A stretch of 64,000 bases of DNA from assembly GCA_025449115.1 (NCBI GenBank), contig JAHLKC010000066.1, positions 62,001 through 126,000 on the forward strand. Direction: 5' to 3'. This stretch comes from Chytridium lagenaria (Eukaryota > Chytridiomycota > Chytridiomycetes > Chytridiales > Chytridiaceae). This document shows, piece by piece, positions 1-64,000 of the stretch. The notes under the pieces were generated by a model that was not told the DNA's origin, made no database searches, and was given only the letters and a program-made list of their open reading frames with translations. Position numbers and translations under genes: made by a program. Position 1 is the stretch's first letter. Each line of letters begins with the position of its first letter.

Positions 1-329
1 GACTGACTGCATGCGTCTTCGTCATTCCTTTCGCACTTTTGCGCTATTGTGGAAATGTAGTGGATGATGCGATGGCCATTGCCTTCCCTTTCCCTCCTAA
101 ATATTCTGTCTTTGTGATATATCACTATGGGTAGGTGGCTGTTATGGTGTTGCTTGCGCCTGCTACTGCTACCAGAGAATCGTTTTTCCTTGTTACCCAT
201 ATTTCTTCTCACCGCTCTTGTTTCTTTATGCTCTATCGTTTGCACCTTTCCTGGATCATGTTGGAGATGTCTTTTTTATCTGCTTAATTTTCAAACCCTC
301 CTTCGCCATTGACTTTATTTATCTTTTAG

Positions 330-658
330 GCCGCTCCCGTGGATTCGGCTTCGTCACCTTCGAGAACCCGAGGAGGCCCAGGCTGCCATCGACGCTCTTA
401 ACGACCAGACCCTTGACGGCCGCAACGTCCGCGTTAACCTCGCCAACGGTTAGTTTAATTTAGTTGCACACTTTTGGGATACATGTCTTAACATTACTTT
501 AATGCTTAACAGAGCGTCCCTCCGGCGGTGCTGGTGGCTTCGGCGGTAACCGTGGTGGCAACAGCTACGGCGGTGGCCGTGGTGGCTACAGCAACAACGG
601 TGGCTACCAGCAGGGTGGCTACCAGGGTGGCTACTCCAACAACCAGGGTGGCTACTAA
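330..658 (+). CDS. Glycine-rich RNA-binding protein (RRM), 3' part only
   Basis: This is the C-terminal half of a small RRM protein of the plant GRP/animal CIRBP type, expected to bind RNA in nucleus or cytoplasm. The exon opening at 330 after a TTTTAG acceptor encodes the RNP-1 octamer RGFGFVTF, followed by EEAQAAIDAL-like and GRNVRVNLAN residues that complete the RRM. A GTTAGT intron (449-512) leads to a last exon rich in GGY, GGN and QQGGY repeats, ending GGYQGGY...GGY and TAA at 656-658. The first RRM half (RNP-2) is not recognisable upstream, so earlier exons lie before the window or behind a long intron. One base is missing in the C-run at 367-369: the frame changes there from ENPRRP to the expected E-E-A-Q, so the gene is probably intact in reality. 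Confidence 0.85.
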
Positions 659-2044
659 ACGCTTTTCCCCTTCATCCTCGGCCCTGCGTTCACCTTCCCA
701 TCCACCCCTTTCAAAGTTCATTCCTGGTCGAAGTCCTCTTGCATATGTTGATGATTTGTTGTTGATCTGTTCCCACCACCAGCCTCAAGCCGTATAGACT
801 CGCGCCTTTTTTCACCCTTTCTTATATTGCTTTATCCATGTCGTCCCTTAACCGTGCTCCCGTTGCTCGCCTCGTCTCCCTTTTGCCCGTGCTGAAGAAC
901 TGCTGTAGATTTGTGTAGTTGCGATGATGAGTGTCCGATTTGGCTCTCTTTATTATTCTTCTATTCTATTTTTTTTGAGAAATATTGGGAATAAATTCTC
1001 CCAGGGCCTTCTCTTTCGAACTGTAAAATTGTTTGTTATTTTACTGCTCAATTTTTGTACCATATGGCTTTGGCAACAGTGGTAAAAACGTTTAACGTAT
1101 AGTCGGAGTCAAATGGACTTGATGGTCTGCCATCCACTACAGTAATGGCATTTAATTCTGTCGAACATGTTGTTCGCCGTGATGACATGACGGACCAACA
1201 CACGGCGAGACAATAGAAGGAAGGCAAGGGTGATGACTTTGGTGATGACTTCGGGTGATGAAAGTTGAAGAGAAGGCAGATGCGAACGAAACAGTGAAGG
1301 GAGAAGCAAGGCTTTCAGGACGCAGAAAGACCAGAAAGAGGAAGAAGGCGAAGAAGGCTGGAAAGAGAAAGGCAAGAGCCAATGACCAAGACTTCGAGGC
1401 AAAGCGCACACATATTCGACAACAGAGAAAACCCCGATGCGGCATCAAAGGGGAGTCTACACGTTTTTATAATCAGCAGCTGCTTAGAGAACAACCCCCT
1501 TAGCTGTTGTACCCGAACATTGTGATGAAGGCTCAACTACTGCGATTGATGGGGCGGGCCAATAAAAGATTATGCAGAGTTTGTGAGGTTTTTGCAAGAG
1601 AAGGAACGGCTGAGGGTGGTTGAACGAGATGACAGATTGACATAAAAGAAAATGAGGTGTCTCCAAGAGAAGCAGACAGAGTGTGCCCAGAAATCACGGA
1701 TGTATTCCACAGTTATGATAGCGGTTGCGTGAAGACTATAAACATTTGACATTTTGACTAAATTATTACCATCTGTATCATCAACAATTAACCAAATAAT
1801 AAGACAGCTCTACTTTTTATTGGAGCTCATCATCACATTCTCACCCCCACTTCCACGATAAACACCGTTACTGTCCCCTGATTGCTTTTTTGTAAAAACG
1901 ATTCAAGAGAAACAGAAAAACAACCCGGCAACAACAATTATGGAAAACAGTGGCGCAACTTCCACATTAAAGATAGAGGTTACGTCATGAGAAGGTAAAC
2001 AAATAAGGAAAACAACAAAGTCATTATGGATTGAATAACCTCCA
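659..2044. other. Intergenic, no supported gene
   Basis: This stretch holds the 3' UTR of the RRM gene, with AATAAA near 990, and then about 1 kb without recognisable coding. An 82-codon open frame at 1255-1503 (+) is very rich in K and R and lacks any domain. I regard it as chance. Confidence 0.5.
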
Positions 2045-3497
2045 TCACACCGACGCTGATGCACTCTGCCCACCCTTCGTCTCAACAGCAGCAGCGACTC
2101 CCACCTTCCCAGCTGCCTTCACAATCTCTTCCTTCCTCGCCCTTCTCTCACCCTGCTCTCTCTCAAACCGTTCTCTCCACACCGCCGCCCGTTCCTCCGT
2201 GATCCTCGTCCTCACAATCGAGTCAAACTTAGGCTTCAACCTAACACTCTGACTCGCCACCACAAGCGGTTGATTCAAGTTACTCCGTCGGGTTTTGGCC
2301 TTTTCATGGTTGAATACCATTCGTAGGCGAGGGCGTGAAGGTCTGGAGGGTGTGGGGATGGGATTTCTACCGTGTCGGGTTGAGGGAGAGGCGAACGGAC
2401 GAGGATGACAGAGCAGACGGTATACGAGACTTCAAGGTAGGAAGGGGTGAACATCCACGGAGACATGAAGGGCACTTCGCGAAACGGGAGGGATTTAGGG
2501 TGTTTGGGGTCGTATTTCTCAGGAATGAATTTGGTCTTGTCTGAGGGCTTTGAGGCCTCAACGGGAGTAGGGGTAGATTCTATCGGAGCTTCAACAGAGG
2601 TTGCAGGAGCTTCGGTGGAGGTGGAGGTTTCGGAAGTTGTTGAAGAAGTTTCGGGCTTTACTTCGACTACGGGGCTGGCGTCCTTAGATGACGCTTCGGG
2701 TGATGCTTCTGTGGAAACCTCCTTCTCAGGGAGTTTCGATGATTCCTGAAGCATGGGAATCACCTTGGGGTTGACAGTTACCATGTCTCCAATACCGAGA
2801 CGACGAGCAGGGTACTTGCACTATTGATAACGGGGGATGTGAGCATGATAATAGGAAGATATTACAAAAAGAATAAAAAAGTGAGTTAAGGATATGAAGA
2901 CCACCAAAAAACATATGCTGGAAAGCTAATCACCTTTTCTCCATTCACCCTCACATGCCCTTGCGTCACAAACGACCTCGCTTGCCAAATAGAGCTTGCA
3001 AAATGCGCTCTAAACAATATGACATCCAAACGTCTCTCCAATTCGCCAAAGGCCAAAGCCTGCACAGGAGGTGTCCTCTCCGCCTCCTTTGCACTCATTT
3101 GCTGCAACGGTAACTGATTCCTCCAGTGCCTCGCGAGGAGTTGAGTTTCAGTAATGTTGGGGACATGGTAAGCTCGAAGTTCACGTTTGGCGACCCATTT
3201 CTGTTGAAAAAACGGATTTGCGGGAGAGGTCTTCGGCGCGGCTGCGCCGATGGAGGTTGTAGAGGTTCATGGCGTTCCAGGACATCCGGATCAGACCGCG
3301 AGTGGGACTGAAGGGGTCCTTGACCTGATGGGAGTTACATGGTTAGATTTCCTTGTCCACTTGTCGCATGCATTATGTACAAATACAATCCTCGCATGCA
3401 AAGTTATCGGTGCATGCAGGCAAATGCATATGCGAACGTATGAGGGCGACGGTCTTTCATAGCATACCTTCCATCGGATCGGCACCCGTTCGGGCAT
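2045..3497 (-). CDS. NAM9: Mitochondrial small-subunit ribosomal protein uS4m (Nam9-like)
   Basis: This is a component of the mitochondrial 30S-type subunit that binds 12S/15S rRNA through an S4 domain. Three exons are inferred: 3468-3497 ([10 protein letters not shown]), 2934-3324 and 2045-2820. The N-terminal region reads [18 protein letters not shown], then QQKW and RAYH as in yeast Nam9. The S4 core follows ([49 protein letters not shown]). After an acidic Ser/Thr/Glu-rich linker comes the conserved fungal tail [14 protein letters not shown]...HALAYEWY. Two one-base slips are needed: an extra T in the T-run around 3205-3210, and a missing A in the AAAA run around 2308. The second slip links the EWYSTMK end to a downstream basic tail ([13 protein letters not shown]) that stops at 2045. 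Without it the protein would stop at 2275. The start is the first ATG in frame with the first exon. Confidence 0.87.
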
Positions 3498-4434
3498 GTT
3501 CAACTGAATTCTTTCTATTCAATTTTTCAGTTCTCGTTTTTCCTTTTTTTTTGTTTCTTGAGGTTTGTCCACATCAACATTTCATGAAGGAACGATACGT
3601 CCTGTTGGTTTACGCGCGAGATATCCTTGTAGGCTGTTTACTGAGTTTACGTGGATAGTGCAATGTCAGAAGATAATTCGTCGAACAATGTTAAATTCAC
3701 GTATTGTAAGTAGGAAAACTTCATCTATGAAAAGTTAGATTTGGGCATAGAGGTTTGATTTGTTTTCAGCACTGCTGTGTTTATTTGGACGTGCAGTCAT
3801 CTTTTGCACTTATAATTCCCTTATGATACCCACTGTATTTAGCGCACGGGTCTACAGCGCCGCGCCTGCTGAGACGACGTAGAACTCCAGTGATCCCACA
3901 AAGACCAAGGGCACATTGGCAGCTAGCTCATCATCATACAAGCTTCTGCTACTGTTACTGTGATGAATGGACCTGCACTGTGCTCCTATGTTTCATCGTT
4001 CACTCATACTAATTTCATTGGTGTGTTGACAGTGTTGCACACATATTTGCAGAAACGACATCATCAGTCTTTCACAACCCTCCAGATAGAGGAGGCCTCA
4101 TCCTCTCTGATTCCATCATTCCCTCAATGAGATTTCCTTTCTTAGAGTCCTAGCGATGCTGGAAATTGAACGTGGGGTGATGGGGAAAGCGAAAGTACGC
4201 AATGTTGCATAGGCACTCAAGACGGCTCGAGGCCTTGCGGCCAACTTCTAAACACAAAATTTTTGAAGAAATCGGAATTCACCAATAGATGACCTGAGAC
4301 AAAAAAGAGAAAGAACTTCTCCGTGCCCTCTCTCTCAATAATATCATCAACCCACCACATTTCTTTTTACACCAACACCACCGACACCTTCTACAACACC
4401 CCTTTAGCTACTGCATCGTCGAAGCATATAGATC
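3498..4434. other. Divergent intergenic region between uS4m and the septin gene
   Basis: This region must contain both promoters, since the two genes diverge. There is a pyrimidine-rich stretch (about 3520-3560) and a CA-rich leader (about 4365-4430) ahead of the septin ATG. I see no gene. Confidence 0.5.
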
Positions 4435-6520
4435 ATGGCTGGTGAGTATGAGACGGAGAGGAACTGTGGGAGAGTTTTGCAAAGAGGGCGATCATTGCTG
4501 TTGCTGTTGCTATGGACCATCAATCTATTCTTGGGGGACTCGAAGGCGGAAGTAATTTGACGGAGCGATCATGGTGACCACGAGCTTGAAGTGAATGCAT
4601 CCTTGCGGTTGATGATTTCGGATGCTGTGCTTTTCGGGCAGGAGCAAGAGCGCATGCGTCTCGAGGGCAAAAGTGAACGATCGAAGGATTAAAGGATTTT
4701 GTTGGAACTACACTCTGGGAGACAAACAACGATGTTATAAAATATTGGGTGACGCTTTTGTATTATGAGGGAGTAGTTTGTGGGATTGTGATGAATGCGT
4801 CATATAGTGCAAGGATGGAAGAAGGCGGATGATCATGGACTTTAGTTTAATGGTTTTGCAATTTGGATGATACTGACCACATTCTTTCACTTCAAACTAC
4901 ACCACATTTATTCATTACCCGCTTTCAAGACTTCACCGTAAGTTCCTATAACCATGATCCGTTTCCATCGTTAACTTTGAACGCTCACAACTGCATTTTT
5001 TTTACCCATTTAGCAAATACCAATTGTGAAGAGAAAGCTGGCGTCGATCGTCGGTTTCCACAACCTCCCCAACCAAGTTCACCGAAAGTCAATCAAAAAG
5101 GGTTTCCAGTTCACCATCATGGGTTGTCGGCGAATCCGGTCTCGGCAAATCCACCCTCGTCAACACCCTTTTCAACACCTCCCTCTACCCCAACAAGGAG
5201 ACGAAAGAGCCTAGCAACGACACCCCCCAAGACTGTTGAAATCCAAACCATTTCCGCTGACGTGGAGGAGAACGGCGTCAAGCTTAAGCTCAGCGTTATT
5301 GATACACCCGGATTTGGTGACTTCGTCAACAACGAGGATTCCTGGAGACCTATTCTGAGAACATTGAGGCGAGGTATGATGCATACCTTGAGCAGGAGAA
5401 CAGGGTGAACCGTAAGAAGATCACGGATACGAGGGTCCATGCTTGTTTGTACTTTGTGGCGCCGACGGGACACTCATTGAAGCCGCTTGATGTGGAGTTT
5501 ATGAAGAGGTTGCATCACAGAGTGAACCTCATCCCTGTTATTGCAAAGTCTGATACCCTCACTGAGGATGAGATTAAGGCGTTTAAGATCAAGGGTTTGT
5601 ATTTTTGTTTATATGAGCTCGATTTCGAACTTGAAATAGTGTGGAACTATGGAGAATGTTAACTTCTGGATGAATCTGACAGATCTTGGAAGACATCAAC
5701 GCCAACAAGATTCAAATCTACCAGCCCCCCTACCTACGAGGTCGACGATCCCGAGACCATTCAAGAGAACAAGGACATTATTGTACGCATCCAACCCCAT
5801 TCACAACATCTTCCTCTTTTCTCCCTTAACCCTTTTTTCAACAGAGCCGCATTCCCTTTGCCCGTTGTCGGTTCCGACAAGGAAGTCGATGTGGGTGGTA
5901 AAAAGGTTCGTGGTCGTAAATACCCTTGGGTGTGATTGAGGTCGACAACGAAGACCACTGCGATTTCGTCAAGCTCAGGCAAATGCTTATCCGCACGCAC
6001 ATGGAGGAACTCAAGGAGTAACACCAACGAAGTGCTCTACGGAGAACCACAGGGCTGCCAAGATTGCAGCTGGCGGTGGTGACCTCTTTGGTGGAAAGTG
6101 AGTCTCGCAATTCGCTTTTCCCTTTATCTCTCGAAGTAAATGGATCAATCTAACATTGTTTCACCAACCGCTTTTAAGCGCCAGCGCCAAGTTTGAGGAG
6201 GAACGTGCCGCCCACGAAGCCCAAGATGGCCAAGATGGAGGCGGAAATGAAGGCTGTGTTCCAGCAGAAGGTTGCCGAGAAGGAATCCAAGCTCAAGCAA
6301 TCCGAAGATGATGTGAGTGATAACATTCCTCTTTACCCACTTCTTTTTTCTAATCCATTTTTAATTTCTTCTTCTTCAGCTCTACGCTCGTCACCGCGAG
6401 ATGAAGGAACAACTCGAGAAGCAGCGCATTGAACTCGAAGAGAAGAAGAGGAGGCTTCTTGGACAATCCGGAGTTGACAAGAACAAGCCCAAGCCCAAGG
6501 GCACTTTCTTCAACAAGTAA
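4435..6520 (+). CDS. CDC3: Septin, Cdc3/AspB class
   Basis: This is a GTP-binding filament subunit of the septin ring and collar at division and growth sites. Exon 1 is only ATGGCTG (4435-) before GTGAGT. The next exon starts near 5014 ([20 protein letters not shown]), then the P-loop GESGLGKST, the switch [11 protein letters not shown], the G4 motif AKSD in [10 protein letters not shown] and the septin-unique element (KYPWG.IEVDN...HCDF). The C-terminal half is a coiled coil ([32 protein letters not shown]) ending TFFNK-TAA. The HEAK..KME.EMK.VFQQKV block and the preceding [15 protein letters not shown] favour the Cdc3 class over Cdc10, Cdc11 or Cdc12. About nine or ten one-base slips are needed (for example near 5121, 5226, 5358, 5727, 5861, 5931, 6021, 6046 and 6226), mostly in C, G or A runs. 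Protein conservation on both sides of each slip argues for sequence error rather than decay. Confidence 0.9.
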
Positions 6521-6996
6521 AAAAAAGATATCCGCCTTTCCACCGTCACGGCTCTTTTTTTTTTTTCCTTGCACGCCACATGTTGGTTTATCTGTTCTAA
6601 ACCCCCTCTTCTCCCACACCGTTCATTTTGTTTGATCGTTCACTCTTTTTTTCTCACACCCGAAGCACCACCTGGCGTATCCCTATATGAGTCCCTTCTT
6701 ATGGCGTCCCCGTTTTTTTGCCTCTTTTGTTCGTATTTTTTTTTTTTTTTTTTGCCGTTTCCTTACCTTTTTAAAGGGACGTTCCCCTGTCCCCTCCCTC
6801 CGTTACTTCTCTGTATGGCTGGCCCTTTTCTTTTGTTTTTGTTTTGTTATCTTGTCTTTTCACGGAGCGTCCCAATAAATTAGATGGCCTTTTATTTTAT
6901 GGCGATTTTTTCCCCGGCTTTTAACTTAATACAATCGCAATAGATAGCAGGATGGAGGTTATACATTGGCAGTCCTATTTTTCTTTATCTAATGCT
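6521..6996. other. Septin 3' region, T-rich
   Basis: T-rich 3' UTR and spacer with a TTTTTT...run at about 6728-6748, and AATAAA at about 6874. It is shared with the convergent PITH gene. No gene is seen. Confidence 0.5.
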
Positions 6997-8041
6997 TCAA
7001 TGGAATGATTCCGATGCCATGTTATTTTCACTCGCCCCCTTGATTTTCTGATGGTCGGCTACCAAAAAGCGGAATTAACAAAAAAAAAAAAAAAGGCGCA
7101 ACAAGATTCATACCCGGATTTGGCGCAATCTCATAAAGCGTGATAATCGGATCCCGCTTCACCTCTGTCCATTCCCCCTTCAACCCCACATAACTTATCC
7201 GCGACACATCTCCGCCATAGTTTGTAGGGAAGAAGAGGGTGAGGTTTCGGACGTTACTGAATTTTGCAATTCTAAAAAAAGACCCCCACCGGGAGTTAAT
7301 CATGGGAGGGGGAATAGGGGTTTGAGTTTACTTTGTAGGGTATTCGGGTATTTCGTGACGACCGGGATGTTGGACGAGATCCCAGTCTTGTTCGGGAGTG
7401 ATGGAATCGATGCTGTCAAAATCAACGTCGTCGCGGTTGATAAAACTGTTTTTAAGGCGGTTAAAGATTGAATGGGGGGGGGGCTTTTTTTACGCCTAGC
7501 ATTTTGAGGGGTTAGAGTCGCCGGGACCGCCTTTGATGGCGATGGATTTAAGTTTGATGGACCCCTGTGAAGCTGAGGAAAGTTTAATTTCGGGATATTG
7601 GTGGGGGCACTTACGGGATGCGGATGATAAGTTGTTCGTCAGCGTCGGATTCGGACATACTACATGGCAACGGGGATGGGAAAGATATGGTTTAGGGTTT
7701 CCACGGTTTTAAAGATAAAAGCTTACGGGTTCCGGGTCATTTCTTTTTAATCCCAAGGTTTAAACACTGTTTTTGCGGTTCCACTCACGGCTTCATTAAA
7801 TCCGATCACATTCTCAATGTCAATGTGACGGTAGAGTGTGTATTCGTTGCCTCTATGTTTTTCAATGAGTTTTTTAAAATGGAAGAAGCCGGGGAGCGGG
7901 GTTAGAAATAGAGGATGGGGCGGCCCTTTTATGGCAGGGGGTGTTTACCTGTCGGGTCCATCATGGTCGTGGTCGTGGTCGTGGTCATGGTCATGGTTGT
8001 GGCCGTGGTGGTGAGAGTGGGCTCTCGTCGGCGCAGGACAT
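6997..8041 (-). CDS. PITH-domain protein (PITHD1-like)
   Basis: This is a small cytosolic or nuclear protein with a PITH (proteasome-interacting thioredoxin C-terminal) fold. The family has roles around the 26S proteasome, and no enzymatic activity is implied. The N-terminus is His/Asp-rich (HSHHHGHNHDHDHDHD), as in animal PITHD1. Then come NEYTLYRHIDIENVIGFNEA, FKPWD, ESDADEQLIIRIPFTGS, KLKSIAIKGG, and the C-terminal PITH core FSNVRNLTLFFPTNYGGD and YVGLKGEWTEVKRDPI, ending NPADHQK...ESFH and TGA. Splice sites used include GTAAAC after 7949 and an acceptor giving exon 2 from 7852. A final GTATGA...TAG intron removes the T-run near 7080. Several one-base slips (the CCC before the His repeat, the A-run near 7745, and a C in the ESD codons) interrupt the frame. 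Together these explain why only the last exon stands out as an open frame. Confidence 0.82.
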
Positions 8042-8549
8042 ATTTCTGAGAAATGAATGCGAATGCAAGTCATCCGACAAACTTAACGTCAGGTGGATAA
8101 GTACGTGAAAAGCTTCATGGGGAGTCCTTTAGTGTGCAGGGTAGAGACTTGATTTTTTAAAACAGAATCGTGAACACGCAAGTCAGGGAGAGAGAGTTTT
8201 ATTATGTGGATTCCAACTTGGATTGGCATGTATGAGGTCAACATTATGGAAAAATAGAGGAATGTAAGATATGCACCATTCACGGGGAATTGTAAACGGT
8301 TAACCCTCATCATACAATAAAACCCTATACACCCCCTCAATTCGTGAAAACATCGAGAACATATCGTTATAGATTGTGAAAAATGTGCCATTAGGAAGGA
8401 TGCAGAAGAAATAAAAATCAAAAGAAAAAGCGTTGCAGATGAAGACACGGAGGGCGTTCAAGCAACACGTGAACGCCCTCCTAAATCGGAAGACAGGCCC
8501 GTGTCCTTCTTCCTCTACCACCTAGATCCAAACAACCAAAATCCTTGCT
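8042..8549. other. Spacer between the PITH gene and the MFS gene
   Basis: Minus-strand open frames of 73 and 119 codons occur here but show no domain and no splice continuity with neighbours. I treat the stretch as the PITH promoter plus the MFS 3' UTR. Confidence 0.4.
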
Positions 8550-10541
8550 TTACGCTTCAGCATGCAAAGTCGCCGCCGAATCCGATCTCTTGATAGAAAA
8601 CACCTCCTCAGCGTTTTCTACCACATCAGCATCAGGGGCATCACCCGATTCAGTCCGATTAGCGAGCTGTACAGACTCAATCAGGGCGGCAAGTTGGTCC
8701 CTGTTTACAAGAGAAATCAACGTAATGTTGATGATGGCAACAAGGCCACAGAGGAAAAAAGTAACTCCCGGCATCACTGTCACAGTGCGTTGGTCTGAAC
8801 AAGAAATCAATGGGTTAGAGCAAAATGAGATATTTGATTGATTTGCTTACAAAGGAATGCGAGGAATAAGGATCCTGAAGTCGCCGCGACATTGTCAATG
8901 AAGCTGACCGAAGCCATAAGTCGACCTTGAGACTTCTCGGGCATGGATTTCGAGAGAATTGATTTGGGAAGGGGAGAAAGGATCGATGCGAATCCCTCGA
9001 ACAACAAAACTAACGGAAACAAGGTTAAGATCATTAAAGATCATTACGAAAAAATCCAGAAAAAAACCCCGGTAATAAATAAACAGTGAAACTCACCAAC
9101 GTATAACTGCCATCCAGCCGTAAGAAGAGCAATCATAGAGTATCCAACACCATACACCACCAACGCAAAAGTGATGAGCCGAAGTTCAAACACGGTTCTG
9201 TCTTTCACTGATCTCTTTGACCCGACCGGTTTTGCGTATGACTCGAAAACACGAAGAATCGCTGGCAAAATAACAGCAAGGTTCAACATGCGATTAAGAG
9301 CCACGAAAAGCAACAACGTGCCTTGCTGAGCCTCCCCCATCCAAACTTGAGTGACAAGTAAAAGAGGATGTAAGACATGGTTCCACCAGCAATGAACGCA
9401 GAGAGAGCTTGAAACATGGCAAAAATCAGGAGTGGGCCACGGCTGAGCATCAGGATGGATGTCCAGAGATCCATAACAAGTTGATAAATGGATATCTCTT
9501 GAGTTGCTTTCGGGGAATCGAGTAATGTCTGTTGGTCGGCATTCTCGGGAAGGGTGGAGGATGTTGTTCCGTACGAGGAGTTGGATTCGGGAACGGCAGC
9601 TACTGGGGATGTTGCCAAGTTAGGCTTGCGAAGGGATTCAGGTACAAAGAGTAAGATCCAAAAGATGCAGATAACGAGCAAAGTCACGGAGACAATAGTG
9701 GGAACAAGGTAGCTTCCAAAGAAATTGCTGAGCAAACCGCTGATAAAGGGCGACGATAGTAAACTGAGAATCATAATGCTATCAGTGACGGCAAAGACGC
9801 TTGCTCGATTTGATACATCTGAGGTATCCGCCAAATACGAATACGTTGCCACCATAATACTTGAATGGCGTTGAGGTTAGAAAGATTGTTATGAGGATTA
9901 AGAATAGGCGGAATAATGAGCAGATGAAATAAATAAACTTACCCAGGTGCACCAAATCCACCGAGAATAAAGGCAGATATATAGGCTACAAATATGGGAG
10001 CACCAAGGGCGATCGAGATGATGGTTAACACATTCAACAAGGAGCCGATTGCATTAAGGATGATGAATGGCTTTCTGCCGATCCTGTCCATCAGGACACC
10101 AGTTAAAAGGAGCGATACGACTGACGGGAAGGATGTTGCCAGGGTGATGGTATTGGTCCAGCCTACAGCCATTGCATTGGCCTCGGCGGAAGCCCTGCAT
10201 GCTGCCATGTCCTTGTCAGGATTGATACCGACTTCACGGCAGGCACGCATCAAATAGATGTTTAGGACAGGAATGATTAATAGACCTGCACCAAAGAGAC
10301 CCATTGTGACAGGTGGGAGGATCATCTTCCATGAAGGCTTGCTGTTCCATGCTGGTGGTTGTTGGGGAGGGAATGAGGGAGATTCATCGTAAGGTGGAGG
10401 CTCTACTGAAGACGCCTGTTCAGGAAATGATGCCGATGCCAATAGAGGTGTATGTTCTTCATGCGATGCAGATGCGGATGCAGGAAATATTGTTGATGCT
10501 GATGCTGATGCGGATGCTGATGCTGATGTTGATGAAGACAT
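8550..10541 (-). CDS. Major facilitator superfamily transporter
   Basis: This is a polytopic membrane transporter with about 11-12 hydrophobic segments and unknown substrate. Layout and motifs recall the proton-coupled SLC46/TetA-like branch. Four exons are supported: 9943-10541, 9097-9859, about 8851-9010 and 8550-8800. The cytosolic N-terminus is a run of Ser-Ala repeats (SASASASASA) followed by HTPLL and a PPPYDES patch. The MFS signature loop between TM2 and TM3 is visible as GVLMDRIGRKPF, and the TM4 region as ATYSYLADTSDVSNRAS. The central loop is Ser/Thr-rich. One base is missing in the G-run at about 9337-9342, which shifts KFGWGRLSKAR to the expected KFGW.EAQQGTLLLF. Otherwise the gene reads cleanly to HAEA-TAA. 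The start is the first ATG, directly before the Ser-rich tail. Confidence 0.86.
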
Positions 10542-11949
10542 GCTTTCCGTTGTGGGGACTTGTTTGAGTTTCTGTAGAGGCGGCCGGGCGGGGTTAAAAA
10601 TGAAATCGAGAGTTTAGAATTTGTGTGACAAGCCATGCAAGTTTCATGGGGAAGTTTACAGGAAGGGAAAATTCAAGAGAGGCTCCATCACGTCTTTTCT
10701 GGCAGTCAGACCATACGGAATGGAATGGTGTTAAAACAGTTTGTTAATAAAAAACGTGGATTTCTAATCAAAACTTTGACAGTCTATTGTAGCTGAATTA
10801 AAATATGCTTCTTTCGCAGCCCATGACGGGAGCTTTCCTGCCCGCGATGTAGGGAAAGGCACTCGTATAAAACTTTATCCACGCGCCTCTCACCCCGTGC
10901 TATCCATAAGTTGAGGTGTCACTACCTATAATATTGGAGGAGGAAGAGTTTTGGTGCCATTACCGGACCATCCAACCTGGTCAAACCTCCCTTCCTGGTG
11001 TAGACGACATAGAGGTTGACCAGTTGGGATTGGTAAAAACAGATACGTGAGTATTCCGTAAATGAATCGAATTGTCCAAAGAACGCAAGTGTCGCGGGTG
11101 TGGTTCGTCGTTTTGAGCTGCCTATGAGTCTTTACTGTCTTTTGATCGAATTTCACTAATCCATTATGTAAAATGGAGCAATTAGAATTATAAATAATAA
11201 TGTGTAGAAAAAGAATGAGAAACGAATAGAAAGTTGCTGTTATATTCCAAAATAATATAGTCACTGGATGCAGAGAGACTACTTCCTGATAAGCAGACGC
11301 CCACTGCAGGACAAAGCGAAGGCCTGCGCAATGGGGGACGACAGCACAATGTGGGGAAGGACTGGAAGAAAGCAGCAAGGATTGAAGAGGGAGGGTCTGA
11401 TGAAATAATGCGAGGTATGCAAAGACAGAGAGATCCCCCGCAGAACAAGCTCCTCCTGGTACAGGGCATTAAATGTTGCCAAAAAAAACTATGACCTGGG
11501 GAGTGAGCCAGTTGTTTGACGATTCTCCAACAGTAAATGCTGAGACAGAAATAATGTTATATCTGCAAAGCTAAAGCCTTACATATGATCCAAGTTAGCG
11601 TGCATTAAATCCAAGTTATCAATATTACGAATTTCTTTTTGCAATTCTGTTGATATAAAATGAAGAACACGCGCATTGGCCACCGCGTCGCAAGTTGCAA
11701 GTTTTCGATAACTAAACTGTATTTATGTACTATACACATGTTCCTATGATGGAAACATATTCGGAAGTTAATTTGTAAGGTGATGAAGAATGGGGGAGGG
11801 AACAGAAGGGGGAGGGGATGGAGTGGATATGGATCCCGACTACGTGATATCGTCTGGATCAATAGAGGTGTTGGTTCAGTCATCCTTATGGTCTTATTGG
11901 CTGTGTGTGTAGACGTGGACCTCAATTTCAATGACTGCTAAGTTCCGAG
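10542..11949. other. Intergenic, no supported gene
   Basis: This is the promoter side of the MFS gene and mixed AT-rich DNA. A 150-codon minus-strand open frame (10926-11378) has hydrophobic patches but no family resemblance and no obvious splice partners. Confidence 0.4.
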
Positions 11950-11959
11950 TGAGTTTCTG

Positions 11960-12545
11960 GCATGGTTGCTCCCCAAAACCTCAACACGTTTTAGCAACCA
12001 GCTTGCTCTATGATTCTAAACTCTGCATCATTCAAGCTCACCGTAACATTGTTAGTCTCCCGCGTCACGGCGCCCTCCTCCATTCTCTTCCCACTCCCCG
12101 CGCCACGGCCGCGGACTTTTGGCTTGCTCTCCCGCTGCCAGTCTTGGTCAGACTATGACTCCTGCTGAATTTCGTGTCATTGCTCGTTTGCTTGCTTATC
12201 CTTCTTCTCCCTGTGGCTGTCTTTTCCTCCCCTCAACTCTGCCCCCTCCTGCCAGGCTCATTTGGACTTCTTTGGCGACCACATCCTCCATTGCCACGGC
12301 TCCCTTAGGCTTACTACGCGCCATCACATGGTGAGAGATGGCTTGGTTGCGCTTGCGCGTACTGCTGGCATCCCTTGCACTCCTAAACCTGAGTAATCTC
12401 TCCTCTCCTTAACCAGAGTCGCTCTCCGCCCTGCTAATGTTTTGTTCCCCATGGCGTTGGTCTGACGGGCGCCATGCTCGTATTGATATCTCTGGCACCA
12501 CCCCCCTTCAAGGCCTCCTAGGTGCGCTCTATTTCCCCTGCTGCC
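11960..12545 (+). mobile_element. Decayed LINE-type reverse transcriptase C-terminal relic
   Basis: Fragments spread over all three plus frames match the tail of a non-LTR retrotransposon polyprotein family. In order I see QHVLATSLL, RHGALLHSLPTP (the GA..L..LP motif), MTPAEFRVIARLLAYP, CQAHLDFFGDHILHCHGS (the D.FGDH...C zinc-binding motif), RHHMVRDGLVALARTAGI, RPANVLFP and then RIDISGTTPLQGLL. Frame changes and stop codons occur between these blocks, more densely than in neighbouring genes. No RT catalytic core (YxDD) or endonuclease is seen, so this is a truncated or eroded copy. The family assignment rests on motif order only. Confidence 0.55.
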
Positions 12546-13360
12546 GTCCTTGCTCGTGAGCACCAGAAATGCCTGAAAAGTTCCGCGTGTGGTTATGTTT
12601 TCATTCCCTTTGTTTTTTAATTCCTTTGGTCATTTGGGACCTGCGGCGGTTTCTTTGTTGCGACGCCTCCAAAGTGTTTATCAACAACAACACGAGCTTC
12701 TTTGTGAGGAGGCTCGTGTTGCCTAGCGTCAGCTGTTGGCGCGTTATTCTTTTACCTTTGCTTCATTCTTTTTCTTTCTTGTAACGCAAGCACTCTTTAT
12801 TTTTCAAAACGCTATTTATTAGATAAGAAAGAGGCAACATGCGCATGTTTGTTAGAACAATGTGAACCTTTAAAAAACATTATAAAAATAACATCATTGC
12901 TCACAACCAGCGCTGCCCAACTTCCAAGCTGCTGTTCTTCACATTTTTCGGTGAGTATCTTATAGGAAGACGTAGTACAAATAGAATTTGAGCCATATTC
13001 ATGGTGAAGGGTTGAGTAGCCAATGAGGAGGGGTTGAGGGTCAAGGGTCAAGGGTCCAGTCGTCGGTTCGATTTCGTCCAATCAAAAGGGTCGAAGGGTC
13101 AGAGGGTTAACGGTCCAAAGGGTTGTTCGGTTGCGGTAATAGATGTTCCAATTCTTCGGTGTCGTGGATATATGAAACACGCCCACGGTAGCGGAAATGA
13201 CCAGGGGGGTGCTACAATTTTCTCATATTGCACTCCAAAAATAATGTCCGCCCCGACTTCATTTCACCATCCCATCCAACACCGTCGCCCTCCCTCGCAG
13301 CAGTCCCTACCATTCCGCCACTCCATTACAAGCCTCAAGTGCATCCTATGATGCCTTCGA
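12546..13360. other. Spacer with GGGTCAA-type short repeats
   Basis: Most of this stretch is unremarkable AT-rich DNA. At about 13026-13125 there is a purine-rich cluster of GGGTCAAG/GGGTCGAAGGGTC motifs, directly upstream of the transposase-like gene. It could belong to the left end of the proposed element. No gene is seen. Confidence 0.4.
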
Positions 13361-16300
13361 GCAAAGCACCGACCACCATCCACGCGGACGAAGCCGAAAT
13401 GATTTCAATGGTTACCGAAACCGACACCGTCGGCATTGACGACGGAGTTCTCCAACTTCCTTCCAGCGTTGATAAGTTAATGAATCTTCCTGAAGAAGAT
13501 GACGAGGACATGGACGAAGACCTGATGAAGGATGTCATGGAGGAGGAATTGATAAGGAGTAAGGTAAATTAGTTTTCTCTGGTGAATGGCTAATCCATAA
13601 GACTGCCGCATACGACAAAACCAAAACGGATAAGGAAAGATGCAGCAGGGCTCGCGCATCAATTCACCAAACTGAGTTCCTGAAGGCTGCAAAGAGCGTC
13701 TTATCCGAAATGGGGAAGGCAAAGGAGATGTTGCCGTTCCATCTGGACCGCTAGACTTCCAAGCCGTAAAAGTTTTTCCAGGATGTGCATGAAAAGACTC
13801 TTTATTGTACATCCTCAGGAGCAATATGAGGTGACTTTTTTAACTAATTTCAATACTAATGAACATAGGATTTAAAAGACTTTAAGTTTTCATGCCCGTT
13901 CTGCAAAAAAGTGTTGACGAAGAAAGGTTACCGGAACAGCATCCGAATGGTGTACGACCTCGACGATGTCGCTTACGTTATCATCGCACAGCTGGAGTGT
14001 GCCTCAAAGCCTCTATGTTCTGGATACGACGCAAAGTCGCCCGCCAAGTTTGGAATCTGCGACACAAGACTTTTAACGCAGCTTCCGCTATATGTGCAAG
14101 AAGGTAATTCTGATTTGATTTTTATTCTTCTTTAACTTAAAAAGATCTTGCCGTGTTGATGTCCACTCAAAGTGGCATCACAAGGCAGCTTCGTGATTTT
14201 ATTGTGAGCAACCATTTTAAAGTAGGAACTAATGGTCTTTTTAAAATAATAAGAAGTAAGTTTCTCCGCCATGCAAGCATAAAGCAGTTTCTAACATTCT
14301 TCCAGACCTTTACTTCGATCGTTTTATTCGTTGTATGATGTCTTATACTCGGCATTGGGAAACACGTACCGCCAAATCATCGGAAGTTTGTCCATCTTCG
14401 ACGACAACGCCGCGCGAAGGGGAGCCGCCAGCATCATCCATATCACGGCAAACCACATTGTCGATGAAAAATCCAGCAAAGACAGAAAGGAGGGGCGAAA
14501 TATGGAAGAAACTGTTTTCTTTTCGTGAAACAGAACCGTTCAACTTTGTCCAAGGATCAACATCTATTCTTCAAATCTGTTTTGACGAAGAAGGGTAAGG
14601 TACTTTGCATTTTATTATCCACTTACCGCTTTAATTTAAAGTTATCATGGCCAATGGCCATCTCTCTCATACCTACGAAGTTTGATTCCAGCGTTGACCA
14701 AAATTTCGAAGATGCCGGAAGTAGGGAGCAGGGTTATGGCACTTCTAAAAGGTAAAGCATTTTGTCTCGCAAAATAATAATGTAATGATAGGCTCCACAA
14801 TTGCATTTGACGTCAGTCACAAAGCTAATAATTTAAATCAAGTTCGGCAACGCAAAGACTATAAAGGTGTTGGTGAGAAGAAGAATGTGAAGGTGGCTAT
14901 CGGCACTTTATTGTGCATGAACGAATATAAAGAGGTCCTATCATATGTAAGTTAATTCATGTATTTTACTTATAGTTACTTAAACTGGCTTGAAGGCTTC
15001 GTTGATGACGTTAAAAAACGACGAGCTGAAGTATCACCTGAGCAAGTTAAAGAATAATCGGGATTGCCATGGATTAGGTGATCCCAAAATCGTGTTTCCG
15101 TTAGTTTTTTTTTTCCTTTGGGTTCAGCGTCGCGTTGAAAGTAATATTTTTATTTCTTTTATTTTTAGGACAACTGCAAATCCTTTCGAAGGCCAATAAA
15201 AGAAGTTTTCCCAGAAGCTATTGCGTTTCAAGACCTGGCTCATATCGAAAATCGGATTTTTGAAACGTTTAAACGATCAAGCTCTTTCCACGGTCAAGCC
15301 ATGCAGAAATTGAAGGCTTGTTTTTACACGAAGAAAAACATCGACGAGGGCGGGAAGAAATTTGTGGTTACAGCCATGCAAGTGCCAATTTTCATCAAGT
15401 CTGAATTGGAAGCATTTCAAAATCAGTAAGTGCCGCTCTTGCTTCGTTATTTTAAAAAAACGTAGCTATTCAAAGTACGATCTTTTTACCGAAAGAACTG
15501 CAGCCGCATTCGAAAATGTTTACAAGCACCTTACAGATCACGACTGTCTTTCTTGGCCCACAGGATTCAAGACATATATTGTCACAGGTTAAAATCTACG
15601 TCCTTCATAAAGCTGAAAATGTTTGTTTATTTGTAGATAACAAAAAGAAGATCATGGAGATACAAGGAACGTCAAAATGCGAGCGCATCCACCTAGACAT
15701 GATTGAATACTTTTTTAAGGTTGGCTAACCCATATTGATTTTACTTAACTTACATTAATTCATACGTTTTTAGTGCCCCGTGTCGCCGTCCACATTCGAA
15801 AACCGATTTTTACATTTTTTACGGAAAAAAATATTATCGCCGGTGCCGTAAATAGGGGGATGCTTTTCTGAAATTTGCCGGGTCTGGGTTACGCTCCGCC
15901 TTTTGATATCGAATATATTTCGATTTTGCAAACAAAAGACTGCATCTGAAGGCTCCGCTTCCTCAATGGCCAACACCACCGCAAGGAATCTCGAATTTCG
16001 ATTGCTATGATGTTCCTCCGGAATTTCGGGAAAGGTTGAAGGATTTGTTGTGAATCGAGAGACTTTATCGAATGCTCTACATGTAACTCACATACATCAT
16101 GCGGGTAATTGGAAATTTCCTTTTTTGTTTTAAGACTTACCGACTGCTTGTTTCTAATTTATCTTTTTCTAAAAGGTCTCAAGGAAGAGGAAGACCCGCT
16201 CACGTACGAGGATTCTTCTGTACCCGCGGCTTCCGTCCCCATCGCTTCTGTCGCCACGACTTTGGTTCCCATGGCTTTCGCCCCTTTGACCTCGGTATCT

Positions 16301-18018
16301 GTGGAACTCACGTCTCCACATCCCACCGCCGCATTTGTTGTTACAACCCCGCTCACATCAGCTCCATTGGCTCCTACACTTGAACAAGCCAATCTTCTAC
16401 TCTCAATTCCGAAACATTGCCGTCAGAAGCATCTTCTTTAACAGAAGCGACACCGCCGTCCCCACGTTCCGTCCACCAACTCCAAGAAAATGATTTGCTC
16501 GATTTACAATTGTGTCGCGACGATGAATCCGAATTACTTTCACCTCCCCCGCATTTTGCCTTATTCGACATCGAGTCCGAATTTCGTGTCCCGCCATCTA
16601 GCACTGAGGATAATTTGGATTGGACAGGAAGATTACTTAAACGACCAGGGCCTGATGATGAGGGTGGACAGCGGGATAGTGTTTATGTTCCGCGAAAACG
16701 GCAGATGCCAATGCTCTCGACAGCATCCGTTGAAAGTCGGTATTTTTGGAAGAAAAGAACATTCCTGTTTCTGAAGCTGACTTCATTTAATGAGTAAGTT
16801 TTGCTTTTCTCCTATTTATTAAAACATTTGCCTGATCACGCTTTCGAAATTTAGGAATGAGTATAAGTTAATGGCAAATATTCTGGGCCAAATGAAGATT
16901 CCGATTATTGGTACAAATCCCGAGTTGATGGACGACGAAAGGTAAAGTGGTTTAAAACGATTTTTAACTCACATTTGTAGTAAAAAACTTTCATGTCTTT
17001 GTGGAATGTTGGATTCATGAATGATCGTAAAAACATTAGAAAGCTTGCGTCGATGGAGATAGCTGCTCAATTTTTGAAGCAATATGGAAATCTACAGAGA
17101 AAGTGAGTTTTTTTTTAATTTTTTTTTTTTAAAAAAACCAACGATAATTTACAATTCCCGTGATGTTTGCCTTGCACCGCAGACGGCGGAGCGATCGACT
17201 TTTCGAGCGAAGCTTCAAGCAACAAGCATTGAAACCGACATATTGGGTCATTCAAGAATTCGTAACATACAAGGTATCAACTCTGGTTAAACTACATTTA
17301 ACATGCATAATTATATTAATATTACAGTCTCTCAAAAACCACAAGATACCAAACGGCCTCTATTACCCCGTCAGCCTGGCCGAGATTCTGCTGGCTCTAC
17401 CAACTTCTTCCGTAATCAAGAATTTCACGTCACTCACCTTCCGAACTTCAATCTACCTTTGCCCAATTCCACAAGCCTCCACTGTCTCATTATCACATGC
17501 ATCAGCAAGCACACCAACGGGATGATTTTTATGCGCCGCACACGTTACCTATGCCCCAACATCAGCATCAGCAAAAACCTTGGGAACATACCTTTTATCC
17601 GCCTCCGCGTCATCCGTCACTGCCTCCACTCCAGTACCAGCCTCAATTACCAGACGAGATGCATGCAACGCAGTCGCGGCTTCCACCCCAGCACTTCCAC
17701 CAGCGTAGATCGAACGAGATGCTGTTTGCGCCACGTCAGCAGTTACCTCCGTCTCAACATCACCCACAGCAAACACCTTGGGATGTCATGAATTATCAAC
17801 CAACATCCTATCTACAGGAGCAAATCGATGGTCGCCGCAGCCAACGGATTGAAATTGGACAGCCACGGCAAATCGATTCGCGCCGAAGATCCGATGGCGG
17901 ACTATGTAAACGTTGCGGGGTGCAGCAAAAAGGGCATCCTAAGTTTAATTGCTCGGACGGAATTCTCCGGCAAGACGTATCCGTTGTTTTCCCCATCGTG
18001 CCACGCGGAACTGGATAG
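13361..18018 (+). CDS. Transposase-like protein: zinc cluster, RNase H-like motifs, zinc knuckle
   Basis: This is an intron-rich gene resembling a fungal family (basidiomycetes, chytrids) that combines a zinc-binding N-terminus with a DDE/RNase H-like core. I cannot name the family with certainty. Exon 1 (from ATG 13361/13364) is acidic. A cysteine segment follows (SCPFCKKVLTKKGYRNSIR, VYDLDD, LECASKPLC; exon from 13869), then TQLPLYV and STQSGITRQL, as in that family. The core has FDVSHK (Asp codon at 14809), MNEYKEVLSY, DELKYHLSKLK, DNCKSF (Asp codon at 15169), FQDLAHIENRIFETF, TDHDCLSWPTGF and GTSKCERIHLDMIEYF. A Pro/Ala-rich linker, a QH-rich region and a CCHC-like knuckle (CKRCGVQQKGHPKFNC, about 17908-17955) close the protein. 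At least eight introns and several frame slips make the exact product uncertain. It may be two genes, the first ending at 16053. Confidence 0.68.
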
Positions 18019-18514
18019 AATCATTTACTTTCCGAAAGTTTGGCATGAGAAAAGCTCGAAGGGCTCGACGTCAACTATCGTGGAGCTTCTCGACAATGTG
18101 TTCAAGAAGGTGCACAACATTGACGTTCTCGATCTACTTCGTAAGCTGAAAAAGACGGCGGTGTTGCAGACCAGGCTAGGCTCATGGAAGTTATTTGCAT
18201 ATTTCGGAAAAAAAATGGATATTCGACAGATGTGGATAGTGAAGACGAAGGGTTTGGATGAGAGGAGATATGATGGAAGTAGGGACAAGCAGGGGCTTCA
18301 CGGCATCAAGACGTCCGTCATTATTATCAAGACGTCGACGCTTTACAAGATTACTCTTATAATTATGAAGAATAATAAATTACTTCTTTCATCTGATTGG
18401 ATATTTATTTGTTCTTTATGTTCTTTAGCTTCATTGTTCTTTTGTTCATCCAAAATTCCAGTCAAGGGAGCCCTTGACCGCTTTTTTAATTACATAAAGA
18501 CCTTTTGTACTTAA
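17828..18514 (+). CDS. Overlapping open frame, possible continuation of the transposase-like gene
   Basis: A 228-codon frame overlaps the zinc-knuckle frame by 191 bases. Its middle (FPKVWHEKSS, IVELLDNVFKKVHNIDVLDL, RKLKKTAVLQTRL; about 18030-18180) looks protein-like. The last 60 codons, rich in I, L and F, do not. A frame slip near 17990 joining the knuckle frame to this one would extend the upstream protein to about 18370, where AATAA signals begin. I do not recognise a domain, and an independent gene is less likely. Confidence 0.3.
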   Translation: MVAAANGLKLDSHGKSIRAEDPMADYVNVAGCSKKGILSLIARTEFSGKTYPLFSPSCHAELDRIIYFPKVWHEKSSKGSTSTIVELLDNVFKKVHNIDVLDLLRKLKKTAVLQTRLGSWKLFAYFGKKMDIRQMWIVKTKGLDERRYDGSRDKQGLHGIKTSVIIIKTSTLYKITLIIMKNNKLLLSSDWIFICSLCSLASLFFCSSKIPVKGALDRFFNYIKTFCT

Positions 18515-18587
18515 TGTTCATTATAAATCTATTTTTAGAGTACCATTGCCTTTTTTACATTATTAAATACATTATTCTTCATCCGAT

Positions 18588-19837
18588 ATGGAGCATTCTG
18601 TTAACGACGCTCTTTCCAGCTTCTTTACGCTGTGCGGCGACACCACGAACGCGGTTAACAGAAACTTAACGTTTCTCGCATACGTCAGGAAATCCGTTGA
18701 CGATAAAGCCGACAATAGATCCCTCGATGATCAGATTGCTATGATCAAGAAATGGGGAAGTGAGAAAGGGTGAATATTAATATTAATTATTGATGGTACC
18801 GTCACGATTCTGATCTATTTACTTAGCTTCAACATTCTTCCACGCCACTTCTCTGATTTAGCTTCTGGTGCGTCAACAACACGGAAAGGGCTTCAACAAG
18901 CGTTGGACCTCGTGTTGTCAGACAACAGCATTGCAGGAATTGCTGTTTACCGACTTGACAGGCTTTCTCGCAACACATGCCATGCTTTGGGTATCATTCG
19001 GGATCTTGTCGGTAAGGCTTTTATTGTTGTATAGATAAACCTAATAACTTTTCATTTTAGAAAAAGACAAAACTTCGTGAGCGTCTCGGAAGAAGGATTG
19101 GTGTTTGGACCCATCGCAAATGAGTCAGAAGAGGTTTCTGCAACAACACACCTTCTGGTTAAGTGTTTATTTGCAGAAATTGAGAGACTCAGCGCAATGA
19201 AGGTTATTATATTTCTTATTTAAATTATTGAATTGTGTTTTAGAGAACAAAGGACCACTCAACCGCACGGAGGCAACAGGAAATCGGGCAGTCGAGGTAC
19301 TCTCCTTTCGGATTTCTATTTGCCGGAACCTTTGGGAACTCGGAACGTTACGCATTTGAGTCAACAGTTTTAAAGGATCGCACCGAAGAGAACGGATTGC
19401 AAGAGCCGTTGCGTTTAGTTCCGCATAACGGTGAGGCGGAATGCGCTCTTCACGGAGCGGCTTTTATGATATCCTGTTACGCGAAAAAAAAATTTGGCCT
19501 GCCCCTCGTCACGTCTTAAGTTTCTTGAAGGTAAAAGGGATATATAAAAACTACAGAAAGACAGGTAAGGTAGAACTTCTGACCTATCTATTTTTATTTG
19601 ATAGATTATACTAACAAAAATCTTGCAGGGGGAGATGCAAGTGGATTCGTGAGGTTGATAAAGAAATTTTTCGTTATCAACTATCTACCGTATCCAAGAC
19701 ATCCGTTGCAGTTGAGATCGCTAAAAGGTTAACAGGTAAGAGTTTTAGGAAATATCAAAAATAAATCTAATAAGAATCTATGTTTAGATGATCTTGATGA
19801 GTCGCCTCTTATGAGCGACGACCGCGAGATGGATTAA
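18588..19837 (+). CDS. Intron-containing serine recombinase (resolvase/invertase fold)
   Basis: This encodes a site-specific recombinase that would cut DNA through a 5'-phosphoserine. Six exons fit: 18588-18769, 18827-19011, 19061-19202, 19244-19564, 19629-19735 and 19788-19837, with GT...AG introns of 40-65 nt. The catalytic set is complete: Tyr32, Arg34 and nucleophile Ser36 in AYVRKS, Asp71 and Arg80 in HFSDLASGASTTRKGL, and Asp105, Arg106 and Arg109 in VYRLDRLSRN. The long helix E region follows (LFAEIERLSAMK), then a recombinase-type DNA-binding segment (YSPFGFLFAG, RLVPHNGEAECALHGAAFMI, VLSFLKVKGIYKNYRKT). The protein is about 330 residues. That is longer than a small resolvase and shorter than a phage large serine integrase, and I see no zinc ribbon. 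Slips sit at A-runs (19069, about 19485) and the GGGG at 19629. It lies 570 bp downstream of the transposase-like gene on the same strand. Confidence 0.85.
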
Positions 19838-20111
19838 TAACTTTTTTTACGTTTTTTTCTTTCTGCTCTATTTCATTTTGTACTGAAGTAACAACAATGA
19901 TTCTATGGCAAATACATTTGAAAATAGAGAGCCTTTTTATTTAAACCGTCTATATTTATTATATGTATATCTTCATCTTTTTTTTTCTTTTTTTTTCCTA
20001 AGTCAATGCCTTCACGTCTCCACCGTGCTGGATCAATTTCCGCCGATCCGAACTACTCGTCTACGCAGGATTACCGCTGGATTGCAAAAATTGAGGATTT
20101 TTAGGAATTTC

Positions 20112-20137
20112 TGGCGGAAAATGTCGTTTTTCCGCCA
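20112..20137. repeat. Perfect 10-bp inverted repeat (hairpin)
   Basis: TGGCGGAAAA, a 6-nt spacer, then TTTTCCGCCA form a perfect stem 275 bp downstream of the recombinase stop. It lies in non-coding DNA. It could be a recombination site, a terminal structure of the element or a transcription-end hairpin. Function is unknown. Confidence 0.6.
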
Positions 20138-20161
20138 TTTTTCCATAGAGCGGGGTTGTGG

Positions 20162-20199
20162 CGACGTCTACACCAATCGGGCTGATGTCGACGTCTACA
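20162..20199. repeat. Direct repeat of CGACGTCTACA
   Basis: The 11-mer CGACGTCTACA occurs at 20162-20172 and again at 20189-20199, 27 bp apart, just right of the hairpin. Each copy contains the palindrome GACGTC. A crossover-site or binding-site role for the neighbouring recombinase is possible but untested. Confidence 0.5.
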
Positions 20200-22119
20200 T
20201 GTAAAATTTCACCCATTTTTCTTTTCCCTGAAAAATAATAAAAAAATTTAAAAAAATCATAACCAGATATGGGACGTGGTTCCATCCCTCCCAAGTCCCA
20301 ACCCTATACATCATCACCTCTCAAAACGGACCAGCCCTTATTTATTTTCAAAAAACGTAATACATATTTAAAATTTATAAGAGCTCACTCTCGTCAACAG
20401 TCAAAACCTCACAGGGACAAGAGGTATTTTTGCTTAGTGTGCGCTGGGCTGTCTTTTGATTGATATGGGGCGTGGAAATGGGGGAGGGAGGGAGGCACGT
20501 TTTCACGAATGGTGAGATTGGCATCCCATATTGGTGTGTGTGTGTGTTAATTTGGTGGGCAAGGTAGTAAGTAGTCAGGTAAGGTTGGTCAGTGTCAAGC
20601 AAGTCAAGCAATCGACCCGTCATTATCATCATTCATTATCTTTGTGTTTCGGATTAAAGTATGAGGGGAATGAGGGGAATAATGGGAGATGGGCCGACCG
20701 AGATGATCCACTATCCACCACCAAGCATGACTAACTTATAAGATTGTCATTATCATTAAAACAATAAGTTATACATTCCTTGGTATGTAGGTAAATATTC
20801 ATTTAATAATTAATATTTATTTATTATGTTTTGGAATTAAACAACCCCATGCAAGAGAAACTAAAGCTATGTTTTATACCCAATAAATATTTAATAGGAA
20901 GGATATAAAGGATATAGAGGGATGTAATCATTCCTATTGGTTGTATCTGTAATCATTCCTATTGGCTATATTTGCACCAATCAGTAACAAGCATTTGAGA
21001 AGAAATATAAAAGAGAAGAAAGGAGAAAGAAAGAAGAAGGGTTTTATTTAATTTGTTTCAAAAAAGATGAAATAAATTAATAATAATTATGTAAAAGATG
21101 GTGAAACATTCCTTGTATAACACACGGCTTGGCCCTGATCGAAAACAGAATAAGGCTTTGTGTCACTACCACTTTCTTCATTTATTCCATTTAATAAATC
21201 ATCCAAATTGTACCTACCTAAAATGAGGTAATAATAATATATATATTATTTTATAGGGATATTTATAGGCGCATTTCTGGGTGCGCTATTAACTTATAAA
21301 TGTGTTTCTAATTCCGGTCACCTTGTTCTTCAATCACGATAAAAGAAGGCGTATCATTACTTTAACAGAATGAGAGAAGGATGAAGGAATAATGGGTTCA
21401 TGTGTTGTTTGAATCGAGGATACCATTGTAAGTGGGAGGGAGGGGCTATTCTTTATTGTGTTTGTACGTGATTGGAGGTTGATAAAGTATATTTCCATAA
21501 TGATGATGTACAGGAGGCACGGCTGGACGTTTGCAATATGGGTAATGTGCGGCTATATTATTATTTATTTATTACTGGATTCATCCCTCTCTCACTCAAC
21601 AACTCGATCGAGTATTTACTTATTTATTAGTTGGCGCTACCTACCTACCTAGTAGCATCGCCTCAAACATTCATAGTCAACAAAAAATAAACGGCGTTCT
21701 GGATGGTTAATAATTACTAAATATATAATTACTCTATTAGAAAATGAGTGTGAGTGAGGTGGATGTCTTTAAAATGAAGTCAAGGAAAGAATGGACAAGA
21801 GCGCCTTTGACCGCAAGTATTATTAATATAATTTAATTTGTCTTTAGAAGGAATTATTTAATTAAAAAGAAAAAGGGAGAAACAACACGTCCTTGTCACT
21901 GATTGGTTGATTTTAGAATTTATATTTTAAGACTCCGATGATGATGAATTGATGATATATTTATTTATTCCATCCATCAATCAAAAGGGACCATGCTCCA
22001 TTCAGCAACATCATTGGCATTTGATTGGTTAGTATTTTGTATAACATGAGCATTATATATTATTATTGTTGCAGAATGGAAAGGGAATGAATGAGAGAGA
22101 GGGAGATAGAAAGAATGAG

Positions 22120-22160
22120 AAGAAAAAGAAAAAGAAAAAGAAAAAGAAAAAAGAAAAAAG
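22120..22160. repeat. (AAAAAG)n microsatellite
   Basis: A run of AGAAAAAGAAAAAG-type hexamers just upstream of the first cyclin-like gene. Confidence 0.8.
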
Positions 22161-22182
22161 ATAAAATACATATCCCTCTCAC

Positions 22183-22194
22183 TATATATATAAA
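22183..22194 (+). promoter_or_regulatory. TATA-box-like element
   Basis: TATATATATAAA lies about 130 bp before the ATG at 22326, a plausible distance for a core promoter with a short 5' leader. This is based on sequence resemblance only. Confidence 0.4.
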
Positions 22195-22325
22195 TATGTA
22201 ATGCTTCACCTCTTTTCTTTTAGTCCTTTTTTATCATTCAACAACGTACTTGGTGTATTTTATCTTTATCGTTAGTTTACAAAAAAAGTATATGACCTGC
22301 TGTACCTGCTCTGTTCCTTACCGTC

Positions 22326-23789
22326 ATGACTACAATCATCCCACAACTCTCTTCCCCACATCAGCAATACCATCACCACCACAATCATCATCAGCAGCAG
22401 CAGAGACAGCCTCACAACCTTCAATACAAGCTGCATCTTGCTACAATGCAACAGCAACAACAACAACAACAGCAACAACAACAACAACAGCTGTTTAGAT
22501 CACGAAACAGCACTAGTCTGCTTCAGGACTACTACTACTGCTCTTCTTTGTCAACACCTACTTCGAACATGGTTGGCAGTAACAGCATCATTAAAAGTGC
22601 TTTCCTTCCTATTCAACAACAGCAACAGCAGCAGCAGCAAATGGAGCATCTTCAATCTCCACGATACCCACCACATCCTATGCAACAGCCACAATATCAC
22701 CACCACCAGCAGCAGCAGCAGGAGCAGCAGCAGCAGCAACCTCCTCGCTACTCTACCACATCCAACATCACCACCTCATCCTACATGTCCTTTCCTTCTC
22801 AGACCCAGACTCACCCTATTCAACAACATCAACAGCAACTACAACAGCAGCCTTCTCGTCCACTCTCCACCCATCTTCCGCCCCAGCAACCTCCATTCCT
22901 CGCTCCCACATCCCTCACCTCGACGTCCCCTCACCCATCCGCACAAACACAACCCTCCCAGTCCAAGACCTCCTCCCCATCTCCCGCTACGTCGCCCACC
23001 ACGTCCTCTCCCTCTGGTCCACCACTACCACAACGCCTCCTCCACAAGACGACTACTTTTTCTTCTTTGTCGACTTCGCCGCTCGCGTCATGCGCGCAAC
23101 CTCTATTGAACCCTCCACCGCCGTTGTTTCCCTCCACTACATGGAGCGTCTCCGTCATCGCACCCTCACCACTTCCACCGCTCAATTCTGGCAATCCCCA
23201 CCCCTCGTCACCCCACCGCCCACCATCACACTGAACACCGCGTCTGGGTCGCCTCTCTCATGCTCGCAGACGCCTACCTCAACGACAATGCCTTTCTCTG
23301 CAAATCTTGGTCAGAGGTGACTGGTTTCTCCACCTTGGAATGTGCAGCAATGAGACGCGCTTTCCTCTCTTGCATTGACCACGACCTTTCATTACATGAA
23401 CAAGACCACGCTTCCCTCTTGGACGCCTTTGACCTGTTCTCTTTATCATGGGACGCTGCATCCGTCCTCTCCAATCACCGCACCTCCCTTCCACCCCCCT
23501 ACACTTGCACGACAAACCCCGCGTACCTCTTTCCAACTCGACGCACTTTTCCAACTGTCGTTCTTTCTCCACCCCATCCCCACCTTACACGTCACGTCAA
23601 CCCTCTCCGCGTCATCATCCTTACGCGAAACAACAACAACCACCACAACAACAAGGGGGTTTAGAACGGTTACTCGCTGCTGCGGAAATGTTGCAACGGC
23701 CTGTTGTCCATGCTTGGACGAAAGAGGAGACGTGGTGGATGGAACAGCAGATGTTGGGACGGAATGTGGTGGTGCCGTCGTCTATGTGA
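22326..23789 (+). CDS. PolyQ-rich cyclin-box protein (Pho80/Pcl-like)
   Basis: This is probably a regulatory partner of a Pho85-type kinase. The first about 200 codons are low-complexity Q, H, P and S with a 14-residue glutamine tract and two shorter ones. The cyclin fold follows: LLPISRYVAHHVLSLW, DFAARVMRAT, STAVVSLHYMERLRHR, then VWVASLMLADAYLNDNAFL, CKSWSEVTGFSTLECAAMR and FLSCIDHDLSL. LMLADAYLNDN..CKSWSEV corresponds to the LM.A.K.LDDN.Y.NK.WSEV core of Pcl cyclins. The C-terminus ends LERLLAAAEMLQRPV...NVVVPSSM and TGA. The reading frame changes about three times (Q-rich to cyclin box, near 23200, and near 23600), fitting the window-wide indel pattern. No introns are evident. The start is the first ATG after the TATA-like element. 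Confidence 0.75.
22449..22490 (+). repeat. CAA/CAG tract coding 14 glutamines
   Basis: Fourteen consecutive CAR codons lie in the N-terminus of the cyclin-box protein. Further CAR runs occur near 22613-22640 and 22709-22738. Confidence 0.9.
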
Positions 23790-24559
23790 AATCTTTTTTT
23801 TTTTTATGTTTTCGCTCAACTCAACCCACACCTTTCTTTGCATGCATTTTTTGCAAAAAACAAAAATATCCATATCAAAATGTCATATAAATAAACACAC
23901 CATAAATGTATATTTGAATTCACTTTGAGTATTTTACGTGTAAAAAGAACTCTAAATTTTTTTAGGTTGATATTGCATGAGGGTAATGTGGATGGCTTCC
24001 CTTCATTCCTTTCTTCCTTTTCCTCCTCTCTCTCCTCCTCCTCCTCCTCTTCTTCTTCCTCCTCCTCCTCCTCCCTCCTCCTCCACACCCTCCCTCCAAA
24101 CAAAACCAAAAGAAATCGAATCCTTGTCCCACCCACGCTTGTTCAGCAAAGTTTGTCATCCCAAAATACAATATAAAAAAGGCGGAGGCTGAAAATACCA
24201 TTTGCACAAAAAAAACACACACAAGGCGGTCGGTCGGTTTCAGGAAAAAAAGGATGCCCTCGCCTTTATTTTGCTTTTGGGTGGGGGAAGTGTCAAAGCA
24301 ATCGCTGCTGAGGTGTTGATGAATGAAGGAGGGAGGTGTTCAAAGCGCCCCCCTCTTTGGATTTCCCAGCATCAACCTTCAAACATTTGATAAATGAAGT
24401 TGGTGGTGGAGGCCAAGCTGCTCCTTCAACGTTTCAGCCGTTATGACGTTTTTTTATTTTATTAAGAAATAATATGAGAAGTCGTTAAAAGTCTAGATTT
24501 TAAATAAGAGGCGGCACTTTTTGGGGGGGAAGATGGAAAAGAGGGTGTGGAGATGCGGT
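23790..24559. other. Convergent 3' region
   Basis: The 3' flanks of the cyclin-like gene and the acyltransferase. It contains a CCT trinucleotide tract and poly-T runs. No gene is seen. Confidence 0.5.
24027..24077. repeat. (CCT)n/(CTT)n trinucleotide tract
   Basis: An imperfect TCC/TTC triplet run. Its open frames on both strands (poly-S, poly-P, poly-E/R) are artefacts of the repeat. Confidence 0.8.
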
Positions 24560-27342
24560 TTAGTGGTCGGAGATGTAATGTTCGCGACAGTAGGCTACAC
24601 CGAGAAGTGGGGGTCCCTGTGAATAAGAGAGAAAAAAAAAGCAAACGCTTTGTTAACCACACGTTCAAACACATCCATCCAAGGTCTACCCATCAAAGCA
24701 GTGTGGTAAAAAGAAAATAAACCCAGCAAAGTATTTACACAGCATCAACCAAAAAGGGGAGGGGGGGGACTCACCAAAAACAACCCAAACCAAAAAATCA
24801 TATTCCCCAACGTCTTTTGTTTCGAAATCATTGGAATCCTCGACAAAAAGATCAACGGCAACTGCAACATCTGCATGGCAAACATATACATCCGGATTCG
24901 TTTCGCCGTCACCACAAACACGAGTTCATGGAAACAACTTGACAGGAAAAACGTGAGCAGCGTCGCGTTGGTCCGTGAGAATCGAAGATTGGCAATGGTG
25001 TCGCCGTACACGTGACGGAGGAGGAATTCGTGAACGGGTTTGTTCCATTTACGAGCAAATTCGTCAAATGTGGACGAGTTCCACCTAGGAGAAAGAGGTT
25101 ATCCTTTTGTGACTTAAAGTGGGAGATGAAGATGGTGGGGGTTTGGGAAGAGGGCGTGGTATCCAGTTGAGAAGGTGCGTTATCGTGTTTTTTTCCGATA
25201 TTGGAAAACCAACCGATTTCCGGGCAGTGGAGAGCAATCCCACCATCATAAATAAGCAAGGCAGCACTTTTAGGCGTGCAAGGCATCATTGACGAGAATA
25301 CGGGGTCAGGTGCGCCATTAACGTCACCAACACAAAAAAGGGTGACACCTTTTTCCCGCGATAAACGGAAAAATTTATCGCTTATTTTGGGGAGGGGGGA
25401 AAGATATGGGCTTGAAAAAGGGCAGGGTTGTTGTGTTTTTTCACGTACCAGTCATCGTAAAACTCTCGATCCGCAAAGCAAGTGAGTTCGGCAAAAGCGT
25501 TGCAGATGCACTGGGGCCAAAAAAAAAGGTTTTAGATGAGAACCCCACAGGGAGTTGAAGATAAGGGAAGATGTGGGGGGGACTTACCTCAAAGATGATG
25601 AAAAAGATGAGGAGGTAGCAAACCATGAATGGGATGATGAGGTTCATCACACTGGTCACGAAATCGATTTGTTGGGAGATGGCGAGGGTGGGTAAAATGT
25701 AGTGCTCGACGGTCACGTAGAGTAGGAAGAAGGTGCCGGCGGTCGCTAGAGCTTTTTCTAAAAAGTAGGAGAGGCGGAACCTGCCAAAAAAACACGTAAG
25801 GTTAAAAGCCGCGACGCTTTTTTAAATAAAAAAACACGGAAAAAACAAAAAAGGGGGGGGGGGAAAGGTAATTCCTTACTTTGACGTCCTCGGATACTCC
25901 AACTCATAAACAAGCGTCGGCACAAGCATGTAATCCACGAAATTCGCCACCGTCAAATTATTCGGAAACGACACACTCTTTTTCGTCAACTCTGCTTCCC
26001 CCCTCCATCTCCTCCACGAGCGCATGAATCCGTTCCTCATTCTTCTTGTGCGTTTCATGGTCCACGTTCTCATCTCGCATTTTCTTGAGAGCCCCGAGCT
26101 CTACCGTGGATTTGCGGAGAAGCGAGCGCTTGTAGTGGAGTTTCAAGGTTGGAGGCCGTGTAGGAGTTTGTTTCATGAGCATGGAGATGCCGTGGAGACA
26201 GAAGAAACCGCCTTGGACCTGCGAGAGAGGTGGGAGGGGTGAGAATGGTGTTGGAAAAAGGTAGCATGGCCAAAGGCAATAGGTGGTGGGGGAGTTGCGG
26301 GGGAGATAGTCAAAAATAGAAAAAAAAGAAAGAAAAAAAAGAGCGAGTATAGCAACTAAATACAGGAAGCATTCTAATAAACCATTTGGAAAAGGAGTGA
26401 ATAACAAATACATGAACTTGATAACGTAAATATATCAAACGCGACCAAACTACCCAACGGCATGAAGAAAAAGTCCCGAAAATACGCAACAAACGCGTCA
26501 AAATAAACAAAAGAAACAACAAAATAGTCCGCTGTAGAAAAGACAATACTCACCCAAGGCCAATCTCTATAAAACACCCACCCAATAACACTCCAAACCA
26601 CACTGCCTGCCACACATGCTGCACATAATAAGCCTGCTTTATCGGCACCAACCCCCAAAGCACCAACCACTGCAACGGCACCGTCAAAAAGCAACTCGCA
26701 ACCAACACCGCATCCGACATAGCCAACACAGCGCCATCATGCGAAATATAATAAAGAAACCTTAATCTAAACGGTGTCCCCTCCATCCTAAAATTATGAT
26801 AAAACGTCGTCACCATATACCAAGCCATCGCCATCCAAAACAACACAAGAAACCCCCGAATCGGTGATTGTTCACGTTGAAGAGCTTCATAATCTAACGG
26901 ACTGCTGCGGGGCTTGAATTGACCACGACGTGGACCTCGACGACGGGAGGATGTGGAGGCGCTGGAACTACCGGAATCGTACCCTGCGGCTGTTTGGGTG
27001 ACGCTGGGAATGTGGTGGTGGGGTTGATGGAGACGTGGGAGTTTTGTGGGGGAGGTGGCTTCGGATTCTGAGGCGGAGGTCTCGAAATCGGAGCGGTCGG
27101 CCGACGCGAAGGTCTGCTTTTTGGGGTCCTGGTCGAAAAAGGGTGTGAGATGATAGGGGTTGATGAAAAGTGATGAGACTTTTTTTATAGGGTGATGGGG
27201 AGCGTTTTTTTGATGGGACTGCGGATTGAGTGGGAGGGCTTAGGTTGACGTTTGGATAAAAATGTACAGCGGGACCAAGGTCTGTCACTAGACCATCACA
27301 TTTGACACCCCGCATCCATCTTTTACATAAAAACGTCATCAT
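24560..27342 (-). CDS. Sterol O-acyltransferase (ARE/ACAT, MBOAT family)
   Basis: This ER membrane enzyme transfers a fatty acyl group from acyl-CoA to sterols, giving steryl esters for lipid droplets. The N-terminal cytosolic part is Ser-rich, followed by QSPIRGFLVLFWMAMAWYM and many membrane helices. Diagnostic motifs are FYDDW joined across an intron to WN (the FYxDWWN acyl-CoA motif), CFHELVFVV (catalytic His), LGNMIFWFGLFL and the C-terminus GPPLLGVAYCREHY. Exons include about 26550-26960 (N-terminal helices), one with WPWVS, one with VQGGFFCLHGISMLMK and SLLRKSTVELGALKKM, one with FPNNLTVANFVDYMLVPTLVYEL, and three more to the stop at 24560. Slips occur near 26160 and near 27135 (T-run). 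The upstream ATG at 27342 assumes that second slip, so the true start is uncertain. Confidence 0.85.
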
Positions 27343-28032
27343 CCCACAACCACCATCCCTTCAATCCTACCCACTCATTCCAAAACCTCCGATCTTGGAT
27401 CCCACTATCCATGTTTCTGTATCAACACCCAACATGATCATCATCCCATTCCACGCATGACATCCTCCCGTGCATAACAAAATCAATCCGCAACCTATCG
27501 TCAAGATCACAACAATGTATCCATCGTAACAAGTAGATCAAAACCATCAACAGCCCTCACCCTCAACACCTTATCAATCCCGTAAAGCCACTCCCACACC
27601 CCTCTTCAAACGACGCAACGGGGAACCCCAACGTCCATCTTCATCCGTAAAATATTTCGATAAACCCTTCACACCCTACACTCACCATTTCAGGTATCTT
27701 CCTATAAACACCCTTTCTTCTATCGTTAACGTTTATCACCTCTCTGACAGCACTGATGTAATGCAGATATCACAAAAAGAAGACCAATGCTGGTGCTGGC
27801 AGGGGGCCCTCTTAATTTCACTCACCCTGAAAATGGCCCTGATTGGACAAACTCCCAAGAATGATGTCACGCGCGCCACAGGCACCCATCGCCGAAAAAC
27901 CTCGGTGTTCACAGAAAAAAAAACAAGATGAGACACAATGGATAAAAAACTGGGTTCTTTATATATATGCAGGAAGGGCGCTAGGCGAGAAGTTACATTT
28001 TAAAAAAGTCAGAATGTAAAAAAAGATGAATG
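27343..28032. other. Spacer, no gene seen
   Basis: The promoter side of the acyltransferase and the 3' flank of the SH3-EH gene. It is CA-rich with a TATATATA stretch at about 27960. No conserved coding is seen. Confidence 0.5.
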
Positions 28033-30220
28033 TCAGCGACGAACAATATGACGACCACGGCCTGTGATTTCACGTTCTAAAGATGCAGGAAGAACGTCTG
28101 GGATGGGATGGCCTTTCAAACGATCGTCAATAAGGAACATGCCGACGCTAAAAAGTAAACATCCATTAGAACCTAATATACACCAGCGATGAAAAACAAA
28201 AAGTATCCTACCCAAATTCCCCTTTATTCAACGCCATACGGTCTTCTTTATCCGTGAGAGACCTTTTTGAAAATTAGAAAAATTGGACACGATAAAGAAG
28301 AGCCTTACCATATTTTGGCTAACGAGTCTTTGTCTAGACCAGACCTCATCCAAAGTTTTCTTACGTCATCGGCCGAGATCAAGCCATCACGGTTGGTATC
28401 CGCAGCATCAAATATCTCGTCATATTGTTTCAACGCGTCCGCAGGAATCACGTAACGATCCCCCCCAGCTACAAAGTGAAAATAAAAAATAGAGAGTGTA
28501 TATTCCTTAGCCTTCGCGATACAAAAACACACTGAAAAACAACGATTTGAAAAAAGTAATATTTTTTTAACAGATGTAAATGACATCCCTCACATACCAT
28601 GCGACGTCGGTCTAGGCGGCACATCCGTCCCCTCATTCCCCAAAAAACGGATTCTTCCTCGGCCTCCCAGGCGTAGGTGGTGACGGTGGCAAATTCGGTA
28701 AAACCTCCGCCGGTTTCACCATATACGCAGGCGCCGCATCATTCTTTGCCGCATCCCCCTTTTTCGCCCAATACGATCCATCCCCAACTGACGGTGGAGG
28801 AGTTGACGGGACGGACCTCTTGACGTTGACGATGATCGGCCTTCAGCAGGTTTAAGGGTCGCCCAGGAGGGTCGTGAGGTTTCTGGGGCGGGTGATGTGC
28901 CGCGCTCGAATTGGGCGCGGATTTCAGAGGGTTTGAGGGGGCGTGAAGGGAGGTGAGGGGATGATGGGGGGGAGTTTGTAGAAGCGACAGAGGACGGACG
29001 TGGAAGGGGTGGGGAGGAGATGGTAGAAGGTTTTTGGGGGATGGAGGGTTTAAGGTCCGTGGGCTTGGATGGACGTGGTGGAGCGGACTTTGTGGTGGAT
29101 GAAGATGAAAAGGATCTTGGCATGGATTTCGTTGGAGGGTTTGGGGAGTATTGGAGGTTGTGGAGTCTCTGGACGGCATTGGCGGGGGTTCATTTGTTTG
29201 ATTGGAAACGAGGAGAGGAGGGCGTTTTGGTATGGCTGGAAAGGGGTTGGGGGATGAAGAGGGAGAGGAAGATTGGTCAAGGGATGGACGCGCAGGGAGG
29301 ACAGGAGGATGATCTGAACCCATTGACACGACACGACGAGACTCGATAGATGAAAACGAATCATTACTGTTAATGCTTGACGATTTCTTGATTCCTGATG
29401 GTTGTAAAACGGGTGAAGGGACGTTATCCATGCTCGAGATGGAATTGGAAGATGAGATACGTTTCGCTGGGTTAGCGGCAGACGCAGAACTCTCGCGAAG
29501 ATGACCAGTGGCTTTCTCTCTTGCTGTCTTGGCGAGGTTATTGGACTTCGCGAGGAGAGCTTGCCGAGTTGCCGCAGCCATGTCCTTTGCATTTACTTTT
29601 TGGACTGGACGGTAGCTTTGGTGATCGTAGCCGGTCATTGGACGGGGGTAGGCGGCACCATCGCTCACGGACCGGTTGTTTGACGGGGAAGAGGAGGAAG
29701 GTGCTCTATAGGCAAGGATGGGGCAGTTGTCTTGGGGGGAGGAAGGTATTCCTGCATTGAGAAAAATGGAGGGCAAGGTTTAGTTCTCAGGCTTTCGTAT
29801 TAAAGCTAAAGCGGGAAGAGATTTAAAGTACGCCGCAATATGTCTCCCTGGGAGATTAGCGGCACAGACGCTTGGAGACTCTTTGAACGTGACCATAAGA
29901 AAGAACGGCAATAAACGAACCTCTGTGAGAATCTTGACATAGTTCTCGGGGAACAAACCGATATTATCCGTTCCCTCCACTCGTCCTTTCAACCATCCAT
30001 CACCCTCGCTTATCGCTTCAGAGACTTTAAAGATAAAAAATGGTTAACGACACCGTGTCGAGGAAATGTCGATGGCATGATGCATGAAATCTAGTAAGAC
30101 GACCCCATGCATCAACGAATCAAGAAATCCACCCACCATCAACAAGGATATCCCCTTTCTTGAATGTAAGCTCCTGAACATCATCCCCAACGCAATCGTA
30201 AATTGCGACTGCCGTTTTCA
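28033..30220 (-). CDS. SH3 and EH domain adaptor protein
   Basis: This is a likely endocytic or phosphoinositide-related scaffold with an N-terminal SH3 domain and a C-terminal EH domain. The SH3 spans exons 1-2 (MKTAVAIYDC, QELTFKKGDIL, EGDGWLKGRVEGTDNIGLFP, ENYVKIL). The middle is about 350 residues of Ser/Pro-rich sequence with PxxP sites (PVLPARPSLD, AIPKRPPLL, PPRPSKPTDLKP) that could bind SH3 domains. The EH domain near the end reads LKQYDEIFDAADTNRDGLIS (EF-hand loop D-T-N-R-D-G), ADDVRKLWMRSGLDKDSLAKI and ALNKGEFGVGMFLIDD, as in the C-terminal EH of yeast Irs4/Tax4. It ends GRHIVRR and TGA. Frame slips lie near 29090 and 28790. A long insert between the Pro-rich region and the EH exon (28480-28690) is only partly resolved. 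Confidence 0.82.
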
Positions 30221-31057
30221 TCCTTTCGTTCGCTCCCTCTTTTCCGTTCTTTATTTAATAATTACTCCGTGATTGCAGAAGCCTTAAACTTCTAACAAGA
30301 TGAAGCACAATGCAAGTCCAGAAGCAAAGAAGTAGCGACGGCTCGTCTCGATCCAACTTGAGAAGCAAAGTGTCTTTGAACGAGGATGGGATGGAGTGGG
30401 ATTTCGAAGGCTTGCAGCAAGGGAAGGTAATTTTCAAACCCCTCGTGTGGGTGGTTGGGTGATGGAGGTGGTCTGATTTGTTTTTGTAGGGCAAGCAAAT
30501 TTTATTTTATTTTCTTGCTGGTTTCTTTTTTTTTCATTCTTTCTTCCTTCTTTCTTTTCTTAGCTCATTTTTCGTCGTTGAGCGAGACGAAGGAGGGATC
30601 AGACGGGGTTGGATGTTAAACATGGTAGAACATGGTAGACGCGTAGCTGTATTATTGTCACCGAACCTTAAGGTCAAGGTCACATACATGTCAAACAAGC
30701 CTACTTACAAGAGTTTTTGCCTCTATTCCCCAAAAGGATAAGTAGGGCCACAAGTGTATATATATATAAAGGGGTGTAAAGTATTAATAAAAGGGATATA
30801 GATATACGCTAGGCTTATTCAAACTTTTTTCTTATGCACTTCACCACTGCTGTCTTAACCAGTCCAATGGTCTACGCCAGCCAAAAAAGGGCGACTGTCA
30901 AAGGCTTGTCACGAAACGAACATAAGAAAAAAAAAGGGGTTAATTCCATAACATTTTCCGAATATTCTTCCACAACACCTTGACTCAATTTATCAACAAA
31001 ATACACCAACAACCCACTCAATGAATGTGGGGTAAAACAACAAGAATAACGACACAC
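30221..31057. other. Promoter of the SH3-EH gene and spacer
   Basis: AT- and T-rich DNA with TATATATATAAA at about 30760. Minus-strand frames of 68-79 codons show no domain. Confidence 0.45.
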
Positions 31058-33230
31058 TCAATTAAACCCCAAAAACCACATCCTCCTCCTCCTCAACCAC
31101 CCAACAAGCACGGCAACCCCGACAGCTCTCACCGCAACCCCAACAGCTACCACAAACAAACTAGCGGTATGATGTTCCAAAGACACGCCTTTCAACAATC
31201 TCATGAGTAAAGTGAGAATCGATCGCGGGGAGCGTTGGATTGATGAGGATTTTGGGGGCGGGATAAACGGTTTGCGGTTGGGTGGGAGAAGACCGTGGTC
31301 AATAAAGAATTGAATAGGGGAGATGGTGAGAAGGGAGTACGTGAGGTGCATGTCAAGGTGGGTGAAACGGGGAGGGCGGATCTAATGAAGGGAGAAAATG
31401 AGATGATAAATAGATAGTAGCATCACGAAAATGGATGAAGTCGCGGTGATGAGATACGTAAAAGAGAAAAAATGGATTAAAGCGATCAGTACAAAGACCA
31501 CAGTTTAGTACTTGAGTCAAATAGAGAGAAAGCAATACCAAATCAATTTGGTGGTAAAGAAATTCCAGGTTAAAATAGGACCACATACCTGCCACAACCG
31601 CCTCGGCGCAACCCCAACCTCCCCTCCATGCATCAAATCCACAAGGTCCGACGTCATCCACAATGTTAACCCCCACAACACCAACCTCGAGCTCTCTGCT
31701 ATAGAAAACTCCTCCCTCTTCTTCCGTCTTCGTCTCCCCACCATCACAACCTTAATTTCCTCCGCAGCTTCCTCCCATTCCTCCCCATCTTCAACCTCTA
31801 CCTCTACATTCATCGGCATGACAACGCCGTAAAAGGCTACACGACCAATGATGACGTTGGCAATAGGTTGGAGGGCGCGACGGAGGGAGATGGAAGTGGT
31901 GCTGCGACGTGTGCGAGTTGGTGCGTTCAGAAAGGCAACAGGGTAGATGATGGGACTCCAGCGGAGGGGAGGGCGTTGAGGAAGCGTTGAAGTTGCGTGG
32001 ATCGGAGGGAGGAAGGCAGAGATGGATGTCCAGTGAACTGATGCGACTTCGTTGGTGCGAGAGTAGGCTCCGGCGTGGTCGGTATGATTTGGAGAAAGAC
32101 TTTTTGATGAAAACGTCAAAGCCGCGTTCGTTTTTTGTTGAATATGGAATAAGAGTAAGTTGGGCATCCCATTAAAAAGTCTAAAATCCTTCCACGAACA
32201 ACGACTAAGAAAATTACTCACCGTAACAACATAACGTCAATGCCCATTTTCCCGTCGGATTCCGTACTTTCCGATCATCCAGCGACCCCAAGCAAATAAA
32301 ACTAGTCCGCAAAAGACATCAGCATTCCATCCTATATCCAGAAAATCAATAACCTTACCCTTTCGTCAAATCAATTCCAACTTCCTCCATAGTCTCTCTC
32401 ACAGCAGCCTCTAGATCCGTTTCACCTTTATCAACACGTCCACCCGGGAATGCCATCTTTAAAAGATCGTGTATATAGGAAGATGTAAGAAAAGGTTGCA
32501 TATGAAGCAGTTTTCAGGTATGGAGAGAGAGAAGTATGAAAAAAAGGACATATAGGATACTTACGTGACCACTCCATATGTCGCCGGGATTTAAAGCACG
32601 GCGAATGTGAAATACCTCAACATCTGTACATGACTTTACCCATTCCTCTGAAGAAAGGTCCATTAGGGTAAAATATAAGGAACGTCAAATCCCATCAAAG
32701 TACCCATAATTTTATCCCAATAAAACAGCAGCGAAAATGTAAAACAAACAACAACGAACTGCTACATCATTACTCCTACACCACTATCACAGCAATGTAA
32801 TATAGAAAACCATGATCTCACCTTCCATAATATCCTTTACAGTGATCCCTTCTGTACCCTCCTTCCAAACAATATCCCATCCATCATCATCTTTAACCCT
32901 CCGTCCCCTCTTCACCCTCAAAATCGCAGCAACACTCGCCCGTTTCATGCATGTCGGCGTTGATAACACTCGAGCACCCGGGTGGTCCTGGTAAAAAATG
33001 ATGTGTAAAGTAGAGGAAAGGTGTACTTTATTAGTGGTGTGATGGGGAAGTTATCGAGACGGGAACTGAAATCTGAAAAGGAGGATGAAGAGAGTGTGTG
33101 CACGGCGACGGAAACCCTATGCAGAAGGTGTGCGAATAGAGAAGGGATAGAGGCATGCATGCGCAGAATAGTTTGGGTAGATGTGGCTTACCTCCAAGTT
33201 CTGGCAGAGGTTGCGGAGAAAGGGGAGCAT
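31058..33230 (-). CDS. Nudix hydrolase (CoA/nucleotide diphosphatase-like) with hydrophobic C-terminal extension
   Basis: This enzyme would cleave a nucleoside diphosphate linked to another moiety. Substrate is not predictable, though a CoA diphosphatase-like role is possible. Exon 1 is 33192-33230 (MLPFLRNLCQNLE). The next exon ends at 32987 and carries RASVAAILRVKRG. Then come RRALNPGDIWSGH, MAFPGGRVDKGETDLEAA and VRETMEEVGIDL, a complete Nudix box (G x5 E x7 RE..EE.G). LDDRKVRNPTGKWALTLCCY follows. A large C-terminal part contains EVASVHWTSISAFL, an Arg/Thr-rich insert, acidic and basic patches, LVLWGLTLWMTSDLVDLM and a final exon with a strongly hydrophobic segment (ASLFVVAVGVAVRAVGVAVL) before an Arg-rich end. 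The tail suggests membrane attachment. Slips are fewer here than in neighbouring genes. Confidence 0.8.
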
Positions 33231-33495
33231 GTGATAAGTTTTTCAAAGTGCGCTGGAAATTTACAATCCTCAATTCATTTATTAATAATAAAATGGTTTA
33301 TATCTTATCTCTTCCAGTGAAATACGATCTCAAAAAACCTGTGAATACAGATAGAAACGAAAACTTAAAAAGTAGATATACGTTCATGCAAGTATTCTTT
33401 TCAAATATACACCTTCACTTTCTGCAATTTATTTATTGTTTACGATGAGACAACGAATGATAAGCAAAATATACGCGGGCACACACCACAACTGC

Positions 33496-37012
<3,517 letters not shown>

Positions 37013-38072
37013 ATGGGTGAACGTAGAAACAGAGACAAAGGCGCATATCAAAGTTCAACTGTCAAAACCTCCAAAGCACTTTCCTACATCCTTCGTCATG
37101 GCGCTGAAAAGGAAGGTCTAGCTATGCGTGCAGATGGTTACGTTAAACTCACAGAACTTGTAAGAGTCTATTTCCTGAAAAGCTCTTGTTCTAATTCTGT
37201 TCAAGCTTGCACATTCTAAATTCAAAGGTCTTGGGTTTGACGATATTCAACAAGTCGTCGATACCAATGATAAGCAAAGATTTAAGCTCATCGAAGAAGA
37301 CGGGGAATGGATCATTAAGGCGAACCAAGGACATTCATTGGAGGTTTGATATATTTTGAATTTGAGTATTCTGACTCGCTTTTCTTTTTCAAGGTGGAGG
37401 TGGAACTCGATGAAATTAAGGATGCCTCTGAAATTCCAGTTGTCGTGCATGGGACTTCTCGTCAAAGTGGAAGATTATCGGTTCGTTGTGTAGTCGGTTC
37501 AAACACATTTGGGAGGGTTTTAGGGGTCTGACGCTTTTCTTTCATTTTCGTTAGCCAAGACCGGGTTGAAGACTATGGGGAGGACACATATTCACTTTGC
37601 GACAGGGCTACCTGGTGAATCAGGAGTTATAAGGTTTACTTCGTTCTTCTTTTTTCTATTTATGCAGTAGTTTTTTGTTTTTGTTTTGTTTTCAGCGGTC
37701 TGTCGTTTTTTGTTTCTTCTTTCTAAGAGTCCTATCTCTGCATCTTTTTCTTTTTCATCCACGATCTCTTTATATTTTTATTTTTTGCGATTCTCTCTTG
37801 CTAGCAACGAATATTTCCTGTTTTAACTGAATACCTTTATTATCTTACCTCAGTGGCATGAGAAAAGCCTGTGACGTGCTCATCTACATCGACACCGAAG
37901 CCGCTATTAAAGGTTTGCATCTCTCTTCTTTATTATCCTATATTCATCCATTTATATAGACGGTATCCAATTCTTTCGCTCCCCCAATAACGTCATCCTC
38001 TGCCCAACCACCATTGAACCTAAGTACTTTAAAAGCGTTCATGACAAGTATGGACAACCGATAGATTTATGA
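37013..38072 (+). CDS. TPT1: tRNA 2'-phosphotransferase
   Basis: This enzyme removes the splice-junction 2'-phosphate from ligated tRNA by transfer to NAD+, giving ADP-ribose 1''-2'' cyclic phosphate. Exons: ATG 37013 with SKALSYILRHGAEKEGLAMR (the conserved R-H-G substrate-binding core) and ADGYVKLTEL. Next AHSKFKGLGFDDIQQVVDTN, DKQRFKLI and IIKANQGHSLE (the NQGHS motif), then VHGTSRQSGRLS. Next comes GLKTMGRTHIHFATGLPGES and SGMRKACDVLIYIDTEAAI. The last exon carries FFRSPNNVILCP and ends KYGQPIDL and TGA. Introns are GT...AG, one of about 220 nt and very T-rich (37636-37853). Residues expected for NAD+ and 2'-phosphate binding are present, and no slip is obvious. The small intron after GRLS replaces a short YW-like segment, so one junction may be shifted slightly. 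Confidence 0.92.
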
Positions 38073-38788
38073 AGCGATATTTGTTTGATATGTTGTTTTT
38101 TTTGTTTATTTTTTGGTTTTGATATGAGGGTTTGGTGATATAAAGGTGACATTGGCGTGGATTGGGAAAGGAGGGCTGTAATTTAGATTAATTATTAAAA
38201 TGATTAGGTGTTGTGACCCTAAATGCGTATGATCAAGCAACCCTCTTCTGACATATTTTTAAAATAAAGGCATTCTCGATATCTTTCATCATAAATAAGT
38301 ACGCCGTATTTTCTGCGTAGATAAGATCCCAAATAGAAAGATCCAGAAGCAGTCTTTGTTCCAAACAAGGTACGCAAATGGTTAAATTATAGGACATATT
38401 TGTCTGCTCAATAAAACTGTTGATTCCAAAATTCTATATTTTTCTTCATCATCAAAAGATAATGGTAAAAGGAAAAACAATGTTGATTGTGAGCGGTAAA
38501 CAAAAAGAAAAGACCAAAAAACACACACAGGAAAAGAAAAATAAGAAGAATCCTCGTAACGAACAAAAAGAGGCGAATTAAAAGAAAACAAAAACAAAGA
38601 GATAACGAGTGTCCAAAAGAAAACGATCTATAAAAGCGATACAACAGATATGCAAGAGAAAAGGTCGAGAAAAGAAACGTTGCTAAGCAATGTACGGATT
38701 TCAATACACGTCCGCGGAAAAGGGGGGGGCCAAAATGAACTTGTAATCAGAAAAGGAAAGGGAAAGCAGACATGTGAAGAGCGGAATT
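38073..38788. other. Convergent 3' region TPT1/RasGAP
   Basis: AT-rich 3' UTR DNA with AATAAA-like signals. A minus-strand 98-codon hydrophobic frame (38408-38704) comes from T-rich DNA and has no support. Confidence 0.5.
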
Positions 38789-41700
38789 TCACATTCCCTC
38801 CATCCCCTCTTCCACACCAACAAGATTCCCATCGTCCGGGAATTCCGTTGTCGACATCCCACCATCGCCTCCCGCCAACCCCGCAGCATCAAACACCATC
38901 CTGACCACAACCGCTGCGAGTCTCGCATTATTGATCTTTCGGGCTTTCGGCACCGTCGAGAACGATCCCATCTCTGGCATGCCCTTAAATCCGAGTTCAC
39001 CTAAAAAGGCGACGGCGTTGGCGTTCTGCGCGAGAGGGTTCGGAAGACCTGTCGCGGAGGACGCCATCACGCCTGTAGGAGTTGTCGTGCCTGTGGAATC
39101 GCCATACATGCTGTCGCGTGGGGCTGACGCTTGCGAGCCGGATCGACGGGAAGAGATGGAGGGGGAGCCTGTGGTGGGAACAGGGTAAGGGGTTGTTGGT
39201 GGGTAGGTTGGAAAGTCGGGAGAGGTTGAGAAGGGTTGTTCGGTAGGGTAAAGTTCCCGACGGTGGTGATAGAGACGCCGGCGGAGGAGGTGCCGGAGCT
39301 GACGGAGGAGCGGCGGGTGAGGAGACTTGAGGGGACTTGCTGGCTTCGAGTCATGCTCATGACTGAGCGGAAGATAGATTGGATGGCCTCGAGGGTTTCT
39401 GAGGTTTGGGATTGGGAGAGGACGGTTTGCATACGGGGAACGAGGGAGTCATAGCTGTTTGTTAAAAGAAAAAGTGATTTAGATTTAGATATTCATCGGA
39501 GATGGAAACGAATGAGTAGGTTTAACTTACACAAGGGAAAATACTTCAGGAGCAGCATTTGCGCATTCAGCAAGGAATCCGTAAATAAACCTCATCTCGG
39601 AGTCGCTCTCCACATTCTCCAAAAGCACCACTGTCATTCCAATCATCAGCATGGCTCTGTACTCATCCGAGAGCGGTGGGAACAGCGACAGCACGGGCTT
39701 GTACTTTTGAACTCCACCGACACGTTGCGCTGTGGACGGGAACAACCCCACCATCCTGTTGCTGTACGACGTCATAAACGCCTCAGCGGATGCCGTTGCC
39801 TCAGCAATCGCATGACCGGGGACACCGCCTAACTTAAACAGTTCAAACGGGTTCTCGGAGCTGGGAGGAGAGGGACCAAGAATCCAATACTATGATCAGT
39901 TATTTTGCCGATCCACTCGTCAGGGAGTCCGGAACCATCGTCTCTGGGAACGCGACCTGAAACCTCCAATAGAGTGGTGAGGAGAGCAAGAGTCGGTGCG
40001 CGAGTGAGATGGTGACGAAGACCCTTGAGGAGATTGGCACCGAACGCGAACGAAAAGTCAGCGCCAAACCAGACGTTGAATGAACGGTCAAGCTCGTTGG
40101 TGGCATCTTGGAGGGGAGTGCGTGCTCGCATTAATGTCTCTGCAAGCCCCGACTCTTCGAACGCTCTAGCAGAGTCAAGGACTTGGAGACAAGTCGCGAC
40201 GAGACCTGCTGCAGCCGCAAATACGGCGGGGTTGGCGATTTGGACAAGGGAGAACCAGGCAAGGGAAAGGAGGGAGTCACGTGATTTATCGGTTGACGCG
40301 CCAAAACCCTTAGCCATGTTGGCGAGACATTGGACAATGCTTACAATCATGTTGCAGTCACCGTCGTCAAACAGGTTGAGGTGGGCGTAAAGTGCGAACA
40401 AGGTTTGGAAGAGGGTCCCGTCATCGGATCCTTCCTGGCTCAGAACGCCAAGTGCGACAAAAGTCCGAGGTTGGATTGCAAGGTCGTAGTGGAAAGTCAC
40501 TTCGACGATCAAAGAGACCCACCGAGACTTCCAATCGATAGCAAGAGCTGAAAAGTGCAAAAGTTAGCAAGAGGAACACAGGAAGCCGGAAAATATGAAA
40601 CAGCATTAATAATAACCTGGGTCACCAGCTCCGGTAGACATGACCTGAACTAAAAGGTTCACAATCGACTCCAAACTCGCAGGTGAGATCTCATGCAAAA
40701 TCTCTCCACTCAACGCCTCACTCGAGAACTTAAACGCTGAATTCGAAGTGCTTGGCGACCAAGCCCTGCAGGCTTCAACATAGCAAACCCAACATGCTCA
40801 TGCACCATCCCAGACCCACTAAGTCCAAACAACACGCATACTTTCGGGTCAGAAAGCTCCATCAAAATCTGCTTAAGATTCTGTACAGCCACAGGATCTG
40901 CACCAGTCAACGTGCACAAACTATGCACAACGTTAACAGCAATACCGTGGACAGACGTTCGGATCAACGGGCGGCCAAGACCCACAAGAAGGATGAGCAG
41001 GTGGCATAGTTCAGGGAGGAAACGGTCGAACATCAAGCTTGTCATGGAAACTGAGCATTAGTAGGAACCGTACGAGAACAGTGATTTCGATCCATTTGGT
41101 TTGCGCGTCAAGGACGTGACGCTCTCAAAGCCTCCTGGCGTGCTGCCAGGGGTAGGGTTGGAGCCGACTTCACCCGATGATTGCCCTTAAGGGCACGGTG
41201 GATGATCTTACCAGCGACAAACGACAGGTCTACAGATGCTAGAGTGACCAATGTGTTGGCAAGGATCTCAGTTTCTTGAGAGCCAAGTCCTGATTCTACG
41301 GAAACGCGGAAGAACGCCTCCAGAATAAATGGAAGCATTCCCTCCACTTTGGCAAGTTCAGTCCAGATCTTTGACTGAATCACAGCAAAATCTCAAACCT
41401 CGTTGATGGTGAGCTCAATAAACTGCTTCAACAACCAGGCGAGCTTCTGTGGCGGGTTCGAGCTTGACGGAACATCCCGGAACCGGTGTATCATGCTCTG
41501 ACGCTGATCTGCTATACGGAGCTGGGGAGGGAGCGCGAATAGAGCCCTTGACCAGCGTTTCTGGTGAAGGCGGCGAGGTTGGGAAGCCAAGGGCACATAT
41601 ATTCGAGGCAGAAGAGCTTGAGCTCCTTGCTGGATTTCATGAAACCCATATTGGCCTCAATGAGAAACTCAACGGTAAGTTCTCTTCCGTTTCGGCAAGG

Positions 41701-44700
41701 TGCTTGCTTACAGCCAGGACAAAGCTTTGGTTGTTGGCAGGAATGCATAGACCTAAAAAAGAATAAAGGGTGAGGGTTAAGGGGTTTGAACAACAGAAAT
41801 AAAATAATAAAGTAAAAAAATAAAACAAATTACCCTTTGCACTCAACAAACTGATTTCCAACATCAAACCTGAAGCTCTTCCCCAATTGAATCCCAGCAA
41901 ATTGTACGAGACAAGTCTTAAATTGGGATCACCACTCCCAAGGTTCAACATTGCCATATTCAGCAGAGTCCCAGGAACATCTCCAGCTCTCAGAATCCTC
42001 TGATCTTGAATCACATTTCCAGGCCTGGACTTTTTATACTTTGATTTCGCGATTCTTATCGACATGATCACGGCATCACGTTTAGGGCTTTGTGAACGTT
42101 AACGTGTTTTAACGACGTTCCCATAGGCTTTCCACCGCCCGTGGATTTCTCGGAATACTTGATAATGAATTCTCCTTCATCACCAACACCCAAAACATCC
42201 TCAACTTCAGAGAACCTGTAGGCGTCGGTGACGACGGCAGGGGACGCCAGCCACTTCCAGCTTATCTACACTCGTGATATGGATGCAGTCGTAGGATACC
42301 TTTAAGATGGACGGGTACCTGCTGTCTCGTCTCGAGAATCTTGTTGATAGGAGAAAAGGCCGCTGTGATGTCTCTCTCCAACGGCCAACGTTGAATCCGG
42401 CAACCCTAATTCCGCAGGTGGGATATGGGCAGCAAGTTCCGCGGTATTTGAAGCAAACACAAGTCGCATTTTCCCCACAACATCGATGGAAGGCGTCACA
42501 GCTGTAACGTAACGCTGAACGAAGTGTTGCAGTTTATACACGTAAACAGCGTTAAGGTTTCGACGGTATGGATGGGGGATCAATTCCTCAAGCCATCTGA
42601 ACCATGTATGGTCCCATTCATTATTGGCGGAAAAGTGGGACGCGTCCAACACCACGTCGAACGCAATATTCCCGAGAGACTGAATGACGGTAAGAATATG
42701 GAAGAGGAGGAGCTCCATGTCAATAGAGTGGGGTTGAACACGACGAGTGATGTAGTAAATCACGGGAAGACGTTCCTTTGACATTCCCTTAACGTAAAAG
42801 ATACTCCGTTCACGTAAGACCTCAAGAGCCTTTTCTGTTCCTGGTCGTTTTTGGATCCGCGCCATAAAGTCTTCGGCGTTGAGTCCCGTCGACATTACCA
42901 CCTTGATACCGGTCCTTCCGTCCACTCTCTTTGGAAATCAGCGCCAGCCGAAGTCTTGCAAGATCCGGTGCCGGACCGAGTTGAGCGAGGAGGGTGGAGA
43001 TTTCGTGGAATGCTTTCTTGAGTTTGCCAGATGCGGTGGAGATGGTTGCGAAACTTTCGATCTTGTCGAGGTTGAGAGAGAGGAGTCGATGAAGACGCAT
43101 GTAGTCGTATTCGGACACGGCGTTGTTGAGACGTCCGAATCAAGTGCGACGGAGTTTATGGCAGCTTCAATAGAAACTGTCAACTTTTCTCCAGGGGCCG
43201 GAGCCTGCATAGGTGTCTACATATCGTTTAGTCTGCGCCGCATAAAACAGGCAAACCAAAAGAACATTTCCAGAAAAAAACTCACCGAAACGTTCCTCAA
43301 GAATGCATGCACCCTCGCAATATTCTTCCTCAACAACTCATTCAATTCAGCCATGAACGACTCCTTTGCTCCAAACAACACATTATTCGCCAAATTTTGA
43401 ATAACCTTTGTTGCAAGCACAAGACCCCTCCTGATATCCTTACTCTGAATCGGCGGCACAATATCCATATTCTCTGGCGCAACAATCACCGGACAAATAA
43501 ATCTTAAAAACAGCACCGCCCCAACAGACGTGACTCTAGCTTCAGGGAATCGTCGACCAACAATGTTCGAGATATTAGCACAGACTTCACGGATGGGAGC
43601 TGGGACGCGTTCGTGGTTGGAAGTGATGGCGTCAAGGGAGACGTTTGACAAGCATCTTGAGGTTTTATGATTGGTGGCAGAGTCATCGCCGGTCCGTCAT
43701 TTTGACGGGATCAATCTCAAATGTTAAGGGAGGGCTGAAGGAAAGAAGTTCTTCGAGAACTGGGCGAAGGGTTTGGATGATAAATTCGTGACCTTTGGCT
43801 TTCGCGAATACCGTCAAAAGTCTCGTTGCGACAGAGTTGCGTCGGAAGATGTTGGAGGCGTAATCTAAATCGGGTCAGATCATGTTTTTTCGTTTTGTGT
43901 GTGGGGGGGCTCACCAGTCTTCTCTACTTCATTTTTCAATCAACGCAGTCAAGAGTCTATGCGTCTGACCCCTCGTATCGAAGATCGACATCAACGTACT
44001 CGCAACCTCCTCGAAATCCGCCACATCACTCAACGCCAAAGCAATCGACAGATCCTCCTGTACGACAAGCTCCAACAACCTCTCATAGCGGTTTCGTGTT
44101 GCAAGTCCCTCTTCACCCAGATTTGCGAATTGCTCCACTGCACCACCTTCAAGTAGATTTGTAAGGACTTGCCATAAAGGCGGCTCTGGTCTTCAAATCT
44201 TCATGATATCCCATCGAAAGCGAATATTTGAGCCCAATGTCAATGTTGGCTGAGAGGAGATTTGAGAGCGCAAACAATTGTGTACTCCTTCAACGTGTTT
44301 AAATGAAGAAGCGTCTCTTTTGATCGTCCGCTCGTTTGCGGATCAAGCATATTTCTGCTTTCCACATCCTAGAAACCGATATCAGCTCCAAGTACCCTTG
44401 TTACGTCAACTTACCTCAATCGCTTTACACTTTTGTAAAACCTTCAAGAAGAAATCCAAGTACTTGCAGAACAGCTTTCCCCTTGGCCTCATTCGCCGCA
44501 TCATACACATCTGTATCCTCAGGTGCCCCAAACGCCGAGGCAATCGCTGCAATCGCGTCGCTAGCGGGTTGGAGGGGTAACTCACTAAGAACGGCAACCA
44601 TTGCTTTCATGCTGCCAAGGTCGAGGTCCCGGAGAATCTTGCCATTCTTCAATTGTGCCATAGTATCGGTAGAGTCCATTTGGATTTGCATTTGGAGGTG

Positions 44701-47700
44701 TTGAGCGCGCTGAAAAATACAAAATTTAGAAATACAAACAAAAAGTCAGACATGACCAAATCAAGGTTTACGCGAGAAAAAGAAAACAAAGCACGGGTCT
44801 CATAATGCAGCAAACAGCTATCTCGCAAGAGCCACACAAAACGATCTAAACAAATTAACCCTTAAACTCACCGAGTTCCAATCAATCAAGCACTCCATCA
44901 AAGTATTCCTAACCCTAATATCCTGTCTCAAAGCAATCAAATCCCGTTTCGCCACCATCACCTCCACAAACTGACACATCTTCACCGTGATCCTCCAAGT
45001 CGTTCCCTGAGGCACCCCATATCCATATGCAAGACGATTCAAAAAACTGAATCATGGAGATCACCAACGTTCCGAAATCGACAGAGGCCGAGATTCCCAC
45101 AAAGTCATGTTGAGAGGATCCTTCAGCGCGTTCAAGGATCATCTTGAGGACGGTGATGGCGGATTCGACGAAGAGAACGTTGCGTTCTACGCCAACGGGT
45201 TCAGAGGAATGGAGGAAGCGTGCAACAATATTCTCGAAATGGGTGAGGAGAATTTCTGGGGAAAAAGGGTTAATAAGTTTGTTCCGGTGAAAGGAGTTTG
45301 AGGTTCTCACCAAACAGCTTTTCGTTGAGTTCGTTGCCGAGGAATTCTTTAACGGCTTCGCGCACCACCACGTTATCACAGACGAGGAGATTGATAAGTT
45401 CTGTGATGAAGCGCTCAACGATCGCGACGGCGTTGACGTAAGCGCCTTTGAGCTGTGCGGGAATCGGACTGCCGAGATCGGGTGTGGAGAAATCATCTTC
45501 CCTACCACCAAACTGAGGGTTCTGCAATTCAAAGAACTATAAGCCGACTAATAAAGTAACTTCGCAAACAAATCGGAAAAAAACAGAAAACAAAAGATCC
45601 AAAGTGGGAAAATCAGGAAAAGGTACTCACCGCTCCACCAAACATCGAAGAAGCCTGCAAGCAAACCCCGCCAAGCGCACACAAAAAGCCAGTATAATTC
45701 TGCCAATCTCCTTTATCCTCGAAAAAGTCTGTACTCACGCCTCTCGCCCCTCCAACAGTCTGCGAAAGCACCCTCCATCTCTTATAGATCTCCTCCCAAG
45801 CCCCCATATTGCCCGCCGTAGGTCTCTCCGACTTCCTCAACACTTTCCGTATCCGCTTCTGAAGCGCCTTTTGACCCGTCACAATCGCGCCTGTGCCCAA
45901 CAAGGACTTGAGTTCACGATACACGGATAGCGATTCGACGATGGAGGATTGGTAGCCGTAGGTTATGTCGGAATTGGTGGAGGGCGGAGGACGGAGGGGG
46001 ATTGTAGGGGGAGTGGGAGAGACGGGGGGAGGCGAGGATGGCGGTTACGGAGGTGGGGCCTTCGATGGAGTCGCCGTCGAGGTTTGCATAGAGGTCGAGG
46101 TCGAAGAAGGAGGCTTCACCCGTGAGTTCGACTTCCTCAACAAGAAGGCCGAGGCATGAAATGACCATAGTCGTGATCTGTGTAAAAGAAAAACGTGGGT
46201 TTTGACAGTCAGCGAATAAAAAAGAGAACTATAATCTGCAGTGTTGGAAAACGAAGCTCCTCAAAAAATAACCCTCAAGACAAAACAAAATTACTGACCT
46301 CTGTATCCGAAGAACACAACAATACCAAAAGCGCCACCTCCAACGCAACCGTCGCCGCAATCTTCTCGGGCACACTCACCCCACTCCCCGCCACCTCCTC
46401 CTTCCCCTCAAATACTCATTCCGTCCCTCCAACAAACTCCTCGCGAGCCCCAACGTCGTCTTAACCTGCGCAACCGTCACCCCCCCAACACTCCCATCAA
46501 TCCTCGCCTCGATCAACTGCCTCGACAACCCCCAACACCTGCGACGTTGTCTTCCAAAACACAAACATGGCGCTTTCAAGTGTTGACCCGGCTGTTGACG
46601 CCAATCGGGCGTCGTTCCGTCCCAGTGCGAAATGAAATCGGGGGAGAGGATCACGCGGAGACAGTCGGCTGCGAGGAGACGAATGTCGAGGATGGGATCT
46701 TGGAGACATGCAGTGATGGAGAGGAACGTCATGCGGAGTTCTTCGAGACCGATGATGGTTGTGTCTCTCTGTAAAACGATGTTAGAAAAAACGTAACAGG
46801 GAGGAGGGGAAACGTACGGCTATGACAAGGAGAGGGCATTTTATCCAGATTTTTAAGAACATTGATGACGATTTCGATTTTCTCCGGAAACGTCGTCTTG
46901 TTGGGTGTTGTTGTTGCGGCGCTGTTTGCGGTTAAGGTCGAGGCGGACATCTCTGTTCATGTTTTCCTATTGCAACATCAAAGAAAAATCCTTAGTTATA
47001 GCCAGATAAACGCTCCGAACTTTCAAGAGAAACAAACGTTTCGCCACCAAATATCACTACAAATAACCACGCGAATATACAATACTTACTGCCAACAACG
47101 CCCTTAAGGGTCCCGCCAAACTCGCATCAATAGTCGGATTCCATGGCGCCGGATTCTCCTCCTCCACGATCTCAAAACAACTCCTCACGAAGACAACCTT
47201 AAAAACCATTGGCGCCCCTACATCCAAAATCCCCGCCACAATTGTCCTCAACGTATTCCACGGGTTCAGCCTGAAAAACGCCGTCAACGCATCCGTCGTC
47301 ATCTTCAAATCCATATCAACTTCATCAAACACCGCCCCACCCAACACAGGATGGAACAACCGTTCTTTGAGATCATGTTCCGGAATAACGGATTTGATGG
47401 GATCAGGTTTAGGGAGATAGCTGCAGGCGCGGGAGAGGTCGACAAAGCAGAGGGTGGAGACTTCGCCGAGTTTTCCAGTTTTAAGGGATTTGCGAACACC
47501 ATCGAGCCAGCTTTGTTTTTTCATGGCCACATTGGATGGGACGATGGGTGTGGTTTTCGTGCCTGCACTGACAGAGATGAGGATGTCGGGACAGAGGATC
47601 AGCAGCATCATTTGGGTTGGCCAGAAAAGGGATTTTCGGCGGGAAGAGGTCTCGCAGAGGGCGTTGAGGTTGTCAAAGAGACATCCGGTGCGCCTTTAAA

Positions 47701-49258
47701 TGAGAAGAGTTAGATGGAGATATTTTAATTTTAAGAAGGAGGGGATCAAACCTTCCATGCGTTTTTGGCTGTTGAAGAGGGCACCATATTCGAGAGGTGG
47801 GTTTCGATCCAGTTCCAAATGGAGCGACGGAGGACAATGGCAAGAAGGAATTGGGCTTGTTTTGAGAATGACCTTAACGCGACATTGACCTCTACGAGAA
47901 ATAATAATTACATTAGTACACGCTTTACACTAACGACAAGCACGAATGCAAACAAGACACAACAGCAACAAAAAAACAGGGGAAACCAGGAAAGAAAAGA
48001 GATGATAATCACCAGCAAGCACCATCCCCATTCTACTCCTGTTCAAATTCGCCCACTCCAAAAACCTCAACTCTGTCAACTCTGTTGCCCCAACTCCAGC
48101 CTCCTCCATCTCCTTAGCCCCCTTCTGTCCAATCATCACAAGCTTCTGCTTTACTCGTCCAAACACCACAAACCAATTACTGCTTGACAAGAAAAACAGC
48201 ACGCGTCCTGCAGCTCTCTGCAGCTCTACCAAGAAATTAGCCGACGACGCTGGTGAGAATAGATTGCGCGCATAGTCGGTTCCGAGGAAATAGGAGGCAA
48301 TGGTGGAGTTTGGGGTGGACAGACCCAGCGTGTTGAAAGCGGTGAATTCGCTGGCGAAACTGTGGGAAAGGGTTTCGGCATTGATGGAGGCTGCTGAGGT
48401 GTGGAAAAATCGGGCGATGGAGGTTAAAATGAATTTCGCGAGGGTCTCGTCTAGAGCTGGAGGGTCGTAGAGAATGGTGAGGGTTTGTTGTTGGTGCTGA
48501 GGGGTTGGATGAGGGGTTGGAAGAGATGGGGTTGATGGGGCGCGTTGTTTCAGTGGCGCCATATCGAAGTTGGAGGTTGGTCTGCAAACGCTGGGGAGGC
48601 GGTGGGGTGACGTGTTGTAGGATTGTTTGGGGATGATGGTGGAGATGGGGCGTCCATTCCTGGAAGGAAATTTTGGGGACGGATCGCGCGAGGAGCTGAG
48701 GGTGTGTGTGTTGGAAATGGTTAGTAGGGTGACGGAGACGAGGGGGACCGTCGGTAGGGTTGAGTGAGCGGTTATACATGTGCCAGTAGTGGGCCATGCA
48801 GCAAGCTAGGAGACGGAGGAGGAAGAGTTGGGATTGGACGAGATCAGCAGAGGCGAATTGTTCATCTGAATTGGCCATCTGGTAAAAGTGAGAGTTAGTT
48901 CACTAGCATTTTGATGTATGTCTTGCCTGCTGTTTTGCGGAGGAGGTCACCCCGTCTAGCACCTTGATAAGGGATGCTGCGATATCCCAGATTCGCCATT
49001 GTGATAAATCTACTAAGGCACGGATGTTTTGGTTGAAGCTAGGCTCTTGTTCCAGGTAGGAGACGGAGAGCCCGATTTAATAGGGAGCTGTGACCGAAGA
49101 AGAGAAAAATAGAATAAATAGGATGAGCACTATATACTTTCATCGAAAAACGCCAGATATGAATATGAAAACAAAGTGACGGTTTCGGGCGAGTTCTGTT
49201 TTACCTTGTCTGCAATCCGCGAGACGAGAGATTCTAATACTTTCGCATCTGACGCCAT
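38789..49258 (-). CDS. IRA1: Neurofibromin/IRA-type Ras GTPase-activating protein
   Basis: This is a giant negative regulator of Ras. It starts MASDAKVLESLVSRIADK (49258), followed by LPIKSG as in NF1. Blocks colinear with animal neurofibromin follow: LLILCPDIL (about 47600), LQKRIRKVLRKSERPTAGN and YTGFLCALGGVCLQ (about 45670-45870), CQFVEVMVAKRDL, the RasGAP core with its arginine finger in IFDTRGQTHRLL (Arg codon about 43972), FRRNSVATRLL and AVLFLRFICPVIVAP, then a Sec14/CRAL-TRIO-like module (SIFYVKGMSKERLPVIYYIT, FDVVLDASHF; 42302-42925) and a PH-like strand set. HEAT-like blocks continue: RAGDVPGTLLNMAMLNLGS, GLCIPANN, ELKLFCLEYMCPWLPNL, VHGIAVNVVHSLC. Many introns and one-base slips are present. 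The stop is at 38789 after a slip near 39100. Confidence 0.9.
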
Positions 49259-52200
49259 TTTTACAATCCCACAGAAACCTCGTTGGTTTCCCTCAACGTC
49301 TCAGCAGAGATTAAAACAGCACCTCTTTACAAAGTCTCTCGTCTTACTCAAGATCAAGTCCAGATTGCTTTAACTAAAGAAGGATTTCCGAAGTCCACCC
49401 TTAGTTCTGCAATCTTTTTGCTCAATTCTATTTCCAGTGATCAAGCCTAAGAGAATATCCTTGATCCAGCAATCGAAGATGTTCAAATCGTTCAACGATC
49501 AACTAGAGAACGGCCGTCTATAGGATAAAACAGAAGAGGTTCTCTCCGGGCCGTGATCGTTTCTGTTGATGTGATCCTGTTCTGTCTCTAACTATCAAAC
49601 TCCGTTTTCCTTTGTGCGTTGATATTTTAAGAGTTGAAGATAAAGGTGTCTAAGGTTTGTCTGATCAAACAATGAAGGTAAGGAGAGTTGAAGAGATGAA
49701 AAGAATAGACGGATAATAAGTAAGAATAGGATAGGATGGATGTGGATAGATGACGGAAGGTTTACGGTAGGTAGGTCGGCAGGGTGTGATGGTGACGGTT
49801 GTGGTGATGAGGTGGTGACGGAGAGAGTGAGTGGTCTATGCGGAAGTTCGGTAGTTTAAGGGAATAAGTAAAAGGAATTAAAGAAAAAAGAAAGACGGGA
49901 GAGACTGGGGGTGGTGAGTGCCAAAGAAGGGTCGCTTGTCGCCGTCTCTCCTTTTTTCTGAATGTACCTATTATCCCCTCTGTATTAAATTCATAAATAT
50001 TACATAGGAATGGCCAAAAGACACTGTCACACTTGTATAACTCTATGTTACACGTGATCTGAACTCGCTGACAACTTGTTGAAATGCACAAAGGAGGCCT
50101 GGCCGCCTGGCCCAAAAACAACGACACACTCTTCAACCGTGGACGACATGGCTGATGGATGGACGACGAGTTTGAATGTAATTGGTATTATTGTGTGCAA
50201 GATGCCCGTGAGGTGAGGAGAAATATTAAAAACAGAACAAAATACATGTCAAAGTAACCGTCCTTCAGAGAGATGGGAAATCCAGATAGGTACTTGAGCT
50301 TTACCCAATGATGGTCCGTGTTGAGATGAACGATCAACGATGGAAGCGAACATGCAAAAAACCACATAAACTCTAGCCACATGGGCTTCCGTTGACCAAG
50401 CAAAACTTCTCAACAAGACACGTCGGAGACCATTTTGAATAAAGCAGGGAGAATTCAACGAAGATGTAGATACCACATAAATAAGAATAAATTAAAATAA
50501 TAGAAAGAAACGAACGATATTTTATCGAGGATTTATTATTACTGCTGGAAAAGGCTGGGGGAAAATAAATTATTCTGATGAGCATGCGTAATCTTTGGGA
50601 TGTTGGGGATCCTGAAAAGCTGGCGGAGGGGATTCAACACGTTTGTACTGACGGTGTGTCGGGGGACAGAACAGAGCATTACGGACGCGCTTTTTTTAAA
50701 ACGATATCGTTCTTCAACAATAATTTAGAATGCAATCTGTCACGGTCGAAAGGTAAGCACCCAAGATCCTTCAAAAAAAAAAAAATGCAGATCTATACAT
50801 CTTTAAGCATACCTATATAATAAGACTATCAGATATACGCCAGTGCAAATCCACGCCTTGGGTACGTTGGAATAGTAGAAAATTGACGTACATCACTACA
50901 TCCTCACCATGACTGCAACTAAAATGTGCTTGTCGGATATCATTTGTCTTGAGAAAATAAGTGACAGATTATTGGATTTTTCATCAAACAAATATAATCT
51001 GGATCATTGGATTTGGGACTGTACAAAGGGCGGTGACTGACGGCCACAAGATCGTGGATCCGACGCCGGGCGTCACGGACGAAAAGTGCCGCAACCTTGG
51101 AAGATTATCTTTTCCATGACCAATAAAGTCACGGCCGCAATATGAAATTGTGAATGAATTTTACTTTGATATTCAAAATGGACAGACTAATTACTTTACT
51201 AAACTGGGTGAGGAGACGGATACGAGTCTATCTAGTTCACACTAAAGGTATATCAGACAGACAACCCAGTCATCAGCAATTGACTGTGGCTAGCGCCAAA
51301 AGGAGGCTATTTAGTCTTAATCCGTTATCTATAAACACTTAACCTCTATAAAGTCGGTGTTTTTTTTACAAACGTACTAGACTTTGACGTTAAACTTCCC
51401 ATATCCGAAAGTAAATCCATAAAATGCTTAGACTTATATGCCGACGCAGCAATCCATAATAAGCCATCTAAATACCACAGAAGATATTTGATCCCATTTA
51501 TAAAGCAGAAAATTGTGTTAAAAACGGTGTTGTGTTAGCTGTCATGAATCGCACCTAATTCAACGGGGGTGTATGAGTAAAAAGATATATGCCTGAAGAG
51601 TTTTTCGCACGCGTCGAGTGGTAGGCGAATGACCGATCTAGCAGCAAATCTCAATATTTCCTTTCTTTTTTTGTTTTTTTTTTGTTTTTTTTTGCTATTA
51701 GTCAAAATACACAAGCATAAACCTTTTCCATAAACACGAAAATGGATGCTCATACCCGTGTCTGATTGTAAGCCTTTGTAATCCACACTTTTAATAACTA
51801 GGCTATTACTGAATTGAAAAGTTCCCTTTTCAAACTCTTTTAAGATATTCTAAAGTAGACAAATACGCGCGCAAGATATGTTATAATAAACACCTATCCT
51901 TATGACACTTGTCCATTGTAATCCACACTATTGATTGTTGGTATAAAAACTATTATTATAGTATTCACAGCAATAATTTTCAAAATCGTTGTGCAAGCTA
52001 AAGGGGCTTGCTAATAACGGCCATAAGTGGATGTAACAGGTATTGACTGAAGTGTCAAAGATATAAATAAGCCGAATAAAAAGGGAGCCTTTGCGATCAA
52101 GCGAGTCCTAGATCAATCAGCCCATAGTGCAGAGTGAGCATCTACAGTAGATGCTGGTTAGTTATTCTGCGTAAGTTAGTTCTGTTCTGATGTAAACAGA

Positions 52201-53068
52201 ACTTCAACATATCCATCATAACCTGAGAGTTTACTGTATGGAAGAAAAGTCCGATAGATTATGTAATAAGAAGGTTTGAGTTGCGTTTTTGTGCTTTTTG
52301 TATTTACAAAGTAAATTTGTTTGGGGGGAAGTCCAGACTCAAGACACTGCTCAGTGGTCACACACACCAGTTTGTATATGTGGCTGGGCAGAGTGGGTTA
52401 ATTTGGTTGGCTGTTGGTTAAGGTTTGTTTGTTTTTCAAAAGGTTAAAAGTTTCACATTATATATTATTAAATATTATTATTGTTTGATTGATATTTATA
52501 ATCATGAGTTATTGGTATATACCTCACGAAACAACACAGCCTCAATCAAATGCTTGTGATTAACTTTATCTACCAACCAATATTTACTCTTGAATATTGG
52601 TTTATTTTATTCGTTAACTGACCTTGGCAAAAATAATAACAAAAAAGAAAAGAATATTCATCGCTTATCTTGGCTGTTCCTTTCAGTAATCCCCTTTATT
52701 TTTATTTCCGTTCACCCATCGTCGTTGCCGTTGTCGTCGTTGCCGTTGCCGTCGTCGTCGTTCATCGTCCTAATAACGCCCTCCTTTTCCTCACCTTCCT
52801 TTTCTTCCCTGCGGCACGGTACGATACGGCACACTTCTCACTTCACACACTATTTCCACACTATTGCTTTACACCGACTTCGAGTACGGAAAACGGGAAC
52901 ATATATACTTGAACATAATCAACATAATAGCTACAGAAAACAACACTAGAAAAGAATAATAATGACCGCAGCACCCACAGCAGCAGCAGTTAATCCAATT
53001 TCATTAATGCCGTCATCTCCCTCAACTCTCTATCATCGTCTTTCTCAAACCTGCTTTCCTCCTCTCAA
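49259..53068. other. Long intergenic region, no supported gene
   Basis: About 3.8 kb upstream of both the RasGAP and the second cyclin-like gene. It is AT-rich, with no domain-bearing frame, tRNA or rRNA recognised. There is a CGT/CCG triplet-rich stretch at about 52720-52770. A possible alternative ATG for the cyclin-like gene lies at 52962. Confidence 0.45.
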
Positions 53069-53551
53069 ATGGCTCAAACTCCTCATCATCATCAACGGAA
53101 ACCATTCCATCCGCAAAGGAGCAGACCCTCTATCTCCAACTCTTCAATGTCCATCACCACCGCCATGCAACCCTCAACAACCCCAAACCGTCTCCTATCT
53201 TCTGCCCGTCACCAACCTTACAAGAAACCCGCCCCATCAACCCCATCCTCCACCTTTCGTCAAATCACAGACAGGATGGTTTGCATGAGTCCTTCCCAAT
53301 CTCAATCGCCTTGCGCAATGCTCATGGACGAAGATGAGACTGACCAAGACAACGACTCCATCCATCAAAATGTCATAACAGTACAAGACCTCGAGTCTGC
53401 AACGGCTGGTCCTCTGAACCAGCCACCCACTGCTCAGTCTACCCAGAAACCAAAACGTATCCCCATCAAACCTGAAGTCGTTGAACAGCTCTCATGTCTC
53501 GCCGCCAATGTCACCCTTCGTCTCGTGGGAACTCGCTGGAGGCTCGTCATG

Positions 53552-53583
<32 letters not shown>

Positions 53584-54585
53584 ACCCGCCAATCTCACCA
53601 CCACCGTCTTTCAACGCTCTCTCTCCAATTGCTCAACCACTACCCTCGGCTCACCTGTCCCGAACCAATTCACCTCCCCCTCATGCGCAAGTCCAATTCC
53701 CAACCGCGCCTCCCCAGCTCTGTACAGAACCCAAAGCTCAAACAGCCTCCCTGTCACCGCTGTCACTCCCATCCCCTATCTCTCTGTCCCTCACCAACCT
53801 CACCTCCATCCTCTCACACCCCCACAATCTCCTCTCCGTTCCGGTTCCCACCAAGAACCATCCGAATCTCACCTCATCCCTCCTCCCTACCTCAACCGCA
53901 CCACCTCCACCACAGATTCCCTCCACTCCACCAACTCCACCCTTCGTTCAGACTCCCTCCCCATCCCACCATCCCAACAACCCCTCCCAACAACCTACCT
54001 CTTCCACTACGCCTCCCGTCTCCGTCATCTCATCACCCTCACCCTCACAAAAACCCACGCCCCCCACAAATCGTCCCATACGCCCTCCTCCTCGTCCAAC
54101 GTCTCGTCTCCCTCCGAACCCTCCCTTCCCTCCTCTCAACCCCAACCCGTCTCCTCCTCGCAGCCCTCATGATGGCCGACGCAGCCCTCCGCGATGCCAC
54201 CCTCCCCACCGCAGCCTGGCTCACCATCGCCAACCAAGTCGACGGGATCCCAGGCATTGTCGATCGTAAATCCGTCGCTGATTTGAAAATGGGCGCCCTC
54301 GTCTCCCTCGACTACAACATCAACATCCCCGAACGTGAATTTGAAGGATGGTTGGAGAAATTAAAAGGATGGGTGGCGGCTTCTTCTACTTCTGTCACGA
54401 AACCACCCGCGTCGCCTTTGAAACAGACGTCGTTGACCATGCCGAATGTGAATGTGCCGGTGATTGTCACGACGGGTCATGGGATGCCTTCCCCTCTTGT
54501 CTTTGAGGGAAAGGTTGGGACGCTGTGTGGAGGGCAACCGAAATTTGATATACCGGTTGTGTCTGTGATGGGATGTGATTCATAA
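53069..54585 (+). CDS. Divergent cyclin-box protein 2
   Basis: This protein has the same design as the 22.3-kb gene: a long Pro/Ser/Gln-rich leader (with an 11-12 residue polyQ run near 53550) followed by a single cyclin-like fold. The leader contains an acidic patch (LMDEDETDQDND) and a helix before the polyQ (KPEVVEQLSCLAANVTLRLV). The fold is TYLFHYASRLRHLITLTL, then IVPYALLLVQRLVSL, TRLLLAALMMADAALRDATL, WLTIANQVDG, VADLKMGALVSLDYNINIPE and EFEGWLEKLKGWV. The final about 60 residues end VVSVMGCDS and TAA. One C is missing in the C-run at about 54060, where the frame changes between the two blocks. The start could instead be 52962 with an early slip. Partner kinase and function are unknown. 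Confidence 0.68.
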
Positions 54586-57107
54586 TCGTATCCATTTTAT
54601 CTTTTTTTTTTTTCTTTCTTTGTCGTTATTCTCCAACATATATTATCCTTCAAGTTTTAATTGTTTTTTTTTGTTTTTTGTTTGAGAAAAATATCGTTTC
54701 CTCATACTTTTTTTTCGTGTTTTTTTGTTTTGTTGAGAGAATATAAAGTCTTACCCCCCCCCCTTTTCGTGTTTTTCTTTTTTTGGGTTTATTTTATGCT
54801 CGTATGCAGTTACAAGAATATAATAGTTCTATTTTTTCCTTTAATTACACTCGTTTTCACGTTTAAAACCATTTCAATGACGATGGAGAAGCGTCAAACC
54901 CATACGCCGGGTTTCGCGTAAAGCCGTTTCCCTTTACAGAGTTTTCGAAGCAAATATGTTAAGGCCACCTTTTGGACGACGCAGTTTTTCAAGGAGACAA
55001 AAACCGCACTGTATGAACAGTCAAGCTTTCCCGATGCAAGGGAAATATTATCAAAAGAAATGAGGTCGCCACGACTGTTTTCTTCCCTGGGCCAAAAAAA
55101 CAACCGATGAAAAGTGGTAAGTGACTTGTAAAGTTTATGCTTATGGACACAAAGTCACGGTGTGTTTTTAATTTTTTTGGCAATTTCGGTGTTGACTTGA
55201 CTTGGATGGGGAAAACGTATTTTTGACTTTTTCTTTTGTCTTTGTTGATATGGTTCGGAAACTTTTTTTTTTTTGAGGGGTGTGAATGTCCTTGATTCAA
55301 GTGTCAGATAACGATTTGCTCTGCAGTTTATACCATCATTTCAAGTCGGCCTCTTATGCCTTGGACGAAAAATGTCGAATGCTCAGTCTAGAACAGCCAT
55401 CACCTCATTTTCTATTCTCATGGTGTTTAAGGTGGGTTAAGGCGCTATTTGGCGTGGGAACTGCGAGATTCTCGTTGAATATGGAGAAATGTTATTTGTA
55501 CATCGCCGACTGTTAAACAAAATGTGGTTTTTTTACGTCAAAAGACCTTTTTAGGAGGGCTTTATAAGATTGTGAATCGTCGCGTTACCACTATGCATAC
55601 TTTTTTTAGAATTGCATTTAGAAAAACATTATTGTATCAACGGGTAAACGCGCTACGACGGTCCTGTCTTTCACGTCTTAACGAGGGTATGTGGAAGCCG
55701 TTTTATAAAGTGGTGACTTGGTTCGTGTTTTCGATGTTGTTAATGTCACTGGTAGATGTCAACACTGGGAACGCGGATTGTTTGTTGTTTTGATGTACGT
55801 TGGTTTATATTGGAGGGGTTTTAATGCGTAATATGTTTGGGTAAAGACAATGGTTTTGATGCAACGTGTTTTCACCGAGTTCAATTGGAGCCTGGGCGTT
55901 ATAGATATATATTTGTTGATCTGGACACGTCTATAACCGAATATGCGAATGGGGTTCTCGACACCTCTGATTTTTTTTTAGAGTGGGGCCTTCACTTAAG
56001 GATGTCATAGAGCGTTAATTTAGAATTGATATATAGGGGGTTCGCGTTGACGAGTTTATCTTTTACCTTTTTCTTTTTCCAGTGTGGGCAACAGCACGAC
56101 CCCTATTCCAATGGTTTGCTTCCATAAGTGAAATGAGGTGTTTTTTTTTGGTATAAACGATGGAGTTGGTTGAATATAGAGGTTAAGATATCTTCAAGTA
56201 GGGATCAACTTGGTTGACCGTCAAATAGACGCGTGAATAGCATCCTTTCAACTTTTACTCTTTTACTGTTTTCAGTGTATAGTTGAGTGCAATAACGTGT
56301 AAGCAGGGAAAACAAAGGTATATCGTTTTTTGTCTTTGTTTAATAATGGATGATTGCACGCTCAGTCTATGAAAACAATTAAAGTTGCCCATTATTTTGT
56401 TTTCGTTCTGTGGATGCCCCTAAAGTGCAGACAAAGACTTTTTTTTACATGCAAGCAAAAAAATGAAATGAAAACTGAGAACCTCTAACGTGTATTTTTT
56501 TTGGGAACGCTCAGCCAAAAATTTCAATCCACCCAGACCCACCCTATGCACCCAGGAAATAGTCTATTTTCACTGCAAGTTTCAATAATGTCAAGCGTTC
56601 CTTTCACCACGAAAAGGGTGCAGCCAACGTTTTTCCTCATACTGTCTTTTGTACTGAATAGAACGATGGAGCGTGTTTTAAAAATCCTTAACAAAAGTGT
56701 CTTTTAACTAAAAAAAAAAACAACAAAAACATACGACCCGACAAAAAAAGGCTCGAAAGACGGTCTCCTCAACTCTTCTATGTATTGTTTACATGAATAA
56801 CTTTCTCCCTTATTACAAGCTAACCGCATCCCCATATTTAGATACAGTTCCTTTACACCAAACCAAATACGGCGTTGGCCGTCTTTTCCAAAGCAACCTC
56901 CATCGGTGTTCTAGCCCAGCCTTTGATCAATATATAAGCCTGACGACCAACTATAATGAAGAGGAGATAGATATGATACTGGGAAAGCTCAGCCGTTTCG
57001 TTTGAATCAACCAACGGCTTGTTCCGAATTTGAAATAGGAAAAGTAAAATAAAAATTTCCCTTTTATTTGTACATACTTTTGAAACAAACCTTTTTTTTT
57101 TTTTTTG

Positions 57108-57201
57108 TGGATGGAACGGAATGGAATGGATCAAGTGGATGGAAATATTGAGTGGATGGGATGGAATCATGGATGGATGGGATGGATGGATGGATGGATT
57201 G
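57108..57201. repeat. (GGAT)n imperfect microsatellite
   Basis: GGATGGAATGGATGGAT-type repeats covering about 90 bp in non-coding DNA. Confidence 0.85.
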
Positions 57202-57419
57202 GAGTTTTAATGGTGGATGGCAAACACAAACACAAATAAACAAATAAATAAAACAATAAAGACAAACCACCTTCCTTCCTAACCTTACCTTTTCTTATTA
57301 CCTTCCCTTGCCATATTATTACCTGACGTTACCTTTCCACCTCACCTTCCTTCTCTCTCTCTCTCTCCGCAGCAAGCAGCATCTTTTTTAGAAACTGAGC
57401 CCATTCCCTTCTTGTCTTA

Positions 57420-57530
57420 TTTTAATTAAATAAATAAACAATTAATAAATAAATAAATATACGGGTCCTTGTTATTTATTTTATTATTTTATTTATTTTA
57501 TTTATTTATTTTACTTGCCTTTTAAAAAAT
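57420..57530. repeat. (AAAT)n/(ATTT)n tetranucleotide repeats
   Basis: AATAAATAAATA on the left and TTATTTATTTTATTT on the right form an imperfect inverted arrangement of tetranucleotides, able in principle to pair. Confidence 0.75.
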
Positions 57531-57904
57531 AATAATAATTAATTATTATTTTGTGAATGGCTGCCTCTCTCTCATCAGTCTCTCTCTCTCAGTCTCTTCT
57601 CTCTCTCTCATAATAAATATGAACTTGTCTGTATTAAAGCCTTTTGTCTCTCAGCCGTCATTCCTTCATTCATTAATTATCAAATCAATTTATATTTATT
57701 TATTTATTTTATTTCTTGATTTAAGGCTTTATTATGATTAAGTAACTGTCGTGACTTGGAAATAAAGACGGGCCTACGCATATATATATATAGAGAGAGA
57801 GAACGCCGTGACTTATATAAAGAAATCCCATTTCCCTTCTTCTCCACCACCACCACCACCACCATCAACCACCAAATATCTAATTCACACCATCAACAAA
57901 TATC

Positions 57905-58807
57905 ATGCCTGCTCATCGACGTACACATTCACTTCTCACTCCTTCCCCTTCACCTACCCGCCAACCCTCCCACCAAAACGTCAACGGTCTGTCAACTACA
58001 TCATCAACAACATCAACAACAACAAAACACCTTCATCCATACCTCGCACTCCTCCACACACACCCCGACAACACCACAAGAACTCCGACCCCCTCTTCCA
58101 TCTCGTCGAAGTCGCTCTCCGCATCTTCCTCGTCATTGTTGGAAAACGTAAATCAAAATGGCCTTGTCCCAACAACGTCTCAAAGAAACCTTCCCAAAAC
58201 CAACACACCGTTTTCCCTCCCACTTCTTCAACTGCATTCCAACCCACATCCACTCAATATTACTCCTGCAAACCCCTTACCCCTCTGTTCCTTCACAAAC
58301 CTAACTCCACCTCCTTCCCTCGTTAAACCCAAAAAAACACCTTGCAACGGTTTCATGCACGGAATCACAAACAAAGCTTCTCCGTTCTCTCATCACAAAC
58401 CTTCATCCTCATCTCCCTCTCCCACGGCGGTGCCATCACCCCATCCACAACCCAAGCGCCTCCCCTCACCCCATCTTCCACGCTCTCATGATCGCTGACC
58501 GTGCCATGCCTGGGTTCGATAGAAACCTGGGTCAAGGCCTCACACTCACCAGTTTCCTTGTGGGGTGTTTTATGGTCGCTGAAGCCGGTGTGTCGGATTA
58601 TCAGACGGGCACGGGGACGTGGGTCGAGTGTGGCGTTGATGTGTCGGGACTGGTGCAGGAACGTGGGGAAGGGTGGAAGAGACGGGGGGTGGCAAAGGCG
58701 AAGATGGGGGTTTGGGAGATGTGTGGTTTTTGGGCGGGTGGGGGATGAAGGAGGAGGTCTATTTGGGGTGGGTGGAGGAGGTGAGGAGGGGGATGGTTGG
58801 GATGTAG
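57905..58807 (+). CDS. Divergent cyclin-box protein 3 (weak)
   Basis: The leader is Ser/Thr/Pro-rich (MPAHRRTHSLLTPSPSPTR). A first helix follows in a second frame (DPLFHLVEVALRIFLVIVG). After a poorly resolved middle comes HALMIADRAMPGFDRNLG, TLTSFLVGCFMVAEAGVSDY, VAKAKMGVWEMCGF and, after one more slip, EEVYLGWVEEVRRGMVGM and TAG at 58805-58807. The FLVGCFMVAEAGVSD and final GWVEEV helices line up with LLLAALMMADAALRD and GWLEKL in the 53-kb gene. At least three frame changes are needed, more per length than in most genes here, so a decaying paralogue is possible. There is no polyQ tract. Confidence 0.5.
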
Positions 58808-58960
58808 AGTGATTGTGGTAATGTGGCCGTCAGGTCATGTCCCGATTGTAATTACTTAATATGTCTATTGCTCGTTCGCTTTTTCTTATCAAATACATAA
58901 TATATATGGTTTTCTTATCTATGCTTTTTTGATCGCCTGTTCTCGTCTCTTTATCTTAAT

Positions 58961-59246
58961 TGCCATTATATCGAGCTTTCGACAGGCGGGGTTGTATGGT
59001 TTATTAGCTTAACCATATGATGAATGATTATAATTACGTCGGCTCAATCGAGGTCTTTCTCCAATGACAGCAACCAAGACAGATCAATTTTTTCCACACG
59101 GCTTGCCATTATATCGAGCTTTCGACAGGCGGGGTTGTATGGTTTATTAGCTTAACCATATGATGAATGATTATAATTACGTCGGCTCAATCGAGGTCTT
59201 TCTCCAATGACAGCAACCAAGACAGATCAATTTTTTCCACACGGCT
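58961..59246. repeat. Perfect 143-bp tandem duplication
   Basis: Positions 58961-59103 and 59104-59246 are identical over 143 bp by direct reading, beginning TGCCATTATATCGAGC and ending CCACACGGCT. It is non-coding. Complete identity points to a very recent event or an assembly/consensus artefact. Confidence 0.92.
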
Positions 59247-59887
59247 CCATGCAGAGGCATTTGACCGCAGAAAAAGGTCGGGAATGGCCGGAGAAGGAAA
59301 CATGGTATCTCCTTACCATGAAAGAATCACTTGAAATCGCCACGCATACCATTCACTACTCCTATCACTACTTCTACTACTATACCACCATTATCCATAT
59401 ATGTCTTCACTGGAATACATTGTCAAATACATATGACAGAATGATCACAGTCACCATTTCTCCATCACACATTCATCGTCCATAGCATGGTCTACAGACG
59501 ATAAAAGTCATGTAACTAACCATTCATCGTTTAATGTCACTCTCCCCATCATACATGGTTGTCATCAGACGGGCGATGACGTAGAACTTTACGCTTCATA
59601 TGAATCATTCCCAAGAGTCGAGAAAATGGTGAGGGTCATTAATCATTGATCTGACCACAAAAACGAAGCAACGGACCTTTTATCATATTACATACCCATC
59701 GTATGATTACCATCGAACAGGCGACAGTGATAAGCGTTAAATCGAGTTTTTAAAGACCCGATACGAGGAAAATTAAAAACAAAGTTATCTTAAACTTTAA
59801 CCATAATTTGATTAAATACCCATCTTGCAACGTACACATGAATATCGATAAAAAATCGTGGAAGTTGAAAATGTATTTATATTACGC

Positions 59888-60140
59888 AAGCAAAACATAT
59901 GCTTCCCAGCTCACGTTTTCGTTACATTTAAAACTCCATAAGGTTAAAAAGTCAGAGTTAAAACAAAATCTTGATTTATATACAAAAAAAAATTCCGACC
60001 ATAAACCATTTCCCAAGTAAAACATAAGCTTCCCAGCTCACGTTTTCGTTACATTTCAAAACTCCATAAAAGGTTAAAAAGCCAAAGTTGAAACAACAAC
60101 ATGACTTGTAAACATAAAAAAAAATTCCGACCATAAACCA
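59888..60140. repeat. Diverged about 126-bp direct repeat
   Basis: Copy A is about 59888-60009 and copy B about 60015-60140. They share CTTCCCAGCTCACGTTTTCG and AATTCCGACCATAAACCA with substitutions and small indels between. It is non-coding and older than the 143-bp duplication. Confidence 0.8.
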
Positions 60141-60895
60141 ACCTTATTTACTGATAGACTTTTGATAACAACATCAACACTTTAAAAAAATTGGGGTCCT
60201 TATCTCATTTTGGGTTTAGTTTTTTTTATTATTTGTTTTGAGTTGAGTTTGTCATCCCCATTTGAGTTTGTCATCCACGCTTTATTTTTTTTCCTTTGTT
60301 CTTTGTCGCATGAATTGAAAAGATTCCAATTCGTCATCACCTCACGCCCCTGCCTCTTTTGAGAGCGGAGGTTTATGAGGTTCCGACATCCATGCTTAGA
60401 GAGGTGAGAATGAGGTTACTTGCAGAAAGCGTAATGCCAATAGCTACGTACTCTCGACCGTGATAAGATGCATTATTGTGTAGAGAAAAAGTGGATATCG
60501 ATTATGCAGATAGTCAGTTCTTATATGAAGCGGGAAGAACTCCAAGAGCCAAGGGAGGGGTTTGTTTACTTGATAGTGAATGGTACCCGAACTCCCATCT
60601 CCCCTTTGACTGACTTGGTTTTTGCTAGAGTTCATCAGCGGATGATCTTTTTTAGGTCCTTTTTGGATGGGATGATCAGCAAGCAGTCTGTGTAATCTTC
60701 ACAGAAAGCAATCTCTTGGGAATTATATTTTGAATTATTGTTTGTCTGCAGCTGTTTTTTGGGTTGAGGTTGAATTTGGGTTGGGATTTGGAGGGGGGTG
60801 TTTGTTCTTTAGAAAATGGACAGAAATAATCGAAACCTTGTTTTTGTGTAACGAATGACGCTTCTGTAACTTTAATTTTTTATTATTATTTTTTT

Positions 60896-60935
60896 CTTCT
60901 TCTTCTTCTTCTTGTTCCTCTTCTTCTTCTTCTGT
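60896..60935. repeat. (TTC)n microsatellite
   Basis: TTCTTCTTC run interrupted by TTGTTCC, about 200 bp before the fourth cyclin-like gene. Confidence 0.85.
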
Positions 60936-61141
60936 TCTTATTTATCAAGACTGTGATGTATTTATGTTGAGCACACTTCACACTTCACACCTCAAGCTCT
61001 CGTATACCAGTTTCACACTCTGTTCCGTCGGCAACTGCAAACGACCCTTATTTACATCTAGTACTATACTGATAGTCACTGCGCGATAATAATAATAAAG
61101 AGTGTACACTGTTCTAGCACACTGCGGGATAGAACCAACAG

Positions 61142-62357
61142 ATGGAGTTTGAGAGATATCAGGAAACAGCATCATCACATCATGCTTTCATGACCACAAC
61201 AAAAACACCGTCTTTATCAGCATCAACATCATCAACTACAACAGCAAGACCATCATCACCCGCCATCTTCTCTGCTGCTGTTCTATCCAGAGACTCCCTC
61301 ATGAACTGTCGTCACGTTATCCCTACAAACCCTCCTCCTTCAGCGACCACCACCATAAACCTCCATCCACACCATGATAACCCAACACCTTCACCACGTC
61401 CACGGTCATCACCACCACATCCACAACACCTCAACCTCTCCTCCCATCGCTCAAGATCACTTCCAGCTCCTCAACCTCCTCAACCCTCTCCTCAGCGTCA
61501 ACTTGCATCGCCTCAACATCCTACATCGCCTCCCCCTCCATCTCAACTAAACTCGAAAAAGTCTCCCTAAAACGCTCCCCACAACCTTTATCCCTTCTTC
61601 ATCAACCCGTCGTTCACTCCCCGATTCCTTCAACATCTCCCCACCAAACCTCCTTCCCACCAAACCATCCAAAACCTCTCGACTCCCGTTCAGCATCATG
61701 GTGCGCCACCCACTCCAACCTCCATCCCTCCATCCTGGCAAACACCCCCCCATCTCCATACCCATCCATGCACCTCCCCATCCCACACGCCGTCGACATC
61801 ACCCTCAAAATCCTCATCGGCATCATCTCCCCACACCTCTCAACCCTCATGCCAACCTCTTCCCTCAACCTCCCCACCCCCACCCCCTCCTCCCCACTCT
61901 TAACCCCTCACCTCCGTTCCGTCCGCGCCCTCGCCACCGCCATCTCCCACCATCTCCCCCTCTGCACCTCCTCAGGACCCGCCCACCCCCTCCTCTTTGC
62001 CCTCTGTCTCCTCCATCGCCTCGTCCTCAAACCCACCGTCACCCCTATCCATCTCACCACCCCGCACGGCTCTTCCTCGCCGCCGTCATGATGGCCGAAG
62101 CCCAATTGAGTGACGCCCAGACCTCTACCATGGTTTGGGGGCGACTCTTGCGGCATTGTGAAGGAGCGGTCGCGACGGATCATGACCCTCTTGATGATGT
62201 TGAAAAGGAGGATATGGAGGAACGGCATTGGAGACGCGTTGTGGTTGCCATGAGGATGGAGGCGTTGGGGAGGTTGGGGTTTGTGGTGCATGTTGGGGTG
62301 GAAGAGTATTCTGGGTGGTTGGCGGCGTTGAAACAGGTGTTGAGGCCTGGTGCGTAA
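61142..62357 (+). CDS. Divergent cyclin-box protein 4
   Basis: The N-terminal leader is Ser/Thr/Pro/His-rich (ASTSSTTTARPSSPAIFSAA). The fold begins IPHAVDITLKILIGIISPHL, then HLRSVRALATAISHHLPLC, AHPLLFALCLLHRLVL and, across a slip near 62070, LFLAAVMMAEAQLSDAQTST, VVVAMRMEALGRLGFVVHVG and EEYSGWLAALKQVLRPGA with TAA. It aligns helix by helix with the 53-kb gene (LLLAALMMADAALRDAT; EFEGWLEKLK), so these are paralogues. A second slip near 61560 joins the leader to the fold. Role inferred as a kinase-binding cyclin-like protein. No known yeast orthologue is identified. Confidence 0.65.
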
Positions 62358-63335
62358 TGCCTTTGATGTCAAATCTCATAGTGATTGTTTTTTTTGGTAT
62401 AATGAAACCCCCCCTGTCATTTTTTGTGATGGGGTATTAATATCAATTGTAATTGTAGTTTATTCTAGTGTATGAATGATGGTTGAAAGTTGACTGTTGC
62501 TTTTCCCATTTTTTTTTTAAGCGAAGGGAGACGCGTTAATATTGACGTCTATTTGGATTATGCGCTAGGATACCATTAGGGGCACGTCCACGACAATTAG
62601 ATTATACACACAACATTAAATCATGCACCCGACGATGCTGTTTAGACCAAATTTTTATACGGAAAAGTCCTGTTTGAAATATAATTCTATACGGGTAAGC
62701 TGAACATAAAGCAATATTCCAATTCCAACATGAGCCATCATAGCGTTGTTTTTTTTTTTCAGCTCCTCACCCCAAGTCACCCCCCTTTTTTCTTTTTTGA
62801 GTTGTGAATCAAGCAAAAAGCAATGAGTCATATTGCATATTTACCCAAACTTTGTATCGACTTTTTTAGAGTTTGGCTTTCAAAGACGGATCGACCGATA
62901 TGAACGAGACGGAATCGGGTGATCCCTCTTCCCTCAAACCTTGTTAATATTTTTGGAGGTGGGACAATGGTGTTTAAAAATAGATTGACGATTTTTACGA
63001 TTTTGGTTTGCTGGAATAGCGTCCCGAAGACTGACGCGTAGTTTATCATTGACATGAGAGGTACTTATTTTTCAAATTTGAATATAATAACACAACAAAC
63101 AACAAGTTGAATAAATAAATACATGCGGTATATACAGTTTCAGTTTGGAATGGCATGCGTTGAATCGTTTCAACAAACGAACAAACGAACAAAAGAATTA
63201 GATGGGTTAGGGCCATGAGGTATTTATAAGGAAATAAAGATGAAAATTGTTCATACCTTTTCAGTATCGATTCGCTGGGATATGATCTGTTCAGACCACC
63301 AGCCCAGCGCGGTGAATGCACACATGAACAAGCAA
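62358..63335. other. Convergent spacer, no gene seen
   Basis: AT-rich 3' flanks of the fourth cyclin-like gene and of the right-edge gene. A 91-codon minus frame (63046-63321) lacks any domain. Confidence 0.5.
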
Positions 63336-64000
63336 CTAATCTCCAGCTTCCATCTCCTCTGCCTCATTGAGACCTACCACATTCCAAGCTCTTCTCTCTC
63401 CAGTATATGCATAATGTGCTCCCAAATGATGAAAGTTATCCCCCCCCTGTATATCACGATCAACAATATATCCAGCATCTGGCTGCTCCCCAGGTTGTCG
63501 CAGAATTGGCCTGCAGCACTCTGTCTGTGATGGGATACCAGCACCGCAACCTGGTGTTTTGTCGTAATTGAACTGGATCCCAAAGGTAAAGAGTTTAGTA
63601 CTTAATTAAAAAAAAATATATTCTATAATTCTTACCATTAACATTGGCACAGCTTACAGAAGTCGGAAGGTTGAAAGGCTCTCCAAAATCATCGAGGCAG
63701 TACAATCGGCTTTCCGTTCATGACAGCGTCTCAACCTTTTTTTCCTGGACAACAAAAAAGTCATTAATACTGAATGGGCAGAAAGGGGATGCCTTACCTA
63801 TGATTGCATCTTGCTCTTATCATAGAATGCACATTTGTGTGATGTGTCTCAAAGTCAAAGTCAGGATTCTCCATGGCGTCAGGGAAACTAAAGTATTGAT
63901 GGTACGGAGCTGCGTCATTTGTTGTTGTTCCCTTTCTGACATAAACATGGCTGTAGACCCTTGAATTGCCATCTCTCGTGTCAACCTCTGTTAACACAAG
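63336..64000 (-). CDS. Unrecognised protein, 3' part of a gene continuing past the window
   Basis: Three exon blocks are visible on the minus strand: about 63800-64000 (RVYSHVYVRKGTTTNDAAPY, HQYFSFPDAMENPDFDFETH), about 63637-63760 (AVMNGKPIVL, then after a slip DDFGEPFNLPTSVSCANVNG), and 63336-63587 (IQFNYDKTPGCGAGIPSQTE, CCRPILRQPGEQPDAGYIVD, HHLGAHYAYTGERRAWNVVG, ending EMEAGD and TAG). Composition and splice signals (GTAAGAA donor) support real coding. I do not recognise the family. The cysteines (GCGAGIPSQTECC) and many aromatic residues would suit a secreted or extracytoplasmic protein, but no signal peptide can be judged because the start is outside the window. Confidence 0.62.

Follow-up and report, generated by a model that had tools for sequence, protein, structure and literature searches.

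We find that a DDE transposase gene and a serine recombinase gene form one mobile element in the chytrid Chytridium lagenaria, mapped here in a stretch of 64,000 nucleotides (the window) and recurring elsewhere in the genome. The zinc cluster, the FDVSHK and DNCKSF motifs, the CCHC-like knuckle and the serine recombinase described in an earlier note on this DNA were all found at the places given there, and the two genes lie on the same strand with short GT-AG introns, as it had stated. The features of the window copy are as follows:

12942..12949, no strand: left copy of the 8-bp target-site duplication CATTTTTC
12950..20213, plus strand: whole composite element of 7264 bp, both ends mapped
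12950..12974, plus strand: left terminal sequence GGTGAGTATCTTATAGGAAGACGTA
13348..18020, plus strand: multi-exon transposase gene, disrupted in this copy (predicted exon limits and gene end)
13869..14135, plus strand: open frame with the DUF6729 zinc-binding exon (PF20499), which holds the zinc cluster
14806-14823, plus strand: FDVSHK motif
14809..14811, plus strand: candidate first catalytic Asp (in FDVSHK), assigned by motif
15169..15171, plus strand: candidate second catalytic Asp (DNCKSF, then DLAHI), assigned by motif
15681..15683, plus strand: candidate catalytic Glu (GTSKCERIH), assigned by motif
17117..18587, plus strand: junction zone between the modules, candidate res-like place (putative site)
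17905..17952, plus strand: CCHC-like knuckle CKRCGVQQKGHPKFNC, conserved in C18 as CKRCGKVQKGHGKYAC
17971..18049, no strand: 79-bp segment in the opposite orientation to that of the C15 copy, where CAAGAC/GTCTTG bounds it
about 18588..19837, plus strand: spliced serine recombinase gene (predicted limits)
18693-18695, plus strand: catalytic Ser codon of the recombinase
20189..20213, minus strand: right terminal sequence read outward-in, GGTGAAATTTTACATGTAGACGTCG, a degenerate inverted repeat of the left end
20214..20221, no strand: right copy of the target-site duplication CATTTTTC

The left end was set where similarity to the C15 copy begins, and the right end by likeness to the terminus common to the C18, C32 and C135 copies together with the target-site duplication, so that the limits of 13200-20200 first proposed were slightly short. 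C15 is collinear with the window over 12949-19803, its similarity starts at the same place and the sequence outside is unlike; the expectation of copies with common ends is thereby borne out on the left but not on the right, where the end of C15 was not found, and within the stretch searched the 8 bp preceding the left end of this copy occur no second time. The terminal inverted repeats of the window are degenerate (GGTGA...TCACC), with 19 of 26 columns matching and the first 5 perfect, and their score was equalled at none of 3999 control right-end places and none of 3999 control left-end places. The 16-mer GGAAGACGTAGTACAA (12965-12980) has four exact matches in the genome (the window, C32 and twice C18), all at element ends, but the reversed pattern searched as a control with 1 mismatch allowed matched 5 places, so this count by itself proves nothing. 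Duplications of 8 bp flank both copies that have both ends and unlike flanks (the window and C32; C15, C135 and C18 are uninformative and excluded from this count), although the outermost bases at the transposase-side end of C32 differ from those of the window. These duplications, which the earlier note had suggested looking for, mark the insertion as DDE-type. An empty site, likewise sought, did not emerge: the 750-bp left flank matched 19 other stretches, all ending by base 593 of 750, and since these repeat copies stop short of the insertion point they offer no pair of filled and empty sites.

Seven recombinase loci are present in the genome, six of them with the transposase (at C50 only as a relic) and one, C22, on its own. 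Both genes recur in identical order and strand in the window, C15, C18, C32 and C135, and the C50 relic retains parts of each; C15 is a close copy, while C18, C32 and C135 belong to a diverged subfamily whose transposases share about 40% identity with the others in the best exon. At C18, two copies (A and B) adjoin in head-to-tail order with no spacer. Either a tandem or a second insertion into one 8-bp target would account for this arrangement, and the pair was left out as evidence. No cointegrate was seen among the genome copies, and none of the five other DUF6729 loci (C15:98803, C14, C57, C60 and C98) has a nearby recombinase match. Linkage of the two genes in one element, an inference when first put forward, is now supported by shared ends, target duplications and the recurrent gene pair; neither ends excluding one gene nor the two genes apart were encountered, except for the solo recombinase at C22. 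The window copy itself appears broken and other copies more intact; its damage (frame changes and the 79-bp inversion) went unremarked in the earlier note.

The transposase gene combines a DUF6729 zinc domain, a Mutator-like DDE core, a Q/H/P-rich region and, as modelled here, the CCHC knuckle, whose exon the database model P0023 joins to the recombinase instead. Alone, the zinc-cluster exon of the window matches DUF6729 (PF20499) weakly and under the curated cut-off (E 2.3e-4), whereas the diverged C32 copy is above it (E 2.2e-12). Among seven window open frames scanned against Pfam, two matched (DUF6729 and PF00239) and five did not. The concatenated DDE-core exons of the window match PF00872 Transposase_mut above cut-off (E 3.1e-5), and the MULE profile matched below cut-off in the C32 model and in database proteins P0020 and P0021; these profile matches to Mutator-type families (DUF6729 with MULE or Transposase_mut) are weak, and membership of the Mutator superfamily is tentative. 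The putative catalytic Glu lies in GTSKCERIH in the window and in GSSNCENTH in C32. A PDB sequence search with the DDE core gave no match, and no Tn3-type transposase was matched in Pfam scans of the element proteins. From its motifs and profiles, the protein is predicted to be a DDE transposase of the DUF6729/Mutator-like kind. Between C32 and C18, dN/dS is 0.078 over 797 codons in our own gene model, a model biased towards silent changes, while the independent database model P0020 gives 0.098 over 457 codons; by these codon comparisons the transposase evolves under purifying selection. P0020 and P0021 are without the first catalytic strand, and the window copy has a frame change within one exon, near 13745.

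The recombinase matches PF00239 with E 2.5e-9 on one exon of the window and E 5.3e-23 in C32, and its Y, R, S, D, R, S and R residues (including DR..SR) do not vary across three alignments, of 5, 7 and 12 proteins. Over 233 codons, window and C32 differ with pN 0.20 and saturated silent sites. An apparent frame change near 19073 is shared with C15 and could be explained by an unusual splice site. The catalytic domain lies near the N-terminus and is followed by a C-terminal extension of its own kind, seen only in chytrid or unassigned relatives; profile scans matched neither a PF07508 recombinase domain nor a zinc-ribbon domain. Pattern searches for relatives in viral_contigs and genome_contigs gave 46 and 35 matches, none confirmed, while protein database searches bring up HDU79_011922 of Rhizoclosmatium sp. 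JEL0117 and, as weak matches, bacterial recombinases.

What the recombinase does is suggested by the junction zone, which holds a mosaic boundary and small inversions. Between C18 and C32, the transposase half is 67-93% identical per 100-column bin (74-75% by BLAST), whereas the final 2.5 kb reach 97-100%. Between window and C15, the transposase coding blocks are 70-81% identical by BLAST, and mean identity is 96% in 17889-19146 vs 86% in 19147-19803, a modest contrast on the right side; here the mosaic boundary also borders a stretch absent from C15, a gap that could by itself account for its position. The left switches of both mosaics adjoin the CCHC exon. In these two copy pairs, which make up the whole mosaic evidence, similarity is far higher in the recombinase part than in the transposase part, and the switch falls at nearly the same intergenic place in both. 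An internal, resolvase-like function is accordingly the likeliest for the recombinase, with gene conversion as the competing account. Scanning the junction zone for inverted repeats turned up nothing beyond short weak pairs and identified no res-like site.

We consider it probable that this is a composite DNA transposon, inserted by its DDE transposase, in which the carried serine recombinase acts at an intergenic site, likely as a resolver. The DUF6729/Mutator-like transposase would act at the short degenerate terminal repeats and insert the element with 8-bp target duplications, while the element-borne recombinase would serve as an accessory site-specific enzyme whose site lies between the two genes, most likely resolving directly repeated copies or transposition cointegrates; as a by-product, diverged copies may swap recombinase modules. 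More tentatively, and with considerable doubt, the element could be a eukaryotic counterpart of Tn3, moving by replicative paste-and-copy, resolving itself at an internal site, shuffling modules at a res site and owing its recombinase to independent capture in chytrids.

Multi-copy elements commonly undergo mutual gene conversion. It is accordingly conceivable, if rather unlikely, that the mosaics are conversion products and the recombinase a captured passenger with a role outside transposition, e.g., in self-regulation or competition between elements; the five DUF6729 loci with no recombinase nearby and the solo recombinase at C22 would agree with this, but the enzyme has kept its place beside the transposase and its catalytic residues in both subfamilies, despite their divergence and saturated silent sites in the recombinase. 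We regard as improbable that the serine recombinase mobilises the element in the fashion of IS607 or a large serine integrase, with the DDE protein as an accessory. Such an arrangement is favoured by the IS607-like serine recombinases that accompany Fanzor2 in eukaryotic elements (PMC3627910, in the part available), by the best NCBIfam matches (CcrB, XisF and IS607 transposase, all below cut-off) and by a fold search that puts large serine integrases first, with TM 0.36 to the query, whose model has low confidence beyond its catalytic domain. Insertion driven by the recombinase is disfavoured by the 8-bp duplications and inverted-repeat ends, both absent from IS607 (PMC6188088, in the part available), and the transposase is under purifying selection. 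Very improbably, the enzyme works as a DNA invertase, turning over short junction-zone segments to switch expression or protein ends. Two inversions located within or close to the junction zone speak for this, one of 79 bp that distinguishes the window from C15 and one in the C50 relic that corresponds to window 17549-17755; however, known serine invertase sites are much longer than the 6-bp repeats bounding the segment in C15, the 79-bp inversion interrupts a frame that stays open in C15, and the C50 copy is decayed. That the two are independent neighbours spread by segmental duplication is hardly credible despite the lone recombinase at C22, as chance adjacency and segmental duplication are ruled out by common ends, target duplications and the presence of both genes at five loci with unlike flanks (the left neighbour at C18 being another copy).

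The composite transposon with a resolver-like recombinase most resembles the bacterial Tn3 family (DDE TnpA, serine resolvase TnpR and a res site), which likewise unites both kinds of enzyme in one element and has DDE-type ends with a short target duplication; the PF00239 gene of the chytrid element lies inside its mapped ends. Unlike in Tn3, the chytrid genes are eukaryotic and spliced, the transposase is DUF6729/Mutator-like and not TnpA_Tn3, the ends are degenerate and the target duplication is 8 bp vs 5 bp. Bacterial Tn3 elements are documented to undergo exchange at res, swapping modules next to the recombinase gene (PMC7157771, in the part available), and the proposed module exchange of the chytrid element falls in a like position; its res site and cointegrate resolution are putative, with the mosaics as indirect evidence. 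A division of labour as in Tn3, in which a DDE enzyme inserts and a serine recombinase resolves, would fit the data. Transposase_mut and MULE similarity, the DUF6729 zinc domain and a target duplication within the Mutator length range link the element to Mutator-like/DUF6729 transposons, from which its serine recombinase sets it apart, given the five other DUF6729 loci. With IS607/Fanzor2 it shares a serine recombinase within a eukaryotic mobile element, but in IS607 TnpA the DNA-binding domain is N-terminal, and its element has neither target duplication nor terminal inverted repeats (PMC6188088 and PMC3627910, as far as available), while here the catalytic domain comes first, the ends are DDE-type and a duplication is present; no TnpB/Fanzor match was found among the element proteins scanned. 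A catalytic domain and long helix are common to this recombinase, large serine integrases and small resolvases/invertases, which differ from it in the PF07508 and zinc-ribbon matches and the C-terminal region noted above.

To our knowledge, a resolution enzyme is not known from any eukaryotic DDE transposon, and the best matches of literature searches included no such combination of DDE transposase and serine recombinase in eukaryotes. The eukaryotic serine-recombinase elements described in the available part of PMC3627910 are IS607/Fanzor2 types, and recombinase, resolvase and chytrid are unmentioned in that of Kojima 2025 (PMC12730594). One chytrid element family thus unites a DDE transposase with a bacterial-style serine recombinase, an arrangement known from bacterial Tn3 transposons, with a proposed role for the second enzyme. 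The element would make it testable whether eukaryotic transposons can move replicatively through cointegrates and how a serine recombinase acts on linear chromatin chromosomes, and a serine recombinase native to the eukaryotic nucleus would be of practical interest in genome engineering.

The window occupies C66:62001-126000 of the 41.9-Mb genome of Chytridium lagenaria, and all features named in the earlier note were found in its sequence. That note had read the multi-exon transposase gene and the serine recombinase gene as possibly a single element, which is borne out by common ends, collinear and recurring copies and 8-bp target-site duplications (TSDs), showing one mobile element with DDE-type insertion that holds both genes:

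12942-12949: left TSD copy, CATTTTTC, directly outside the element
12950-20213: element with both genes on the same strand; its left end begins GGTGAGTATC... and its right end finishes ...AAATTTCACC, each adjoining a TSD copy
20214-20221: right TSD copy, CATTTTTC, directly outside the element

A DNA search of the organism's own genome with window 12900-20300 as query uncovered the further copy that had been sought, a second collinear one with both genes on another contig (C15:252147-258786), whose likeness to the window begins at a common left start (window 12949) and which is unlike it outside that start. Long blocks with common ends lie in contigs C18, C32 and C135, where relatives of the transposase exons, the CCHC knuckle and the recombinase follow one another in this order on a single strand, so that the gene pair does co-occur elsewhere; a Pfam search of the genome finds resolvases in C22, C18, C32, C135 and the window. 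Pooling single-protein searches, the DNA search and a reading of the C22 region gives at least 7 recombinase-family loci as a lower bound (C15, C18, C22, C32, C50, C66, and C135), of which 6 are adjoined by the transposase, at C50 as relic pieces only. The exception is C22, where the C32 transposase has no match in the 19 kb around the recombinase. A 76-bp fragment on C97 also matched and stands outside this count. Conversely, the recombinase lies downstream in 5 of at least 6 transposase-family copies (2 in C18, 1 each in C15, C32, C66, and C135; C14 adds a weak match), and the sixth, C18 copy A, runs into the start of its contig short of the recombinase position. The genome resolvase and recombinase searches gave no recombinase match near 5 other DUF6729 loci (C15:98803, C14, C57, C60, and C98; 5 of the 7 matches of the genome DUF6729 search), and the recombinase thus marks one lineage and not all DUF6729 genes.

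Several neighboring features were seen at these loci. The solo recombinase of C22 (206031-207065, open frame of 345 aa) sits beside an unrelated 5.4-kb stretch (208304-213667) between perfect inverted repeats of 37 bp, with a coding match to DDE_3 below cut-off. Near the C50 relic, at a distance of about 1.6 kb, lies a direct duplication of approximately 3.8 kb with 95% identity (188355-196000). In the C18 and C135 copies, the transposase gene contains a nested repeat of approximately 1.65 kb (C18:12171-13819), with dozens of full or partial genome matches among those listed; the C32 copy lacks this repeat. A dispersed repeat also makes up the left flank of the window element (12204-12793), with 19 further matches, all partial, among those listed. 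The loci at C60:19951 (L034), C98 (L038), and probably C57 (L035) belong to another DUF6729 gene family; at L034 the DUF6729 gene is followed downstream by a 3'-5' exonuclease domain, DNA_pol_A_exo1 (PF01612, E 1.7e-13), L038 has the same open frame, and the family may represent one more transposon lineage, with an extra enzyme of an unusual kind.

The TSD evidence comes from the window and C32, each with identical 8 bp on either side. The right end in the window was set by likeness to the terminus GGCGAAAATTTGATATG, common to C18, C32 and C135. Identical 8-mers occur at random place pairs in the window flanks at a frequency of 3.9e-5, and by our arithmetic the chance of the window TSD is about 0.5% with 5 bases of slack per side. 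The C32 element has GAAAAAAT on both sides (background 5.7e-5), the one on the right beginning at 147759, two bases past the last base BLAST-aligned with C18 (147756); in this orientation, the window TSD reads GAAAAATG, a similar target. The remaining copies are uninformative because the right end of C15 was not found, the likeness of C135 to C18 stops at the nested repeat, and copies A and B of C18 adjoin each other. Exact genome matches to the left-terminal 16-mer GGAAGACGTAGTACAA number 4, every one at an end of these elements, and no further ones appear in the genome with one mismatch permitted (the reversed pattern, as control, matched 5 places). As inverted repeats, the window ends align in 19 of 26 columns, a score that 3999 alternative positions for the right end and 3999 for the left end all fail to reach.

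By Pfam scan, 1 of 7 open frames in the window matches DUF6729 weakly and 1 matches PF00239, with no match for the remaining 5; joined window exons carrying the FDVSHK and DNCKSF motifs match Transposase_mut above cut-off. The putative DDE residues, assigned by motif, are D 14809, D 15169 and E 15681. A gene-model script comparing C32 with C18 predicts an open transposase reading across many short-intron exons, but it read on through the recombinase and so does not fix the border between the genes. The C32 model matches DUF6729 above cut-off (E 2.2e-12) and MULE below it (E 2.3e-4). The transposase was kept by selection: between C32 and C18, dS is 1.04 and dN 0.082 (ratio 0.078; 797 codons). 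Since the script's model rewards silent changes, the count was redone on the exons of database model P0020, giving dS 0.87 and dN 0.085 (ratio 0.098) over 457 codons, with 56 of 514 dropped for alignment gaps and one a stop in C32. Only 2 C. lagenaria proteins were relatives among the best 7978 scored candidates of the protein database. With frames read by eye, the window copy itself looks broken, showing a frame change within an exon near 13745, a 79-bp inversion closing a frame that continues in C15, and, near 19073, what seems to be a frame change in the recombinase, which C15 also has; the genome holds more intact-looking copies.

The recombinase matches PF00239 (E 5.3e-23), all its NCBIfam matches being below cut-off, and its catalytic residues are invariant relative to bacterial relatives and in alignments of 7 and 12 proteins. 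Among the best 7998 candidates by common words scored from a database of 5.8 billion proteins, close relatives are 2 C. lagenaria proteins, one assembly protein and HDU79_011922 of Rhizoclosmatium sp. JEL0117, followed by weak bacterial recombinases. An AlphaFold model of the C22 recombinase (mean pLDDT 67.6, pTM 0.47, C-terminal part of low confidence) has serine integrases and resolvases as significant Foldseek matches. The C18 database model P0023 fuses the CCHC part with the recombinase, and the gene border is therefore provisional. The open-access literature gave no paper on DUF6729, on serine recombinases with chytrids or on C. lagenaria with transposable elements, and the excerpts of its top matches contained no eukaryotic DDE element with a serine recombinase; subscription journals and Repbase lay outside this scope and may hold a description. 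In the excerpts, the eukaryotic case of PMC3627910 is that of IS607-like Fanzor2 elements, and PMC6431247 mentions serine recombinases for bacterial elements only.

The copies are mosaics of each other. C32 and C18 share 67% to 93% identity per 100-column bin in the transposase half (74% to 75% by BLAST in long blocks), rising through 92% to 93% to 97% to 100% across the final 2.5 kb with its introns and spacers, with the switch at C32:142517-142417, at the CCHC exon; one bin of this comparison is empty owing to an indel. The window and C15 average 96% over 17889-19146 (bins 88% to 99%) and 86% over 19147-19803 (77% to 90%), and the gap-rich alignment of the left part has bins of 75% to 92% (by BLAST, 70% to 81% in coding blocks and 86% over the element's initial 170 bases). 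Their left switch likewise falls directly before the CCHC exon, though most of window 17117-17888 is missing from C15 and the position of the switch may be due to this gap. In or near the zone between the genes there are also two small inversions. Ordinary gene conversion would account for the same mosaics, but less specifically than exchange at a res-like site: in bacterial Tn3, according to excerpts of PMC7157771, exchange at res beside the resolvase gene yields such mosaics, and those of the chytrid element switch similarly near the CCHC exon. From this resemblance, we propose a candidate res-like site between the transposase and recombinase genes at which the recombinase would act, and we infer that it probably serves the element as a resolvase-like accessory.
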